Assembly: GCA_009780575.1 (NCBI GenBank)
Contig: WQZU01000010.1
Location: 1 to 41,239, forward strand
Length of the DNA: 41,239 bases
Direction: 5' to 3'
DNA from: Candidatus Methanomicula labiotermitis
GTDB taxonomy: Archaea; Thermoplasmatota; Thermoplasmata; Methanomassiliicoccales; Methanomethylophilaceae
Part shown: piece by piece, positions 1 through 41,239 of the stretch
How the letters are laid out: each line of letters opens with the position of its first letter
How positions within the stretch are numbered: the first letter of the stretch is position 1
The notes under the pieces: model-generated
What the model was told of the DNA's origin: nothing
The model's database searches: none
What the model saw: the letters and a program-made list of their open reading frames with translations, nothing else
Translations under genes and position numbers: made by a program

Positions 1-93
1 GAGTATGTTTCCTCCAAGAAGTTCAAGAACATGGTAAAAGAGATCGGTCACAATATCGATGCCTTCAATGATCTGAAGAGGGTGGCGGCGTGA
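1..93 (+). CDS. C-terminal tail of an unidentified protein (5' end outside window)
   Basis: An open frame runs from the first base of the window to a TGA at 91-93 and encodes the last 30 residues of a protein, rich in Lys, Phe and Asn and ending RVAA. Nothing in the tail is diagnostic, so I do not name it. It is read in the same direction as the following tryptophanyl-tRNA synthetase gene, which starts 71 bases later behind its own TATA-like box. The frame is certain only in the sense that it is uninterrupted and ends just before a promoter-like spacer. Confidence 0.5.
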   Translation, partial: EYVSSKKFKNMVKEIGHNIDAFNDLKRVAA

Positions 94-135
94 GGGGTGC
101 GCATTTATCAAACACAGTTTGTTCGAACAAAGGAA

Positions 136-142
136 TTTAAAA
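136..142 (+). promoter_or_regulatory. Box A (TATA) of trpS, probable leaderless transcript
   Basis: TTTAAAA lies centred about 26 bases upstream of the trpS ATG at 165. Archaeal transcription normally starts 24-27 bases downstream of the box centre, so the mRNA would begin at or next to the start codon. No Shine-Dalgarno sequence is seen in front of the ATG, which fits a leaderless message. Confidence 0.5.
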
Positions 143-164
143 GGAATGCGCTTATCAAGTACCG

Positions 165-1289
165 ATGGCGGAAGATTTCATCGTGACACCGTGGGAGGTC
201 ACAGGGGACATCGATTACGACCTGCTGGCAGAACGTTTCGGAACGACGGCGATCGATGATAAGCTGTTGACAAGATTGAGTAAATACGGAGAGCCGCACA
301 TGATGCTCCGCCGCGGTATATTCTATTCCCATCGGGACCTGAACATAATACTCGATGAATACGAGAAGGGCAATAAATTCATATTGTACACGGGCCGCGG
401 ACCATCGGGACACACGCATCTGGGTCATATAATGCCGTGGATCTTCAACAAGTGGATCCAGGACACATTCGGTGCGGATATGCTCTTCCAATTCACGGAC
501 GACGAGAAATTCCTTTTCAAACAGGGCGCAACGCTTGCCGACACGAGAAGCATGGCATACGAGAACGCGCTGGACATGATAGCGCTGGGCTTCGATACGG
601 AAAAGACGAAGATAATACTTGACACCGAGAACATAAAGACTCTGTACCCGATAGCGCTGAAGGTCGCAAAGAAGATCAACCTGTCCACCGCAAAAGCGGT
701 TTTTGGGTTTGATAACACCACGAACATAGGATCGATATTCTTCACGTCGATACAGGCGGCCCCCGCATTCCTCGCATCCGAGATCGCAGGCCGGAACATT
801 CCCTGTCTTATACCGTGCGGCATAGATCAGGATCCTCATTTCAGAGCGTGCAGGGATGTCGCTCCCGGCCTGGGATATATGAAGCCCGGTCAGATATACT
901 GCAAGATGTTCCCCGGACTGAGCGGAGCGGACAAGATGTCCTCGTCAGACCCGATGGCAACGATATACACCACGGACGGACCGAAAGAAGTGAAGAAGAA
1001 GGTAGGGAGGGCATTCACAGGAGGCTGCGTTTCAGTTGAGGAACAGAGACAGAAAGGCGGCAACCCGGAAGTGTGCGCGGTATTCAAGTACTGTTATTAT
1101 CTGTTCGAGGAAGACGACCGGAAGCTCAACGAGATCTCATCCAAATGCAAAAACGGCGAGATATTATGCGGAGAATGTAAGATCGCACTCACGGAAAAGA
1201 TAAACACATTCCTGGAGATCCATCAAGGAAAAAGAGAGAAAGCGAAGGACGTCATAGGCGGTATGTCGTTCGAAGGATTCAAATGGTGA
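165..1289 (+). CDS. trpS: Tryptophanyl-tRNA synthetase (TrpRS)
   Basis: Class I aminoacyl-tRNA synthetase that charges tRNA-Trp with tryptophan using ATP, in the cytoplasm. The 374-residue length and the N-terminus (VTPWEVTGDIDYD) match archaeal/eukaryotic-type TrpRS rather than the shorter bacterial enzyme. The HIGH-type signature sits in GPSGHTHLGH at residues 79-88 and the KMSKS-type signature is KMSSS at 257-261. CGIDQDPHFR at about 218-227 is a typical conserved loop. The start is the ATG at 165, 26 bases after a TATA-like box. It is followed after 31 bases by pheS, probably co-transcribed, and belongs to a local group of translation genes (pheS, dtd2, prf1, argS). Confidence 0.96.
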   Translation: MAEDFIVTPWEVTGDIDYDLLAERFGTTAIDDKLLTRLSKYGEPHMMLRRGIFYSHRDLNIILDEYEKGNKFILYTGRGPSGHTHLGHIMPWIFNKWIQDTFGADMLFQFTDDEKFLFKQGATLADTRSMAYENALDMIALGFDTEKTKIILDTENIKTLYPIALKVAKKINLSTAKAVFGFDNTTNIGSIFFTSIQAAPAFLASEIAGRNIPCLIPCGIDQDPHFRACRDVAPGLGYMKPGQIYCKMFPGLSGADKMSSSDPMATIYTTDGPKEVKKKVGRAFTGGCVSVEEQRQKGGNPEVCAVFKYCYYLFEEDDRKLNEISSKCKNGEILCGECKIALTEKINTFLEIHQGKREKAKDVIGGMSFEGFKW

Positions 1290-1320
1290 GTCTCAATAAG
1301 TTATACGATAAGGTGACCCG

Positions 1321-2826
1321 ATGAACAAATCCGAGATCCATGAGGGATTGAGTCTCAATGAGAAACGACTGCTCGTTGCGCTGAATGACAGCAAACTGCC
1401 GATAAGACTGCACGGTCTGCAGGATTTTCTCATACACGAACTGGACGGGGCGGCATCATGGCTGTCGTTGAAAGGACTGATAGAAATGGATGTGATAACC
1501 TCGGAGGTCATATTCCTTGCAGACAGGAACATTCTGATCGAAGGCCTTCCGGAAAGGAGGGCGCTTAACGCGATAAAAGCTGCCGGAAATTCAATGGATC
1601 TATCCGAACTTGCGGAAAAACTCCCGAACGGCGAAGACAAGATAGCCATAGGCTGGCTGAAGAGAAAGGGACTTGCCGATATCTCCAAGGAAGGAGATCG
1701 GAAGTTCATCTGTCTGACAGAAGAGGGAAGGTCGGCGGCGTCCGGAAAAAGAATGCCGGACGAGGAGTTTTTGAATAGATTGCCAATAAGCAAGGAAGAT
1801 GCGGATCCGTCGCTTCTCAGGGACCTGAAAGGCCGCCAGGGGATCATAGGCGAAGAAATAACAAAAGAACGCCGCGTCTCATCCGTAACCGAATTGGGGA
1901 AAGAGATCATCGCGATGGGCATCGAACTCAGGGAAGAGGTTTCCGGACTGACGGTTGAAATGCTGCAGAGCGGCAAGTGGAAGGACATTGAATTCAGGAA
2001 ATACGATGTGCAGACATTTGCGCCGGCGGTCGCTCCGGCAAAGAAACATCCGCTCTCAAGATTGGCAGACGAAATTCGAAACATATTCGTTCAGATGGGA
2101 TTCACCGAGATAGACGAAGAATACGTGCAGCCGGCGTTCTGGAACATGGATGTGCTGTTCACTCCGCAGGACCATCCCGCCAGAGACCTGCAGGATACGT
2201 TCTACCTTGAGGATCCGGCGTCCATAAGGATAGACGATGAGAAACTCGTGAAGAAGGTCAAAGACATACACGAGACGGGCGGCGGGACCGGATCGGCGGG
2301 ATGGGGCGGCAAATGGTCGCGCGAGAAGGCTGAACAGGCCCTTCTGAGAACGCATACAACGGTCAACACGATAAAGCACATATCAAAGAACCCGAACCCT
2401 CCGGTGAAGGTGTTCTCGTTATCCAGAATATTCAGGAACGAGTCGATAGATTCAACGCATCTTCCGGAATTCACTCAGATAGAAGGCATAATACTCGATG
2501 AGAAAGGCGACTTTGATATGCTCGTATCGGTGGTAAAGGGATTCTACGCCAAAATGGGATTCGATAAGGTGAGAATAAGGCCCGCATATTTTCCTTACAC
2601 GGAGCCTTCTCTGGAAGTGGAGGTGTTCTTCAACGGTAAATGGATGGAACTCGGCGGCGCAGGGATATTCAGGCCAGAGGTGGTAGCACCGTTCGGAGTA
2701 AAGTATCCGGTGCTGGCATGGGGCTTCGGATTCGAAAGGCTGGCTATGCTGAAATGGAATATCCGGGATATACGCGATCTGTACGTAAGCGACATGGATC
2801 TTCTGAAAAAGAACACGATATTCTGA
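1321..2826 (+). CDS. pheS: Phenylalanyl-tRNA synthetase alpha subunit
   Basis: Catalytic alpha subunit of the heterotetrameric PheRS, a class II synthetase charging tRNA-Phe. The 501 residues comprise an N-terminal region with repeated winged-helix-like modules (about 1-140), as in archaeal/eukaryotic PheRS, and a C-terminal class II core. Motif 2 is FRNESIDSTHLPEF (371-384) and motif 3 is GFGFERLAM (468-476). A strong Shine-Dalgarno AAGGTGA (1310-1316) precedes the ATG. It follows trpS by 31 bases on the same strand. The beta subunit gene pheT is not next to it and does not occur in this window, so it must lie elsewhere. Confidence 0.96.
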   Translation: MNKSEIHEGLSLNEKRLLVALNDSKLPIRLHGLQDFLIHELDGAASWLSLKGLIEMDVITSEVIFLADRNILIEGLPERRALNAIKAAGNSMDLSELAEKLPNGEDKIAIGWLKRKGLADISKEGDRKFICLTEEGRSAASGKRMPDEEFLNRLPISKEDADPSLLRDLKGRQGIIGEEITKERRVSSVTELGKEIIAMGIELREEVSGLTVEMLQSGKWKDIEFRKYDVQTFAPAVAPAKKHPLSRLADEIRNIFVQMGFTEIDEEYVQPAFWNMDVLFTPQDHPARDLQDTFYLEDPASIRIDDEKLVKKVKDIHETGGGTGSAGWGGKWSREKAEQALLRTHTTVNTIKHISKNPNPPVKVFSLSRIFRNESIDSTHLPEFTQIEGIILDEKGDFDMLVSVVKGFYAKMGFDKVRIRPAYFPYTEPSLEVEVFFNGKWMELGGAGIFRPEVVAPFGVKYPVLAWGFGFERLAMLKWNIRDIRDLYVSDMDLLKKNTIF

Positions 2827-2845
2827 TATCGGTGAACATCGCGCA

Positions 2846-2926
2846 TCAATCCTTAAGGCAACCTATAGGTACAATAAGAACACCGTCATTGCGTTTGTAA
2901 GCGTATCCGGAAGAATATATTATTAA
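2846..2926 (-). pseudogene. C-terminal remnant of an AAA ATPase/DUF4143 gene
   Basis: Read on the minus strand, about 26 codons ending in TGA at 2846-2848 encode a tail that includes AYKRNDGV and VPIGCLKD. This matches the last residues of the intact ATPase at 29867-31135, which has AYRRKDGV and VPIGCLKN, and the similarity continues a few residues further upstream (LIIYSSGYAY against MILTATEQAY). No ATPase core is present: the coding similarity stops where a palindromic repeat array (2925-2993) begins. The simplest reading is a family member whose body was deleted, leaving its C-terminus joined to its upstream repeats. It sits between the convergent ends of pheS and the wHTH-TPR gene. Confidence 0.7.
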
Positions 2927-2993
2927 TGTATTTTACATTAACATGATAATGTAAATTACATTAACATAATAATGTATTTTACATAAATGTACA
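2925..2993. repeat. Three tandem 23-bp units, each with an AATGTA-N3-TACATT dyad
   Basis: Units start at 2925, 2948 and 2971, exactly 23 bp apart. Each carries AATGTA, three A/T bases, then TACATT; the third copy ends TACATA. Units one and two also share the next bases AACAT. The array directly abuts the DUF4143 ATPase remnant on the side that would be its 5' end. Regularly spaced palindromes of this kind usually bind a dimeric protein repeatedly. Confidence 0.8.
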
Positions 2994-3046
2994 ATATAAA
3001 AACTCACAACTGTAAAAGATAAGACCGGTTTCAGTGCACGTGCCGA

Positions 3047-4300
3047 TCACGGACGGAGGTCACGCGATTTCGAAGCGCATTCTTTTGCTTTATCTGCCAT
3101 CCCCGCGGCGCCGTATGATCTTGCGAGCAACGCATATATCTTTCTTTTTCCCTCGTCTCCGGTGACGCCCAGCGCCTTCGTGAGATAGTTTATCGAAGAA
3201 TCGTGATCGCCGGATACGGCGGCAACGTCCGCCATCTGTATGTATATGCGGTCAAGGCCATTCACAGTCCCGGTCTTCACAACCGCCTCCTTCATTGAAT
3301 TCAGGAGATCCAGCGCCTCTTTCTTATTACCCAGATGTCCGATCGCGCCGGCCGCCCTGAGGTCCACTTCGAATCTGTTCGTTATGCCGACGGACCTTAT
3401 GATCGACAGCGCTTTCGTGTGGTCCCCTTTCTTCATCTCCGCATCGGCCGAATAAAGGAGGCCGAGTTCCCCGTCCATTTCCTTCAAAGCATCGATCATT
3501 GCCGCCGACGCATCGAGATCGCCGGATTCTATGGCAACGGTTATCCTGACGGGTAAGACATCAAGAACATATTTTTCCGGAATGTCCTCAAAGCCTGCGA
3601 GTATATCAAAAAGGTCATCGTTTATGTTATACAGAAGTTTCTCCTTTTCATTTACGACAAGTCTGCATGCATCCCTGATCCTTCCTGCGGATACCAGATG
3701 ATAAAGGCGCTCCTGAACATCATCCCTGTCAAGCCAATAATCGGCGGCGGCGCTGTTCCAGCTGCGTAATCGTTCATCATCCGCCACGGAAAGTATGTTC
3801 TTCTTCACCTGATCGCTCAGGATGATCATACCGTTGACATCCGTAGGTATCACCTGTTTCGCAGTCTCCGGAATGTCTGCGCGCGGAACGGGGCACCTGA
3901 GCACACAAGCCAATCCCAAAGCATCACGGTCCTCTTCATCGACCGATTTCCATATGGTGTCGGGATCACATCTTTTCATGTCGATCATTGGCATTATATC
4001 TATTCCCTCGTCCTTGGCAACCTCTTTCAAATGTTTCGCCTCTTCCAGGCCGGCCGGTGTGAGAGTGTATGATTTCCTTCTTACTTTGCCTCCTTTGATG
4101 TGGCCCTGCCTCTCATCAACTTTACCATTTTCCCTGAGCTTCTTGAGCTCTATCGAAGAATGCGCCCTCGTGATCCTCAATGAGGCGGCGATGCCGTCCT
4201 GTGTGAGGTCCCACGGTATGTTGTAACCGTCATCACACTGCGTTCCGTATCTGCTCAGGTGCAGCACGATCCTCTCGGCGATCGTAAGTTTGGTCATCAT
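3047..4300 (-). CDS. Winged-helix DNA-binding protein with C-terminal TPR-like repeats
   Basis: Predicted archaeal transcription regulator of 417 residues. The first ~90 residues look like a MarR/ArsR-type winged helix: DLTQDGIAASLRITRAHSS resembles a recognition-helix region, followed by a basic wing rich in Lys/Arg (KGGKVRRKSY) and a conserved-looking LTPAGLEEA. The region from about 190 to the end is helical with TPR-like pairs (ALSIIRSVG, EALDLLNSM, SINYLTKALG), suggesting a protein-interaction or sensing module. No effector domain with known chemistry is visible. The start is ATG-ATG at 4300/4297, about 24 bases from a TATA box shared with the divergent dtd2 gene. Its target is unknown; the divergent neighbour is one possibility. 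Confidence 0.75.
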   Translation of the reverse strand: MMTKLTIAERIVLHLSRYGTQCDDGYNIPWDLTQDGIAASLRITRAHSSIELKKLRENGKVDERQGHIKGGKVRRKSYTLTPAGLEEAKHLKEVAKDEGIDIMPMIDMKRCDPDTIWKSVDEEDRDALGLACVLRCPVPRADIPETAKQVIPTDVNGMIILSDQVKKNILSVADDERLRSWNSAAADYWLDRDDVQERLYHLVSAGRIRDACRLVVNEKEKLLYNINDDLFDILAGFEDIPEKYVLDVLPVRITVAIESGDLDASAAMIDALKEMDGELGLLYSADAEMKKGDHTKALSIIRSVGITNRFEVDLRAAGAIGHLGNKKEALDLLNSMKEAVVKTGTVNGLDRIYIQMADVAAVSGDHDSSINYLTKALGVTGDEGKRKIYALLARSYGAAGMADKAKECASKSRDLRP

Positions 4301-4318
4301 TCAACAATCAACGAAACC

Positions 4319-4329
4319 ACTATATAAAG
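4319..4329. promoter_or_regulatory. Single near-symmetric TATA box serving two divergent leaderless genes
   Basis: The core TATATA is its own reverse complement and is centred near 4323. It lies about 24 bases from the start codon of the minus-strand wHTH-TPR gene (4300) and about 26 bases from the GTG start of dtd2 (4349). Both distances suit leaderless initiation and no other TATA-like element is present in the 48-base spacer, so one box could direct both transcripts. Confidence 0.5.
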
Positions 4330-4348
4330 TACGGTCATTCATTCAACG

Positions 4349-5167
4349 GTGTACAAACTGCTTCTCTGCAGCGAAGAGGATACCGCATCGGTGAACATAC
4401 GCGATTCGCTGACATCATTCCGGAAATGGGAGAGTGACGGCAAATTCCTTTATTACGAAAATATGGCGATCGCGTCAATACCGAAGACACACATATACGC
4501 CGAAAACGTTGACAATATCGCCAAAGACGCGGGAATGAAAGCGAATGAGATGATCTTTCTTTCAAGGCACAAAGCCGTCAGCGGCATACCGACGCTTACG
4601 GTGCACCCTATAGGCAATTTCAACGATGCCGAGTTCGGAGGAAGACCGCGCACGCTCGTTAAAGCATCGCCGGCAACGATGACCTCTCTTCTGAGATCGC
4701 TGTCATCGGCGGATACCGGGATATTCAAGGTGTCGTTCGAAGTGACGCACCACGGCCCCTGTGTCGACATTCCGGCGACGTTCATCGAGATAGGGAGCGA
4801 TCGGCCGCAATGGAACGACAAGAGTGCGGCGGCGATCATTGCAAACGCATTACTGGATCATGAGGAAAAAGACTATATCACGGTGATAGGCATAGGAGGG
4901 GGGCACTACGCACCCAGATTCACCGAGATCGCGCTTAACCGTAAAATGAACTTCGGACATATGATCCCTGAATACGCGTTCAAAGATCTCGATGAGAACG
5001 AACTCGTGAGGATGATCACGGATTCCGCAGAGAAAAGCGGCACCGGACTGGCGTACATACACAAAAAATCCATGAAAGCGGATATGGTGAAACGCGTGGT
5101 GAATGCTATCGAGCTATGCGGTATCGAAGCAATAAGCTCTAACGATACGGACGTCATTGAGAATTGA
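4349..5167 (+). CDS. dtd2: D-aminoacyl-tRNA deacylase, archaeal DTD2 type
   Basis: Hydrolyses D-amino acids wrongly attached to tRNA, a chirality proofreading step. The 272-residue protein carries the family's conserved blocks: SRHKAVSGIPTLTVHPIGN (72-90), EVTHHGPC (131-138), GIGGGHYAPRFTE (181-193) and GHMIPEYA (203-210), with histidines typical of this metal-dependent family. Initiation is at GTG (4349), placed by the TATA box about 26 bases upstream. Its 3' end overlaps the convergent UMP kinase gene by 14 bases. It fits the surrounding tRNA-charging genes. Confidence 0.93.
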   Translation: MYKLLLCSEEDTASVNIRDSLTSFRKWESDGKFLYYENMAIASIPKTHIYAENVDNIAKDAGMKANEMIFLSRHKAVSGIPTLTVHPIGNFNDAEFGGRPRTLVKASPATMTSLLRSLSSADTGIFKVSFEVTHHGPCVDIPATFIEIGSDRPQWNDKSAAAIIANALLDHEEKDYITVIGIGGGHYAPRFTEIALNRKMNFGHMIPEYAFKDLDENELVRMITDSAEKSGTGLAYIHKKSMKADMVKRVVNAIELCGIEAISSNDTDVIEN

Positions 5168-5837
5168 TCGCCGTTCCGTTTATTTTCTTTCCGAGGATCG
5201 CATTCTTCATTTCATCCATATCACGGCCGTCTATTATCAGAAGATCGATGCGGTCGCGCATCGCAAGCTTCACGCCCAGCGGATCGAACACCGACGAGCG
5301 CCCGGCGTCATGTTCCGAATATACGATGCCGCTCAGCTCCTTTATTGTAAGTTCCGAGAATCTTTTCGCGTCAGGGTCCTTTTTCGGGTCGTTCGAATAT
5401 ACGGCGTCAACGGATGTCGCATTAACAACTCTTTTACATCCTATATTGCCTGCCACCATCGTGGCAACGGCGTCGGTCGTGTGGCCGGGTTCGGTGCCGC
5501 CCATGACAACGATCTTCCCGGTCAGAGACGCTTTCACGGTTTCGTCAACGGTGCACGGAACCGTATGATGCGCAGAATCCCCCAATGCGATTCTGAGCAG
5601 TTCCGCGTTGAGCCTTGTTGCACCGATGCCCATCATGTCCAGCTGATACGTCGTTCCTCCCAATTCTCTTCCGGTGCCCGTATAATATCTGGCGATCTTT
5701 CCTCCGCCGCAGACTATCACCGTCTGAACTTCCGCGGAAATTTCCTTTAAGGTGTGCGCAAGCTGTTTTATGTAAACTGAATCATCATTGTTCGGCACCA
5801 GAACGGAACCGCCTATAGAGACCACGACTTTTTCCAA
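5154..5837 (-). CDS. pyrH: UMP kinase (uridylate kinase), archaeal type
   Basis: Amino acid kinase family enzyme phosphorylating UMP to UDP in pyrimidine nucleotide synthesis. The 227-residue length is normal for archaeal PyrH. Visible motifs are the N-terminal KVVVSIGGS (3-11), the glycine-rich CGGGKIAR (43-50), GGTEPGHTTDAVA (113-125) and NATSVDAVYSNDP (139-151), the last being the nucleotide-binding region that separates UMP kinases from related isopentenyl phosphate kinases. GGTGAT lies just upstream of the ATG as Shine-Dalgarno. It is divergent from prf1 and converges on dtd2 with a 14-base overlap. Confidence 0.92.
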   Translation of the reverse strand: MEKVVVSIGGSVLVPNNDDSVYIKQLAHTLKEISAEVQTVIVCGGGKIARYYTGTGRELGGTTYQLDMMGIGATRLNAELLRIALGDSAHHTVPCTVDETVKASLTGKIVVMGGTEPGHTTDAVATMVAGNIGCKRVVNATSVDAVYSNDPKKDPDAKRFSELTIKELSGIVYSEHDAGRSSVFDPLGVKLAMRDRIDLLIIDGRDMDEMKNAILGKKINGTAINSQ

Positions 5838-5902
5838 TATATCACCAATACTTTTATACCAAAGGTTCTCTCACTCTTAAAAAACCAACAGGTTGATTTT
5901 AC

Positions 5903-7129
5903 ATGGACGTGAGAAGCTCGACGGAAAAGGCAAGGTACGATTTTAAAAAAGCTATGCAGGAGATAATCGACCTGAAAGGCAGAGGCACGGAACTGATATC
6001 CGTGTATATCCCTCCGAGCAAGCAGATATCGGATGTCATGGCGTATCTTCGCAATGAGTATTCGCAATCGTCCAACATTAAATCGAAATCAACGATGAAG
6101 AATGTTCAGAGTGCGATCGATTCGATAATGTCCCGTCTCAGAACATATAAATTCCCGCCTACGAACGGTATTGTGATATTCTGCGGCGAAGTGCCGAGAG
6201 CGGGCGACCAGACGAGGATGGTGCAGCACGTCCTCGATCCTCCCGAAGCGGTTACAACGTTCTTTTACAGATGCGATTCACAATTCTACACCGAACCTCT
6301 GCTGGGAATGCTTCAGGACAAGAAGACATACGGCCTGATAACAATGGACAGGAGCGAAGCAACTCTCGGAATACTTACGGGAAGCAAGGTTGTGGCTATA
6401 AAGAACTTTGACTCGATGGTTCCCAGAAAGCACCGACAGGGCGGCCAGTCTGCGCAGCGTTTTGAAAGGCTGATCGAGATAGCGGCGCACGAATTCTTCA
6501 AGAAAATAGCTGATAACGCAACCGAGATATTTTTAGAAAGAGAGGAGATGATAGGCCTCCTGATAGGAGGCCCGGGCTCAACAAAGGATTTCTTCATCAA
6601 AGAAGGATATCTGCATCATGAACTCCAGAAAAAAGTGGTGGACACGTTCGATACCGGTTACACGGATGAATACGGACTGCGCGAACTCGTTGAAAATGCC
6701 AGATCGGCGATCGTTGACATTGAATTGATGCATGAGAAGGAACTGATACAGAAACTGCTTACCGAGATAAGACACACGGACGGAGGCCTTTCGGCATACG
6801 GAGAGGAAGTGGTGCGCAACGCAACACAGGCCGGTGCGGCCGATGTCGTTCTTCTGTCGGAGAATCTCAACAAACGGCGGATAAGCGTCAAATGTCCGCG
6901 CGGCCATGTTTATTCGTACACATCACCTTCATCCGAGGACAGAGAGGAATGCAGGGAATGCGGCGCGCATGCCGACGTCGAGAATGATATTGACCTGGTG
7001 GATGACTTCTTCGAACTGGCAGATCAATTCGGAACAACGGTAGAGATAATAAGCGCCGATTCGGAAGAAGGCGAGATGCTCATGAAAGCGTTCGGCGGCA
7101 TCGCCGCGATACTGAGATACAGGGTGTGA
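5903..7129 (+). CDS. prf1: Peptide chain release factor aRF1
   Basis: Omnipotent class I release factor that recognises stop codons and triggers peptide release. The 408 residues contain NIKS at 58-61 (stop codon recognition) and GGQ at 180-182 within RKHRQGGQSAQRF (peptidyl-tRNA hydrolysis). The C-terminal domain holds a zinc-finger-like set of cysteines (CPRGH, then ECRECG, about 331-356). A TATA-like CTTTTATA lies about 45-50 bases upstream. Its GTG/ATG junction with argS suggests co-transcription. If the organism uses TAG for pyrrolysine this factor would compete at those codons; no obvious change in NIKS is seen. Confidence 0.96.
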   Translation: MDVRSSTEKARYDFKKAMQEIIDLKGRGTELISVYIPPSKQISDVMAYLRNEYSQSSNIKSKSTMKNVQSAIDSIMSRLRTYKFPPTNGIVIFCGEVPRAGDQTRMVQHVLDPPEAVTTFFYRCDSQFYTEPLLGMLQDKKTYGLITMDRSEATLGILTGSKVVAIKNFDSMVPRKHRQGGQSAQRFERLIEIAAHEFFKKIADNATEIFLEREEMIGLLIGGPGSTKDFFIKEGYLHHELQKKVVDTFDTGYTDEYGLRELVENARSAIVDIELMHEKELIQKLLTEIRHTDGGLSAYGEEVVRNATQAGAADVVLLSENLNKRRISVKCPRGHVYSYTSPSSEDREECRECGAHADVENDIDLVDDFFELADQFGTTVEIISADSEEGEMLMKAFGGIAAILRYRV

Positions 7130-7131
7130 CG

Positions 7132-8844
7132 ATGAGCGTAATGGACGCATTCAGGGACGACGTTGCAAAAGCGGTTGCCGATGCGCTCTCAAAGATAGGT
7201 TCGGACACCGCTTTCGAGATCGAGACGCCGTCAACGGATGCGGCCGATCTTGCGGTACCTTGTTTCATCCTCGCGAGATCCATGAAACGATCGCCGACCG
7301 ACATCGCCGCCGATCTTGCACGTTACATAGAACCGAGAGGGACAATAGCATCGGTGCATGCGGTCAGCGGCTACCTGAATTTCATGATGGACAGAACGGC
7401 ACTGATCAATGGTACCGTTTCCGAGATACTTGAAAAAAAGGACAGATACGGATATTTGCCGCCAAAGGGCAAAACGGTGAACGTTGAACACACATCGACC
7501 AATCCCACCGGCCCCATACATGTCGGACGGGCAAGGAACCCGATCATCGGCGATACGCTGGCAAAGTGCCTTTCCAGGTGCGGGTATGACGTTACAACGG
7601 AATACTACGTGAACGACGTCGGGAAGCAGGTGGTGACGCTTACCTGGGGCGTGAGCAACATATCCGGTGATGTCGCGAAGGCGGATCGTAACAAGACAGA
7701 TCACAATCTTGTGGCGTTTTACAGACTTGCCAATGATATGACCGAGTCGGACCCGAAGGTAAGCGAAGAGATATCTTCGATGCTGAGAAGATTCGAGAAC
7801 GGCGATCCGGAAGTGATATCAAACGTCAGAAGAACAACGGAGATGATGCTCGCAGGCCTGAAGGAAACGCTGTCGGCCATGGGTGTTGAACTGGACGTTT
7901 ACACATGGGAATCGAAATACATCGAGAACGGAGATGCCAGGAACGTAGTGGAAAAACTGAAAACGTCAAAGTATGCGGGCGAGGACGACGGCGCCTGGTA
8001 TCTTGACCTTGAGGATTTCGGCGTGCACGGCATGAATAAGAGATTCACGTTCACGAGGAATGACGGTACAACACTATACACAACGCGCGATGTCGCATAC
8101 CACGAAGACAAACTGTCAAGATACGACAGAGTGATAAACGTCCTGGGCGAGGATCAGAAGCTCGGCAGTAAGCAGCTTATGTGCGCTTTGGAGATACTGT
8201 CATCGAACAAAATGCCGGAGCCCATGTTCTATTCGTTCGTTTCATTACCGGAAGGGAAGATGTCCACCCGGAAGGGCGTTGTTGTTTATCTGGACGACCT
8301 GATCGATGAATCCGTTGAATACGCGTACAGTGAGGTCAAAGCAAGAAGAAACGATCTTTCCGAGGAAAAGATGAGGGAGATCACAAAGACCATCGGGATC
8401 GGTGCGATAAGATACAACATCGTTCGCATACAGCCGGAAAAACAATTGGTGTTCAAATGGTCCGAAGCGCTGAACTTCGACGGCAACAGCGGACCGTTCC
8501 TGCAGTACTCGCACGCGAGGGCGTGCAGCATACTGCGAAAAGCAGGAAATTTCACAAGAACGGCGGACGCATCGAAACTGACCGACGAATATGAAGTGAA
8601 ACTGGTAAAGGTGCTTTCAAAGTTCGCAAGCGTCATCGCATCCGCAGGAGAAGAGAGGAAGGTACATCTTATTCCGGCGTACGGCCATGAGGTGGCGTCC
8701 GCATTCAATCAATTCTATGCGGCCGTTCCGGTGCTCAACTCCGGTGATGCGAAAGACGCAAGATTGTCATTGGTCGAATGCACAAGGACAGTGCTTAATA
8801 ATGTGCTCGAATGTCTGGGAATAGGCGCACCGGAGGAGATGTGA
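7132..8844 (+). CDS. argS: Arginyl-tRNA synthetase
   Basis: Class I synthetase charging tRNA-Arg. An N-terminal Add-1-like region precedes the catalytic core with HVGR (HIGH type) in TNPTGPIHVGRARNP at about 124-138, and KMSTRKG at about 376-382. The C-terminal part is the helical anticodon-binding DALR domain, including YSHARACSILRKAG. I place the start at ATG 7132, immediately after the prf1 stop and behind GGTGTGA; a GTG at 7126 overlapping the stop is the alternative and adds two residues. The stop overlaps the start of the next gene (TGATG), indicating translational coupling. About 570 residues is normal for the family. Confidence 0.95.
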   Translation: MSVMDAFRDDVAKAVADALSKIGSDTAFEIETPSTDAADLAVPCFILARSMKRSPTDIAADLARYIEPRGTIASVHAVSGYLNFMMDRTALINGTVSEILEKKDRYGYLPPKGKTVNVEHTSTNPTGPIHVGRARNPIIGDTLAKCLSRCGYDVTTEYYVNDVGKQVVTLTWGVSNISGDVAKADRNKTDHNLVAFYRLANDMTESDPKVSEEISSMLRRFENGDPEVISNVRRTTEMMLAGLKETLSAMGVELDVYTWESKYIENGDARNVVEKLKTSKYAGEDDGAWYLDLEDFGVHGMNKRFTFTRNDGTTLYTTRDVAYHEDKLSRYDRVINVLGEDQKLGSKQLMCALEILSSNKMPEPMFYSFVSLPEGKMSTRKGVVVYLDDLIDESVEYAYSEVKARRNDLSEEKMREITKTIGIGAIRYNIVRIQPEKQLVFKWSEALNFDGNSGPFLQYSHARACSILRKAGNFTRTADASKLTDEYEVKLVKVLSKFASVIASAGEERKVHLIPAYGHEVASAFNQFYAAVPVLNSGDAKDARLSLVECTRTVLNNVLECLGIGAPEEM

Positions 8845-9344
8845 TGGAGATCCGTCAAATGAAACTGAAAGACCTGGTAAAGGTCAGGGAATTGGAATTG
8901 CTCTGTATAAGGGAATATTTCGATAAGGAGATCAAGAACAAATGGGAGGATCTCCCGCAGGAGTGGAAGGACAATCTAGGCGCGAGCAGTCCGAAATCGT
9001 TCAAAGCATATCTGGAAGGAGGTCTCAGTTTCATTGCCGCAGAGGATGACGAGATAATGGGATTCATATTCGCTCAGATGCTGCACCATGTTTACAACAC
9101 CGAGAACATGCTGTGGGTGGAGAACATGGGAGTGCATCCCTATTTCAGACGGAACGGGATAGGATTCAAACTGCTTAGAACGGCAGTGGAGGAAGGCCGC
9201 AGATCAGGTGCAACGGTTGCGCACAGCGCCATACAGCCGGACAATCTCAAATCTATAATGCTTCACAAGAAATTCGGATTCTTCATGGACCGCAGAGAGG
9301 TTGCGCTGATGGATCTGAACGATCTAAACAAGAAGAAGAACTGA
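8844..9344 (+). CDS. GNAT family N-acetyltransferase (RimI-like)
   Basis: Predicted acetyl-CoA-dependent acetyltransferase of 166 residues. The acetyl-CoA motif is seen in GVHPYFRRNGIGFKLL, preceded by strands carrying IAAEDDEIMGFIF and followed by HKKFGF, a typical GNAT ending. The substrate cannot be read from sequence; ribosomal protein or N-terminal acetylation are family possibilities. The start is ATG 8844, overlapping the argS stop by one base, with a strong GGAGGAGAT Shine-Dalgarno; a longer in-frame start at 8811 lies inside argS and lacks this support. The 3' end overlaps the convergent lipoate ligase gene by 21 bases. Confidence 0.85.
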   Translation: MEIRQMKLKDLVKVRELELLCIREYFDKEIKNKWEDLPQEWKDNLGASSPKSFKAYLEGGLSFIAAEDDEIMGFIFAQMLHHVYNTENMLWVENMGVHPYFRRNGIGFKLLRTAVEEGRRSGATVAHSAIQPDNLKSIMLHKKFGFFMDRREVALMDLNDLNKKKN

Positions 9345-10019
9345 TCTTTCGATATCGCTGATCTCTTTCTCGCTCAGTTCTCCCTCATCCGGTCTTTCGA
9401 ACGTTTCCGAGAATCCGGAGATCAATGCGTCTGCAATAACTTTTCTGGATGGTATGTATCCTAAACACTCTTTTATCGATGTGAGGCCGTCATACGATCT
9501 TTTCTTATTGTTCACAAGAGATGAGGCAACAACATTTTCATCGATGTCCAATATGATGCTGCCGTGCTGCAGGATCGCGGAACCGCTTCTTGCCTGTGCG
9601 CCGCCGGATATCTTCCTGCCGCTGACAAGTATGTCGTTCACAGGTTTGTGTTCCGCCGTGATGCCCAGGGCCCTCAAGGCGGCGACAACTGCGCCGCAGA
9701 CCGCTGCGAAGGAGCCTTCACGGGTTGCCGGTAACCTGTCCTTCGAGATTATCAGGGAATATGTCATCTGGTTCCCGTCGGAGTATATGCTGCTCCCTCC
9801 GCTGACCCTCCTTACAACGGGTATATCATTCTTTTCCGTATATTCAAGATTCACGGTTTCACCGATCTTCTGAAAACGGCCGACGGATATACACGGTCTG
9901 TCGCGTGAATAGATGAGCAAAGTATCGTTACCCTGTGAATGCGATCCGAGGATGACGCGGTCCGCACATACGCTGTATTCAGGCGTCACCGTTCCGAGAT
10001 CTATGAATCTCATTGCCAC
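9324..10019 (-). CDS. lplA: Lipoate-protein ligase A, short archaeal form (catalytic domain only)
   Basis: BPL/LplA family enzyme expected to adenylate lipoate and attach it to lipoyl domains such as GcvH. RRVSGGSSIYSDGNQMTYSL (about 70-89) is the lipoate-binding motif, and NDILVSGRKISGGAQAR holds the catalytic lysine. At 231 residues it lacks the C-terminal accessory domain of E. coli LplA; in Thermoplasma this second part is a separate protein (LplB), and no such gene is visible here. A TTTAA box about 20 bases upstream suggests a leaderless transcript from ATG 10019 or 10013. It ends in TAG, one of only two amber stops here. The gcvT gene 2 kb away fits a lipoyl-dependent glycine cleavage system. 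Confidence 0.85.
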   Translation of the reverse strand: MAMRFIDLGTVTPEYSVCADRVILGSHSQGNDTLLIYSRDRPCISVGRFQKIGETVNLEYTEKNDIPVVRRVSGGSSIYSDGNQMTYSLIISKDRLPATREGSFAAVCGAVVAALRALGITAEHKPVNDILVSGRKISGGAQARSGSAILQHGSIILDIDENVVASSLVNNKKRSYDGLTSIKECLGYIPSRKVIADALISGFSETFERPDEGELSEKEISDIERSVLLLV

Positions 10020-10057
10020 GGCAATAATGAATTGATGTTAAACTGTTTCGCCGGAAC

Positions 10058-10663
10058 TCACTTTCTCGGACGTCCTTTGTATTCTTCCCTTTTTGTGCCC
10101 GACCCCTTCTTACCGGCTTTGCGCTCCTCTTCCATGGCGGTGAACGCTCCCGATTCCTCGACCTTCGGATTGCCGCGGATCTTGATGTACGCACCTATGG
10201 CGATAATGATTATCACGATGATTATGGCAATATAGGTCCACGTGTTGCTCCAGATGGACTGACCGACATCGATCTGAATATTGTTGCGCTCGCTCAAAAT
10301 CTCTCCGGAGGACGCATCAGTCACAATAACCTTTACCCAATACGTTCCCGGAGTTCCGATATGGAATGACATCGCTACGTCAAGAAGTCTGTCGTAAGGG
10401 ACCGTTATGTTCTCTCTCAGAGCATAAACGCGGTCCGGATGAGGATAATTGCCTTCAACGGAAACGTTGACAATGATGTCGGTTGCGCTCTTGTTCTCCA
10501 ACATGATGCTCAGAGTACCTGAACTTCTGTCATCGAACCCGCTCGTAACGCGGATACTGTTGTCATTCATATAGACGCTGCCGGCGGCACTCCCGGACGC
10601 AGCGGGAATGAAGAACAGCAACATCACCATTGCGAGCAAACAAACCTTTTTCATCGGCGACAT
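10058..10663 (-). CDS. Secreted, membrane-anchored beta-sandwich protein of unknown function
   Basis: About 201 residues with a clear exported topology: a basic N-terminus, an ~18-residue hydrophobic signal segment (LLAMVMLLFFIPAASG), an external region of roughly 110 residues with alternating strands (an Ig/CARDB-like pattern with VNVSVEG and GTYWVKVIVTD), one strong transmembrane segment (YIAIIIVIIIIAIGAYI) and a short cytosolic tail rich in Lys/Arg ending KGRPRK. The likely start is the ATG at 10663, preceded by CGAGGA; an in-frame ATG at 10684 lies at the probable transcription start and is less likely. Function is unknown; a cell-surface or secretion-associated role is inference. Confidence 0.7.
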   Translation of the reverse strand: MSPMKKVCLLAMVMLLFFIPAASGSAAGSVYMNDNSIRVTSGFDDRSSGTLSIMLENKSATDIIVNVSVEGNYPHPDRVYALRENITVPYDRLLDVAMSFHIGTPGTYWVKVIVTDASSGEILSERNNIQIDVGQSIWSNTWTYIAIIIVIIIIAIGAYIKIRGNPKVEESGAFTAMEEERKAGKKGSGTKREEYKGRPRK

Positions 10664-10720
10664 TCGAAATCCTCGTGTTATCATACATGCATCGTCAGAA
10701 CATAAATAAAGATTACCCTC

Positions 10721-11878
10721 TCATGTGATGATCTCGTCCGTGCGTTCCTGCTCTATCGCTTTTCTTATTTCCATTGCCAATCTTCTGCCTGTGCTCATCT
10801 CGGTCCTCCAAAGCGCATTGCCGTACGGGTGACCTACCGCCATATGCACATTCGTTCCGCCGCCTATTCGCGGCGCAACATCGTATATGTAAAAATTTAA
10901 ATCCTTGTCAACGCACGTCTGCAGACAGAACGGACCTATTATCCCCGGAGAATAATATTTCTCGGCAGCTTTGACATACTTCTCGGCAAGCTCGAACGTA
11001 TTCTCCAGAAGCGATTCCCTCAGCGTAGCGGAATTGTGACCGCATACCGTGTATTCAGGAAGTATGCCGTCCATTTCAAGCTCGACCTGCTGTTTAGCCG
11101 GAAGCCTGGCATATCCGTCCAATGAGCTCTCGAACCGCCAATCCACTCCCAGAAGTTCAATCTTTTCTCCTTTCTCTTCCAGCGGAGAATAGAAGAAATC
11201 GAGATTGAAAACCGGACCGATGATATACTGCTCCATTCTTGCATGTTTGACGAAATCGGATTCTATGACCCCTTGCTTTATCAGATTCTCAGACTTTTCG
11301 ATGAATTGATCGTACGACTGCGCGGTAAAGAATCCTCTTTCAAGCTTTTTCACTTTATGATGCACCTTTATTATCGTCAATCCGCTGATGTCCTCCGGTT
11401 TTTCAACCTTCTTCGGATACGGGAGGCCGGCCTTCTCAAGCAGCCAGTAATAATCCCTCTCATCGCCTCTTTCTTCCGATCTCAGCAGATTTCTGCTACC
11501 GACGATCGGAACTTCGAAATCATTCTCAACGGCGTCTATTCCGCAGTACGAAACGAACGACCTGTTCGGGACGAAGAGAACATTGTCCTTGATCAGACGC
11601 TCCTGGTTCTCCGGCCTTAGGATATGATTGAACTTATCCACCGACATCGGTTCATCAATGATCCCCTTCATGATGTTCCCTTCGGCATCGCGCTGCGCCC
11701 TGAAGTAATTGGCGAACGTCCGTTCCCTTCCTTTCTCCGTGACCGCAACCGTCCTGAAACCTTCCGATACGGCGCCGTCGCAGGTATCCAGTGCGGAATG
11801 CGACGCTATTACGCCGATCTTTATTTTTTCGGGATCATATCTTCCGAGATTTCTCAGGATCCGTTCTCTCTCTATCAT
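10721..11878 (-). CDS. purP: Formate-dependent AICAR formyltransferase (PurP, ATP-grasp)
   Basis: Converts AICAR, formate and ATP to FAICAR, the archaeal, folate-independent route to the penultimate step of IMP synthesis. The 385-residue protein has the PurP N-terminal signature IASHSALDTCDGAVSEGFRT and a C-terminal ATP-grasp domain with VKVHHK-like lysines (IIKVHHKVKKLERGFF), ARMEQYIIGPVFNLDFFYS, and YDVAPRIGGGTNVHMAVG near the end. A good Shine-Dalgarno (AGAGGT) precedes ATG 11878. It lies downstream of tRNA-Glu on the same strand, separated by about 90 bases with its own leader, so it is probably a separate unit. Confidence 0.93.
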   Translation of the reverse strand: MIERERILRNLGRYDPEKIKIGVIASHSALDTCDGAVSEGFRTVAVTEKGRERTFANYFRAQRDAEGNIMKGIIDEPMSVDKFNHILRPENQERLIKDNVLFVPNRSFVSYCGIDAVENDFEVPIVGSRNLLRSEERGDERDYYWLLEKAGLPYPKKVEKPEDISGLTIIKVHHKVKKLERGFFTAQSYDQFIEKSENLIKQGVIESDFVKHARMEQYIIGPVFNLDFFYSPLEEKGEKIELLGVDWRFESSLDGYARLPAKQQVELEMDGILPEYTVCGHNSATLRESLLENTFELAEKYVKAAEKYYSPGIIGPFCLQTCVDKDLNFYIYDVAPRIGGGTNVHMAVGHPYGNALWRTEMSTGRRLAMEIRKAIEQERTDEIIT

Positions 11879-11965
11879 TTCATACCTCTTGCCTCTGCCG
11901 TAAAGACTGGAAGGTTATAGAACTTTTCAAGCAAAATGCGAACTGAACGATTTGATTGTGGGATA

Positions 11966-12041
11966 TGGTGCTCATGCCGGGATTCGAACCCGGGTATCCG
12001 CCTCGAAAGGGCGGAATGATTGGCCGCTACACTACATGAGC
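11966..12041 (-). tRNA. tRNA-Glu (anticodon TTC)
   Basis: On the minus strand the acceptor arms GCTCATG and CATGAGC pair over 7 bp. The anticodon stem CCGCC/GGCGG encloses the loop CTTTCGA, giving anticodon TTC, and the T-arm is CCGGGTTCGAATCCCGG. Discriminator A is followed by an encoded CCA (11966-11968), giving 76 bases. No intron is seen. A T/A-rich box (ATTTTAACTAA on the minus strand, about 12062-12072) lies upstream as probable promoter. It separates the lysine operon from purP. Confidence 0.95.
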
Positions 12042-12124
12042 GAAGGGTTGGCGATTATTGAATTAGTTAAAATAGTTTCCGTCAGTTCGCTGCGGAACCG
12101 CAACGTCCCATTCGACAGCGTAGA

Positions 12125-13246
12125 TCAAAGGAAAGGAAGTTTCGTCACCGTCGCTTTTGCAGAGCGCCCGCGTATGTCTATCTCCAGTTCGGTGCCCGGC
12201 AGCGAGAGAGATAAGGGAACATAACCCGTTGCTATCCCGATCTTCAGGATCGGAGACATAGTACCTGATGTGACCGTCCCTATCCTTTCGCCGTTGCTGA
12301 GTATACCGTATCCGTGTCTGGGTATGTTCTTGCCGTCCGTTGTCAAACCGACGAGAACATCATATCCTCCCTTTTCCTTCTGCGCTTCGATCGCCTTTTT
12401 TCCGATGAACTCGTGATCCGTTTTCACGACCCACGGCGGCCCGGTCTGTATTGAGGTCTGCCGGCCGTCGAAGTCCGTACCTGACAGCAGCATTCCTTTT
12501 TCAAGCCTCAGGGTGTCTCTGCATCCCAGGCCGGCAGGCTTCAGATCGCCGGCGCCCGCTTCGAACAGGGAATCCCACAGGATCCCGGCGTTCTTCTCTC
12601 CGGTGAGTATCTCGAATCCGTCCTCTCCCGTATATCCGGTACGTGCGAAAACGCATGCAGCATCCTTCCATCTCCGGGACATAACATCGGAAAGGAAACC
12701 GGATCCCATGCCGTCAACGGATGCGCAGGCGATGTTGAATCGTTTTATGTCCATTATGTTGTCCTTCGTGATGCGCTGCGCTATCCCGGCCGCTTTCGGG
12801 CCCTGTATCGCAAGGCATGCGGCTCTTGATGAGATGTCGATCATCTCAACGCGGTCATCGATGTTTCGGTTAAGCCACGAAAGGACCGTATCCTTAGTGG
12901 ACGCATTCGGGACCATCAGAAAACAATCGTCACCCAGATTGTAGACTATGGTGTCATCGATTATCGTTCCGTCCTCTCGTAAGATGTGTGAATATATTCC
13001 TTTACCGGGAACGGCGAGGTCTATGTTGTTCGTAAGCATCTTCTTCAGAAATCCGTTTGCTTCCGCGCCCTGTATTATCAGGTTGCCCATATGCGACACG
13101 TCAAAGAGACCGGCCGAGGTCCTGACGGCGTTGTGCTCATCCGCTATGCCGGTGTATTGTAAAGGCATCATCCATCCCTCGAACGGCACCATCTTCGCTC
13201 CGAGGTCCGAATGCTTTGCGAAGAACGGTGTTTTTCTGAGTTCCAT
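12125..13246 (-). CDS. gcvT: Aminomethyltransferase (glycine cleavage T protein)
   Basis: T protein of the glycine cleavage system, transferring the methylene group from the aminomethyl-lipoyl H protein to tetrahydrofolate. The 373 residues include GLFDVSHMGN (about 47-56), the folate-site stretch TIIDDTIVYN, ARTGYTGEDGFEI, GLGCRDTLRLEKGM and the C-terminal barrel with GTVTSGTMSP. Length and motif order match genuine GcvT rather than the shorter YgfZ relatives. It follows dapL by only 15 bases, so it looks like the last gene of the lysine operon. The P and H protein genes are not in the window. The nearby lipoate ligase supports a working glycine cleavage system. Confidence 0.92.
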   Translation of the reverse strand: MELRKTPFFAKHSDLGAKMVPFEGWMMPLQYTGIADEHNAVRTSAGLFDVSHMGNLIIQGAEANGFLKKMLTNNIDLAVPGKGIYSHILREDGTIIDDTIVYNLGDDCFLMVPNASTKDTVLSWLNRNIDDRVEMIDISSRAACLAIQGPKAAGIAQRITKDNIMDIKRFNIACASVDGMGSGFLSDVMSRRWKDAACVFARTGYTGEDGFEILTGEKNAGILWDSLFEAGAGDLKPAGLGCRDTLRLEKGMLLSGTDFDGRQTSIQTGPPWVVKTDHEFIGKKAIEAQKEKGGYDVLVGLTTDGKNIPRHGYGILSNGERIGTVTSGTMSPILKIGIATGYVPLSLSLPGTELEIDIRGRSAKATVTKLPFL

Positions 13247-13261
13247 GCGATCCCATCCGTT

Positions 13262-14413
13262 TCAGAGTATCTTCCTCATTCGCTCCAATGCTTCATTTAT
13301 GCGCGCCTTCGGCTGCGTTACGGTCATTCTCACATAGCCGTCCGCAGATTCGCCGAATCCGTTACCGGGAGTTACCACGATCCCGGTGTCCAAAACCTTT
13401 TCGGTGAATTCCATGGACGTCATACCGGAATGGAACCAGACGTAGAACGTTGCCTTCGGCATGTCCACGTCGAAACCGAGTTTCCTGAGTCCGTCAACAA
13501 GCAGCGACCTTCTTTCCGAATATTCCTTCATGTTCCCGGAAATGGCGTCCGGGTGTTTCTTATCCGTGTACAGCGAAAGCGCCGTTGCCGCAGCCTTCTG
13601 TATGAATTTCGGTGCACCCGAGTCTATCTGCCCTTTGCATTTCTTCAATCCCGCTATAAGGTCGGGATGACCGACCGCGTAACCTATCCTGTAACCGGTC
13701 ATATTGAACGTCTTCGAGAGGGAACCGAACTCTATGCAGTCGTCCGTCGCCTCCAGCGCCGATGGTGCCAGATAGCCGTCGAAGCACATATCCGAGTATG
13801 CGTTGTCATAACAGAATACAGTGTTGCGGTCCCTGCACCAGTCCGCGGTCTTTTTCAGATACTCGAGATCGCATACGGCGCCGGTCGGATTGTTCGGGTA
13901 GTTGGCGTAGAGCATCTTCGCATCATCCGGGCAGTCGTCCGTGTCCAAGAGCCAGCCGTTCTCCGCCTTCAGCGGAACCTTCACGGGTATCGCTTCATTG
14001 AATATCGATGACGCTGCCGAGTAGACGGGATATCCGGGACTCGGGGCGATTATCTTCTCGCCGGGATTCACGAAGGATTGAGCTATATTGAATATCGCCT
14101 CTTTCGATCCTATTGTTACACACACCTCAGTATCAGGATCCACGTCAACTTCAAATCTTATCTTGTACCAGTCGGCTATGGCCTTTCGAAGATATCTTTC
14201 ACCGGCGCTTGACGAATAGTTGTGATTGGCCGGATCGGCGACCGCATCCTGCAGCGCCTTTATTATCGGTTCAGGTGTCGGCAGATCGGGATCTCCGATG
14301 CCGAAATCTATTATGTCTATTCCCTGGGCCCTTCTTTTCTGCGTAAGTTCCTCAAGCCTTGCGAAAAGATAAGGAGGCAGTTTTTTCAATCTCTCTGAAA
14401 ATTCGTAGTTCAT
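13262..14413 (-). CDS. dapL: LL-diaminopimelate aminotransferase (DapL)
   Basis: PLP-dependent class I/II aminotransferase. In this context it should convert tetrahydrodipicolinate directly to LL-diaminopimelate, bypassing the acylated intermediates. Visible family features are IDFGIGDPDLPTPEPII, YSSSAGERYLRKAIADWY, the NYPNNPTGAV block, YDNAYSDM, and the PLP lysine in SLSKTFNMTGYRIGY. The same fold includes aspartate and other aminotransferases, so the specific call rests on strong operon context with dapF and lysA and on the absence of other dap transaminase or acylase genes here. I use ATG 14413; a GTG at 14422 overlapping the dapF stop is an alternative. Confidence 0.88.
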   Translation of the reverse strand: MNYEFSERLKKLPPYLFARLEELTQKRRAQGIDIIDFGIGDPDLPTPEPIIKALQDAVADPANHNYSSSAGERYLRKAIADWYKIRFEVDVDPDTEVCVTIGSKEAIFNIAQSFVNPGEKIIAPSPGYPVYSAASSIFNEAIPVKVPLKAENGWLLDTDDCPDDAKMLYANYPNNPTGAVCDLEYLKKTADWCRDRNTVFCYDNAYSDMCFDGYLAPSALEATDDCIEFGSLSKTFNMTGYRIGYAVGHPDLIAGLKKCKGQIDSGAPKFIQKAAATALSLYTDKKHPDAISGNMKEYSERRSLLVDGLRKLGFDVDMPKATFYVWFHSGMTSMEFTEKVLDTGIVVTPGNGFGESADGYVRMTVTQPKARINEALERMRKIL

Positions 14414-14418
14414 GGTTC

Positions 14419-15240
14419 TCACTTCGAAATGATATTCCCTTCATATACCAATTCCGCGGGGCCGGCCATTGTCACACTGCTGAGATCTTCGGCGACCGTT
14501 ATCTTCAGCAGTCCGCCCGGAAGTTCAACGTCCACCGGTACGCCGTACGGGATCAGTTTTTTCAGTGCAGCGGCGACCGCCGTCGCGCATGCGCCCGTTC
14601 CGCATGCCAATGTCCATGCGGCTCCGCGTTCGTATACTTTGACATTTATTTTTCCGTCGGTAACGTCAGCGAACTCGACGTTCGTCCTCTTGGGAAAGAG
14701 CGGATGCGATTCCAATATCGGACCGAGACGTTTTTTCATATCTTCCGTTAAGTCATCGAACGTAACAAGATGCGGATTCCCCATGGACACGGCGGTGCAT
14801 TTTATCTTTATGCTGTCAGCGATCACTTCGGAATCAATGAACCTGCCGTCCGCATTCATCGGTATATCACTACAGTTCAGCACCGGTGCGCCCATGTCCA
14901 CCTCAATGAGTCCGTCGGGGATCATCCTCACGCTGAGTATGCCTGCAAGCGTACGTACATCGAATCTCTCTTTTTTCACGATGCCGAGATCATATGCATG
15001 TTTGGCGACGCATCTTATCCCGTTGCCGCACATCTCCGCTTCGCTGCCGTCCGCGTTCATCACTTTCATGCCTATGTCCGCGTTGTCAGCTTCCGTTATG
15101 TACAGGATGCCGTCGGCGCCGACGCCGAAGTTCCGGTCGCATATACGTTTCACGAATCCTTCACTGACGTCCGCCTTTCCGGACCTGTTGTCAATGACAA
15201 CGAAATCATTCCCGATGCCGTGGTATTTCCAGAATCTCAT
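14419..15240 (-). CDS. dapF: Diaminopimelate epimerase
   Basis: Cofactor-independent epimerase turning LL-diaminopimelate into the meso form. The two catalytic cysteines are evident in EMCGNGIRCVAKH and LACGTGACATAVA. The N-terminus FWKYHGIGNDFVVIDN is also typical. The start is ATG 15240, overlapping the lysA stop by one base (TGATG); a longer in-frame start at 15276 lies within lysA and is unlikely. That leaves 273 residues, normal for DapF. It sits between lysA and dapL in the lysine operon. Confidence 0.95.
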   Translation of the reverse strand: MRFWKYHGIGNDFVVIDNRSGKADVSEGFVKRICDRNFGVGADGILYITEADNADIGMKVMNADGSEAEMCGNGIRCVAKHAYDLGIVKKERFDVRTLAGILSVRMIPDGLIEVDMGAPVLNCSDIPMNADGRFIDSEVIADSIKIKCTAVSMGNPHLVTFDDLTEDMKKRLGPILESHPLFPKRTNVEFADVTDGKINVKVYERGAAWTLACGTGACATAVAAALKKLIPYGVPVDVELPGGLLKITVAEDLSSVTMAGPAELVYEGNIISK

Positions 15241-16496
15241 CACAGGAGCCTCTTGGGTATGATCTGATGTCTCCACAGGTCTTCGATGTTCTCAGATTCC
15301 CGTATCAGTTCCGCATTGCCGTCTTTCACAAGCACTTCCTTACAGAGAGGTCTTGAGTTGTATGTGCTGCTCATCGAGAAAGCATAGGCACCGGCGTTGT
15401 AAACTGCTATGACATCTCCTTCCTCCGGAACGGGAAGAACGCGATCCCTTGCCAAAAAATCTCCCGTTTCGCATATCGGACCGACAATATCGTATTTGCC
15501 TTCACACGCTTTATTGAACTTGTTGGATATTGCAACGTGATGGTACGAATCATAGAACGCCGGCCTTATCAGCGTATTGAATCCCGCGTCGACGCCGATG
15601 TAGTTCTTCGTTCCGCTTCTCTTCACATCGTTGCAGCGTGTAAGCAGTAACGTGGTGTCGCACACAATATATCTGCCGGGTTCAAGGGCTATCGTCTTCA
15701 CTGACGTTTCGTTCAGTATTATATCGGTCACCGCATCCGCGATCTCCCCGATGTCCATCTCCGGTTCGTTCGGTTTGTACGGTACCTTGAAACCTCCTCC
15801 CATGTTTATTGTCTTAAGGTCAAGGCCGTGTTCATCCTTTATCTGATTTGTCAGGTCTGCCAATATGCTCACGGTTTCGATGAACGGTTCCGCTGTGTAT
15901 CCTCCGGAACCTATATGCGCGTGTATCCCGACCGGTTTGAAACCGAGTTCCAATGCTCTTCCGTATGTTCTTACCGCCGCATCCATGGGGATGCCGAACT
16001 TGGAACCTTCGGATCCTGTGATCACCTTATCGCAATGTCCGGAGCCGATGCCCGGCGTTATCCTGACGGATATCGGTATGTCGGTTCTCATCTTTGCCAG
16101 TCTCTCCAATTCCGATACGGAGTCAATGTTTATCGGAACGTTGAGGTCCGACACCATCTTCAGTTCGGAGCTGCTGACGCTCGTGCCCGTGTAAAGTATG
16201 CGCGCCGGCTGGAAACCTGCTTTCATGCATGTAAGCACCTCACCTATGGAGACGGCGTCTATGCAGCTTCCCTCCTGTTCAAGGATCCTCAGTATCGCAA
16301 GTGATGTGTTCGCCTTGCATGCATAGTGTATCACCGTATCCATATGCCTGGAGAACGCATTGTATATCTTCCGGTAGTTCTCTCTTACAAGGTTCTCATC
16401 CGTAACGTAGACCGGAGTGCCGAACCTGTCCGCTATTGTCTCGGCGCGCATGCCGCCGAAGATCATGTGGCCGTCATTATTATCAAAATCCCTCAT
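15240..16496 (-). CDS. lysA: Diaminopimelate decarboxylase
   Basis: PLP enzyme of the alanine racemase fold that decarboxylates meso-diaminopimelate to L-lysine, the last pathway step. The PLP lysine is in IHYACKANTSLAIL (about residues 49-62 from the chosen start). Other conserved blocks are GIGSGHCDKV, GIHAHIGSGG, ALEPGRYIV, GPICETGDFLARDR and GAYAFSMSSTYNSRPL. The start is ATG 16496, preceded by GGTGGATA; the upstream in-frame GTG at 16505 lies inside lysC. It overlaps or abuts both neighbours, showing tight operon packing. Confidence 0.95.
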   Translation of the reverse strand: MRDFDNNDGHMIFGGMRAETIADRFGTPVYVTDENLVRENYRKIYNAFSRHMDTVIHYACKANTSLAILRILEQEGSCIDAVSIGEVLTCMKAGFQPARILYTGTSVSSSELKMVSDLNVPINIDSVSELERLAKMRTDIPISVRITPGIGSGHCDKVITGSEGSKFGIPMDAAVRTYGRALELGFKPVGIHAHIGSGGYTAEPFIETVSILADLTNQIKDEHGLDLKTINMGGGFKVPYKPNEPEMDIGEIADAVTDIILNETSVKTIALEPGRYIVCDTTLLLTRCNDVKRSGTKNYIGVDAGFNTLIRPAFYDSYHHVAISNKFNKACEGKYDIVGPICETGDFLARDRVLPVPEEGDVIAVYNAGAYAFSMSSTYNSRPLCKEVLVKDGNAELIRESENIEDLWRHQIIPKRLL

Positions 16497-16497
16497 G

Positions 16498-17853
16498 TTA
16501 TCCACCCACGAATTTGTTATGCAAGACCTTCACGACGCCGACCGCCTTATCCGTCGGTACGACAAAGTTAAGCGAAACATCGGACGCACCCTCCGAAATA
16601 AGTTCAACGTTCGCATCGGCCTCGCGGACCGCGCTGAATATCTCGGCCGATACTCCGCATCTTCTCAGAAGATCGTCACCGACCGCACATATCAGCGCCA
16701 TGTTGCTTTTCACGTCTATACGTTCGATGTCGGCCTGATCCAGAAGGTTAAGATGTGTCAACGTCTCCTTCACATCGGGACTGTTTATAAGAAGCGCCAC
16801 GGTTGACAGTGACGTTGATATCGCATACACGACCACACCGGCGTCCGCTATCTTCTCTATTATCCGCGCGACCATCCTCGGTCTGTATGCTATCTCCGAT
16901 GAACCGACCGTTATTATCGACAGATCCGCTTTCATGGCAACGCTTCTGAGCATATCGTTCTTCGGAGCCCTGAGGTGATGTATAAGCGTCCCTTTGCATT
17001 CGGGCCTGAAGGAATTCTTCACTTTAAGGGGGATGTTCTTCATCCTTACCGGTTCTATGGTTCTCGGATGCAGTACTTTAGCGCCGAGATACGCAAGTTC
17101 GGCGGCCTCTCCGAAGTTCATCTCATCTATGACTATCGCTTCCGGAACGATGCGCGGGTCGGCCGACATGAAACCGTCAACGTCCGTCCAAATCTCCAGG
17201 CAATCGGCGTTCAATCCGTTTGCAACAACGGCGCCGGAATAATCGGAACCTCCGCGTCCGAATGTCAATGGTTTTCCTTCTTCATTACGGCCGTAGAATC
17301 CGGTTATGATCGGTATCACGCCTTTAAGGACCAAAGGTTTAACGCTCATCATCAGCGCCGCCGACGTCTTCGAAAGATCCGCCGTTCCGAACATCGGATT
17401 GCCGGTTGCGTGGATCCCCGCCTCTTCTGACGTGAGAGCAACGGATTCGTGGCCCATGGATCTCAGCGTATACGAAAGCAGAAGCGATGACAGACGCTCG
17501 CCCTGTGATGATATGTTATCCTGGAAATACGGATCCTCCTTCAAATCCTTAGTGTTAAGGACGTTCCTGAGCGCTTTGATCCTGTCGTTGAATTCAGTTG
17601 TGAAATTTTTAAGGAGCTTTCCGCTAAGCAACTCTTCCGCGGCTTCCATATGTTTGTTCACAAGGACGCCGATCGCCTCATCCGCCTGTGCGCCCTCGGT
17701 CTCAATGAACTGTATCAGATGATTGGTAACGCCGGACATGGCGGAAACAACGGCGACCCTGCCGCCTTCTCCGCTGGCTATTATCTTCGCCGACCTCAGT
17801 ATCGCTTCGGCTGAACCGACGCTCGTACCTCCTAACTTAAGAACCGTTATCAT
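16498..17853 (-). CDS. lysC: Aspartate kinase
   Basis: Phosphorylates aspartate, the first committed step to lysine, threonine and methionine. The 451-residue protein has the amino acid kinase domain (VLKLGGTSVGSAE at 4-16, FGRGGSDYSGAV at about 208-219, EIWTDVDGFMSADPR) and a C-terminal pair of ACT-like regulatory domains starting near residue 300 (SIITVGSS, MALICAVGDDLLRR). ACT domains imply allosteric feedback, most likely by lysine given the operon, which is inference. GAGGTG lies 8 bases before the ATG. A 100-base spacer separates it from dapA upstream. Confidence 0.94.
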   Translation of the reverse strand: MITVLKLGGTSVGSAEAILRSAKIIASGEGGRVAVVSAMSGVTNHLIQFIETEGAQADEAIGVLVNKHMEAAEELLSGKLLKNFTTEFNDRIKALRNVLNTKDLKEDPYFQDNISSQGERLSSLLLSYTLRSMGHESVALTSEEAGIHATGNPMFGTADLSKTSAALMMSVKPLVLKGVIPIITGFYGRNEEGKPLTFGRGGSDYSGAVVANGLNADCLEIWTDVDGFMSADPRIVPEAIVIDEMNFGEAAELAYLGAKVLHPRTIEPVRMKNIPLKVKNSFRPECKGTLIHHLRAPKNDMLRSVAMKADLSIITVGSSEIAYRPRMVARIIEKIADAGVVVYAISTSLSTVALLINSPDVKETLTHLNLLDQADIERIDVKSNMALICAVGDDLLRRCGVSAEIFSAVREADANVELISEGASDVSLNFVVPTDKAVGVVKVLHNKFVGG

Positions 17854-17953
17854 ATTCCAAGCACCTCGTTCATCCGGACCGTGTCATTCCTTTTCCCGTA
17901 TATCCGTCTTGCCTTTCGACCTTCCGTGAATGTTTTCGATACGAACCATATGA

Positions 17954-18823
17954 TCACAATCCCATATCTTTCATTACAAGGTCGAGGGCCGCGCGGAACT
18001 TTTCCGTTATCTCCGTCAGCGGAAGTCTCAGCGTGCCCGATCCGTATCCCATCTTGGACATTATGTATTTCACGGGAATCGGATTGGTTTCGCAGAACAG
18101 TGCATCGAACAGAGGAATAAGTTTGTTATGCATCTTCAGCGACTCATCGGTCTTTCCTGCCGAGTACATGGATATCATATCGGACACAAGCGAAGGAACG
18201 CAGTTCGACGCTACCGATACGGTGCCCTCGCATCCCATCGTCATCATCCGGTACGCAAGCGAATCATCGCCGGAAAGTACGGAAAATCCCCTCGGCCTGC
18301 CGTTCACTATTCTCTGTATCTGTTCAACATCGCCGCTTGCCTCTTTCATTCCGGTTATTCCCGGCAGTTCCGCAAGTCTGATCGTTGTATCGGAGGACAT
18401 GTTGCTCGCAGTCCTTCCCGGTACGTTGTAAAGCATCAAAGGAATGCTGATCGATTCGGATATGGCCTTATAGTGCCGGAATATCCCTTCCTGAGTCGGT
18501 TTGTTGTAATACGGGGATATTGAAAGGATACCATCCGCGCCGGCGTTCTCGGCGTGCCTGCTCAGCAATATCGCTTCAGCCGTTGAATTGCTGCCGGTGC
18601 CCGCTATCACCTTTATTTTCTTCACCTGGTCCACTGCGATCTTCACAACGCGCACATGTTCTTTGAAAGTAAGCGTCGCCGATTCGCCGGTGGAACCGCA
18701 GGGAGCGATCGCATCCACTCCGCTCTCTTCCTGGAACGTGACAAGCCTCCTCAATGCATCCTCGTCTATGGAACCGTCCTTTTTGAAGGGAGTTATGATG
18801 GCGGTTATTGTGCCTCGGAACAC
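17954..18823 (-). CDS. dapA: 4-hydroxy-tetrahydrodipicolinate synthase
   Basis: Condenses aspartate semialdehyde with pyruvate, the entry to the diaminopimelate branch. The 289-residue TIM-barrel protein shows ITPFKKDGSID, PCGSTGESATLTF, ISPYYNKPTQEG, LYNVPGRTA and the Schiff-base lysine in GMKEASGD (about residues 157-164). These residues favour DapA over the related N-acetylneuraminate lyase and KDG aldolase, and the operon agrees. Initiation is at GTG 18823, directly after the stop of the Lrp-type regulator, with GGGTTGAT as Shine-Dalgarno. Confidence 0.94.
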   Translation of the reverse strand: MFRGTITAIITPFKKDGSIDEDALRRLVTFQEESGVDAIAPCGSTGESATLTFKEHVRVVKIAVDQVKKIKVIAGTGSNSTAEAILLSRHAENAGADGILSISPYYNKPTQEGIFRHYKAISESISIPLMLYNVPGRTASNMSSDTTIRLAELPGITGMKEASGDVEQIQRIVNGRPRGFSVLSGDDSLAYRMMTMGCEGTVSVASNCVPSLVSDMISMYSAGKTDESLKMHNKLIPLFDALFCETNPIPVKYIMSKMGYGSGTLRLPLTEITEKFRAALDLVMKDMGL

Positions 18824-19246
18824 TCAATCAACCCCGAAGTGTTCCTTCAGTATGAGCCTGGTCCGGGTGCTGAGGATATTGTCGTAGCGGCGTACTTTCT
18901 CAATGATGTCGTTAAGCTGCTGCGATGACTCAACGTCAACAATGGCGATTATGTCCTGGTCGCCTGTCACTTCATATACTTCAGTGACGCCCGCATGGTT
19001 TGCCAGCGTGTTTGCGATGTCATCGGTATCGGTATTCACGTCTATGCGTATCTCCACCATCGCCTTCACATTTCTGGAACTCGTCTTTATAGTGAATCCC
19101 TTTATCGTTCCGTCATCCGTCATTCTTCGTACACGGCTTCTTATGGTGCCTTCCGATACATGAAGCTGTTCCGCGATCTCAACGAACGGGCAACGGGAAT
19201 CCTTTTTGAGCACCTCGATAATGTGTTCGTCCAGATCGTCCATCAT
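18824..19246 (-). CDS. Lrp/AsnC family transcription regulator, likely lysine-responsive
   Basis: 140 residues: an N-terminal helix-turn-helix (VEIAEQLHVSEGTIRSRVRRM, about 22-42) and a C-terminal RAM/ACT-like ligand domain (VEIRIDVNTD, TGDQDIIAIVDVES). It is the first gene of the lysine operon, directly followed by dapA without spacing. In Sulfolobus the Lrp protein LysM controls a lysine operon, so a similar local, lysine-sensing role is a reasonable inference. A dyad TTGTTTC-N8-GAAACAA (19279-19300) between its TATA box and expected start site is a candidate autoregulatory site. AGGGGAG precedes the ATG-ATG start. Confidence 0.88.
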   Translation of the reverse strand: MMDDLDEHIIEVLKKDSRCPFVEIAEQLHVSEGTIRSRVRRMTDDGTIKGFTIKTSSRNVKAMVEIRIDVNTDTDDIANTLANHAGVTEVYEVTGDQDIIAIVDVESSQQLNDIIEKVRRYDNILSTRTRLILKEHFGVD

Positions 19247-19278
19247 TTAACTCCCCTTATTTATCAGATTTCGTAGTA

Positions 19279-19310
19279 TTGTTTCCGATAAACGAAACAA
19301 ATATATTTAA
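19279..19310 (-). promoter_or_regulatory. Promoter and dyad operator of the lrp-dap-lys operon
   Basis: On the minus strand TTAAATATAT (19301-19310) is a good box A, predicting transcription start near 19280. Exactly between lies the inverted repeat TTGTTTC-CGATAAAC-GAAACAA (19279-19300), with two perfect 7-base arms. A dimeric regulator bound there would sit between TATA and start site, a usual place for archaeal repression. The adjacent Lrp-type protein is the obvious candidate. Confidence 0.6.
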
Positions 19311-19604
19311 TGACTCCGAAAACAATAGTCAAACAACGAAAACAGAAAAACATTCCTTTTGTAATATTGCGAACGGCACAGTGAAAATCATATGAATGAT
19401 CCGTTCCGGGAATGGTTCCGTCAGCCATTATCGGCGCTCTTTTTTCGGCAACGCTGAACATCACCGGCGCGTATTTTTCGGTTTTTCGACGGTCTCGTGG
19501 TTTTAATACATTTCCGCGCACTTTTTTCCGTATAGCTTAAAGTATAAAATAGCTACTGTCAAACCGGAAAACATCCCGAACGGAGACGGAAATCGTTTGA
19601 ACTG
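19311..19604. other. Non-coding spacer between polB and the lysine operon promoter
   Basis: No convincing gene. The minus strand has a TATA-like ATTTTATA (19543-19550), 26 bases before a GTG at 19521. That GTG opens an 85-codon frame running into the lrp promoter, but its composition is not protein-like. A T-rich tract on the minus strand (about 19330-19352) could terminate such a transcript or polB. The arms GAACGG/CCGTTC (about 19370-19415) are a weak inverted repeat. A small RNA is possible but unproven. Confidence 0.3.
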
Positions 19605-22001
19605 TCAGAAGAAGTCGGAGAGGGACATCTTCTTAGCGGACTCCTTCATCGGTTTCTTATCTGATGCGCCTTTATCCGTCGAGGGCATCGGAGCGGTATG
19701 GAACGTACTGTCAAAGAGAGTCGACTGCTGGCTTCCGAGCATCAGATCCCTCTCATTCCAGCCGAATACCTCTGTAACCCTCGATGCCATGTTCGCCAGC
19801 CTTCCCGCGTAATATTTGTTGTCCGGCTTGCCTTTAAACTCGGTGCCGCTGACATACGGTTCAACGGTCTGCGGCGTCTTTGAAGAATCGGTGACTATCC
19901 ACGAAACTTTCATTCCGGGTATGAACTCGTACCCCATACCGATCATTTTCTTTGCAGCCTGGACGTTCGCCATCCTGTCCGGGTGTTCGTAACTGTCAAA
20001 TCCTTTACACGTCCTTGATATCACGAGGTCTGTTGCACTCACCTTACCTGTGGCGGTGTCCTGCACCGTCCTCTTGACAAGCGCAACGGCTTCCTCGTTC
20101 TTCTCATCCAATACTTTTTCGAACAGTTCGGTGAGCAGTCTGCTCTGAAGTTCAAAGGAATCGGAACGGCGCACCTCATATCCGCGTATCAGCAACTCTT
20201 CCTTCGGCCACGCCACTCTGCCGACGTATCTTTTCTTCTTTCCGTGGGAGAAAAGCGGTTCCATGATCTTTTCGAACTCAAGCTGTCTTCCCTCCGCGGA
20301 ATAGCGTTTGGCCATCGATCTTCCGAATTCCAGCGTGTCGTTCATGTTATTATGCGGAGAACGTATGAATATGGAATCGGTGTCCGAATAGATGACCTGT
20401 ATCTCCTCTTTTTCGAGGTCGCTTATCATTCCTTTAACGGTGGCTCTTGCAAACGCGGTTATGGAACCGCCGATGTTTTTGTCTGTGAACCTGTAGAAAG
20501 AGGATGCGAACACACCGTAAAATGAATTCATCAGAACTTTCACAGCATTCTGGAGGCCGTCAAGATAATGGTATTCGTCTTCGGACGCGGCCTTCATCTT
20601 GTTTTTTATGTTATCTCTTTCTTTCAAAAGATTACCGAGTATGCCCGGAAGTATCCCTTCCTTTTTTTCTTTGGAGAGATATCTTACGCCGTTCGGACTC
20701 TCTATATCGCCTTCATCGGATATGGTGGTGAAACATATGTTCTTCGATATTATCAGCGACGGGTACATCGATTTGAAATCAAGTACACATACCCAGTGAT
20801 ACAATCCGGGGGCCATTGAATGAACATATCCCCCTTCGATCTGATCGGTCTTCATGAAATCCCCGGTCAGCGGAACGCCGACCTTCAGACGGTCCGCTTT
20901 GCGTATGAGTATCGAATCTATCAGCTGTGACGATCCCGAAGAGAGCACATCCTCCAGCGGAAGTTTTGAAACGGCGGCAAGGTCCATACCTTTCCTAACG
21001 GTTCCAAGCGTGTTCAGTATCCTCAGTGAAAGTTCAGCGTCCTTCACACAGTATTCCATGACCTTTTTCGGATCGTCCTCCCATTCCTTGTCCATTTTTT
21101 TCGGATCCACGTCTATTTTCTGCTCACCCAGAAGCTGCAGCGCGACCGCGTTCAGCGTCTCCTGTTTCGGCCTGAGCTCTCTTCTCACGGCCCACCAGGC
21201 GTCTATGACAAGCCGGCCTTTCAGCCTCCAGAATTTATCGCTGACCGATTTTGGATGGCCGCGGTCCCTTCCCCACTTAAGTTCCGTTATCTTATTGACC
21301 TTGGATCTTTCCAGGATCTTGTTGATATCATAGTTATCGATATTGTATCCGCTTATGACATCCGGGTCTTCTTTGAGTATGTGTTCGGAGAACTTTTCAA
21401 TGATGTCCTTTTCGTTGCCGTGTATGGGTTCGCATCTTCTGATGTCCTTCCCTTCTCCTACGACCGAACATATGGTGTATATTGTGTCTTTGGCAATGCT
21501 GTTCTCAATGTCGAACGACATTATTCTTAAACCGGGGTCGAACGACTCTATGTTCTCGAATGACGTGATCTCTATGGACAGGTCGGTGGCGTATATGTTC
21601 TCCGTTTCATTGCCTTCCACGGATATGCACGACCCCATGTCGTTATCGTAAAGGTATCGGTGATGGAACGGGATGTCTGCCGCAAGCACATCGTAATTCC
21701 TTCTCCATCTGTTCCGGTAGGTCGGAACGGTCCACGGATGTTTTATAGTGACCTTTATGACGCGGCGTTCTTTTGATTTGTGAAAAAGATGATCGTCCTC
21801 AACGGAGATAACATCACTGTCCTTGGCCAATGCGCTTCGAACGTCATCTCCCGGTTCAACTATGAAAAAGTATGGTTTTATTTTTCTGTCAAGTATCACC
21901 ACGGACCTCTTGTCACGTGTTTTACCGAAAAGCTCTATGACAACATCATCGCCGTCCTGTCTGTATGACGCACTTATCAGCCTGACGTCCCATTTTCCCA
22001 T
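19605..22001 (-). CDS. polB: Family B DNA polymerase (replicative type, with 3'-5' exonuclease)
   Basis: DNA-dependent DNA polymerase of 798 residues. The exonuclease motifs are intact: FDIEN (163-167), YNIDNYD (219-225) and YCVKDAEL (317-324). The polymerase motifs are DFKSMYPSL (408-416), KVLMNSFYG (488-496) and YSDTDS (538-543), so both activities should work. The C-terminus ends KKMSLSDFF, resembling a PCNA-interacting peptide, which fits a clamp-dependent enzyme. No intein is present. Its ATG lies four bases after the ychF stop on the same strand, so it appears to be the last gene of the translation/ribosome operon upstream. Confidence 0.96.
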   Translation of the reverse strand: MGKWDVRLISASYRQDGDDVVIELFGKTRDKRSVVILDRKIKPYFFIVEPGDDVRSALAKDSDVISVEDDHLFHKSKERRVIKVTIKHPWTVPTYRNRWRRNYDVLAADIPFHHRYLYDNDMGSCISVEGNETENIYATDLSIEITSFENIESFDPGLRIMSFDIENSIAKDTIYTICSVVGEGKDIRRCEPIHGNEKDIIEKFSEHILKEDPDVISGYNIDNYDINKILERSKVNKITELKWGRDRGHPKSVSDKFWRLKGRLVIDAWWAVRRELRPKQETLNAVALQLLGEQKIDVDPKKMDKEWEDDPKKVMEYCVKDAELSLRILNTLGTVRKGMDLAAVSKLPLEDVLSSGSSQLIDSILIRKADRLKVGVPLTGDFMKTDQIEGGYVHSMAPGLYHWVCVLDFKSMYPSLIISKNICFTTISDEGDIESPNGVRYLSKEKKEGILPGILGNLLKERDNIKNKMKAASEDEYHYLDGLQNAVKVLMNSFYGVFASSFYRFTDKNIGGSITAFARATVKGMISDLEKEEIQVIYSDTDSIFIRSPHNNMNDTLEFGRSMAKRYSAEGRQLEFEKIMEPLFSHGKKKRYVGRVAWPKEELLIRGYEVRRSDSFELQSRLLTELFEKVLDEKNEEAVALVKRTVQDTATGKVSATDLVISRTCKGFDSYEHPDRMANVQAAKKMIGMGYEFIPGMKVSWIVTDSSKTPQTVEPYVSGTEFKGKPDNKYYAGRLANMASRVTEVFGWNERDLMLGSQQSTLFDSTFHTAPMPSTDKGASDKKPMKESAKKMSLSDFF

Positions 22002-22005
22002 GTTA

Positions 22006-23190
22006 TTACTTTCCGGATATTATCTTTATGATGTCGCCGTCAAGCAGCACATAATCGCTGCCGACGGTGCGTTTGGTCCTCGCGTTCACCGCTCTGATGA
22101 ATCTGTCGCCCAGTTCCGTATGAACGCGGTATGCAAGCTCTTTCGCCGTCGATCCTCTTTTCATAAGGAAAGTGTCGGGAAGGACGCGGCCGAAGCTGTC
22201 CGTGTATCTGTTCTCATCCTCCACAGGATACACCGGTATGAGATCGAGTGTTTTGAAAGCGGCCATCTCAAGGCATTTCTGTACGCCGGTCCCTCCGTGT
22301 TTCTTCATGTTCTGTGCTATATGATCCAGCGCACGTTTCTGGGAGTCGTTCAATCTGTCTCCGGAGGCGGTGAATGTGTCGTTTCCGGGTGCATATTCAA
22401 CAAGGCCCGCTGTACTCGCCTTCTTAAGCGCAAGTTCGGCCTCCGCCATCACGGTCACGGCGTCTTCGCATATATTTCTCACAATATCGGTATTCTTATC
22501 AGGAGATATGTCCGCTTTGTTCATCGCAACGATCATCGGTTTGCTGAGTTCACGCAGCCTCACGGATATTGAGAGAAGAATGTCATCATCCCATTTTGTC
22601 GGATCCTCGGGAGGCGAGACGTCGCGCAGCGTCTGTCTTATCTGCGATTCCGTTATATTAAGGCCCATAAGCCGGTTATGGATCGCCGTCTCCAGTTTCT
22701 CGTTCTGCATTTTCGCCTGTCTTGCGATCTTATTGAACCCGTTCTTCAGGATCTCGCATATCCACAGTTCGATCTCCTTTCTTAAGAATTCAATATCTTC
22801 ACGCGGATCGTGATCGCCCGGATTTCCGGGGTTCCCTTCAATATCGGTGGAACCGCTCACGTCTATCACGTTGATCAGCGCATCCGCCTGTCTCAGATCG
22901 TCAAGGAACTGATTCCCAAGCCCTTTTCCCTGCCATGCATCTGGAACGAGACCGGCAACATCCAGCAACTCTACCGGAACCGAACGGATACCTTCGGAGC
23001 ACGAGGAATTGTTGGGCGTACACACAACACCCAGTTCTTTACACGGACAAGCCGTTCTTACATATGCGACACCCTTATTCGCATGGATCGTTGTGAACGG
23101 ATAATTGGCTATCTCCGCGGGAGCCATGGTGGCTGCCGCAAAGAATGTGGATTTTCCGACATTCGGTTTACCGACGATCCCTATCTGCAT
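22006..23190 (-). CDS. ychF: YchF/OLA1-type GTPase of the Obg family
   Basis: Ribosome-associated P-loop NTPase of 394 residues. G1 is GKPNVGKST (7-15), the G3 region is LLDVAGLVPDAWQGKGLGNQF (76-96) and G4 is NKAD. A helical insertion follows the G domain, and the C-terminal ~70 residues form a TGS domain (FGRVLPDTFLMKRGSTAKEL onward). The cysteine-bearing insertion TACPCKELGVVC is common in archaeal members. It starts 23 bases after the ksgA stop without a clear Shine-Dalgarno and runs into polB. The cellular role of archaeal YchF is not well defined; translation is the family consensus. Confidence 0.92.
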   Translation of the reverse strand: MQIGIVGKPNVGKSTFFAAATMAPAEIANYPFTTIHANKGVAYVRTACPCKELGVVCTPNNSSCSEGIRSVPVELLDVAGLVPDAWQGKGLGNQFLDDLRQADALINVIDVSGSTDIEGNPGNPGDHDPREDIEFLRKEIELWICEILKNGFNKIARQAKMQNEKLETAIHNRLMGLNITESQIRQTLRDVSPPEDPTKWDDDILLSISVRLRELSKPMIVAMNKADISPDKNTDIVRNICEDAVTVMAEAELALKKASTAGLVEYAPGNDTFTASGDRLNDSQKRALDHIAQNMKKHGGTGVQKCLEMAAFKTLDLIPVYPVEDENRYTDSFGRVLPDTFLMKRGSTAKELAYRVHTELGDRFIRAVNARTKRTVGSDYVLLDGDIIKIISGK

Positions 23191-23213
23191 GCGTACGGAT
23201 AAGCGTTAATCAG

Positions 23214-24005
23214 TTATATCTTTCCGCTTTCGGATAACATGTTGGAAAGTTTCCCTATGTCTTCCGGAGAAAGCGTTTCCATACGGTCATCGAGGAACGG
23301 GATGCTGCTGTCCGGGATCATTATATTCTCTGTTCTCAGCGCCGATCTTATCTTTTTCCTTCTGTGCAGGAAACCGGCGTTGACCACCTTGAAAAAAATG
23401 GTCTCGTCGTTCACAGTGAACGGCGCCGGCCTCGGAACGATCTCCACCAGCGCCGAATCGACCTTTGGCCTCGGTTTGAATCGCGACGCCGGTACGGTTT
23501 CCAGTATACGGCATTCTGCGCGGTAATACATGTTCACCGTAAGCCTTGAATAATCCCTCTCTCCCCGTTTGGCGACCATCCGTTCCGCGAATTCCTTCTG
23601 CACCATGACAACGGCCTTTTTGAAATCGTGTTCCATCAGTTTGAATATCACCGGCGTTGATATGCTGTACGGAAGATTGCTCACGAAACGGTCGAATCTC
23701 GGCCATTCAACGCTCAAAGCGTCTCCCCGTATCAGTTCTATTCGGTTGCCGAATACTTCCTCCACATGATCCGCCAATTTTCTGTCGATCTCTATCGCCG
23801 TAACATGATCACATATCCCAATCAGCTTTTCCGTCAGTATCCCGAGTCCGGGACCGACCTCCAAAACCTTGTCATCGGACTCTATGGAAGCGAAACCGAC
23901 GTGACGCAAAGCAACGCGGTCGTCCGTAAGAAAATTCTGCCCTTTGCTTTTCTTGGGAACTATGTTTCGCTCGTTAATGAGCCTGGAGGTCTCATTTCTG
24001 TTCAT
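23214..24005 (-). CDS. ksgA: 16S rRNA adenine dimethyltransferase (KsgA/Dim1)
   Basis: SAM-dependent enzyme dimethylating two adjacent adenosines near the 3' end of 16S rRNA in small-subunit maturation. The 263 residues show KSKGQNFLTD (19-28), the SAM motif LEVGPGLGILTE (about 48-59), the acidic IEIDRK, the catalytic FVSNLPYSISTPV and RFKPRPKVDSALV. It overlaps the DUF655 gene by four bases (ATGA) as in the conserved archaeal group eL21-rpo4-DUF655-ksgA. Confidence 0.96.
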   Translation of the reverse strand: MNRNETSRLINERNIVPKKSKGQNFLTDDRVALRHVGFASIESDDKVLEVGPGLGILTEKLIGICDHVTAIEIDRKLADHVEEVFGNRIELIRGDALSVEWPRFDRFVSNLPYSISTPVIFKLMEHDFKKAVVMVQKEFAERMVAKRGERDYSRLTVNMYYRAECRILETVPASRFKPRPKVDSALVEIVPRPAPFTVNDETIFFKVVNAGFLHRRKKIRSALRTENIMIPDSSIPFLDDRMETLSPEDIGKLSNMLSESGKI

Positions 24006-24547
24006 CGAACGAAGATATAATGCTTCAGCGTCATGTCGGACAGTTCCAGGACTATGCGCCGGACTATCAGTTTTTCCGGGTTTTTAAGCAGCGGAACTCT
24101 CGTACCCATGTCGGCAAAGTCTTTGAACGCTCCTTTTTTGCGCTCATCCAGTATGGATATCAATGTCTTCTTCCCAAGGCCCGGAAGTTCCTCCAGCATG
24201 TGCTTGCGGAGCGATATGGCTTCCGAGTCGTTGTAAAAACGTATGAATCTTGACTGTTCGTTCATAACTATGTCAAGGACGACAAACTCCAATTCCGCTT
24301 TCGCGGCGCTCGTCAGTTCTTCGAAGCCGACACGCCTTTTGATATGGTCCACATGCGCACGCATGGACGCATCCTTTCCTATATACACACGGTCTCCGAG
24401 ATTTATGATAACGTTTGCTTTGGGAACTATTTCAAAGAGTTTGAACTCTTCCTCGCCGACGGCATAGCATAAAGGCTCCCTTTTGGTGAAGTTGCCTGAA
24501 GGCAGCCCTTGCGCCAAGTAATCCAAAATGTGTGCATACTCTTCCAT
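24002..24547 (-). CDS. DUF655 family protein, predicted RNA-binding with helix-hairpin-helix
   Basis: 181 residues matching the archaeal DUF655 family (COG1491). An OB/S1-like N-terminal half (KLFEIVPKANVIINLGDRVYIGK is split by my reading into the parts KLFEIVPKA and NLGDRVYIGK) is followed by a helix-hairpin-helix, ELPGLGKKTLISILDERKK (about 119-137). Function is not established. Its invariant position between rpo4 and ksgA suggests a role in RNA processing or ribosome assembly. A strong GGAGGT lies before ATG 24547, so it can be translated independently, and it overlaps ksgA by four bases. Confidence 0.88.
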   Translation of the reverse strand: MEEYAHILDYLAQGLPSGNFTKREPLCYAVGEEEFKLFEIVPKANVIINLGDRVYIGKDASMRAHVDHIKRRVGFEELTSAAKAELEFVVLDIVMNEQSRFIRFYNDSEAISLRKHMLEELPGLGKKTLISILDERKKGAFKDFADMGTRVPLLKNPEKLIVRRIVLELSDMTLKHYIFVR

Positions 24548-24569
24548 GGTGAGACCTCCGTGTCAGTAC

Positions 24570-24887
24570 TCAAAGGTACTTTCCCACTATTTCTATTATC
24601 TGTTTGATGTCGTCCGCAGAAAGGTTCACTCTTTCTTTAGAGAATATCGCACGTACGTCTTCCGGGTACTTCGGCAGTATGTCCCCGATCTTGTATGCCG
24701 TGTAATCGGTCATAAAACTCAATGCGCGTACCTCGGCGGTAAGCGCCCTCACATCGTCCGCTGATATTGATGCTACGCCCTGAGAATGCTCCAGTGCCGA
24801 CCTCTGTGCCGCGCATAATCCTCCCTTATCGCCCTCCGGGACAAGCATTGCCCTTACTTCGGCCAGACTTACGTACCTCTCAGTCAT
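24570..24887 (-). CDS. rpo4: RNA polymerase subunit Rpo4 (RpoF)
   Basis: Small stalk subunit of archaeal RNA polymerase that pairs with Rpo7, homologous to eukaryotic Rpb4. From ATG 24887 the protein has 105 residues: an N-terminal region with VSLAEVRAML and a C-terminal helical HRDC-like part (PKYPEDVRAIFSKERVNLS, DDIKQIIEIVGKYL) typical of the family. GAGTGAT precedes this ATG; a GTG at 24902, overlapping the eL21 stop, is the less likely alternative. It lies between eL21 and DUF655, the standard archaeal order. Confidence 0.92.
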   Translation of the reverse strand: MTERYVSLAEVRAMLVPEGDKGGLCAAQRSALEHSQGVASISADDVRALTAEVRALSFMTDYTAYKIGDILPKYPEDVRAIFSKERVNLSADDIKQIIEIVGKYL

Positions 24888-24895
24888 CGTATCAC

Positions 24896-25189
24896 TCAGC
24901 ACTTGCTCTTTCTGAGGTGCTCCGGACGGGCCACCACAGTTTTCAGTTTGTTACCGTCGTAGACATTTATCTCATAGGCTGCGCCCCTTTGTCCGATGAC
25001 GGTTCCCGTCAATCCGTGGAATCTCGAGAACGGCATTCCCTTGTGAATGCCGGGGTCAATGATTATGTTGACCTTCTCTCCTTTTTCGAATTCCTGGAAT
25101 CTCCTTGTTATCGGTGAAAGGCCGCGCGCCCTCGGCTTCTTGCGCATAAGCCTGCGGGTCTTTGTCCTTGTCCCTTTGGATGCTTTCAT
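24896..25189 (-). CDS. rpl21e: Large ribosomal subunit protein eL21
   Basis: 97-residue basic protein of the large ribosomal subunit found in archaea and eukaryotes. A Lys/Arg-rich N-terminus (RTKTRRLMRKKPRARGL) is followed by the SH3-like core with FEKGEKVNIIIDP, HKGMPFSRFHGLTGTV and ARPEHLR. GAGGT precedes the ATG 9 bases after the pus10 stop. Rpo4 follows directly. Family, length and context all agree. Confidence 0.96.
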   Translation of the reverse strand: MKASKGTRTKTRRLMRKKPRARGLSPITRRFQEFEKGEKVNIIIDPGIHKGMPFSRFHGLTGTVIGQRGAAYEINVYDGNKLKTVVARPEHLRKSKC

Positions 25190-25198
25190 CTGAATACC

Positions 25199-26416
25199 TC
25201 ATTGGTCGTTGATCGCCAGTACATCAAGCGTCTCCACATGGCAGCGCACGCCCAGAACTTCGGAGAAGTTCGGTTTGCTCCTGCCGCCGTCGCCGGATAC
25301 GAATTCTTTCACATACGTGCCCGATTCCGTTTCCAGCGTCAGGGCGAATGTGTGTTCATCGATCCAGTCTGCCTCTACCCAGAAGATCTCCCTTTTTCTC
25401 ACGAGGTCGGCACGTCTGTGCTCAACTCTCGCGGGAGTCCTCTGGTCAATACAGAGATTCCTGAATGTTCGGGCTACCTCATTTACTCTTTCTTTATTAA
25501 CTTTACCCTCTGTCCTTACCTTTACCGCATAGGTCTTCGTAGGTGTCAGGTCCTTTGTTCTACGGACGGCGTCTCGTGTTGTGAACTCAAGACCGCTGAA
25601 TTTCGCAAGGTCCGACAGATTCGCTCTTCTCTCCAATTCCTTAAGATCTATGTTCCTTATGCGGGGTTCGCTTATCTCAAGCACGAACGGCCTTCCGGTG
25701 CCGAGCATGAGAGCGTCAATATCCTCCCGTCCCATGCCGTGAAGGAAATGTTCCTTCCCTCCGCTGATCTCGACCGCAGTATCGCCGATTATCTCCTGCA
25801 CGGAGGTTGCATACATCTTGCCCGCATTACCGCATCTCGGACAACCCTTTCCTCTGCAGGCTCTGCAAGGCCATATCGTCTGCGGGATCTCACGCGAGAG
25901 TTTGTTATATCTGCCGTAAATGAATATCGGCGCTATGTTCAGCGAAACATCGGCGAACCGGGTGTCAACGCACGCTACCACCTGAGGATTCCCGAACTCA
26001 ACCGGACGGCGCACCTTGAGAAACGCCAGCTTCCCGATCTCCCTGTTCAATTCCGTTTTCAGCGGTTCCGCATTCTCTGCTCCGAGTTCATCCCACAAGG
26101 CCTTCTCTCTGTCGGATATCTCCGGATCGACGCGCGAGCCTATCAGGAAGTTGTCCGACTCCACCGACAGTATGCTTTCCGCCGCGGCATCCGCGAACCT
26201 GTCAAGCGAATCGAACACGTTTTCGCAGATCGAACAGTTCTCAGATGATACGTTCTCCGATGAGACGGCATCTCTTATCATACGCCCGCGCAGGTCGTTT
26301 GTCATGCCTTCCCCGAGCTTGCCGAACAGACGGCCGAGGCAGTGATCGCACAGCTCCTTTTCCGCAGCGGCCTCGGCGATATGAAGATTTTCAATGATCC
26401 AGTCCAAAGAATCCAC
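25199..26416 (-). CDS. pus10: tRNA pseudouridine synthase Pus10
   Basis: Makes pseudouridine at positions 54 and 55 in archaeal tRNAs. The N-terminal region contains the Cys pair CDHCLGRLFG and a second pair in NCSICENVF, a zinc site of the THUMP-like domain. A central CRACRGKGCPRCGNAGK supplies more cysteines. The catalytic domain includes GREDIDALMLGTGRPFVLEI with the expected Asp. Three starts are possible: TTG 26428, GTG 26416 and TTG 26407; GAGGTGG covers the GTG and could serve the last. I list the GTG, giving about 405 residues. It overlaps or abuts the KH protein gene. Confidence 0.9.
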   Translation of the reverse strand: MDSLDWIIENLHIAEAAAEKELCDHCLGRLFGKLGEGMTNDLRGRMIRDAVSSENVSSENCSICENVFDSLDRFADAAAESILSVESDNFLIGSRVDPEISDREKALWDELGAENAEPLKTELNREIGKLAFLKVRRPVEFGNPQVVACVDTRFADVSLNIAPIFIYGRYNKLSREIPQTIWPCRACRGKGCPRCGNAGKMYATSVQEIIGDTAVEISGGKEHFLHGMGREDIDALMLGTGRPFVLEISEPRIRNIDLKELERRANLSDLAKFSGLEFTTRDAVRRTKDLTPTKTYAVKVRTEGKVNKERVNEVARTFRNLCIDQRTPARVEHRRADLVRKREIFWVEADWIDEHTFALTLETESGTYVKEFVSGDGGRSKPNFSEVLGVRCHVETLDVLAINDQ

Positions 26417-26417
26417 C

Positions 26418-26960
26418 TCAGATGTCAAAGCCCATCTCGGCTATCCTCAGCCTCGGGCGCTGGCCTTCCAGATACCGGTAGACGGTGGAATGCTCGCTCC
26501 CGTTGAGCAGCATTTCTATCGCATGCTTAGCTACCGGAAGCCCCACGGAGCTTCCGATGAGCGCCACGGTATTTCCGTATATGGACATGCTTACGCCGGC
26601 GAGGTCCTCTATCAATGTTCTCGTTTTACCGTTCTGTCCGATTATCCTTCCGCGTATGCGCGACAATTGGTTGGTTCTGCTGCCCACGAACTCCTTGAGA
26701 TCGATGACCTCAAAATATTCATCATCCTCAAAAAGCTTCATCGCGCGTTCCGGCGAGAATCCGCGGCCGACCGCGCGTATCACGTCCATAAGCTTCAGGA
26801 CCATCAGAGGGTCTTTCGCATTATCGTCGTATATGATGACCTCTCCTTCTCCGTCGATCTCTATTTTCACGCCGGCCGTTCTGATAAGCATCCTTTTTGT
26901 CTCGCCCTTGCTGCCTATCAGCGTACCTACGCGGTCTCCGGGAATTCTGATGGATCTCAT
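26418..26960 (-). CDS. KH-domain RNA-binding protein, Pno1/Dim2-like ribosome assembly factor
   Basis: 180 residues with two KH domains. The GxxG loops are GSKG in GTLIGSKGETKRM (about 11-23) and GQNG in IIGQNGKTRTLIEDL (about 106-120). This arrangement matches archaeal relatives of eukaryotic Pno1/Dim2, which act in small-subunit rRNA maturation and work with KsgA/Dim1 and Rio kinases. The neighbours here are Rio1 (four-base overlap) and, further down, ksgA, which supports the role. RNA target is inferred, not visible. Confidence 0.9.
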   Translation of the reverse strand: MRSIRIPGDRVGTLIGSKGETKRMLIRTAGVKIEIDGEGEVIIYDDNAKDPLMVLKLMDVIRAVGRGFSPERAMKLFEDDEYFEVIDLKEFVGSRTNQLSRIRGRIIGQNGKTRTLIEDLAGVSMSIYGNTVALIGSSVGLPVAKHAIEMLLNGSEHSTVYRYLEGQRPRLRIAEMGFDI

Positions 26961-27739
26961 TCTTCGTCCTCCTCTTCTTTCAGAGCCTCGTCAAGGATCA
27001 CTTCCGTTTTTATTATGTCGGCGCCGCGACCCCTGAAGAAACGGTTCACGTTCTCAATGTCCCGTATCAGCAGTTCTTTTGAATTGAAATGGTCTGCGGT
27101 CATCGCCTGCCCGCAGTCTATGAGGATAGGCTGCCCGTCCATCATCAGGATATTATATTCGCTCATGTCGCCGTGCACAAGATGCGCATCACGGTAACCG
27201 TCTATTATGAACGATATGATCTCGTCATACGTTTCGTCAGGATCTTCAAGGACAACATCCTTCAATTGCGGCGAAGGTCCGTATTCATCGCCTATGAATT
27301 CCATCACAAGGCAGTTCTTACTGAACGTTATCGGTTCCGGGACGGGTATCTCCGCATCGTAATATCTTTGAAGGTTACGGTATTCCTTGTTCGCCCAGGC
27401 GTATATCATCTTCCTTCTGTTACCGGTCAGCCCCTTGAACCTCGGGTCGCCCTCGATGTACTTCCTTACATGTTTGAACGTTGACGTCGACGTTCTGAAT
27501 ATCTTCAGCGCGATCGGATCTCCGTCCTCGTCTTCCGCATAGAACACGTTTCCCTCCTTTCCCGTGGATATCGGGAATTTCACGGAATCGATGACCCCCG
27601 AGGTCATGAGATCGTACAGGGTCATCAGCGTCTGTTTATCGAAGACCTCGTCGACCGTCTGTCTTTCGTCTCCGGTCTTATTGGTCTTGAGCGCATCGAC
27701 ACGCGCCTCCAAATAAGAATACATCTCGTCGTATGACAT
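26957..27739 (-). CDS. rio1: Serine protein kinase Rio1
   Basis: Atypical RIO family kinase/ATPase linked to late small-subunit maturation. The 260-residue protein has the nucleotide loop STGKEGNV (58-65), Lys79 in ALKIFRTS, the catalytic VHGDMSEYNIL with Asp191, and the metal-binding IDCGQ with Asp208. STGKEGNVF and the following RIO1-type RKYIEGDPRF separate it from Rio2, which has an N-terminal winged helix missing here. The C-terminus is acidic. It follows the aIF1A gene by 13 bases and overlaps the KH protein gene. Confidence 0.95.
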   Translation of the reverse strand: MSYDEMYSYLEARVDALKTNKTGDERQTVDEVFDKQTLMTLYDLMTSGVIDSVKFPISTGKEGNVFYAEDEDGDPIALKIFRTSTSTFKHVRKYIEGDPRFKGLTGNRRKMIYAWANKEYRNLQRYYDAEIPVPEPITFSKNCLVMEFIGDEYGPSPQLKDVVLEDPDETYDEIISFIIDGYRDAHLVHGDMSEYNILMMDGQPILIDCGQAMTADHFNSKELLIRDIENVNRFFRGRGADIIKTEVILDEALKEEEDEE

Positions 27740-27752
27740 CTCAAATTAACTC

Positions 27753-28082
27753 TCAGAAAACATCAATGCTCTTAGGGACCTTCCCTCTTTTGCTGAGGTT
27801 GACCGCCTGTGTTTTAGTGTATCTGAATCTCACGTCGCATTTGTCCGGCTGGAAATCCCACAAGGATATTATGAGAAGGTCGCCTTCGCGTATCCACATC
27901 CTTTTCTTGATCTTCCCGGGTATGCGGCCCATCCTCGATACGCCGTCCTCGCACATTACTTTGATCTTCGATGCTCCGAGCAGCTGGTCCGCTATGCCGA
28001 ACATCTCTCCTTCCTTTATGTTCGGAAGGCGTACGCGTGTCACATCCTCTTCCGGACTCTCAAGCGGCTCGTTCTCACTCAT
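27753..28082 (-). CDS. eif1A: Translation initiation factor aIF1A
   Basis: S1/OB-fold initiation factor equivalent to bacterial IF1, binding the A site of the small subunit. Core features are VRLPNIKEGEMFGIADQLLG, KVMCEDGVSRMGRIPGKIKK and WIREGDLLIISLWDFQPDKC. From ATG 28082 it has 109 residues. An upstream in-frame ATG at 28097 lies before the transcription start predicted from the TATA box (28111-28120), so it is unlikely to be used. It is the first gene of the ten-gene operon. Confidence 0.94.
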   Translation of the reverse strand: MSENEPLESPEEDVTRVRLPNIKEGEMFGIADQLLGASKIKVMCEDGVSRMGRIPGKIKKRMWIREGDLLIISLWDFQPDKCDVRFRYTKTQAVNLSKRGKVPKSIDVF

Positions 28083-28110
28083 TTTACCACTGCGCATCCA
28101 TCATATCGTT

Positions 28111-28120
28111 GTATATAAAA
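28111..28120 (-). promoter_or_regulatory. Box A promoter of the aIF1A-to-polB operon
   Basis: TTTTATATAC on the minus strand is a strong TATA box. It predicts transcription start near 28090 and a leader of about eight bases before ATG 28082. No other strong promoter-like spacer is visible among the ten genes down to polB, whose junctions are overlaps or gaps of at most about 23 bases. Confidence 0.55.
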
Positions 28121-28229
28121 CATTCTCGTGCCTGAGCCATGAAAATGCACTCCGTATGTGCGATTCATCATATCCGGTTTCCGAATTGATGTAATAAACA
28201 GGAGGTAAACAACAACCATATTTTCGTTA

Positions 28230-28304
28230 TAGGTGTATTAAATAGGATTCAATAATTTGATGTAGGTGTATTTCACGATCATACGCAATTTAATATAGGT
28301 GTAT
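28230..28304 (+). repeat. Three TAGGTGTAT repeats spaced exactly 33 bp, upstream of ATPase gene 1
   Basis: The 9-base core TAGGTGTAT starts at 28230, 28263 and 28296. The flanking bases are partly conserved: copies one and three continue with AAATA and are preceded by AT. The last copy overlaps the end of the probable TATA box TTTAATATA (28289-28297), and the ATG of the ATPase gene follows at 28328. The position at the promoter suggests an operator array. Confidence 0.85.
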
Positions 28305-28327
28305 CAAATAACTTACTGGATGGCATA

Positions 28328-29671
28328 ATGATAATCTTCAGAAGAAAGATCTACGACAAGATCTCCGAATGGAAAGAACACTACGGAGGAAAGTACGCGC
28401 TCCTGATAGAAGGGGCCAGGCGCGTCGGGAAGACCACAGCGGTAAAACAGTTCGTTGAGAACGAGTACAGATCGTCCATAATAATAGATTTCTCTAAAGC
28501 CGACAAGGAGATCAAAGATCTGTTCAGACATCATGCCGAGGACCTCGATCGGTTCTTCCTGTACTTACAGCAGATGTACAAGACCGTACTGTATGAGCGC
28601 GAGAGCGCCGTCGTATTCGATGAAGTACAACTGTTCCCGCTGGCTAGACAGATGATCAAACACCTGGTCGCCGACGGACGATATGATTACATCGAAACAG
28701 GCTCGCTTCTGTCCATAAAACAGAATGTCTGTGACATACTGATCCCTTCCGAGGAGATGTCCATAAGCATGCATCCTATGGACTTCGAGGAGTTTCTGTG
28801 GGCTCAGAAGGATGAAGTGACAGTACCGCTGCTTAGAAAAGCATTCGAAGACCGCGTTCCTCTCGGCCCCGGTATGCACAAGCGCATAATGGACACGTAC
28901 AGCATCCATATGCTCGTTGGCGGCATGCCGCAATCGGTGGAGGCATATCTGGAAAAGAAAAACTTTGAAGCCGTTGAGACGGTTAAACGCATGATATTGA
29001 AACTGTATGCCGACGACACATCAAAGATCAAAATAGATCGCGGATCCAAGTCCAAACGTATTTTATTCATGATACCCTCGTTCTTATCCAAACACAAGAA
29101 GACATTCAGTCCGTCTCAGCTGAGAAAGGGTTCAAAGACCCGTGAGTACTTCGACAGCATCACATGGCTGAATGAATCAAAGATCGTGAACATGTGCTAC
29201 CGTAACAGCGATCCGAGCCCCGCTCTGAATCTTAATCTCGATGAACACACATTCAAAATATATATGGCGGACACGGGGCTGCTTATAACGGCATCATTCA
29301 ATTCTAACGTAGGGGACCGTGATGAAATCTATAGAGACATCCTGAATAACAGAATGAAGATCAACAGAGGCATGTTCTTCGAGAACATGATCGCTCAGGA
29401 ACTTGTATCAACGGGACACAGACTTGTGTTCAGTAAATTTTCTGCCGAAGATTCTGCGAACATGCAGGAAGTGGACTTCATAATTGCAGACGGAAGGAAG
29501 ATGATCCCGATCGAAGCGAAATCCGGTGTGTCGAACAGACACGCGTCCCTTGATCGTTTTATGGACAGGTTCTCTTCCGCAATGGATATAGGATACGTGG
29601 TCCACTCCAAAAACCTCAGAGCGGACGGAAACTTAGTGTATATACCCATATACATGACCATGTTCCTGTAA
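28328..29671 (+). CDS. AAA ATPase with DUF4143/PD-(D/E)XK-like C-terminus (copy 1)
   Basis: 447 residues. The AAA core has Walker A GARRVGKTT (29-37), Walker B VVFDEVQ (95-101) and a sensor-like ETGS (123-126). The C-terminal DUF4143 part contains EVDFII (from 381) and PIEAKSG (395-398 for IEAK), the D...ExK spacing of PD-(D/E)XK folds. Such proteins are common, often multicopy, in archaea and bacteria; their function is not settled. The start at 28328 has no Shine-Dalgarno but lies about 35 bases after a TATA-like box within a TAGGTGTAT array. It stands alone, back to back with the translation operon and convergent with copy 2. Confidence 0.85.
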   Translation: MIIFRRKIYDKISEWKEHYGGKYALLIEGARRVGKTTAVKQFVENEYRSSIIIDFSKADKEIKDLFRHHAEDLDRFFLYLQQMYKTVLYERESAVVFDEVQLFPLARQMIKHLVADGRYDYIETGSLLSIKQNVCDILIPSEEMSISMHPMDFEEFLWAQKDEVTVPLLRKAFEDRVPLGPGMHKRIMDTYSIHMLVGGMPQSVEAYLEKKNFEAVETVKRMILKLYADDTSKIKIDRGSKSKRILFMIPSFLSKHKKTFSPSQLRKGSKTREYFDSITWLNESKIVNMCYRNSDPSPALNLNLDEHTFKIYMADTGLLITASFNSNVGDRDEIYRDILNNRMKINRGMFFENMIAQELVSTGHRLVFSKFSAEDSANMQEVDFIIADGRKMIPIEAKSGVSNRHASLDRFMDRFSSAMDIGYVVHSKNLRADGNLVYIPIYMTMFL

Positions 29672-29866
29672 ATCGCCGCACAACCTAATTTTGTCTTAAT
29701 ATCCGAAACCGCACAGACGCGGGAGGACAGAGTTGCAATTGCACGGTCCTTCTGTCCGTATCCTTGGCAGTACAACTGTGTAAGGAACTGAAGGAATCAG
29801 GTTACGAAGTCGATGTCAACGATCTTTTGTAAGCAGATGATCTCTCAACATCAGACGATATTTGCA
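29672..29866. other. Spacer between convergent ATPase genes, with possible decayed coding sequence
   Basis: No intact gene. On the plus strand 29746-29832 reads as a short C-terminus-like peptide containing CKELKESGYEVDVNDLL before TAA, without a start or upstream domain. It may be a gene remnant or chance. Confidence 0.25.
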
Positions 29867-31135
29867 TCAGTTCTTGAGACAACCTATCGGCACATTATAT
29901 ACGCCGTCCTTGCGCCGGTATGCCTGCTCTGTGGCCGTGAGGATCATCATGAATGACGGTTTTCCCATTTTATCCATGTCAACCTTCTCCTTGAGTTTTA
30001 TAAGATTCTTTACACCTTTCTCTATCTCGTCCGCACCCATCTTTATCTCTGCGGCGCCCCATCGGCCGTCCGCTAGTTCTATTATCGCATCCACTTCCAG
30101 ACCGCTGGAATCCCTGTAATGGAACACTCTGCCGTCAAGCGCCTGCGCATACACACGGAGATCACGGATGCACAATGATTCGAACAGCAATCCGAACGTC
30201 TCGAAATCATCTATCAACCGTTCCGGCGTTGCACGGATGGCGGCGGCCGCAATACTAGGGTCGGCAAAATGCCGTTTGGAAGAACTTCTTAAAACGGTCT
30301 TGGAACGCATCGACGGGCTCCATGCCGGAAGATCCTCTGTGACAAATGTGCGTTCCAACGCATTCATGTACGTTATAAGGGTCGGCACGGAGACAATATT
30401 ATCCGCATCTCCGCTGACATCCTTCTGCAACGTTGTCATCTTTGCCTCCGTTGACACATTCCTGGCCAATGAGTGCAACAGTTTGCGGACACGCACCGGA
30501 TCCCGTTTAACACCGTCAACGCGTGAAAGGTCCGAGTCTATGATGCTTTTCAGATAATTCTGCGAATGCCGTAAAGCTATGGATCCTTCCTCTCCTATGG
30601 CTGCGGGCCATCCTCCTCTGGCCAATGCGAATGCAAGATCGTTTATTGTGAGCCTTGACATCCCTTTGATGTCCTCTCCGCCAAAAAGGGATGACAATGA
30701 GACGCTGCCGTCGGATTCCTGCGATTCGAACAGTGACATCGGTCTCATGTATATCCTTGATATGCGGCCGGTACCGGAGTGCATAGGTCTATCCTTATCA
30801 TTCGGTACTGCCGAACCCGTCAATATGAATTGCCCCCATTCACTTCCTTGGTCTATGATGAATCGTATGCCGTCCCATAGGATGGGTGCGTCTTGCCACT
30901 CGTCAATAAGGCGCGGTTTCTCCCCTTCCAGTAAAGCATTTGGGTCCGAGTCCAGCATATGAAGATAATACTTCCTCTTCTTGGTGTCCTGAAGGTACAG
31001 GACGCTGGCCGCCCGTTCTTCGGCAGTACGTGTTTTCCCACACCACTTCGGGCCTTCTATAAGCACCGCACCGGAAGATCTGAGTGTAAGGTCCAATTCC
31101 TTGTCTATGACCCTTGGCAAATATTCCCGTTTCAT
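29867..31135 (-). CDS. AAA ATPase with DUF4143/PD-(D/E)XK-like C-terminus (copy 2)
   Basis: 422 residues, same architecture as copy 1 but only distantly similar. Walker A is GPKWCGKTRT (28-37), Walker B is RLIDEWQ (75-81) and the sensor is LTGSA (105-109). The C-terminal nuclease-like block has EVDAII (from 347) and AEIKMG (EIK at 363-365). It ends AYRRKDGV...VPIGCLKN, the family's usual tail, almost identical to the remnant beside pheS. A TATA-like GATATACC about 25 bases before the ATG suggests a leaderless transcript. Four 23-bp-spaced repeats lie upstream (31188-31279). It is convergent with copy 1. Confidence 0.88.
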   Translation of the reverse strand: MKREYLPRVIDKELDLTLRSSGAVLIEGPKWCGKTRTAEERAASVLYLQDTKKRKYYLHMLDSDPNALLEGEKPRLIDEWQDAPILWDGIRFIIDQGSEWGQFILTGSAVPNDKDRPMHSGTGRISRIYMRPMSLFESQESDGSVSLSSLFGGEDIKGMSRLTINDLAFALARGGWPAAIGEEGSIALRHSQNYLKSIIDSDLSRVDGVKRDPVRVRKLLHSLARNVSTEAKMTTLQKDVSGDADNIVSVPTLITYMNALERTFVTEDLPAWSPSMRSKTVLRSSSKRHFADPSIAAAAIRATPERLIDDFETFGLLFESLCIRDLRVYAQALDGRVFHYRDSSGLEVDAIIELADGRWGAAEIKMGADEIEKGVKNLIKLKEKVDMDKMGKPSFMMILTATEQAYRRKDGVYNVPIGCLKN

Positions 31136-31187
31136 CGATAAAGAATCTTTTTATGGTATATCAATCTATTTGGATTTTGCCCATCAA

Positions 31188-31279
31188 CTTTAAGGTTTGA
31201 TGGACTTTTGCTTTAAGATTTGTAGATGTTTCACTTTAAGGTTTGATGGACTTTTGCTTTAAGATTTGTAGATATTTTA
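31188..31279 (-). repeat. Four CTTTAAG-type repeats at exact 23-bp period, upstream of ATPase gene 2
   Basis: On the plus strand CTTTAAG(G/A)TTTG starts at 31188, 31211, 31234 and 31257, always 23 bp apart. Copies one and three have GTTTGATGGA and copies two and four have ATTTGTAGAT, so the array is also two perfect 41-bp repeats (31187-31227 and 31233-31273). It begins about 50 bases upstream of the ATPase start codon on the minus strand, behind its probable TATA box. Confidence 0.9.
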
Positions 31280-31280
31280 G

Positions 31281-31320
31281 TAGAGTAAGAAGAGGGTCTC
31301 ACGACCTCCTTCTTACTCTA
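31281..31320. repeat. 40-base hairpin: 18-bp stem, 4-base loop
   Basis: TAGAGTAAGAAG (31281-31292) is the exact reverse complement of CTTCTTACTCTA (31309-31320). The stem continues through two mismatched positions to GGTC/GACC around the loop TCAC. It lies 56 bases after the end of the unrecognised minus-strand gene and immediately upstream of the repeat array of ATPase copy 2. It could be a terminator, although no T-run follows it on the minus strand, or a structured regulatory or mobile-element end. Confidence 0.7.
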
Positions 31321-31376
31321 CTCAACCGGAATAATTGTTTTTCGGAAGGAAATACCGGGCGGGCAATCTGTATATA

Positions 31377-32270
31377 TCAGCAGAACGGTTGAGCGCACAT
31401 TCGTGATTTTTCATAAAAAATGGGAGGGCGGATGCCCAGGCCGGCCTTATTCCGTCCACTGCTGCGCCAATGTGATGAATTTGGAACCGTTCTGCGCCGC
31501 ATAGACCTCATGAACTCGTTCAGCTCCTTTATGCGTGCGACTTCCGCCGCATTCTCGGCATCAACGTCACCGTATGTGATGAGCGACCAATCGACGTTCG
31601 GCCCTTTCGCCCTCGGGTCTTTGTAGCTGATCATGACCTTCGGCATCAGTTCCTTGTAGCACACGTTCCCTTCATCGTCGAAGAACGCTCCTTCCAGCCT
31701 TCTGCCGTCAGGACCGTTCAGCCTCGCCCAGTCCGCTCCGGTCGGGACGAATTTCTTCGGCGTCATATCCTTGATCCTCTTTATGGACTCCAGCGCTTTT
31801 TCGACGTCGAGTTTTCCGAAATCGTGCCTGCTGAATTCGAACATCCTGAACTGCGTCACCACACTGTCCCGGTAGGCATCCCCCATCGGCGGATCGTCGT
31901 CATCAAGAGTGAAAGGGAAGAGCCTGCGGTTCAGCTCGCCAACGTAATAAAATATCCCGCCAGAGAACTTAAGACTTTTTTTGGGATCTATCTCGCCTGC
32001 TGTATCCCTGTCATTCAGGATCATCATAAGCCGCGCCTTTCCCTTCGGTATGGTGAACGTTCTGTCATTTACGGTATAATCGCCGATGCCGAAGGGATAG
32101 GCCCTCTCGCCTTCCACTTCAAACTTTTCTTTACCGTCCGCTATGGACTTCAATATCGTCTGTTCTATCGCAGATATCACGAACTTACCATCTGGGAAAA
32201 GGTCGATAACGACCGGGAATTCTTCTCTCGTTATCCCTATGTAACAGCCGGAATGCCTCAGAAACTCCAT
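31377..32270 (-). CDS. Unrecognised protein, C-terminus probably frameshifted
   Basis: 297 residues as read; I do not recognise the family. It looks soluble, with a beta-rich N-terminal half (GCYIGITREEFPVVIDLFPD, FSGGIFYYVGELNRRLFPF) and a mixed C-terminal half rich in charged residues (PKVMISYKDPRAKGPN, VDWSLITYGDVDAENAAEV). No signal peptide or membrane segment. AGGTGCGATT precedes the ATG. After about residue 255 the reading becomes Arg/Ser-rich and poor, while another minus-strand frame gives YAAQNGSKFITLAQQWTE and a TAA at 31447-31449. A single-base shift near 31500-31520 would join the two. The gene lies between pgk and the ATPase copy 2 block. Confidence 0.6.
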   Translation of the reverse strand: MEFLRHSGCYIGITREEFPVVIDLFPDGKFVISAIEQTILKSIADGKEKFEVEGERAYPFGIGDYTVNDRTFTIPKGKARLMMILNDRDTAGEIDPKKSLKFSGGIFYYVGELNRRLFPFTLDDDDPPMGDAYRDSVVTQFRMFEFSRHDFGKLDVEKALESIKRIKDMTPKKFVPTGADWARLNGPDGRRLEGAFFDDEGNVCYKELMPKVMISYKDPRAKGPNVDWSLITYGDVDAENAAEVARIKELNEFMRSMRRRTVPNSSHWRSSGRNKAGLGIRPPIFYEKSRMCAQPFC

Positions 32271-32368
32271 AATCGCACCTGTTACGGATATTAATGCTGA
32301 TGTATTTCAACCTTGCTTCGCAGATGATGAGTTGTAAAATGTGATCTCCGGGGAGCTATCATTCACGC

Positions 32369-32437
32369 AAAAAAGAAAGAAACGTTCTGAAAATTCAGTG
32401 AGAAGCCATATTCACGGCAGTCAGAATTTTCTGAACG
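32369..32437 (-). terminator. Hairpin plus T-tract terminator of gap-pgk
   Basis: GAATTTTCTGAACG (32424-32437) and CGTTCTGAAAATTC (32383-32396) form 14-base arms with a single mismatch, 27 bases apart, straddling the pgk stop codon. On the minus strand the hairpin is followed directly by TTTCTTTCTTTTTT (32369-32382). This arrangement fits transcription termination of the gap-pgk operon. Confidence 0.55.
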
Positions 32438-33644
32438 AACGGCGCAAAGCCTCGACCGCCGGTAATTCCTCGCCCAGAAGGAAGGTCTCCAGTGCGCCGC
32501 CGGCGGTGCTCACGTATGAAAAACCGTCAGTCAGATCAAAAAGGTCCGCAGCCCCTATCGTATGTCCGCCGCCGATGACCGATTGCCCGTCGCTTTCGAT
32601 CATGGAGATCATCAATTCCTTCGTTCCTTTTCCGAACTCGTCCTTTTCATAAAGGCCTGCCGGCCCGGACATGAACGATGTTCTTGATGATGAAAGCACT
32701 TTCTTAAATTTCTCGATCGACTCGTCTCCGATATCCAAAGCCGCCTCCGGCGCCGGGAGGTCGCCCGTCAGGATATTCTCCCGTTTTCCGTTGCGCTCTA
32801 CGGCCACATCCGTCGGTAAAAGGATCTTGTGTCCGTATTTCAGCATCATTTTCTTAGCGGCGTTTATGTTCGTATCCGTCAGCTCTTCTTTAAGGATCTC
32901 CATGCTCGCGTCTCCTATGTTCACTCCCCTTGCGAACAGGAAAGCGTTCCCCGCCAGACCGGTCAGTATGACAGTGTCGGCGGTTCTGCTTCCGAGGACG
33001 TGATCTATCATCGCCGGGACCTCTCCGAACTTGGCGCCGCCGAGAACGAACACCGACGGCCTTCTCGGATCGTCGAACAGGGCTTTCAGTGCAAAGATCT
33101 CTTTGGTCATCAGTCTCCCGGATGCCGACGGCACTTTCAGAGGAAAACCCACAAGCGAGCACTGGGACCTGTGTGCGGCGCCGAACGCGTCGCATATGTA
33201 ATAATCGATCAGCGGTGCCAGCTCTTTTACCAGTACGGAATCCGCATGGCCGTTCATGTCAAGCTTCGCGGTCTCGCAGTCCAGCCCGCGGACGTTGTCA
33301 AGTAGAAGCACTTCACCCGCACCCAGTGACTTTATGCTCTTTTTCGCAGAATTGCCGATAACGTCGTTTATGTATCCGACCGGATGGTTCAGATGTTTGG
33401 AAAGTCTTTTGGAATGCTGCTCCATCGAAATAAAGTCCCATTTGCCCTTTCTGCTCTGGTGTGCAAGCACCACGACCTTGGCCCTTTTGCCCATGAGTTC
33501 GCGCACGGTCGGGATTATCCTTCTTATGCGCGAATCATTTATTATTTCAAGCGTATCCTTGTCCAGCGGACAGTTTATGTCCACTCTCAGCAGCACTGTC
33601 TTGTCTTTGAAATTGAAATCTTCCAGCGTATGGAACTCTTTCAT
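32421..33644 (-). CDS. pgk: Phosphoglycerate kinase
   Basis: Interconverts 1,3-bisphosphoglycerate and 3-phosphoglycerate with ADP/ATP. The 407-residue protein has LLRVDINCPLD (18-28), AHQSRKGKWDF, DNVRGLDCE, CDAFGAAHRSQCS, VFVLGGAKFGEVP, and the C-terminal nucleotide loop VIGGGHTIGAADLF followed by YVSTAGGALETFLLG. These cover both substrate lobes and the hinge. Its ATG lies one base after the gap stop, showing translational coupling in a gap-pgk operon. Confidence 0.96.
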   Translation of the reverse strand: MKEFHTLEDFNFKDKTVLLRVDINCPLDKDTLEIINDSRIRRIIPTVRELMGKRAKVVVLAHQSRKGKWDFISMEQHSKRLSKHLNHPVGYINDVIGNSAKKSIKSLGAGEVLLLDNVRGLDCETAKLDMNGHADSVLVKELAPLIDYYICDAFGAAHRSQCSLVGFPLKVPSASGRLMTKEIFALKALFDDPRRPSVFVLGGAKFGEVPAMIDHVLGSRTADTVILTGLAGNAFLFARGVNIGDASMEILKEELTDTNINAAKKMMLKYGHKILLPTDVAVERNGKRENILTGDLPAPEAALDIGDESIEKFKKVLSSSRTSFMSGPAGLYEKDEFGKGTKELMISMIESDGQSVIGGGHTIGAADLFDLTDGFSYVSTAGGALETFLLGEELPAVEALRRSFRKF

Positions 33645-33645
33645 C

Positions 33646-34653
33646 TCAGATCCCCATGGCTTTGTCTGTCTTCTCCATGGATACCAGCGGATCCTCTTCC
33701 ATCCTGCACATTGACCTTATACAGTCGACTATCTCCGGTATGACATCGCTTTCCTGATGCACCGCCTGATAGAAATACAAAGTGTCGCCGACCACCTTCG
33801 TGCCGTCTTCCCAGACGACTATCTCATACATGTCGCCCCTCGGTCTGCCCAGGTCGCGCGCAAGTTCCATTATCTGCGCCGATGACTTTATGCCGCTTTT
33901 ACCGCTCACCAGTTTCACGCGCGGCGTCTTTTTCCATAATGCGACGATATCCTCCGTTGTCGCTTCGGTGCCCAGCTTTACGGTAACGGTGTGAAGATGC
34001 ATAAGCGTTGTCGGAACCTTCACCGCCATCGTCTGGATATTGATCCAGGGCATTATGCTCTGCACGTCCGGCCCGTGGTGCGTCGGGATCTTTAGAACGG
34101 GTTCAACAGCGTTGATCGGCCCGTTCTTGCTGTCACTCGGGTCGGCGCTTCTGCGTATGAGCGTCGCGAATGCGCTCTGGATCTTGAAGTACTTGTCAAC
34201 GGGGTAAAGCGTTCTTATCAGGCCGGTGGTATTGCACGAGACAACACGGGAGAACTGTGCGCCCCACGACTCTTTGTAATTCGCGGATGCATTGAACGAA
34301 ATGCCGGTAAGGCTGTGATCCTCTCCTCCCTGGAATATTCCTTTGATGCCGGCGTCCGCATACTCCTTCTTGTAAGCCTCGGCAACGCTCCCGGGTGTGC
34401 AGTCAACGACGATGTCCGCTTTTTTGTACATGTCTTTGATGGTGCCAGCGATCTTTATCCCCGCTTTCTTGAAACTGTCCGCCGATTCGTCAGGAACATA
34501 CAGCGGAAGCCCGAGATCGTTGGCCGCAACGGCCTCGTATGTCGGTTTGGTCTTCGTAACACCAACGACCTCCATGTCGTCCTGCATGTTTATCGCCGTC
34601 GCTGTTCTCTTCCCTATCGTCCCGTATCCGTTTATGCCGACCCTGACCTTCAT
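33646..34653 (-). CDS. gap: Glyceraldehyde-3-phosphate dehydrogenase, archaeal type II
   Basis: NAD(P)-dependent phosphorylating GAPDH of 335 residues. The Rossmann loop is GINGYGTIGKR (6-16). The catalytic cysteine is Cys140 in VVSCNTTGL, the archaeal arrangement that differs from the bacterial SCTTN. A second typical block is PTHHGPDVQSI, and the C-terminal part has LYFYQAVHQESDVIPE. With pgk it forms a two-gene glycolytic/gluconeogenic operon. A weak T/A-rich box about 25-30 bases upstream hints at a leaderless transcript. Confidence 0.96.
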   Translation of the reverse strand: MKVRVGINGYGTIGKRTATAINMQDDMEVVGVTKTKPTYEAVAANDLGLPLYVPDESADSFKKAGIKIAGTIKDMYKKADIVVDCTPGSVAEAYKKEYADAGIKGIFQGGEDHSLTGISFNASANYKESWGAQFSRVVSCNTTGLIRTLYPVDKYFKIQSAFATLIRRSADPSDSKNGPINAVEPVLKIPTHHGPDVQSIMPWINIQTMAVKVPTTLMHLHTVTVKLGTEATTEDIVALWKKTPRVKLVSGKSGIKSSAQIMELARDLGRPRGDMYEIVVWEDGTKVVGDTLYFYQAVHQESDVIPEIVDCIRSMCRMEEDPLVSMEKTDKAMGI

Positions 34654-34716
34654 ATGATCGCTATATGCTCAAGGATAAGATAAGGTTTACTTTCACGGCC
34701 GATCATTGCAACGGTC

Positions 34717-35709
34717 TTACTGCAAGGTTTTCCAGCGTTCTCCGAGGTATTCTCTGATCTTCCTCACTTCTCTGAGTCCGTTGCTCTGCTCGCCCTTGTC
34801 ATCGTTGTATTCCAGGAATATCTCACTCCCTTCGAATATTGACAGCATCCCGGCGACAACCTCCGCCGTTGCGCGGAGATGGTATCCTCCTTCAAGGATG
34901 AACGCTATCTTCCCGTCTTTGCTCTCGCGGATGAGACGGTCGCAGAGTCCGATGTATCCCTCGGTGTTCAGGAGCATATGGGCGGCAGGGTCGCAGTAGT
35001 GGGCGTCCACCCCCAAAGAGACAACGATAAGTTCCGGTTTGAATTCTCTGAGTATCGGAATGACGATGTCTTCCATGGCCCTCTCGTAAGTACGGTTCCC
35101 GGAGCCCGCCGGTATCGGTATGTTCACGGTGTATCCTTCGCCTGCGCCGCTTCCGATGCTCTCCCTCGGGCCGGTCAGAGGAAATATTCCGGTCTCATGG
35201 ATATCTATGACAAGGACATCATCACGATCGTAGAAGATCTCTTCCGTGCCGTTGCAGTGGTGTACGTCAATATCCACTATCGCTGTTCTTACACCTGCGG
35301 CCTCGACCGCTATTGCCACATTGTTCAGATAGCAGAACCCGCACATCCTGTCGCGTTCGGCATGATGCCCGGGAGGACGCGTCAAAGCTAAGGCCGGAGT
35401 TCCGTTCATTGCCGTTCTCACGGCGGTGACGGCAACGGATGCGGACACCATAGCATATTCGTACGTTTCGTCCCTCAGCATGGTATCGGGATCGATCGGA
35501 ATATTCCCGCCGCTCTTCAGACGGTTCAGAAGTTTTTCCGTATGAACTTTGAGAACATCGTCATCGGTTATCATGACCGGTGCTATGATATCCTTCCAAA
35601 GACCTTCTTTTTCAAGTTTCTTTATCAAGGTCTTGATTCTGAACGGCGACTCCAAATGTTCCGGCCACTGAACGTGTTCCGTGACCGCATCATCATAAAC
35701 TATCTTCAT
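34717..35709 (-). CDS. Histone deacetylase / acetylpolyamine deacetylase family protein
   Basis: Zinc-dependent arginase-fold deacetylase of 330 residues. Key family residues are present: TRPPGHHAERDRMCGFCYLNN with the catalytic His pair, IVDIDVHHCNGTEEIF with zinc ligands Asp and His, GVDAHYCDP with the third ligand Asp, and LEGGYHL. Prokaryotic members act on acetylpolyamines, acetylated acetyl-CoA synthetase or protein lysines; sequence alone does not tell which. I choose ATG 35709 with AAGGG upstream; a TTG at 35724 is the longer alternative. It is divergent from ilvB and read toward gap but separated from it by 63 bases. Confidence 0.88.
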   Translation of the reverse strand: MKIVYDDAVTEHVQWPEHLESPFRIKTLIKKLEKEGLWKDIIAPVMITDDDVLKVHTEKLLNRLKSGGNIPIDPDTMLRDETYEYAMVSASVAVTAVRTAMNGTPALALTRPPGHHAERDRMCGFCYLNNVAIAVEAAGVRTAIVDIDVHHCNGTEEIFYDRDDVLVIDIHETGIFPLTGPRESIGSGAGEGYTVNIPIPAGSGNRTYERAMEDIVIPILREFKPELIVVSLGVDAHYCDPAAHMLLNTEGYIGLCDRLIRESKDGKIAFILEGGYHLRATAEVVAGMLSIFEGSEIFLEYNDDKGEQSNGLREVRKIREYLGERWKTLQ

Positions 35710-35796
35710 GTAATGCCCTTCCAATCAACAATATATGGGGAATTATTATTAAATAACTACTAGCTTCCTGTGCCATAAAACCCGGAAGGTAAGGAA

Positions 35797-37464
35797 ATGA
35801 AAGGATCAAGAGCGCTCCTGAAGATGCTGGAGGACAAGGGAGTAGAGACTATGTTCGGCTACCCCGGAGGGCAGGTAATACCGATATTCGATGAGATCCT
35901 GAACTCATCGATAAAACACGTGCTCGTCCGTCACGAACAATGCGCGGCGCACATGGCCGACGGATATGCACGCGCATCGGGCAGACCGGGTGTATGTTTG
36001 GCGACGTCCGGACCGGGTGCGACAAATCTTGTGACCGGAGTCGCAACGGCTTTCGCCGATTCCGTTCCGATGATAGTGCTCACCGGCCAGGTATCAACGC
36101 GCGCCCTCGGCATGGGTGCATTCCAGGAAGTGGACGCGTTCAGCCTGATGATGCCGGTCACAAAACACAATTATCGGGTGCTTGACCTTCAAATGCTCCC
36201 GGAGGCGATCTCAAGAGGATGGAATATAGCCTTGAGCGGAAGGCAGGGACCGGTGCACATAGACCTTCCGGTCGATGCGATCAACTCCGAAATAGATGAA
36301 TCCCTTCTGAACAGGAAGTTCGATCCGGTGGAGGTTTGCGAAAATCTTTCGGAACTGCCGTATGCGGTAAATCTGATCGGAAAGGCGCAGCGCCCGCTGA
36401 TCATTGCGGGCGGCGGAGTCATATCATCCGGTTCATCGGACGAACTCATACAATTGGCGGAACTGATCCGGGCGCCGGCGATAATGCCGCTGATGGGACT
36501 CGGCGCCATACCCGCGGACCATCCGCTCTCGCTAGGTTCGATGGGGATGCACGGAAAAATGTGCACATTGAACGCAATGAAGGAATCCGACCTAGTGATC
36601 GCGGTCGGAACGAGATTCTCGGACAGGAGCCACAGCATGCACAACCGGCTGTCTCAAAACTGCAAGGTGGTGCAGATAGACATCGACAGAGCGGAATTCA
36701 ACAAGCATCCGCAGACGGCGATCAACATACTTGCGGACACCAAGAAAGCTATGCAGGCGATCATCTCACAGCTCAAACGTCCGGTCGCGAACAAAGACTG
36801 GAACAATCGTATAAAGGAACTGAAGGAACGCTGCGTATGCGACATCGAGATCGGCGGCAATACGATATCTCCGAGAAGAGTGATGGCCGAAATAAACAAG
36901 ATACTGGACGATGACACGATAATAACAACGGACGTCGGTCAGAACCAGATGTGGGCGATGCATCTTCTGAAGATCCGGCGCCCCAGACAGCTGATCTCAT
37001 CCGGAGGTTTCGGAACGATGGGATTCGGTTTCCCCTCGGCGATAGGCGCGAAGGCTGCCAAACCGGACAAGAAAGTAATGACGGTGACCGGCGACGGCGG
37101 TCTTCTGATGGTCATACAGGAACTGGCGACGGCGGTGGCCGAGGATATACCGGTCGTCATATGTCTTATGAACAACGGCTGGCTGGGTATGGTCAAACAG
37201 TGGCAGAAGCTGTTCTGGAACGAAAGGTACTCGGGAACGGCGCTTCAATCGTCCAACCCGGACTTCGTCAAACTGGCGGAATCGTTCGGTGCAAAAGGGA
37301 TACGCGTGGAAAGGCCGTCCGAGATAGCGGATGCGTTCAAAGAAGCGTTCGCATGCGGGAAGGTATGTTTGATCGACATAAAGGTCAATCCGGATGAAGA
37401 GGTCCTTCCGATGCTGCCTCCCAACCCGAGCCTTCCGATCATGAAAGGGAACTGTCCGTTCTGA
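35797..37464 (+). CDS. ilvB: Acetolactate synthase large subunit
   Basis: Thiamine diphosphate enzyme catalysing the first common step of valine, leucine and isoleucine synthesis. The 555 residues show the three-domain layout: the catalytic Glu47 in VRHEQCAAHMADGYARASGR, TSGPGATNLVTGVATA, FQEVDAFSLMMPVTKHN, the central FAD-type domain, and the ThDP-binding GDGGLLMVIQELATA near residue 430 followed by NNGWLGMVKQWQ. This profile is acetolactate synthase rather than pyruvate oxidase. A TATTAAATA box and GGAAGGTAAGG precede the ATG. No regulatory subunit gene follows directly; ilvC comes 588 bases later. Confidence 0.93.
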   Translation: MKGSRALLKMLEDKGVETMFGYPGGQVIPIFDEILNSSIKHVLVRHEQCAAHMADGYARASGRPGVCLATSGPGATNLVTGVATAFADSVPMIVLTGQVSTRALGMGAFQEVDAFSLMMPVTKHNYRVLDLQMLPEAISRGWNIALSGRQGPVHIDLPVDAINSEIDESLLNRKFDPVEVCENLSELPYAVNLIGKAQRPLIIAGGGVISSGSSDELIQLAELIRAPAIMPLMGLGAIPADHPLSLGSMGMHGKMCTLNAMKESDLVIAVGTRFSDRSHSMHNRLSQNCKVVQIDIDRAEFNKHPQTAINILADTKKAMQAIISQLKRPVANKDWNNRIKELKERCVCDIEIGGNTISPRRVMAEINKILDDDTIITTDVGQNQMWAMHLLKIRRPRQLISSGGFGTMGFGFPSAIGAKAAKPDKKVMTVTGDGGLLMVIQELATAVAEDIPVVICLMNNGWLGMVKQWQKLFWNERYSGTALQSSNPDFVKLAESFGAKGIRVERPSEIADAFKEAFACGKVCLIDIKVNPDEEVLPMLPPNPSLPIMKGNCPF

Positions 37465-38051
37465 TCCGCATTCGAAGCGTCATCCGTCCGGCGTATCGAT
37501 CGATATGTTAAATACGGTCATGCAACGGACGTGTGTAACAGAGATCTTTGAAAACAATAGACGGAAGATAGGATGAGAGAGAACAGCGGGCGCAGGAGAG
37601 TCGGGATCTTCAGATAAAGGTCTGAGGAATTCCGGACTTTCATACTGTCCCTTTCTCTGCCCGTGATCCTTATCATCCATCTTGAGTTCCGGTTGAAAGA
37701 GACCATTCAGTTCACACCGCTGATGTTAATCACATTTTGCGGGTATGGCCGCATTTGTCGGAATTTCCAATATCAATGAAAGCTTGAAGATGAGATCCAT
37801 GGATCCCGAAGGAGCAAGGACGGAAGAGATCATGGTCTTGGACGCCGTTGATAAAAACACCAAACATGCGGCGTTCGCGGAACCTGACCGCAGATCTTAC
37901 GATCACGGTTCCGATCGGTCAGACGAACAAGAACCTCTTTGAATGTGCGAATAATAACAATTACACACGTTCGAGGAGAACGCCGATCCATGGTTCAATG
38001 TATACTTTTTAATCCTATGACCACATGCGTGCGCTAAAAGGTGCTAGTATT
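37465..38051. other. 587-base gap between ilvB and ilvC without a convincing gene
   Basis: The small-subunit gene ilvN, often found here, is absent. A 65-codon frame at 37745-37942 (MAAFVGISNINESLKM start, acidic middle) and, in another frame, a stretch containing NLTADLTITVPIGQTNKNLF up to TAA near 38013 look like pieces of decayed coding sequence, but I recognise neither. Just before ilvC a T/A box TACTTTTTAAT (about 38003-38013) and AAGGTG (38038-38043) give ilvC its own promoter and ribosome binding site. Confidence 0.4.
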
Positions 38052-39038
38052 ATGGACATCTATCGAGATTCGGACGCTGACTTGAACGTTCTCAAGGGTA
38101 AGAAGATCGCAGTATTGGGATACGGCGCGCAGGGAAGGGCGCAGGCGCTTTGTCTCCACGACTCGGGATTGGACGTGACCGTGGGCGTTCGTAAGGACGG
38201 AGCGTCTTGGAACAAAGTTAAAGAGGACGGCCTCAAAGTGACCGAGATACCGGACGCAGTGAAGAATGCGGATGTTGTCATGATGCTGCTTCCGGACGAG
38301 GTCCAGCCGGACATCTACAAAGAAATGGTCGAGCCGAACATGAAGAAAGGCGCAGCATTGGAGTTCGCGCACGGTTTCTCGATAACATACGGACTCATAA
38401 CGCCTCCCGAGGAGATTGACGTGATCATGATGGCCCCGAAATCGCCGGGCGACATGGAAAGGCTCGCATACCTGGAAGGGTTCGGCGTTCCCGCTTTGAT
38501 ATGCGTTCATAAGGATTACACGGGAAATGCGAAGAAGATCGCTTTGGCACTTGCTAAAGGAATAGGCTCAACGAGAGCGGGCGTATTCGAAACGTCATTC
38601 GACTTCGAAACGAAATCCGATCTTTTCGGAGAACAGGCGGTCCTGTGCGGCGGCCTCACGGCAATGATAAAGGCAGGTTACGAAACACTCAGGGAAGGCG
38701 GATATCCTCCGGAGATAGCGTATTTCGAGGTTCTGCACGAAGTTAAACTCATAGCAGATCTGGTACAGGCCGGCGGACTCTCCAAGATGTGGCACGTGGT
38801 GTCAAACACGGCCGAGTACGGCGGTCTCACAAAACGCGACCGCGTGATCACCAAAGAATCCAAGGAAGGCATGAGATCGATCCTCAGGGACATCGAGTCC
38901 GGTAAATTCAAGGACGACTGGCGCGCCGAATGGAAGAACGGCCTCAAAGAATTGAAGAAGATGGAAGCCGACGAGGCGTCCCTTGAGATCGAGACGGTCG
39001 GATCAAAGATAAGGGCGCTGTTCGAAAGAAAGAAATGA
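38052..39038 (+). CDS. ilvC: Ketol-acid reductoisomerase (short class I)
   Basis: NAD(P)H-dependent isomerisation and reduction of acetolactate or acetohydroxybutyrate, second step of branched-chain amino acid synthesis. About 328 residues, normal for class I. The nucleotide loop is VLGYGAQGRAQAL (21-33); catalytic-domain blocks include MMAPKSPGDM, FGEQAVLCGGLTAMI, EVLHEVKLIADLV and SNTAEYGG. I use ATG 38052 because AAGGTG lies eight bases upstream; an in-frame ATG at 38025 is near the expected transcription start. The motif VRKDGASWNKVKEDG follows the fold's cofactor-selecting loop. The last base region overlaps the next gene by four bases. Confidence 0.95.
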   Translation: MDIYRDSDADLNVLKGKKIAVLGYGAQGRAQALCLHDSGLDVTVGVRKDGASWNKVKEDGLKVTEIPDAVKNADVVMMLLPDEVQPDIYKEMVEPNMKKGAALEFAHGFSITYGLITPPEEIDVIMMAPKSPGDMERLAYLEGFGVPALICVHKDYTGNAKKIALALAKGIGSTRAGVFETSFDFETKSDLFGEQAVLCGGLTAMIKAGYETLREGGYPPEIAYFEVLHEVKLIADLVQAGGLSKMWHVVSNTAEYGGLTKRDRVITKESKEGMRSILRDIESGKFKDDWRAEWKNGLKELKKMEADEASLEIETVGSKIRALFERKK

Positions 39039-39418
39039 GCGCTGCCATGAGCAAAATAAGGATAAGGACAAGAAGCGGCGTATGGACAGCATCGCTTGAC
39101 GATTCCGATATCTCCAATGAGATATGGCTGTCGCTGCCGTTCTCGGCGGACATCAACATGCTGGGTTCGCAGATCTATTTCGTGATGCCATTGGAAAGCA
39201 AAGTGAAAGGGGACACTGAAATATTCAATACCGGTGACATAGCCTATTGGCCGGAAGCGGATGCGCTGAGCATATTCTTCGGTCCGACGCCGCTGAGCAC
39301 CGATGAAAGACCGGTCGCCGCATTCCCGATGAAGAAGATCGGAAAGGTTGCGGGCGACTGCTCCGGAATGGACGTATCCGGTGACAGGACGCGCATAACG
39401 CTGGAACGTTATTTTTGA
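39035..39418 (+). CDS. Cyclophilin-like fold protein (COG2164/TM1367 family)
   Basis: 127-residue beta-rich protein. IYFVMPLESK and GDIAYWPEADALSIFFGPTPL match the conserved blocks of the small archaeal/bacterial cyclophilin-like family. It is not a proven prolyl isomerase and no function is established. The ATG overlaps the ilvC stop (ATGA), suggesting translational coupling; a second ATG at 39047 is possible. Its linkage to ilvC may be operon convenience rather than pathway membership. Confidence 0.8.
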   Translation: MSAAMSKIRIRTRSGVWTASLDDSDISNEIWLSLPFSADINMLGSQIYFVMPLESKVKGDTEIFNTGDIAYWPEADALSIFFGPTPLSTDERPVAAFPMKKIGKVAGDCSGMDVSGDRTRITLERYF

Positions 39419-39609
39419 TTTAAGTCATCAGCGGATCCGAGGGAATATCCATGGCAGATCCGTGAATTCTCAATCATCTGCCGATCTAACTAATCATGGC
39501 ATTGGCATTCCTAGAACCCGTATTATATACACCACAGCACTCGTCCAAAACATTTTTGTCAGCGCTCTCATATTTATTCTTTTGTTAGACATCAGTTATA
39601 CAAATAAAT

Positions 39610-39640
39610 AATAAAGTTTATTAAATACATCAAATATGTA
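39610..39640 (+). promoter_or_regulatory. Promoter with two small dyads ahead of the RHH gene
   Basis: AATAAA-G-TTTATT (39610-39622) overlaps the probable box A TTTATTAAAT, centred about 26 bases before the ATG at 39647 and so predicting a leaderless message. A second dyad, TACAT-N5-ATGTA (39626-39640), lies between box and start codon. Either could be bound by the ribbon-helix-helix protein encoded just downstream, as is usual for small autoregulated cassettes. Confidence 0.45.
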
Positions 39641-39646
39641 ACATTT

Positions 39647-39892
39647 ATGAAAGAAAAACAAGAGTCAGAACTCATCGGAGTGCGCGTTCCCCGAAACATT
39701 AAAGAAAGAATTGATAAAGAAACAGGCAATGATAAAGACTTCAGAACTCCCTCCGAGTTCGTATTACAGGCGATACGATTCTACCTTGACTATCTGACCA
39801 ATCAGCGTATTGAGTTCGTAAAAGCGGAGAGCATGACACTGGATAACAAACTCAATTTTATAATATCAGAATTGAGCAAAAGAGAGAGTTGA
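39647..39892 (+). CDS. Small ribbon-helix-helix (CopG/Arc-type) DNA-binding protein
   Basis: 81 residues. The beta strand ELIGVRVPRNIKERIDKE followed by TPSEFVLQAIRFYLDYL gives the strand-helix-helix pattern of CopG/Arc-like regulators, with the R-V-P strand start common in the family. The helical C-terminal 30 residues (LDNKLNFIISELSKRES) may be an oligomerisation or partner-binding tail. It heads a compact three-gene cassette and has dyads at its promoter, so autoregulation is likely. Base composition is visibly more AT-rich than the ilv genes, hinting at acquisition. RHH proteins at such positions are often antitoxins or plasmid-type repressors; that role is inference. Confidence 0.75.
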   Translation: MKEKQESELIGVRVPRNIKERIDKETGNDKDFRTPSEFVLQAIRFYLDYLTNQRIEFVKAESMTLDNKLNFIISELSKRES

Positions 39893-39939
39893 AAATATGC
39901 CGAAACCGAATTTATTTTTCAAGGACAGAGAAGATAACA

Positions 39940-40476
39940 ATGATTGACGATATAGATAATTTTCGTGACTCGGATGCGCAAGAAGATGAAGAGGCAGAAG
40001 AGCAGAACCAATTCAATGATGATGCGAGAAACGCGATATACGACATAAGAGAAGGCCTCGGAAGACAGTTAGAACTAGCATCAAACAAACAGAACTCAAT
40101 GGTAACAATCATCGGGATACTTCTTGCATTCGCATCCTTGATGTTCATAAGTACCTATCCGAACGAAGGAGTTCTTAACGGCCTATTAAGCGGAGCGTCT
40201 ATATCGGCAATTTTTTTCGGTGCATGTTGCGCCGCGGGCATAATAACAATACTCCTTTGGAGAGATCAGGGTCGATCCTCGGAAAGATACATAAGTCAGG
40301 CGATAGATTATTTCAATAAAGAGATGCTGTTCGAGGTTCAGACAGAATTGTTCTATGGACTGAAATATTCTTACAATACGACACGGGAAAAGAATATATT
40401 TCTGGGGAAAGTGATAAAGCTAATGGTGCTTATCATAACCATTGGGATAATTGTAACAATATTTGGGAGAGGATAG
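39940..40476 (+). CDS. Three-helix membrane protein of unknown function, candidate effector
   Basis: 178 residues from ATG 39940; a longer frame from TTG 39889 overlaps the RHH gene and is less likely. An acidic N-terminus (1-30) leads into an amphipathic helix ending LASNKQNS, then TM1 (54-72), a short loop, TM2 (87-107), a ~50-residue soluble helical part, and TM3 (158-176) ending at the C-terminus. This 2+1 layout with NKxNS before TM1 resembles membrane effectors of SLATT or PycTM type in anti-phage systems, by architecture only. It ends in TAG, one of two here; readthrough would add 16 basic residues. It overlaps nothing but is tightly packed with its neighbours. Confidence 0.7.
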   Translation: MIDDIDNFRDSDAQEDEEAEEQNQFNDDARNAIYDIREGLGRQLELASNKQNSMVTIIGILLAFASLMFISTYPNEGVLNGLLSGASISAIFFGACCAAGIITILLWRDQGRSSERYISQAIDYFNKEMLFEVQTELFYGLKYSYNTTREKNIFLGKVIKLMVLIITIGIIVTIFGRG

Positions 40477-40477
40477 A

Positions 40478-40612
40478 GTGGTAATAAGATTTCTCAGAAA
40501 AAACAGCGGGAAAGACAGCAGGCGTGAGGTCATCCCTCGGATTGAATTTCCGCCCAGAGATGAGAAAGGCAGATTCATTCCGAGATCTAAAGCCGCCGCA
40601 CGCAAGAAATGA
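40478..40612 (+). CDS. 44-residue basic protein, third gene of the RHH cassette
   Basis: A GTG at 40478, one base after the TAG of the membrane protein gene, opens a 44-codon frame with GGGAGAGGA upstream as Shine-Dalgarno. The peptide has about a third Lys/Arg, includes RIEFPPRDEKGRFIPRSK and ends AAARKK, with no hydrophobic segment. A run of T (40614-40619) follows the stop and could end transcription. It could be a nucleic-acid-binding or structural peptide. I do not recognise a family. The alternative use of the same DNA is a readthrough tail of the upstream gene in another frame. Confidence 0.5.
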   Translation: MVIRFLRKNSGKDSRREVIPRIEFPPRDEKGRFIPRSKAAARKK

Positions 40613-40627
40613 ATTTTTTGTCCGGCA

Positions 40628-41239
40628 TCAATTGCCCACAAGTTCCGCACCCGAGAAGCTCATTGTCGGAACGGTGACGCAGCCCAGGTTCTCAAGATCG
40701 TTGCCTATGAATTCTATGCTGCCGAGAAGATCGATCATATTTCCCGTCATAAGCGCATTGTTCACCGTTCCGGTTATCTTTCCTTTGCGTACGATGTATC
40801 CGCACCTTATCTCCAGTCCGAATCTTCCGGTAAGCGGATCGGCTTCCGGCCAGGCGAACTTTTCCACCAATATGCCGTTATCCGTCTGCGCTGTTATTCC
40901 ATCGACAGAATATCTTCCCGGAGAGACGATCATGTTCATCGGTTTCGTACTGACCGCGGAATTGTAAATGTTCTGCGCATCCGTTGAATTCCTGCGCATC
41001 CCGTTACCTGTGCTATCGCCGGTGAAACTGTCGCGCATGAATGATCTCAGGACCCCTTCGCGGATCAGTGTCTTTTTCTGAGACGGGGAGCCTTCGTCAT
41101 CGAATGAAGAGCAAAGACCGAAATTCTGCGGATGTAGGTAATCAGTGATCGTGATTATGGGCCGAAGGGAATTTAGGACCCATGAGGTGCAGAAGATCAC
41201 ATGGTTCCACGTTCCTCAGAACCTCGTCCGGAACGGGGA
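40628..41239 (-). pseudogene. TldD/PmbA family metalloprotease homologue, C-terminal half, frame broken near the window edge
   Basis: The frame from 40628 up to about 41215 encodes the C-terminal domain of the TldD/PmbA family: IITITDYLHP, SSFDDEGSPSQKKTLI, DSTGNGMRR, MNMIVSPGRYSVDG, NGILVEKFAWPEADPLTGRF, then IGNDLENLG and VPTMSFSG at the end. Family members have about 430-450 residues, so at least half is missing. In-frame TGA at 41216-41218 stops it, while a different frame upstream of about 41200 reads PVPDEVLRNVEPCD, which looks like its continuation. A frameshift between roughly 41195 and 41205 explains both. The rest lies beyond the window, so decay versus sequencing error cannot be decided. 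Confidence 0.6.

Follow-up and report, generated by a model that had tools for sequence, protein, structure and literature searches.

A gutted PDC-S01 ATPase locus beside pheS and the private upstream arrays of its intact relatives

PDC-S01 is a very common single-gene candidate for phage defence, as yet unvalidated, in which an ATPase is fused to a PD-(D/E)XK domain (PMC12988326). It has been reported as the fourth most common defence system in prokaryotes, and as the individual locus encountered most often in rumen genomes (PMC12988326, PMC13356809). The intact ATPases of the DNA studied here, a stretch of 41,239 nucleotides from Candidatus Methanomicula labiotermitis (hereafter the window), match PDC-S01 over their full length and share the published fusion of an ATPase with a PD-(D/E)XK-like domain (PMC12988326); unlike the system presented in the main text of that paper, which makes no mention of arrays, they are preceded by private arrays with a period typical of the protein subfamily. 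The closest solved folds belong to the STAND-like archaeal ATPases SSO1545 and PABY2304, although identity is only 13-15%, the TM-score is 0.43, and no array is described for them in the literature searched. The AAA+/wHTH fold also matches Orc1/Cdc6, but with a low TM-score (0.28), and the PDC-S01 family differs from these proteins in its nuclease-like domain and in its copy number, which ranges from 1 to 32 DUF4143 genes in the genomes that have them.

At the origin-recognition boxes of archaeal Orc1/Cdc6 and in iteron-Rep plasmids, the gene of a DNA-binding protein adjoins its own repeat array, an arrangement to which the PDC-S01 gene and its array may be analogous. Toxin-antitoxin and restriction-modification loci encode a protein that binds its own promoter with private specificity. 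Putative self-encoded binding at the PDC-S01 promoter would resemble such operators, but PDC-S01 needs no antitoxin or methylase partner, and its phased arrays are long, reaching 11 units. Literature searches on DUF4143, COG1373, PF13635 and 23-bp repeats, with bioRxiv, most subscription papers and supplements outside their scope, returned nothing on these arrays, of which there may nevertheless be prior notice.

The locus that motivated this analysis lies at 2846-2992 of the window and begins with the C-terminal stub of a class I ('VPIGCL') DUF4143/PDC-S01 ATPase, the body of which is deleted. Specifically, the minus strand of 2846-2920 encodes about 24 codons and a stop codon (2846-2848), and its translation ends in ...SSGYAYKRNDGVLIVPIGCLKD, compared with ...EQAYRRKDGVYNVPIGCLKN at the end of the intact ATPase at 29867-31135. 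In a search of all six frames of the window with a profile of the 23-bp subfamily, the stub shows the class I C-terminal tail at E=3.4e-7 (25.6 bits), with a match confined to profile positions 398-422, and ranks second after the intact gene, whereas reversed-sequence decoys reach E=4.5 at best. The first-pass annotation of this DNA had read the stub as matching the tail of the 29867-31135 ATPase, and these values bear it out: the stub is almost certainly the remnant of an ATPase gene. The same annotation had the stub ending exactly where an array of palindromes begins. The two do adjoin, but they are not directly joined, since some 3-12 bp of AT-rich, TATA-like DNA separate the end base of the array, 2924, from recognisable coding similarity.

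Comparison with relatives reveals how the stub came to its present position. In the window, pheS (phenylalanyl-tRNA synthetase alpha; 1321-2826, plus strand, by Pfam) and the gene of a wHTH/TPR protein (3047-4300, minus strand, by Pfam and relatives' junctions) converge. Their stop codons are nearly adjacent in all seven other genomes of the genus and in the further relatives of the family and order whose junctions were read, and neither an ATPase nor an array lies between them in any of these. Because this junction is empty in relatives, the roughly 219 bp that carry stub and array in the window (2844-3062, delimited by relatives' junctions with boundaries read from the sequence) are a lineage-specific insert, and this lineage acquired the ATPase locus before the body was deleted. 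An ancestral ATPase at this site is thereby rejected. Copies of CGCG flank the insert at 2840-2843 and 3063-3066, possibly as a 4-bp target duplication, and the stop codon of the stub lies 2 bp from the left edge. At the insert the wHTH gene has lost its original stop, and its reading frame continues to 3047, which extends the C-terminus. An intact ATPase between pheS and the wHTH gene of related genomes, which the first-pass annotation had proposed to look for, was found neither in the seven congeners nor in the other genomes read; this does not refute the remnant, because the whole insert is specific to one lineage.

The interval from the gene at 27733 to PGK tells a similar story: two ATPases occupy it in the window, and the relatives read have a short interval there or, in one case, one filled with non-ATPase sequence. 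In one relative (L274, G003:C41), the ortholog of the 27733 gene and PGK enclose about 1 kb of other coding sequence, and a membrane-like protein and a short HTH protein are among its products. Another related genome (L104, G002:C29) has a decayed locus in which two stop codons interrupt a DUF4143 gene that follows an intact array, a perfect 32-bp repeat in about 3.6 copies. Given the ATPase-free sites at both junctions and this decayed gene, gain and loss of ATPase loci, as surmised earlier, are well supported.

The intact genes of the window indicate what the lost locus may have looked like. The class I ATPase (29867-31135, minus strand; Pfam, PADLOC and AlphaFold2) combines AAA_14, a wHTH and a DUF4143 PD-(D/E)XK-like domain, matches PADLOC PDC-S01 at 4.5e-65, and has a private array with a period of 23/46 bp (31187-31277, minus strand, from repeat finding). 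The class II ATPase (28328-29671, plus strand; Pfam and PADLOC) matches PDC-S01 at 1.4e-98 and follows an array of 33-bp period (28221-28310, plus strand), for which a lag scan (L017) gave lag 33 with a weak score of 12 and the extent was read from the sequence. Both genes contain AAA_14 and DUF4143 at full length. Walker A and B motifs are present in A1 (GPKWCGKT, LIDEWQ), and in the PD-(D/E)XK-like domain the residues E347, D349 and E363 of an ExD...ExK motif are invariant and K365 nearly so.

Such arrays accompany the family at large. The source genome has 23 DUF4143 genes, and across this genome and its relatives a tandem array (score of at least 14) lies upstream of 88 of 126 family genes, compared with downstream arrays at 6 of 116, which supports the earlier claim that the array belongs with the gene family far more strongly than could be known when it was made. 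When family genes were compared with other genes on the same DNA (the window together with the longer named loci and two more), arrays were present at 52/68 and 24/348, respectively; 15 of the 24 control arrays have a lag of 23/46 and are apparently family arrays viewed from a divergent neighbour. The array period tracks the protein subfamily: class I has an array at 33 of 34 genes, always with a period of 23, 24 or 46 bp, class II at 35 of 52 (34 of these at 32-34 bp), and class III at 19 of 31 (all at 38-42 bp). The sequence of the array, in turn, varies from paralogue to paralogue.

The association extends well beyond these archaea. Class I relatives with 48-64% identity occur in Lachnospiraceae, Oscillospiraceae, Treponema, Bacteroidales, Bifidobacterium, Actinomyces, Fibrobacter and others. 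Among such distant loci, 62 of the 77 that are testable have an upstream array, 61 of them at lag 23 or 46, and downstream arrays are found at 3/74; in a further set of 38 class I loci from archaea, 34 likewise have a 23-bp array. Carriage on mobile DNA is rare: only 55 records of plasmids and 6 of phages match. Bacterial arrays often stop just short of a promoter-like -10: 12 of 56 bacterial loci have an exact TATAAT within 50 nt (mean 4.2 and maximum 10 in 500 shuffles), and relaxed 5/6 promoter matches near the array are weakly enriched (40 vs 31.8 expected).

Against this background, the array next to the stub is familiar in its period and unusual in its unit. It consists of three 23-bp units of AATGTA-N3-TACATT (2924-2992, minus strand), presumably the operator array that went with the lost ATPase, with unit starts at 2924, 2947 and 2970; two units are perfect and the third has one mismatch. 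Tandem Repeats Finder reports 2924-2984 with period 23 and 2.7 copies and, together with repeat finding, confirms the three spaced palindromes noted at first pass. The stub locus thus has an upstream array of the class I period. The 89 class I units, however, align to a common skeleton, AAAA-n6-CAAA-n6-AA, in which positions 2-5, 12-15 (CAAA) and 22-23 are rich in A and two stretches vary, and here the stub array scores at the level of its shuffles, as do 7 of the 89 accepted units, which fall within 1 sd of their own. Its unit resembles no other class I unit above chance. A longer three-unit pattern, allowing up to three mismatches, matched only the source genome among 400 genomes of the class, at the stub array and, with three mismatches, at one class I ATPase array; this link is suggestive only, and the likeness fails at the level of the unit. 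Searches of 147 genomes from the order, 400 from the class and viral contigs turned up no intact ATPase with a stub-type array. Of the earlier claim that the array belongs to the lost ATPase, the period therefore stands and the unit sequence does not. The assignment, which rests on position, period and shared insertion for a palindromic unit off the class I skeleton, is nonetheless probable.

The same discrepancy gives substance to the alternative that the stub is a genuine ATPase remnant and the palindromes are the operator of an unrelated transcription factor that lies beside it by chance. A palindromic unit that departs from the class I skeleton speaks for this, and a similar array sits between hisA and hisB in another genome, where it has no adjacent ATPase. 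On the other hand, AATGTA-N3-TACATT sites are confined to the stub locus in the genome, stub and array share one lineage-specific insert, and almost every class I gene has an upstream array at the stub-array period or near multiples of it. We consider a chance neighbour unlikely, with odds of somewhat better than one in five. The hisA-hisB array, in a related genome, comprises three 23-bp-spaced palindromes, RATGTAAWTTACATY (L060 1501-1561; G098:C143:1565-1625), and about 3.4 kb from it there is a class III ATPase. The regulon of a global regulator is not favoured, as the palindrome, with up to one mismatch, is clustered at the stub locus only in the whole 1.37-Mb genome.

If the arrays belong to the ATPases, the proteins might also read them. 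Class I unit and protein co-diverge (Mantel r=0.38, p=0.002). Among 223 variable residues and 23 unit positions in 60 cluster representatives, the top pair is residue 251 with position 20: Lys goes with G (17/19, p=1e-7), Asp or Glu with C (10/13, p=2e-5), and Pro, Val, Leu, Ile, Gln or Ala with A (8/8, p=2.5e-6), where residue 251 was chosen by scanning the very data that gave these p values and the representatives remain related by descent. Some high-scoring pairs of the first residue scan were discarded as nearly invariant columns. Applied out of sample to an archaeal set, the code gave 10 of 22 correct predictions, a small, underpowered and mixed outcome; restricted to 18 well-registered representatives, the test leaned the predicted way at p=0.04 and 0.08. 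A partial Mantel test gives preference to the AAA domain over the wHTH, at odds with the residue scan, and pairwise distances alone do not settle which domain carries specificity.

Structural modelling places residue 251 where such a contact might be expected. In the AlphaFold2 model of the 29867-31135 ATPase (pLDDT 90.6, pTM 0.91), it falls within a predicted helix, 250-262, that is followed by a beta-hairpin wing, and the predicted secondary structure fits an AAA+ domain, a winged helix and a nuclease-like C-terminus, in our naming of the domains. Structure searches match the fold to SSO1545-type ATPases, STAND/NLR-like folds and DNA-bound Cdc6/Orc1. The covariation of residue 251 with position 20 suggests that the class I ATPase probably binds its own array, with this residue of the recognition helix touching position 20.

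As a whole, the observations are best explained, with a probability of roughly 0.6, by a gutted PDC-S01 locus whose intact kin would bind their own promoter array and thereby autoregulate. Under this model, 2846-2992 is what is left of a single-gene PDC-S01 (AAA_14-wHTH-DUF4143) locus that entered this archaeal lineage between pheS and the wHTH gene and was subsequently stripped of almost its entire coding sequence. Intact loci have a private tandem array at the promoter ahead of the gene, and the winged helix of the ATPase would most likely bind it with about one protomer or dimer per unit, so that the protein could assemble along the array and control its own promoter. The fixed A-tracts of each unit may serve as a common grip and the variable words as paralogue-specific recognition, which would keep the many copies in one genome free of cross-talk. 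A change in assembly or ATP state, for instance upon infection, would probably bring the nuclease-like domain into play. Of this model, the remnant, the insert and the ties of arrays to the family and of period to subfamily are demonstrated, recognition of the array by the protein is drawn from covariation, and autoregulation, assembly, nuclease deployment and defence are inference. The promoter-side position of the arrays and the wHTH covariation favour such a self-encoded, autoregulatory operator.

A related proposal accepts array binding and differs in its purpose: the ATPase would guard the array, staying inactive on its own DNA until infection disturbs that DNA, releases the protein and activates the nuclease. 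The place of the family among PADLOC defence candidates, the STAND/NLR-like and Cdc6-like folds among the structural matches and the conserved ExD...ExK motif all suit a guard, but the defence activity of PDC-S01 is unvalidated (PMC12988326), and we regard this purpose as improbable, at about one chance in seven. A reading with slightly lower odds still takes the array for an iteron- or origin-like site at which a selfish element replicates, is maintained or transposes, with the ATPase as its initiator or mover. This would accord with the likeness to Cdc6/Orc1 on origin DNA, the private array upstream of its own gene, horizontal spread, lineage-specific gains and the possible 4-bp duplication, but not with the mostly chromosomal location of the loci, the promoter position of the arrays and the lack of visible terminal repeats or replication genes.

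There is about an even chance that the PDC-S01 ATPases form a self-addressed family across archaea and bacteria, each with its own address array, a period set by the geometry of the subfamily and a sequence read through a decipherable recognition-helix code, with dozens of orthogonal versions in one genome; the window would then capture one of these loci in decay, survived by its address. A private array at nearly every class I gene, its period tied to the subfamily and its sequence to a helix residue, names the likely DNA ligand of each protein, and the mechanism of PDC-S01 thereby becomes directly testable. The arrays may, furthermore, offer a natural set of orthogonal DNA-binding specificities.

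Two further features of the window lie close to its class I ATPase. A search around the gene at 31377-32270, which encodes 297 aa and has no Pfam match, found no clean empty site; the gene is present in three of the eight genomes of the genus, and in two of these three it lies near class I ATPases. Just upstream of the class I array, at 31276-31325, there is an inverted repeat with 23-nt arms and a 4-nt loop (GAGTAGAGTAAGAAG...).

What the first reader, a model, noticed from the sequence alone, without database searches (positions are those of the whole stretch)
31187..31279. Four-unit 23-bp-period array upstream of DUF4143 ATPase copy 2
CTTTAAG(G/A)TTTG recurs at 31188, 31211, 31234 and 31257 with no drift in spacing and an alternating A-B-A-B pattern, also seen as two perfect 41-bp repeats. 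It lies just upstream of the ATPase promoter. Nothing in the adjacent genes explains it.
Basis: seen in the sequence. Interest (0 to 1): 0.6.

Follow-up and report, generated by a model that had tools for sequence, protein, structure and literature searches.

The report
Self-read promoter repeats of DUF4143 ATPase
The repeats are very probably the landing site of the protein made by the gene next door: hundreds of related genes in gut archaea and bacteria carry their own version with the same 23-letter spacing, and one amino acid of each protein largely predicts three letters of its repeat.

Summary
The array is real: four 23-bp units, 31187-31278, including a perfect 41-bp repeat. It is not peculiar to this locus. 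Of 231 non-redundant close relatives of the adjacent DUF4143 ATPase (Methanomassiliicoccales, Bacteroidales, Collinsella, faecal contigs), 212 carry a significant tandem repeat in the 300 bp before the start codon; 199 of these have lag 23 or 46 and 10 have lag 24. The repeat sequence differs from gene to gene. The more distant ATPase copy 1 in the same window belongs to a clade with 32-33-bp periods. In Bacteroidales the array lies upstream of the -7 box, at helically phased distances (10.5 bp). Across 199 protein-array pairs, residue 251, at the start of a predicted winged-helix recognition helix, gives the strongest protein-DNA covariation in the weighted matrix (K with GG, D with CCG, P with TAA). 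A code fixed beforehand predicted 61 of 96 hold-out arrays (27 expected). I conclude that each ATPase binds its own array and regulates its own promoter. The family is PDC-S01, an abundant but uncharacterised phage-defence candidate. Binding is inferred from covariation, not measured; the sign of regulation is unknown.

The parts
31187..31278 (-). four-unit 23-bp operator array (2 x 46 bp). In gene orientation one unit reads A-R-T-R-A-A-A / spacer / C-A-A-A / gene-specific hexamer CCTTAA
31136..31186 (-). gap between array and start codon, presumed archaeal core promoter (TATA-like stretch TTGATATACCATAAAA)
   Evidence: sequence; promoter inferred, not tested
29867..31135 (-). DUF4143/AAA_14 ATPase (copy 2; PADLOC PDC-S01), the presumed binder of the array
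30260..30499 (-). predicted winged helix, residues 213-292 (helices 213-225, 233-241, 250-262; strands 266-269, 287-290)
30383..30385 (-). codon of residue 251 (Pro here), covaries with unit positions 21-23 (TAA here)
29888..30133 (-). PD-(D/E)XK nuclease-type fold, residues 335-416, with conserved E347, D349, E363, K365
28328..29671 (+). DUF4143/AAA_14 ATPase copy 1 (PDC-S01, other clade)
28227..28310 (+). copy 1's own array: TAGGTGTAT-containing units at 28227, 28260, 28293, period 33 bp
28128..32420 (.). variable block (both ATPases, both arrays and one unknown ORF) absent from 6 of 6 same-genus genomes whose contig holds both flanks

Best explanation
The array is the private operator of the neighbouring DUF4143 ATPase. 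The ATPase's own winged helix (inside the DUF4143 region) binds the 23-bp units. Constant half-sites (CAAA and ARTRAAA) are shared by the clade, and a gene-specific hexamer is read mainly through residue 251 at the start of the recognition helix. Several copies bound about two helical turns apart, on a fixed face relative to the core promoter, would control the gene's own transcription; feedback repression of an ATP-dependent PD-(D/E)XK nuclease is the form I favour. Gene plus operator move together as one self-contained unit between bacteria and archaea, so no host factor is needed. Shown by computation: conserved period, position, covariation, helical phasing, intact catalytic motifs. Inferred: binding, autoregulation and its sign.
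For: Period: discovery set, 91 of 98 clade-A genes have significant repeats, 80 at lag 23, 10 at 46, 1 at 24; controls, other upstream regions 4 of 74, downstream 13 of 154. Hold-out, 121 of 133, 102 at lag 23, 7 at 46, 9 at 24, 3 at other lags. Same unit motif with the same kind of gene in archaea and Bacteroidales. Unit anatomy: constant half-sites, variable hexamer. Covariation: residue 251 is the top column and the top two entries of a weighted protein x DNA matrix. Matched-identity pairs at 50-55%: position 22 agrees in 76% with the same residue 251 against 24% with a different one, while positions 18-20 and the spacer barely change. Tree-independent pairs: 47 of 58 against 14 of 41, Fisher p = 3e-6; identical triplet 35 of 58 against 1 of 41. 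Code written down before fetching new genes: 61 of 96 correct, permuted mean 27.1, maximum 43 of 2000. Promoter: TANNTTTG between array and start in 80 of 89 Bacteroidales arrays, 3 of 88 in equal stretches before the array; distances have best period 10.50 bp, R 0.67, n = 80. Predicted wHTH with residue 251 opening helix 250-262. No further exact unit in the own genome.
Against: No binding or expression data. 35 of 96 hold-out predictions failed; the joint D/E rule was wrong for E (3 of 12; E mostly goes with CGG or TGA), and Q/I/L/V was right in 1 of 4. A plain pairwise correlation on pairs under 50% identity did not put residue 251 first: 0.17, below a null maximum of about 0.32, the top being nearly invariant columns. 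Hexamer against spacer conservation within arrays is only p = 0.013. 19 of 231 clade-A genes lack a significant repeat. The helical phasing is partly confounded with the 23-bp lattice, and only 12 clusters are independent at 60% identity (2 of 2000 null). The model rests on 10 sequences, with a poor N-terminal AAA part. L017 keeps an array without the gene.
Confidence: 0.77

Rival explanations
1. Iteron-like replication or maintenance site: the AAA+/winged-helix protein is a Rep/Orc-like initiator that binds the units to replicate or maintain a mobile element, and autoregulation is a side effect.
For: Iterons are typically about two helical turns apart and lie before the rep gene (recalled). 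Weak fold matches to Orc1/Cdc6. Relatives occur on plasmids and phage-labelled contigs.
Against: The units sit at chromosomal single-gene sites with no plasmid genes around them in the loci read. The array is placed and phased relative to the core promoter. Arrays of only 2-3 units are common.
Confidence: 0.08
2. Target or identity tag: the ATPase-nuclease recognises and cuts, moves into, or excludes DNA carrying its own array (homing, superinfection exclusion, or competition between copies). The array before the gene marks self.
For: Intact PD-(D/E)XK residues: D349 199 of 199, E363 198, K365 198. Gene present or absent at the same place with the array kept (L017 against L015 and L018). Many paralogues with mostly different hexamers (identical in 4 of 275 within-genome pairs).
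Against: An uncut self array would have to be protected. Position and helical phase relative to the promoter are unexplained. No exact extra copies of the unit in the own genome, none in viral contigs. Within-genome hexamers are not clearly more different than between genomes.
Confidence: 0.1
3. Host transcription factor site or neutral slippage array, unrelated to the ATPase.
For: Tandem duplication can create such arrays, and copy number varies from about 2 to 12.
Against: Constant period with changing sequence, cross-domain co-occurrence and covariation with the protein's recognition helix.
Confidence: 0.03

Closest known systems
PDC-S01 (PADLOC phage-defence candidate; AAA_14 + DUF4143)
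   Same: Both ATPases of the window match PDC-S01 models at E 4.5e-65 and 1.4e-98. The archaeal survey calls PDC-S01 the fourth most common defence across prokaryotes (9986 in archaea, 29494 in bacteria), an ATPase fused to PD-(D/E)XK, with several transfers between domains (PMC12988326, passages).
   Different: The passages seen say nothing of arrays, a DNA-binding code or autoregulation. Defence itself was not tested here.
Iteron-Rep systems of plasmids (recalled)
   Same: Direct repeats about two helical turns apart before the gene of the protein presumed to bind them.
   Different: No replication context seen; the array is placed and phased relative to a core promoter; the presumed binder carries a nuclease-type domain.
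Archaeal STAND/AAA+ ATPases such as SSO1545 (2FNA) and PAB2304 (2QEN)
   Same: Fold matches over residues 127-300, Z 7.1, and 159-301, Z 6.2.
   Different: Z values of this size can mean only a common arrangement; operator arrays of those proteins were not examined.
Residue-base codes of TALE and zinc-finger proteins (recalled)
   Same: One residue largely predicts a few bases.
   Different: Here it is one position of a single winged helix, repeated over DNA units and not over protein modules, and it is only partly predictive.

Membership tests
PDC-S01 / DUF4143-AAA_14 family (the gene) | AAA_14 and DUF4143 domains over the curated cut-offs | tested here: met
   41.8 and 110.8 bits (copy 2); 78.1 and 76.5 bits (copy 1)
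PDC-S01 / DUF4143-AAA_14 family (the gene) | match to PADLOC PDC-S01 models | tested here: met
PDC-S01 / DUF4143-AAA_14 family (the gene) | protects against phage | not testable with these tools
   needs plaque assays
Autoregulatory operator array | repeat array at a fixed place upstream of the core promoter of its own gene | tested here: met
   80 of 89 Bacteroidales arrays precede TANNTTTG; median 46.5 bp from array end to start in 90 arrays
Autoregulatory operator array | sequence matches the specificity of the gene's own product | tested here: met
   covariation and hold-out code; statistical, not physical binding
Autoregulatory operator array | product changes transcription from this promoter | not testable with these tools
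   needs reporter assays
Iteron-type replication origin | repeats next to an initiator gene, equally spaced by about two helical turns | tested here: met
Iteron-type replication origin | drives autonomous replication | not testable with these tools
   no replicon genes seen beside the window copy
CRISPR array | repeats separated by unrelated spacers, with cas genes | tested here: not met
   units abut every 23 bp; no cas gene among the window proteins that were scanned

The most novel reading that the evidence does not exclude
Every PDC-S01/DUF4143 unit is a mobile, self-addressed nuclease switch. Its operator array is both promoter control and identity tag, recognised through a modular code (residue 251 to triplet) that diversifies quickly, so that dozens of copies in one cell stay separate and a copy can sense, count or exclude DNA that carries its own tag.
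Probability: 0.2. Interest if true: 0.93.

Novelty: new variant of a known kind. Interest (0 to 1): 0.82.

Why it matters
PDC-S01 is reported as the fourth most common defence candidate in prokaryotes (PMC12988326, passages; the most frequent single locus in the rumen set of PMC13356809, passages), with validation pending for most such candidates. The array gives this family its first concrete handle that I could find: a defined DNA ligand for each of many proteins, a residue to mutate and a promoter to watch. It also gives an operator that can be predicted in part from protein sequence and that appears to work behind both bacterial and archaeal core promoters.

Tried and rejected
Neutral slippage and a host-factor site: rejected because the period is constant while the sequence changes with the protein. 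Transcribed RNA repeats (CRISPR-like, leader RNA): disfavoured because the -7 box lies downstream of the array. Genome-wide regulon of the unit: not found in the own genome. Viral spread of this exact unit: none in viral contigs, although the ATPase family is there. Distant DUF4143 genes: only 10 of 38 have significant repeats, at mixed lags, so the rule is not claimed for the whole domain family. Clade-B protein-DNA code: not attempted, too few arrays (15). Selection for different hexamers within one genome: not shown. Unweighted column-by-position correlation was uninformative because nearly invariant columns dominated. No chain in the PDB matches by sequence; Foldseek had no match at E <= 0.001. 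Clade-A and clade-B counts use 300 bp upstream; rows dropped were 44 duplicates, 10 without N-terminus and 1 short, and in the hold-out 218 already in discovery, 9 not clade A, 8 partial and 3 short. Two clade-B rows were later found to be duplicates and removed. 13 of 109 hold-out arrays had residues outside the code and were not scored. Not in print, as far as searches and 95 of an open-licence library can tell; subscription journals are not held.

Full report
The observation. The score is far above dinucleotide shuffles (0 of 99). The genome (1.37 Mb, 64 contigs) has no other exact unit; one-mismatch hits are at control level.

From one array to a family of arrays. A scan of public genomes for two units 23 bp apart gave 7 stretches: three Bacteroidales, two Muribaculaceae and two Methanomassiliicoccaceae. 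In four of them (L015, L016, L018, L021) the array lies directly before a DUF4143 ATPase, as in the window (genes). The exact motif is rare: 3 of 147 genomes of the archaeal order and 1 of 297 in the family of G151. But the upstream regions of seven more distant ATPases from plasmids and phage-labelled contigs showed 23-bp repeats of other sequence. That led to a systematic test.

Constant period, changing sequence. For each gene I took the 300 bp before the start and scored ungapped self-matches at lags 12-60 against 99 dinucleotide shuffles. Clade A is defined as at least 40% identity to the window copy 2 in the discovery set (at least 38% in the hold-out). In the discovery set 91 of 98 genes were significant: 80 at lag 23, 10 at 46 and 1 at 24. 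Controls gave 4 of 74 (upstream of other ORFs in the same loci) and 13 of 154 (downstream of the gene, where neighbouring arrays can intrude). In 133 further genes 121 were significant: 102 at 23, 7 at 46, 9 at 24, and 3 at 14, 16 and 55. Together 212 of 231. In the own genome all 8 clade-A genes have repeats: five at 23, two at 46 and one at 24. Clade B, relatives of copy 1 of the window, has another period: 15 of 21 significant, 14 of them at 32 or 33. Copy 1 itself has three units every 33 bp at 28227, 28260 and 28293. More distant DUF4143 genes mostly lack such arrays (10 of 38 significant, mixed lags).

Anatomy of the unit. Aligning 90 arrays gives, in gene orientation, A-R-T-R-A-A-A, a loose spacer, C-A-A-A, and a hexamer (positions 18-23). 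The hexamer differs between genes but is kept within an array; the within-array mismatch is 0.118 against 0.171 for the spacer (p = 0.013).

The protein reads the hexamer. Among protein columns, residue 251 correlates best with hexamer similarity after correcting for overall identity. Listing it showed a code: K with GG, P with TAA, D with CCG, hydrophobic residues with TAT, N often with CAC. I wrote the rules down, fetched new genes, set the phase with the hexamer masked, and scored them: 61 of 96 correct, permuted mean 27.1, maximum 43 in 2000; among those under 65% identity to any discovery protein, 31 of 47 against 19.2, maximum 28. By class: K 19 of 27, P 3 of 5, D or E 22 of 34, Q/I/L/V 1 of 4, N 16 of 26. 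Counting the listed rows, D alone was right in 19 of 22 and E in 3 of 12, so the joint D/E rule was wrong for E. At equal protein identity (50-55%), position 22 agrees in 76% of pairs with the same residue and in 24% with different residues; the spacer is the same in both (0.30 and 0.29) and positions 18-20 differ little (0.34 and 0.28). On a tree built without the winged-helix columns, 99 independent pairs give 47 of 58 against 14 of 41 for position 22 and 35 of 58 against 1 of 41 for the triplet; K, D, P and N each need at least 19, 17, 9 and 16 changes on the tree. In a weighted, background-corrected matrix of 320 columns by 23 positions, residue 251 with positions 22 and 23 are the two highest entries. 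An unweighted version limited to pairs under 50% identity did not show this. The pooled code is K: GGA 16, CGG 7, GGG 5, GGT 5 of 47; D: CCG 24 of 32; P: TAA 13 of 16; N: CAC 12 of 40; E: CGG 9 of 18; I: TAT 4 of 4. The window protein has P251 and TAA.

Structure. A model from 10 sequences (mean pLDDT 74.5, pTM 0.67) places residue 251 at the start of helix 250-262, the third helix of a winged helix (213-292), followed by a PD-(D/E)XK-type fold. Structure comparison agrees at modest scores: Fur, PerR and MepR-type winged helices at Z 6-7, and McrC, Card1 and Can2 nucleases at Z 7-8; Foldseek gave no match at E <= 0.001. Walker and nuclease residues are kept in 198-199 of 199 proteins.

Promoter geometry. 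In 80 of 89 Bacteroidales arrays a TANNTTTG -7 box (motif recalled) lies between array and start codon; equal stretches before the array have it in 3 of 88. The array is therefore upstream of transcription. Distances from the last CAAA to the box cluster near 17, 27, 39, 49 and 60; the best period between 6 and 20 is 10.50 bp (R 0.67, n = 80), and 10.75 bp with one gene per 60% cluster (R 0.82, n = 12, 2 of 2000 jittered sets as high). This points to a bound protein acting on a fixed face of the promoter. It is partly tied to the 23-bp lattice. In the archaeal window the array lies before a TATA-like stretch (not tested).

Mobility. In 6 of 6 same-genus genomes whose contig holds both flanks, the block from about 28128 to 32420, with both ATPases and both arrays, is absent. 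L017 has the flanks of L015 and L018 and keeps the array but not the gene. The same unit type occurs with about 57% identical proteins in an archaeon and in Bacteroidales. Gene and operator thus travel together.

Known context. Both ATPases are PDC-S01 by PADLOC. PMC12988326 (passages only) describes PDC-S01 as very abundant, ATPase plus PD-(D/E)XK, transferred across domains, with validation pending for most such candidates. PMC13356809 (passages) finds it the most frequent single locus in rumen genomes. PMC4406477 (one passage) lists a DUF4143 gene of Thermus among genes whose expression changed. None of the passages seen mentions upstream arrays.

Verdict. An ordinary-looking repeat turns out to be the operator of a self-reading ATPase-nuclease family. 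Binding and regulation are inferred, not measured. That the array is functional I hold at about 0.97, that the ATPase itself binds it at about 0.9, that it regulates its own promoter at about 0.8; repression over activation is only a preference (0.6).

Noticed in passing
window 2924-2984: A second 23-bp-period array of other sequence (TAATGTATTTTACATTAACATAA, 2.7 copies), strongly palindromic, between pheS (ends 2826) and the 3' end of an HTH/TPR gene (3047-4300, minus strand); no DUF4143 gene beside it.
   Followed up: no
window 31276-31325: A 23-bp inverted repeat (87% complementary, 4-nt loop) directly abutting the array, just beyond the stop of the ORF 32270-31377; possibly its terminator.
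   Followed up: no
window 31377-32270: 297-aa ORF, with no match in Pfam, PADLOC, NCBIfam or PHROGs, inside the same variable block as the two ATPases.
   Followed up: partly
L021 3697-5268 and L020 3107-4243: Next to the 23-bp array lie genes that look like AAA-ATPase-like/DUF1703 proteins (label recalled, not scanned); in L021 the gene is divergent from the DUF4143 gene with the array between them.
   Followed up: no
clade-A loci with lag 24, e.g. L097: 10 of 231 clade-A genes have a 24-bp period with the same unit anatomy, which suggests the period can shift by one base.
   Followed up: no
G000, G024, G057, G066 and other Methanomassiliicoccales genomes: Very high copy numbers of DUF4143 genes: 23 in this 1.37-Mb genome and up to 49 in G066.
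   Followed up: partly
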